The position numbers were made by a program, and so were the translations under genes. This document shows, piece by piece, positions 1 to 5,875 of a DNA stretch of 5,875 nt (positions are counted from its first letter, which is position 1; each line of letters starts with the position of its first letter). Source of the stretch: CBDUXZ01 sp965371325 [NCBI: uncultured bacterium] (GTDB taxonomy: Bacteria > JAUYMQ01); the NCBI GenBank assembly GCA_965371325.1, contig CBDUXZ010000144.1, positions 1 through 5,875 on the forward strand. Reading direction: 5' to 3'. The notes below the pieces were generated by a model that worked only from the letters and a program-made list of their open reading frames with translations, was not told the DNA's origin and ran no database searches.

Positions 1-74
1 GCGCGGAGAGAGATGGTCGCGTTGGTAAGGCAGGCACGCGGATCGCTTGCGAAATCATAGACCGTACCAGGACG
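1..74. other. Unassigned window edge, possible gene tail
   Basis: These bases precede the first transposon-like element. On the plus strand an open frame runs from base 1 to a TAG at 58-60 and reads as a short basic tail (ARREMVALVRQARGSLAKS). On the minus strand another frame is also open throughout. Neither is long enough to name. The minus frame does not continue the broken ATP-grasp gene on the other side of the element, so this flank is not simply the missing part of that gene. The plus-strand tail faintly resembles the C-terminal helix of the intact ATP-grasp protein (ETVEAVLREAHRRLEVL), which could be chance. Confidence 0.2.
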
Positions 75-273
75 TACGGGTGGCGAATCGTAATTTCAAA
101 CATGAAAACAAGCGCTTGAGGAGTCTTGCTCCAGACAGCGTTCTGCCCTACGCTTTTCCACCATGAAGCATCTATCCACCCTGAGCTGATCTCCACTGAT
201 TCCGGTGGCAGGCACATTGCCGGGGGCTCTACGAGCTCCCGATGGCGGCGTGATTAGCAATTCGCCATGCACA
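75..273 (+). mobile_element. Short transposase-less element, copy 1 (MITE-like)
   Basis: An AT-richer block of about 199 bp bounded by inverted ends: TGGCGAATCGTAAT near 81-94 and ATTAGCAATTCGCCATGCACA at 253-273. The left 101 bp (75-175) align without gaps to 1694-1794. The last 33 bp (241-273) match 1885-1917 with one mismatch, and 209-273 match 1360-1424 at 55 of 65 positions. It carries no open frame of its own and no transposase. The outer TG...CA dinucleotides at the right end, and the doubled end seen in another copy, recall IS21-family termini; that family assignment is inference. Its left end reads TACGGG where copy 3 reads TGTGGG, so the outermost bases may be decayed. It sits at the break of the ATP-grasp pseudogene. 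Confidence 0.6.
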
Positions 274-482
274 GGATGATCGTCGGCGAAGCGGGCGATC
301 TCGTCGGACGCAGCGTGCGGATCGGCGAAATCAAAGGTAAGATTCTTTTCCGGCACCGCCTCCGCGAACGCTTGCTTGCGATCGGTACCGACCACGGTCT
401 CGATTCCGAGCTTTCGGCCCGCGTCGAGAAAATCATGAGTGCGGTAGGTCGTGGTCGGCAGGAGCAGAAGGACGCGTTTCAT
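96..482 (-). pseudogene. Truncated ATP-grasp ligase, N-terminal fragment
   Basis: The first ~71 codons (ATG at 480-482, down to about 274) encode the N-terminal pre-ATP-grasp domain of a protein closely related to the intact ATP-grasp gene at 3481-4719. Both start MKRVLL-LPTTTYR-HDFLDA and about 40 of 71 residues are identical by hand count. Similarity stops abruptly after the DDHPV residues, where the end of the short mobile element begins. The frame then reads about 57 codons of element sequence to a TGA at 96-98. The ATP-binding and catalytic regions are missing, so no ligase activity is expected. It is divergent from the DUF169 gene and keeps a promoter matching that of the intact paralogue. 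Translation would give only a chimeric 128-residue product with no known function. Confidence 0.8.
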
Positions 483-499
483 TCTCTGCTCACGCCGAG

Positions 500-527
500 A
501 GGATAGGGCCTTTGCTTAAGGAGTCAA
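500..527 (-). promoter_or_regulatory. Sigma70-type promoter of the ATP-grasp pseudogene
   Basis: Read on the minus strand, TTGACT (522-527) is followed after exactly 16 bp by TATCCT (500-505), with the ATG 23 bases after the start of the -10. The same two hexamers with the same 16-bp spacer, plus shared bases around them (TTGACTCCTT-AG and TATCCTCT), stand before the intact ATP-grasp gene. That conservation makes this call stronger than the hexamers alone. The -35 box overlaps the ribosome binding site of the divergent DUF169 gene. Confidence 0.6.
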
Positions 528-531
528 ACGC

Positions 532-1245
532 ATGCGCCACAAGGTAATAGCGACACTGTTGGGAGAGAGGTTCCGACTCGAGAGTCCCCCGGTCGCCCTC
601 GCCTATGTGATGAAACCCCCGAAAGGTGTTTCCCCCTGGTCGGGTCCGTCCGTTCCCTCGGCCTGCACGTTCTGGCGCCGCGCGGAGCACGAAGTCTTTT
701 TCGCGACAGCGGAGCAGCACATGAACTGCCCCATCGGGGCGCTGACCAGCGGGTTTCAGTTGACGCCGGCTGCGGACGCAAGGCTTGCGTTGGTGCTCGA
801 GCAGATGACCGGATGCCACTACCTGAAGCCCGCCGAGCCGTCGAGCCTGCCGGGCGTCGAAAAACAGAAAACAGGCGTCCTCTATGGACCGCTTTCGGCG
901 TTTCCGATCGATCCCGATCTCATTCTCATCTGGGCCGACGCGCGGCAGGCGATGCTGATTGAAGAGATATCGGGAAACGCCCGGTGGGATGCGCAGCGCG
1001 GGATCAACGCCTTCGGCCGGCCGACCTGCGCCGCCCTTCCGTTGGCGCTCAAGGAGGGACGCACCGTGGTCTCCTTCGGGTGCGCCGGCATGCGAACGTT
1101 TACGGAGGTGGACGACGCGAAGATGCTGGCAGTCCTGCCGGGGCGAAACACCGCGACGCTCCAGGCCGCGGTGGAGCGGGCCTTTCTCGCCAACGCCACC
1201 GTGCAGGCGCTCTACGATGAAATGAAGGCTAGCCACCCGGGGTGA
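532..1245 (+). CDS. DUF169 family protein
   Basis: A 237-aa protein that I recognise as the DUF169 family (COG2043 type), whose biochemical role is not established. Visible family hallmarks are an N-terminal SPPVALAYV segment (18-26), ACTFWRRA around Cys45, HMNCPIGAL around Cys66, an acidic/hydrophobic PDLILIWADARQAM block (128-141), RPTCAALP around Cys166, and SFGCAGMRTF around Cys184. The spaced cysteines suggest a metal, cluster or thiol role, but this is inference. It has no signal peptide or membrane segment, so it should be cytosolic. The ATG start is supported by AAGGAG at 518-523, eight bases upstream. It is divergent from the broken ATP-grasp gene; the two share a ~49-bp control region, and its ribosome binding site overlaps the opposing promoter. 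Length is usual for the family. Confidence 0.85.
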   Translation: MRHKVIATLLGERFRLESPPVALAYVMKPPKGVSPWSGPSVPSACTFWRRAEHEVFFATAEQHMNCPIGALTSGFQLTPAADARLALVLEQMTGCHYLKPAEPSSLPGVEKQKTGVLYGPLSAFPIDPDLILIWADARQAMLIEEISGNARWDAQRGINAFGRPTCAALPLALKEGRTVVSFGCAGMRTFTEVDDAKMLAVLPGRNTATLQAAVERAFLANATVQALYDEMKASHPG

Positions 1246-1316
1246 TCGTGCCGTGAATGTCCTGTCCACCTCAAAAACTCCGTCGGCTCACTTTAGGATA
1301 CGATCTGGGCTGCTCG

Positions 1317-1346
1317 TTCGGCCTGATCATCATCGAGTCGGCCGAA
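1317..1346. repeat. Inverted repeat in the gap after DUF169
   Basis: TTCGGCC (1317-1323) and GGCCGAA (1340-1346) form a perfect 7-bp stem around a 16-base loop, about 70 bp after the DUF169 stop. No T-run follows, so it is not a classical intrinsic terminator. It could still mark the 3' end of the DUF169 transcript or be part of the neighbouring mobile-element remnant. The rest of the gap 1246-1359 shows no gene. Confidence 0.3.
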
Positions 1347-1359
1347 TGAGGTGCGCAGT

Positions 1360-1450
1360 CAGGCACATTATCGCGGGCTATTCCAGCTCCCGATGGGAGC
1401 GTGATTAACAATTCGCCATACACACGTGATTAGCGATTCGCCATGCACAG
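1360..1450 (+). mobile_element. Isolated right end of the short element family
   Basis: Bases 1360-1424 match the right end of copy 1 (209-273) at 55 of 65 positions with no gap, ending in ATTCGCCATACACA. No matching left end lies immediately upstream, so this is a solo end or a decayed copy. Its last 25 bp (1401-1425, starting GTGATTAACAATTCGCCATA) are followed directly by a second 25-bp unit (1426-1450, GTGATTAGCGATTCGCCATG) that is identical at 21 of 25 positions. Tandem terminal motifs are a known feature of IS21-type ends, but an end-to-end nested remnant would look the same. Confidence 0.55.
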
Positions 1451-1473
1451 GTCACATCCGAAACGTTAAATTC

Positions 1474-1482
1474 TGCTATTTT
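1474..1482 (+). promoter_or_regulatory. Possible extended -10 promoter for the zinc-ribbon gene
   Basis: TGCTATTTT carries a TGN motif directly before TATTTT (four of six matches to TATAAT), 41 bases upstream of the TTG start of the small zinc-ribbon gene. No convincing -35 hexamer lies 16-18 bp upstream, where element-end sequence sits. It is offered only as an extended -10 candidate in an AT-rich patch. Confidence 0.25.
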
Positions 1483-1523
1483 GAGGTCCGGGAAAGCGCG
1501 CTGAAAAGGAAGGGAGAAACGGT

Positions 1524-1685
1524 TTGGAGACGGGAACCCGGCGCTGTCCGAAGTGCAAGAAGGAGGTTTCAATCGCGGACGACGTCAGCGAGGTTGAGCG
1601 GCTCGTCGGCGAAGTCTTCATCATTCTGCATCTCAAATGCCCTGCCTGCGGCCATACCTTCGATACCGCGATCGATTCCGATTAA
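1524..1685 (+). CDS. Small zinc-ribbon protein (53 aa), TTG start
   Basis: A 53-residue protein in a frame that starts at TTG (1524-1526) and ends at TAA (1683-1685). It has two CPxC knuckles: CPKC at residues 8-11 and CPACGH at 39-44, separated by an acidic and then hydrophobic segment (VERLVGEVFIILHL). This is the layout of a two-knuckle zinc ribbon, so it likely binds one zinc ion and may contact nucleic acid or protein; the exact role is unknown. The frame has no ATG or GTG after the upstream TGA at 1482-1484. TTG is favoured because AAGGAAGGGAG (1506-1516) lies seven bases before it. It is an orphan gene between two element remnants. The acidic tail DTAIDSD ends nine bases before copy 3 begins, and the C-terminus looks natural rather than cut. 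Confidence 0.65.
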   Translation: METGTRRCPKCKKEVSIADDVSEVERLVGEVFIILHLKCPACGHTFDTAIDSD

Positions 1686-1713
1686 TGACTACCTGTGGGT
1701 GGCGAATTATAAT
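1685..1713 (+). promoter_or_regulatory. Candidate promoter at the left edge of element copy 3
   Basis: ATGACT (1685-1690; four of six matches to TTGACA), a 17-bp spacer, and a perfect TATAAT (1708-1713). The -10 box lies inside the left inverted end of the element and the -35 box lies just outside it, overlapping the zinc-ribbon stop region. It would transcribe into the element and on toward the 3' end of the radical SAM gene in antisense. Copy 1 has CGTAAT at the equivalent place, so the perfect box is not shared. Confidence 0.3.
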
Positions 1714-1917
1714 TTCGGGCATAAAAACAGGCGTTATTGGAGTCTTGCTTCAAAGGGAGTTCTCCCCTACGCTTTTCCGCCATGAGGGACCTATTCATAG
1801 TGCTCGGACATCCGCTGTCCATACTCGCGACCCTGCCGAGAACTGGACGTTCGAGGGACGGCGTCGAGATCGATACGAGCCGAGGATGGCGGCGTGATTA
1901 GCAATTCGCCATGGACA
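1694..1917 (+). mobile_element. Short transposase-less element, copy 3 (MITE-like)
   Basis: A block of about 224 bp that starts TGTGGGTGGCGAATTATAAT and ends ATTAGCAATTCGCCATGGACA, forming imperfect inverted ends around TGGCGAAT. The first 101 bp align without gaps to 75-175 of copy 1, sharing blocks such as GGAGTCTTGCT and CCCTACGCTTTTCC. The last 33 bp match 241-273 with one mismatch. The interior (about 1795-1884) is not obviously shared with copy 1 and encodes nothing recognisable. No target duplication is visible (ACC before, CGC after). An internally deleted insertion sequence is the likely origin; IS21 type is a guess from the TG...CA ends. It occupies the gap between the zinc-ribbon and radical SAM genes. 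Confidence 0.6.
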
Positions 1918-1979
1918 CGCACGGCGGAGGACATGGGCACCCGCCTCCAAAGCTGCCGAAACGCCCGATCGAAGCGACA

Positions 1980-3371
1980 TTACACCGATGCGAGTTGATT
2001 GTCGGTGGGTTCCGCGCAGCAGTACCAGGGCTCGCTAAGGCGCGGCGTGAAACGGCCGTGGGAGGCGGGAGGGAGGGGAGGCGCCGCGAGCCCCGCGTAC
2101 GTGTGCGCCAGATCTCGGATACGCGCAAAGATCTCCCCGCGCGCACGCCCCTCTTGCCCTTGTGCGAGCGCCTGAACCTCGAACTGGAGCGCATCCACGC
2201 GCGGATCGGGATTGCTCCAGGGATAGCTCAGCGCCTCTTCGTCGAGAGGCGCAAGGCACGCGCGTACGTCGTCAAGATCGAGAAGCTTGGAACCGGGCGG
2301 GATGAGCAGGCGGATGGAGAGCTGCACGGGCGCGACAGCGTCAACGAGATCAAGCTCCGCCAGGTTCGAAAGCAGATCACAATACCCGGCGAGCGTGGTC
2401 CAAGGCGTGAACGGGACGAACGTCGGGGAGAGCGCGAGATCAAGCGCCGTCAAGAGCCGCACGACACGATAGACGTCCGCCCGCGTATGCCGCTTGTCGA
2501 GCCTCACGAGGACGTTCTCATCGAACGATTCGACCGCCGTTGTGACGAAGAGGCACCCTGTGTCCTTGAGGAGGCGGAGCGACTCTCCGGCCGCCAGAAG
2601 GTGCTCCACTTTGATCGTGACGTCATAAGTAAGATCGGTAAACTCCTTGTGTATCCCACGCACGATCGCGAAGGCGTGCGCCGGGCCGTTCAGAAAGTCG
2701 GGATCGCCGAAGGAGATGTGGCGGGCGCCCGCCGCGACCTGCTGCCGGATGTCGGCAAGAACGATCTCACGCGGCACGATGCGGAAGCGCCCTTCGTAGA
2801 CGGGAACGATGGGGCAGTGGCGGCAGCGGTGCTTGCAGCCCCGGCTCGCCTCCACGTAACCCGCCACGCGCTCCTCGCCGTCGGGGAGGAGAAGCCGGGC
2901 GTAGCGATCGAGCGGCGGAAGGTCCGAGCGATCGGGAACCATGAAGCGCTGCCTCGCGGTAGAGATGCGCGGCTCGGGCTGGCTTCCCTCCGGCCATTCC
3001 TCACCGCGCGAGAGCCGCTCTGCAAGCGCCGACAGCCCCGCTTCGAACTCTCCGCCGAGAACCGTGCGAACTCCGAGCCGCCTCAGGTAGCCCTCGTTCA
3101 TGGGGGCGTAGAGGCCGTAGGCGGCAAGATGCGCCCTCGGGTTCAGCGCCCGCGCGCGCGGGATGAGCCGCGCCGCAAGGCGGGTGGCCGTGTGCATGGG
3201 CAGGTAGAACGCAATCAGATCGGCCCAGCGGAAAGACTTCTCTTCAAAGTCTTCGATGGCGAGATCCAGCGAGCGCACCTCATTGTTTCGGGCGCGAAGC
3301 CACGCCGCCGGCTCGGCAAGGCCGAAAGGCGGGTGCCCAAGCTCGTAGATCGAGACGAGGAGGACCTTCAC
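1980..3371 (-). CDS. B12-binding-type radical SAM protein with CCAEP tail
   Basis: A 463-aa enzyme. Residues 1 to ~120 form a Rossmann-like cobalamin-binding-type domain (MKVLLVSIYELGHPPFG at the start). I do not see the classical DxHxxG histidine motif, so B12 binding is uncertain. The radical SAM core begins near residue 170 with GCKHRCRHC; Cys179, Cys183 and Cys186 give the CxxxCxxC [4Fe-4S] site. SFGDPDFLN (220-228) is the usual SAM-contact strand. After a long C-terminal region the protein ends in WYCCAEPTDNQLASV, with CCAEP at 451-455 encoded TGC TGC. This matches what I recall as the 'CUAEP/CCAEP-tail radical SAM' family; here it is the all-cysteine form. The start is GTG (3369-3371), chosen because MKVLLVS is the natural first strand; no clear ribosome binding site precedes it. 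It is divergent from the ATP-grasp gene, 109 bp apart. Reaction and substrate are unknown. Confidence 0.85.
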   Translation of the reverse strand: MKVLLVSIYELGHPPFGLAEPAAWLRARNNEVRSLDLAIEDFEEKSFRWADLIAFYLPMHTATRLAARLIPRARALNPRAHLAAYGLYAPMNEGYLRRLGVRTVLGGEFEAGLSALAERLSRGEEWPEGSQPEPRISTARQRFMVPDRSDLPPLDRYARLLLPDGEERVAGYVEASRGCKHRCRHCPIVPVYEGRFRIVPREIVLADIRQQVAAGARHISFGDPDFLNGPAHAFAIVRGIHKEFTDLTYDVTIKVEHLLAAGESLRLLKDTGCLFVTTAVESFDENVLVRLDKRHTRADVYRVVRLLTALDLALSPTFVPFTPWTTLAGYCDLLSNLAELDLVDAVAPVQLSIRLLIPPGSKLLDLDDVRACLAPLDEEALSYPWSNPDPRVDALQFEVQALAQGQEGRARGEIFARIRDLAHTYAGLAAPPLPPASHGRFTPRLSEPWYCCAEPTDNQLASV

Positions 3372-3434
3372 GGGCGCGCACTTTTACAGCGAACGCGGGC
3401 AAGGGGCATGGGAATTCTGTTTCCAGCCATCCGA

Positions 3435-3462
3435 TTGACTCCTTGAGGCCAGCGCTTATCCT
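3435..3462 (+). promoter_or_regulatory. Sigma70-type promoter of the ATP-grasp gene
   Basis: TTGACT (3435-3440; five of six), a 16-bp spacer, and TATCCT (3457-3462; four of six), placing the transcript start near 3469 and leaving only a ~12-base leader before ATG. The same hexamers and spacer occur before the truncated paralogue at 500-527 on the other strand, with the ATG at nearly the same distance (24 versus 23 bases from the -10 start). This conservation across diverged copies supports function. Confidence 0.65.
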
Positions 3463-3473
3463 CTGCGCAGAGG
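3460..3473. promoter_or_regulatory. 14-bp perfect palindrome over the transcript start
   Basis: CCTCTGCGCAGAGG is a perfect 14-bp palindrome. It starts inside the -10 box, covers the expected +1, and ends in the ribosome binding site (AGGGGG, 3471-3476). It is placed like a repressor operator, or as a very short leader hairpin that could hide the ribosome site. In the truncated paralogue only CTCT and AGAG at the same distance remain, so the symmetry is not fully conserved. Confidence 0.35.
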
Positions 3474-3480
3474 GGGAAGA

Positions 3481-4719
3481 ATGAAGCGGGTCCTTCTGTT
3501 CCTGCCGACAACGACGTACCGTGCCCACGACTTTCTCGATGCTGCGGAGAGACTCGGCGTCGAGGTCGTCGTCGGCTCCGATCAGCGGCAATCGCTCGAG
3601 GCCGAAGCGCCGGGAAAGGCGTTGACCCTCAACTTCGGCGATCCTAGCGCGGCCACGGCGGATATCGCAACGTTCAGCCGTCGGTACCCACTTGACGCGA
3701 TCGTGGGGGCCGACGATGAAACGACGCTGCTCGCGGCGATGGCGGCGGGCGCGTTGGGCCTTCGTGCGAACCCTGTCGAGGCGGTCAGGCTGACGCGCAA
3801 CAAGCACCGGATGAGGGAAACCCTCGCACGGGCCGGGCTTTCCTCCCCCCGAACGAAACTTTTCACGGTTTCCGACGATCCGAAAGTGGCGGCCGGCGAG
3901 GTTTCCTTCCCCTGTGTCCTCAAGCCCACCTTCCTCTCGGCGAGCCGCGGGGTCATTCGCGCCGACGACCCTGACGCTTTCGTCGCGGCCTTCAATCGCA
4001 TCGCCCATATTCTAGCGGACCCGGATGTGCGCAGGCGCTGCGACGAGTCACCCAGCGAAATCCTCGTGGAAGAGTACATCCCCGGGGCGGAATTCGCCGT
4101 CGAGGGGATCCTTGCCTCAGGCGTGTTCTCCCTGCTCGCCCTGTTCGACAAGCCTGACCCGCTGGAAGGGCCATACTTCGAAGAAACCATCTATCTGACG
4201 CCCTCCCGCGTGCCGGCCGATCGGCAGGGGGCCATCGCCGAAACGGTCCGTGCGGGGGTGCGTGCCATCGGGCTTCGCGAGGGGCCGGTGCACGCCGAAG
4301 TCCGGCAGAACGACGAAGGGGTTTTTCTTCTTGAGATTGCCGCGCGGTCGATCGGGGGTAGGTGCGCACGCGTGCTCCGGTTCGGCGCGGGGGTCTCGCT
4401 CGAAGAGTTGATCCTGCGACACGGGATTGGCGAGGAGGGCGCGATACCCGCGCGCGAGCGTACGGCGGCAGGCGTGATGATGATTCCGATCCAACGGGCC
4501 GGCGTGCTCAAGGAGGTGGCCAACCTGGAGGAGGCGCGAGCGGTGGAGGGGATCGAGGATATCGACATCGCGATTGCGACGGGGCAGCCGCTGGTTCCGC
4601 TTCCCGAAGGGCATCGCTACCTCGGTTTTATCTTCGCACGGGGCAAGAGTCCGGAAACAGTTGAGGCGGTGCTGCGTGAAGCCCATCGCCGCCTCGAAGT
4701 TCTGGTCGATTCTTACTAG
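3481..4719 (+). CDS. ATP-grasp family carboxylate-amine/thiol ligase
   Basis: A 412-aa ATP-grasp enzyme, expected to activate a carboxylate as an acyl phosphate and join it to an amine or thiol; substrates are unknown. Domains in order: pre-ATP-grasp Rossmann-like region (1 to ~100, including GADDETT 76-82), helical linker with NKHRMR (107-112), ATP-grasp fold with FPCVLKP (Lys148), the flexible SASRGV loop (153-158) and the hinge LVEEYIPG (195-202), the metal-binding region HAEVR (Glu273) and LEIAARSIGG (Glu285), and a C-terminal subdomain from ~330. The Asn often found two residues after the last metal-binding Glu (ExN) is Ala here, as I recall from some relatives next to radical SAM genes. 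ATG is preceded by AGGGGGAAGA. It is divergent from the radical SAM gene, has a full promoter, and has a broken paralogue at 96-482. It is cytosolic and full-length. Confidence 0.85.
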   Translation: MKRVLLFLPTTTYRAHDFLDAAERLGVEVVVGSDQRQSLEAEAPGKALTLNFGDPSAATADIATFSRRYPLDAIVGADDETTLLAAMAAGALGLRANPVEAVRLTRNKHRMRETLARAGLSSPRTKLFTVSDDPKVAAGEVSFPCVLKPTFLSASRGVIRADDPDAFVAAFNRIAHILADPDVRRRCDESPSEILVEEYIPGAEFAVEGILASGVFSLLALFDKPDPLEGPYFEETIYLTPSRVPADRQGAIAETVRAGVRAIGLREGPVHAEVRQNDEGVFLLEIAARSIGGRCARVLRFGAGVSLEELILRHGIGEEGAIPARERTAAGVMMIPIQRAGVLKEVANLEEARAVEGIEDIDIAIATGQPLVPLPEGHRYLGFIFARGKSPETVEAVLREAHRRLEVLVDSY

Positions 4720-4764
4720 GCGTCGGCGGGAACCGGCGAGAGAGCGAGGATCATTCAGAGGATT

Positions 4765-4787
4765 CTCCGCCCGCGCCGCGCGCGGAG
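4765..4787. terminator. GC-rich hairpin between convergent genes
   Basis: CTCCGC (4765-4770) and GCGGAG (4782-4787) pair around a GC-rich interior in the 103-bp gap between the ATP-grasp stop and the NfuA stop. It is well placed to end both converging transcripts, but no T-run follows on either strand, so it is a weak terminator candidate. Nothing else is visible in 4720-4822. Confidence 0.3.
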
Positions 4788-4822
4788 TGCCAGACCGGGC
4801 TGCAGGCGCCCGGCGTGAGCCG

Positions 4823-5413
4823 TCACTTTCCGGGTTGGTAATAGGGGTTCGTTCCGGATGCGTGATCGGTTTCGTCCAGGACGCCGACGATCTCCGAGAT
4901 CTCGTTCTTGAGCGTTTCCTCGATCCCCTGCTTGAGGGTGACGTCCGCCATGCCGCAACCTTGGCAACCGCCCCCCATCCGGATGTAGGCCGTCCCCTCC
5001 TTCACCCCGAGGAGCGTGATGTGGCCCCCGTGGCTGGCGATGCCGGGATTGATTTTATCTTCCAGGACCTTCTGAACACGCAAGACGAGCGGATCCGACG
5101 CGCCCTCGGGCTCGTTCGGATTATCGAACTTGAAGCCGCTTCCCGACACGCTGGTCACGAAGTCGAGCGTCGCTCCCTTGATGCGCGGAACGCTCTCTTT
5201 GTCGAGGTAGACGACAACGCCGCCGGAATCCACGCGCTCGTCGTCGTCGGTTTTCTCATCCTGTGGCGCCAGGCGCAGATCGTATTTCCAGGCGGCCACG
5301 CCATCCTCCACCACGCTCACCCGCACGGCGGAGTCGGTTCGCTTCTGCGCTTCCTGGATGCCGATGATTTTCTCCCGCGCCGCGTCCGTCAATGTGAGAA
5401 TTTCATCTGCCAT
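4823..5413 (-). CDS. nfuA: NfuA-type iron-sulfur cluster carrier
   Basis: A 196-aa two-domain protein. Residues ~5-100 resemble an A-type (IscA-like) scaffold that has lost all cysteines, as in known NfuA proteins. Residues ~108-178 form the NifU C-terminal domain with INPGIASHGGHITL (121-134) and the cluster-binding GGGCQGCGMADVTLK, whose CxxC is Cys150 and Cys153. The tail DHASGTNPYY is typical of the family. It should carry a [4Fe-4S] cluster as a dimer and pass it to client apoproteins in the cytosol; the radical SAM enzyme nearby is one possible client, but that link is only inference. ATG at 5411-5413 is chosen over a GTG ten codons upstream because GGGAG (5421-5425) lies seven bases before it and the extra residues are not family-like. 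It is convergent with the ATP-grasp gene. Confidence 0.88.
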   Translation of the reverse strand: MADEILTLTDAAREKIIGIQEAQKRTDSAVRVSVVEDGVAAWKYDLRLAPQDEKTDDDERVDSGGVVVYLDKESVPRIKGATLDFVTSVSGSGFKFDNPNEPEGASDPLVLRVQKVLEDKINPGIASHGGHITLLGVKEGTAYIRMGGGCQGCGMADVTLKQGIEETLKNEISEIVGVLDETDHASGTNPYYQPGK

Positions 5414-5445
5414 GGCGTCTCTCCCAAGGGCGTGTGCTGCCACCT

Positions 5446-5451
5446 ATTCTA
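5446..5451 (-). promoter_or_regulatory. Possible -10 box of the NfuA gene
   Basis: On the minus strand TAGAAT matches five of six bases of TATAAT, 32 bases upstream of the NfuA ATG. No good -35 hexamer appears at the right distance; that place is occupied by the GGGGTC/GACCCC palindrome. Confidence 0.3.
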
Positions 5452-5462
5452 ACCTAACTTTT

Positions 5463-5475
5463 GGGGTCAGACCCC
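5463..5475. repeat. GGGGTC-A-GACCCC palindrome
   Basis: A perfect 6-bp inverted repeat around a single A, flanked by TTTT on the left and TTTATTT on the right. On the plus strand it looks like a short intrinsic terminator, but no plus-strand gene ends here. I recall this exact palindrome as a dispersed short repeat in many environmental proteobacterial genomes; this is from memory and not checked. It lies six bases beyond the stop of the membrane-protein gene and upstream of the NfuA gene. Confidence 0.45.
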
Positions 5476-5480
5476 TTTAT

Positions 5481-5789
5481 TTAAGCGCGGTCGGCGAGGA
5501 TATATCGGATCACGTCCGCGAAGTCCACGATGAGCGAAAGCGTGTCGGTCACGATGAGAACCACGATCCATTTGCCGAACCCGCTGGCGCGGTTGAAGCC
5601 GGAAAGTTTCATGGCAAGCCAGATCAGCATCGGCGTCCAGAAGATGATATGGGAAATGCCAAGCAGCTTGTTGTAGCAGTTGATCTCGCACAAGGTTGCC
5701 ATGAAAATACCGTTCGCCACAAAAATCCAGAAGATGATCCGCGCTTCGCGCACCTTCCAGAACGCGCGTGTCCCTATCGTAAATTCCAT
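5481..5789 (-). CDS. Small three-helix membrane protein, unknown function
   Basis: A 102-aa protein with three likely transmembrane helices at about residues 17-36 (ARIIFWIFVANGIFMATLC), 42-60 (LLGISHIIFWTPMLIWLAM) and 72-91 (GKWIVVLIVTDTLSLIVDF). It has a basic N-terminal stretch and the pattern CEINCYNKLLGISH between helices 1 and 2. I do not recognise a named family, though the pattern looks like a conserved hypothetical inner-membrane protein. The ATG at 5787-5789 is preferred over a GTG at 5799-5801 four codons upstream; GGGTGG upstream of the ATG is only a fair ribosome site. The stop TAA is at 5481-5483. It could share a transcript with the NfuA gene 67 bp downstream, though a palindrome and a candidate -10 box lie between them. 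Nothing can be assigned in 5802-5875. Confidence 0.6.
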   Translation of the reverse strand: MEFTIGTRAFWKVREARIIFWIFVANGIFMATLCEINCYNKLLGISHIIFWTPMLIWLAMKLSGFNRASGFGKWIVVLIVTDTLSLIVDFADVIRYILADRA

Positions 5790-5875
5790 CCGTTGTGCCA
5801 CCCGAAAATTCCGGCCGCCTGGTCCGGGCTTGAGTTTACCTCAGACGGTGCGCATACTTCCCGCCTTTTGAAGCT

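Follow-up and report, generated by a model that had tools for sequence, protein, structure and literature searches.

On a contig of CBDUXZ01 sp965371325 (GCA_965371325.1, CBDUXZ010000144.1), a gene for a radical SAM protein with a CCAEP tail lies divergently next to a gene for an ATP-grasp ligase, and we were interested whether the two belong together and, if so, what they might make. The window, as we call the whole stretch of 5,875 nucleotides that was analysed, had been the subject of a preliminary description made from the sequence alone, which proposed a possible uncharacterised modification module and held that adjacency of the homologues across phyla and conservation of the tail should decide the matter. 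The following features of the window are needed for the argument.

270..482, minus strand: truncated further copy of the ligase gene, limited to residues 1-71 (BLASTP with the full-length protein), leading into a repeat element
532..1245, plus strand: DUF169 protein (Pfam, 71.8 bits)
1980..3371, minus strand: CCAEP-tail radical SAM protein, 463 aa, GTG start, NCBIfam NF040546
2016..2021, minus strand: codons of the C-terminal cysteine pair C451-C452 in the CCAEP tail
2814..2837, minus strand: CxxxCxxC [4Fe-4S]/SAM motif, CKHRCRHC, residues 179-186
3372..3480, no strand: divergent intergenic region of 109 bp between the radical SAM and ligase genes
3435-3462, plus strand: sigma-70-like box TTGACT-16-TATCCT within the 109-bp gap
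3481..4719, plus strand: ATP-grasp ligase, 412 aa, predicted L-amino-acid-ligase fold (Pfam ATP-grasp_4, ATPgrasp_N and LAL_C2)
4363..4365, plus strand: codon of Cys295 (RSIGGRC), conserved family-wide, UGA in four related genomes
4823..5443, minus strand: NfuA-like Fe-S carrier with Fe-S_biosyn (50.3 bits) and NifU (81.3 bits) domains (Pfam)

The two enzymes and the gap between them

The radical SAM gene encodes a full-length member of NF040546, "CUAEP/CCAEP-tail radical SAM (seleno)protein". A profile search gave 618.9 bits against a cut-off of 500 and covered positions 1-467 of the 468 of the profile, so the match is not due to chance. The family has already been named by NCBI, yet it is uncharacterised and its name assigns no function. 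The CxxxCxxC motif noticed in the preliminary description is present in the translation and lies in a radical SAM barrel (PF04055, 48.4 bits, cut-off 29.5; Foldseek in keeping), as expected for the superfamily. C179, C183 and C186 are invariant among 74 aligned radical SAM sequences, and the only other invariant cysteines are C273 and the tail pair. The N-terminal domain matched the B12-binding family PF02310 weakly (25.4 bits, below the cut-off of 32.1), and the AF2 model (mean pLDDT 94.8) resembles B12-type radical SAM enzymes with AprD4 (6fd2) as best Foldseek match.

The second gene could likewise be confirmed as coding for an ATP-grasp enzyme (ATP-grasp_4, 112.4 bits). Its combination of ATPgrasp_N, ATP-grasp_4 and LAL_C2, a profile match to BL00235 (3vot) with E 2.4e-70, and an AF2 model (pLDDT 93.6) with Foldseek TM scores of 0.84 to 3vot and 0.78 to 3vmm suggest an L-amino-acid ligase, the nearest kin of which, judged from these models, are the ligases of free amino acids. 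Both genes diverge from the shared 109-bp gap as originally described, and an alignment showed the sigma-70-like box to be repeated upstream of the truncated ligase copy, whose ATPgrasp_N match (25.4 bits) is slightly under the 27-bit cut-off. No precursor peptide was found beside the enzymes in the homologous loci, surveyed for ORFs of at least 70 aa, and a small four-cysteine ORF at 1524-1685 gave no homologue at E 1e-3 among the homologous loci compared.

Co-occurrence and iron-sulfur neighbours

Of 65 genomes carrying the radical SAM gene, 63 also had the ligase, compared with 13 of the 196 tested that lack it (Fisher 1e-44), in samples from Acidobacteriota, Chloroflexota and the phylum of Catenulispora. 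Within the best 80 homologous loci among 199 relatives, 46 carry the ligase at most 1.4 kb from the radical SAM gene and two more at 3-5 kb, while in 26 of the remaining 32 genomes it lies elsewhere in the genome. The close pairs have the ligase downstream on the same strand in 45 of 46 cases; the divergent order of the window recurs in L003 only. The two genes are therefore a real pair of nearly obligate partners, and the earlier interpretation is supported overall. What has to be revised is its wording: the radical SAM family had already been named, and "modification" is too general a term since the ligase fold suggests a small amino-acid product.

Iron or Fe-S carrier genes are frequent in the surroundings. 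In 86 of 126 genomes YggX or Nfu lay no more than 1.5 kb away, where roughly 0.8 would be expected, with both nearby in a single genome, which amounts to near mutual exclusion. Nfu lay near the pair in 46 genomes, neither carrier was nearby in 40, and 38 had no YggX, Nfu or DUF169. Where a ligase but no radical SAM gene was seen, Nfu still adjoined the ligase in seven of ten genomes. The NfuA-like protein of the window scored 143.1 bits with the NCBIfam NfuA model, below its 269-bit cut-off. DUF169 is an occasional partner (at most 1.5 kb away in 9/126 genomes), with four cysteine columns invariant across nine aligned sequences. YggX presence is itself weakly linked to the radical SAM gene, as genome-wide it occurred in 12 of 20 genomes with and 17 of 60 without the latter (p = 0.016). 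After removal of the YggX, Nfu and DUF169 clusters, no Pfam family occurred in more than four of the 129 neighbour proteins tallied, and hence no third universal partner was detected among them. We found no record of the YggX/Nfu neighbourhood in print and consider it new; the description of NF040546 includes neither this context nor the ligase partner.

Cysteine and selenocysteine positions in both enzymes

The radical SAM protein ends in ...EPWYCCAEPTDNQLASV, and its tail reads WYCCAEP, in agreement with the preliminary description. Across 118 loci the tail pair was CU in 69, CC in 39, UC in four and UU in three and was not found in three; the Cys/Sec pair is thus conserved in 115 of 118, and selenocysteine is accepted at either position. 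Its occurrence at one of them, mentioned in the preliminary description, is borne out by CUAEP in the family name and by the T. roseum homologue, in which WFC-UGA-AEP reads on beyond the annotated stop. Parsimony required 13 switches between cysteine and selenocysteine in the tail, at least seven of them on well-supported branches. In the AF2 model the tail is fairly ordered (pLDDT 74, 88, 84 and 77 for residues 431-440, 441-450, 451-460 and 461-463). The literature searched held no mention of CUAEP or CCAEP.

Column 295 of the ligase behaves similarly, with cysteine in 88 loci and TGA in five loci from four genomes; two sequences were cut off, and the exceptions were threonine in a 27%-identical outlier and isoleucine in three ligases from ArsL clusters. 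Four of five Tectomicrobia-type genomes have an in-frame UGA at the conserved cysteine and all five have tRNA-Sec. A SECIS-like hairpin lies 3' of the ligase UGA in a block of seven identical codons with GGGAC/GTCCC. UGA was thus found at invariant cysteine positions in both proteins, and together with the conserved hairpin this suggests that both enzymes are putative selenoproteins in these four genomes. For the ligases of L107 (G132) and L108 (G075) selenocysteine was rejected, as the single TGA flagged in each is the stop codon at the gene end. Ligase Cys295, its UGA in four genomes and the hairpin are new here, with no record found in print: no combination of ATP-grasp, selenoprotein and SECIS was found in the literature searched, a selenoproteome review (PMC13188914) names neither NF040546 nor ATP-grasp in the consulted passages of its main text, and PMC9312934 mentions no ATP-grasp. 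A selenocysteine-containing ATP-grasp enzyme would bring a ligase into the selenoproteins and would mark its substrate as one needing an active-site selenolate or thiolate.

A possible pathway, its alternatives and known relatives

The co-occurrence of the two genes in many bacterial phyla and their frequent iron-sulfur helper genes suggest that the pair probably makes a small, so far undescribed molecule tied to iron or other soft metals. Reaction, substrate, product and role of the pair may be inferred as follows. The radical SAM enzyme would cleave SAM and, in an ArsL-like step, move the 3-amino-3-carboxypropyl group onto a soft atom that the Cys/Sec pair of the tail presents; the ligase would then couple the resulting amino acid to a second one, with its Cys/Sec295 recognising the same soft atom, to give a small molecule for iron/Fe-S handling. 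We tentatively favour such a two-step pathway to an amino-acid-derived metabolite for handling iron, Fe-S or another thiol-loving element, a reading that is plausible but far from assured. Counted for it are the co-occurrence, ArsL as second model, the ATP-grasp genes of ArsL-type loci, the L-amino-acid-ligase fold with Cys295 close to the BacD Trp332 column, UGA in both genes with the repeated switches of the tail, YggX/Nfu, Nfu beside ligases seen alone, and the precedent of small thiols working with Nfu in S. aureus; counted against it are the ArsL score below cut-off, the missing RCCLKC tail, the distant ArsL ligases, bacillithiol synthesis (BshC) that is not depleted, the 38 genomes without YggX, Nfu or DUF169 and two actinomycetes with metalloid-type neighbours. 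The broader idea of a widespread undescribed iron/Fe-S cofactor comparable to glutathione or bacillithiol, both makers of which use Cys/Sec for a soft atom and are selenoproteins in some bacteria, appears doubtful.

The same neighbours could be read differently. If the radical SAM enzyme inserted sulfur from an Fe-S cluster or from a persulfide on the tail Cys/Sec, Nfu/YggX would rebuild the cluster and the ligase would finish a new glutathione-like, low-molecular-weight thiol. This would account for the adjacency of Nfu/YggX and for the thiol-reactive Cys/Sec in both enzymes, and it has a parallel in NfuA, which puts back the auxiliary cluster of lipoyl synthase. Small thiols acting with Nfu also have a precedent in S. 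aureus, where, according to the consulted part of PMC8593673, cells without bacillithiol are rescued by extra sufA or nfu. We nevertheless consider it unlikely: with only C273 and the tail pair invariant besides the radical-SAM cysteines, no motif for a second cluster is obvious, Nfu adjoins the ligase even where no radical SAM gene is seen, and BshC is not depleted (12/20 radical-SAM-positive versus 39/60 negative Acidobacteriota genomes, p = 0.79), which also argues against a product replacing bacillithiol. A modified protein, with YggX or Nfu as substrate, would explain why one or the other is the usual neighbour in near mutual exclusion, and RimK-type ATP-grasp enzymes are able to modify proteins; but the same two enzymes would have to act on two proteins unrelated to each other, the ligase is nearest to free-amino-acid ligases, and 40 of 126 genomes have neither carrier nearby, so that we regard this as very improbable. 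A vicinal C-terminal Cys/Sec pair is redox-competent, and with selenocysteine tolerated at both positions the tail might instead donate a hydrogen atom and cycle as disulfide or selenenylsulfide, the radical SAM enzyme then acting as an epimerase or desaturase on an amino acid or on the ligase dipeptide. This leaves the ligase Cys/Sec295, the ArsL kinship and the Nfu/YggX link unexplained and has little probability.

An organo-metalloid natural product related to arsinothricin, for which the pair would make an amino acid containing arsenic (or a similar element) and then the corresponding dipeptide, is suggested by the arsinothricin biosynthesis enzyme ArsL (NF040542) as second-best NCBIfam model of the radical SAM protein. 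The ArsL-type plasmid loci contained an annotated ATP-grasp gene in five of six examined (of 16 matches), the P. amygdali arsL locus having none. In Catenulispora rubra the radical SAM gene is followed by DUF169, a regulator of the ArsR type that contains a CVCDL stretch (84.6 bits, cut-off 55), and a ligase fused to a GNAT domain, and in Actinopolyspora the second gene downstream codes for an ArsP_1 permease (130.4 bits); these two actinomycetes instead show metalloid-type neighbours. L087 has an ArsN-like acetyltransferase (31% identity) ending 8 bp from the ligase, L123 an ArsR-like match 348 bp from the ligase, and L139 a further ArsN-like ORF at some 2.4 kb from the start of the radical SAM gene. 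Against this, the matches in L087 and L123 belong to common families, ArsR of Catenulispora and ArsP of Actinopolyspora, used as queries, found their own loci only, ArsM matches had 27-32% identity and were mostly kilobases distant (both with L135-L157 left out), and YggX/Nfu are far commoner neighbours. Arsenic genes as a general context of the pair were rejected for the few matches, and the organo-metalloid product seems quite unlikely. Among the six ORFs scanned in the 5875-base window, neither arsM, arsQ or arsN nor the arsinothricin cluster (arsM and exporter beside arsL) had a match.

Should the two-step pathway hold, an undescribed metabolite would be made in several phyla, many members being known from metagenomes only, and a radical SAM family so far named for its tail alone gains a partner, an Fe-S/iron carrier context and testable chemistry. 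Among known systems, BL00235 (3vot) and BacD (3vmm, 3wnz) have fold and domains in common with the ligase; BL00235, at about 25% identity, is without cysteine at the column of Cys295, and the BacD alignment ends just before this place, which is two columns beyond its Trp332. Families of the Sec-assisted organometallic (SAO) selenoprotein operons were absent among the matches of the window ORFs, and the permease near the Actinopolyspora homologue matched SaoE weakly (57.6 bits, cut-off 325). SAO operons, for which the consulted part of PMC13188914 proposes an organometallic role, resemble the pair in their adjacent selenoprotein genes and differ in their enzymes. ArsL is homologous to the radical SAM protein over residues 3-399, and each of the two carries vicinal cysteines at its very C-terminal end; with 261.6 bits against a cut-off of 450 and a CCAEP/CUAEP-type tail in place of RCCLKC, the window protein is not a member of ArsL. 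Ligases from ArsL clusters share only 22-26% identity with that of the window, and column 295 holds Ile in place of Cys in the three that were aligned, so that the pairing of ArsL with ATP-grasp enzymes may be convergent.

The gene pair and its surroundings

The layout given in the preliminary description, a radical SAM protein whose residues 179-186 form CxxxCxxC and whose tail is CCAEP, encoded divergently to an ATP-grasp gene across 109 bp, was confirmed.

Features of the window
78-275, 1360-1451 and 1697-1919: intergenic repeats
270-482: truncated second ligase copy, residues 1-71, running into a repeat element
532-1245: DUF169 gene
1524-1685 (+): small ORF with TTG start
1980-3371 (-): radical SAM gene, C-terminus WYCCAEP
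3481-4719 (+): ATP-grasp ligase gene
4823-5443: NfuA-like gene
5481-5801 (-): ORF of 106 aa

Over its full length, the radical SAM protein belongs to NCBIfam NF040546 ('CUAEP/CCAEP-tail radical SAM (seleno)protein') at 618.9 bits (cut-off 500); the second-ranked model, that of the arsinothricin enzyme ArsL, matched with 261.6 bits, below its cut-off of 450. The ATP-grasp protein contains the domains ATPgrasp_N, ATP-grasp_4 and LAL_C2. Its profile match to the L-amino-acid ligase BL00235 (3vot) reaches E 2.4e-70, and its predicted fold resembles that enzyme with TM 0.84. All NCBIfam matches of the ligases tried were under their cut-offs, and the ligases are thus covered by no specific model. 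The shortest tree path from the window leads to a deltaproteobacterial MAG, at 67% identity.

The promoter-like box of the full ligase gene is kept ahead of the truncated copy, which is divergent to DUF169. The repeats are diverged copies (65 nt three times, 121 nt twice, 27 nt four times), one of which terminates the truncated ligase copy; they are possibly remnants of a small mobile element. The zinc-ribbon-like small ORF carries CPKC and CPAC motifs and had no homologue in the loci searched, and the 106-aa ORF had no match in Pfam or NCBIfam.

Constancy of the pair and its neighbours

A scan of genome contigs led to 199 relatives, of which the best 80 loci were analysed. Of these best 80, 46 had at most 1.4 kb between ligase and radical SAM gene (40 of them at most 200 bp), and in two more the ligase was 3-5 kb off; 45 of the 46 close pairs were on the same strand with the ligase downstream, and one (L003, the Deltaproteobacteria MAG) was divergent as in the window. 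Among the other 32 genomes, a ligase homologue was found elsewhere in 26 (E <= 1e-20) and was absent in 6, the search covering 36 genomes or records, including three counted already and the T. roseum plasmid, on which no ligase homologue was found.

To avoid picking loci by choice, phylum samples were added, labelled from the titles of their centre loci. In Acidobacteriota, the radical SAM gene occurred in 20 of 119 genomes (18 above cut-off, 2 partial) and the ligase in 19 of these 20 carriers; of the 99 negatives, 60 were tested and 3 had the ligase, one as a weak match. For Chloroflexota the ligase was detected in 22/22 carriers versus 7/79 negatives (all 101 genomes tested, E <= 1e-40). 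Similarly, the phylum of Catenulispora had 23 carriers in 396 genomes (E <= 1e-60), 22 of them with the ligase; among the 373 negatives, 57 were tested and the ligase was detected in 3, once weakly. Pooled, the ligase accompanied 63/65 genomes with the radical SAM gene versus 13/196 tested without it, bearing out the co-occurrence across phyla proposed as a check; the Fisher value of 1e-44 is just a guide, as the centre genomes were known positives, related genomes do not count independently and many are incomplete MAGs.

Of 126 genomes carrying the radical SAM or ligase locus (window excluded), 41 have YggX within 1.5 kb of it and 46 have Nfu, one genome having both; DUF169 lies that close in 9. 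YggX or Nfu was thus near the locus in 86/126 genomes versus roughly 0.8 expected, with search sequences drawn from these same loci and family identities taken from Pfam (NifU for the window gene, PF04362 for YggX). PF04362 independently places YggX next to the ligase in five genomes (G086, G112, G135, G165, G174), and Nfu adjoins the ligase in 7 of 10 ligase-only genomes (G180 without a genome-wide radical SAM search). L003 carries the same set as the window: NfuA-like, ligase, DUF169 and radical SAM genes. This link to Nfu and YggX points to iron or Fe-S chemistry. According to the review PMC8593673, extra sufA or nfu rescues bacillithiol-lacking S. aureus; the review also cites a yggX/gshA study on the labile iron pool. 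Four invariant cysteines are common to the DUF169 proteins of the window (532-1245) and in or near L003, L015, L031, L058, L105, L128, L131 and L133, which may bind metal or a cluster.

Cysteine and predicted selenocysteine in both enzymes

The radical SAM tail pair (C451-C452; Sec written U) was CU in 69, CC in 39, UC in 4 and UU in 3 of 118 loci (radical SAM match >150 bits; ArsL loci, duplicates and one outlier excluded beforehand), the frame or contig stopping first in the remaining three (L044, L140, L142). With a Cys/Sec pair in 115/118 loci and an in-frame UGA in T. roseum and most tails, both the tail conservation set as a check and the Sec that the preliminary description names for one position hold. 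An alignment of 74 sequences, with Sec counted as Cys, shows no variation at E447, W449, C451, C452 or E454. On a quick tree with the tail left out, 13 Cys/Sec changes are needed, of which well-supported branches force no fewer than 7. tRNA-Sec accompanies UGA tails: matches of at least 59 bits, a line we set because weaker ones occur in genomes like B. subtilis, were found in 31/33 UGA-tail versus 7/16 CC-tail genomes (50 searched, one, L044, without tail class). The T. roseum CUAEP protein (L001 7935-9410) is annotated to stop at the Sec UGA; its frame goes on as CUAEPLEDPSG.

At ligase column 295, 88 loci encode Cys, 5 loci from 4 genomes have TGA (L051 and L111 being one genome), and 2 are cut off; the exceptions are three ArsL-cluster ligases with Ile and one outlier, 27% identical, with Thr. 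This count predates the extension of L117 by loci L135-L157, which stand outside it. The TGA ligase occurs in 4 of the 5 genomes examined from its phylum, with Cys in the fifth, and directly upstream in 4/4 lies a radical SAM gene with CUAEP tail. The four genes share 45/224 codons of identical residues (Met, Trp and stops excluded); codons +5 to +11 past the UGA, however, form an unbroken identical block, the longest run of its kind (runner-up 3), and contain GGGAC-CGGGAU-GUCCC, whose GGGAC/GUCCC stem is predicted in the minimum-energy folds of L112, L113 and L114, L111 folding otherwise. A tRNA-Sec match of at least 73.9 bits was detected in all five of these genomes from that phylum. The identical codon block with its stem, the tRNA-Sec and the UGA at a conserved Cys strongly indicate, at the level of sequence, Sec insertion in the four ligases. 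No ligase UGA at this Cys was seen in the Acidobacteriota and Chloroflexota samples. By alignment, Cys295 lies two columns past Trp332 of BacD, which we take to govern substrate choice. The title of PDB 3wo1 names a Trp332Ala mutant.

Three Sec-ligase genomes (G044, G177, G178; L111-L116) have a second, Cys-type ligase copy, which in G044 adjoins an NfuA-like gene. No prior report of a Sec ATP-grasp ligase or of this pairing was found in literature mostly outside subscription papers, and we consider both probably unreported so far.

Putative product and relation to ArsL

Metalloid-type neighbours are rare cases and in part common families: an ArsR-type regulator flanked by DUF169 and a GNAT-fused ligase in Catenulispora rubra, an ArsP_1 permease downstream in Actinopolyspora, an ArsN-like acetyltransferase ending 8 bp from the ligase (L087), an ArsR-like match 348 bp from the ligase (L123) and an ArsN-like ORF close to the radical SAM gene (L139). 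The Catenulispora ligase (L031 6712-8526, GNAT acetyltransferase domain C-terminal) stands in an operon-like run with the ArsR-type regulator and a PLP decarboxylase.

A recurring precursor-like neighbour gene of at least 70 aa was absent from the loci; from this, the ligase fold and the kinship to ArsL, we favour a small, probably amino-acid-derived product. The Cys or Sec at a fixed site in both enzymes suggests that both may handle the same soft atom. Step 1 would be radical chemistry on this atom and step 2 the ligation of the resulting amino acid to a second amino acid; beside four rivals, we put this whole mechanism forward tentatively, at somewhat less than even chance.

An annotated ATP-grasp gene is present in 5 of 6 ArsL-type plasmid loci examined (of 16 such matches). 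These five clusters (L002, L083, L084, L085, L086) also encode a GTP-binding protein, and four an aquaporin; their gene content suggests a possible arsinothricin-derived peptide or conjugate. By analogy, step 1 would be modelled on the 3-amino-3-carboxypropyl transfer to As(III) by ArsL, which PMC8552651 gives as a prediction.
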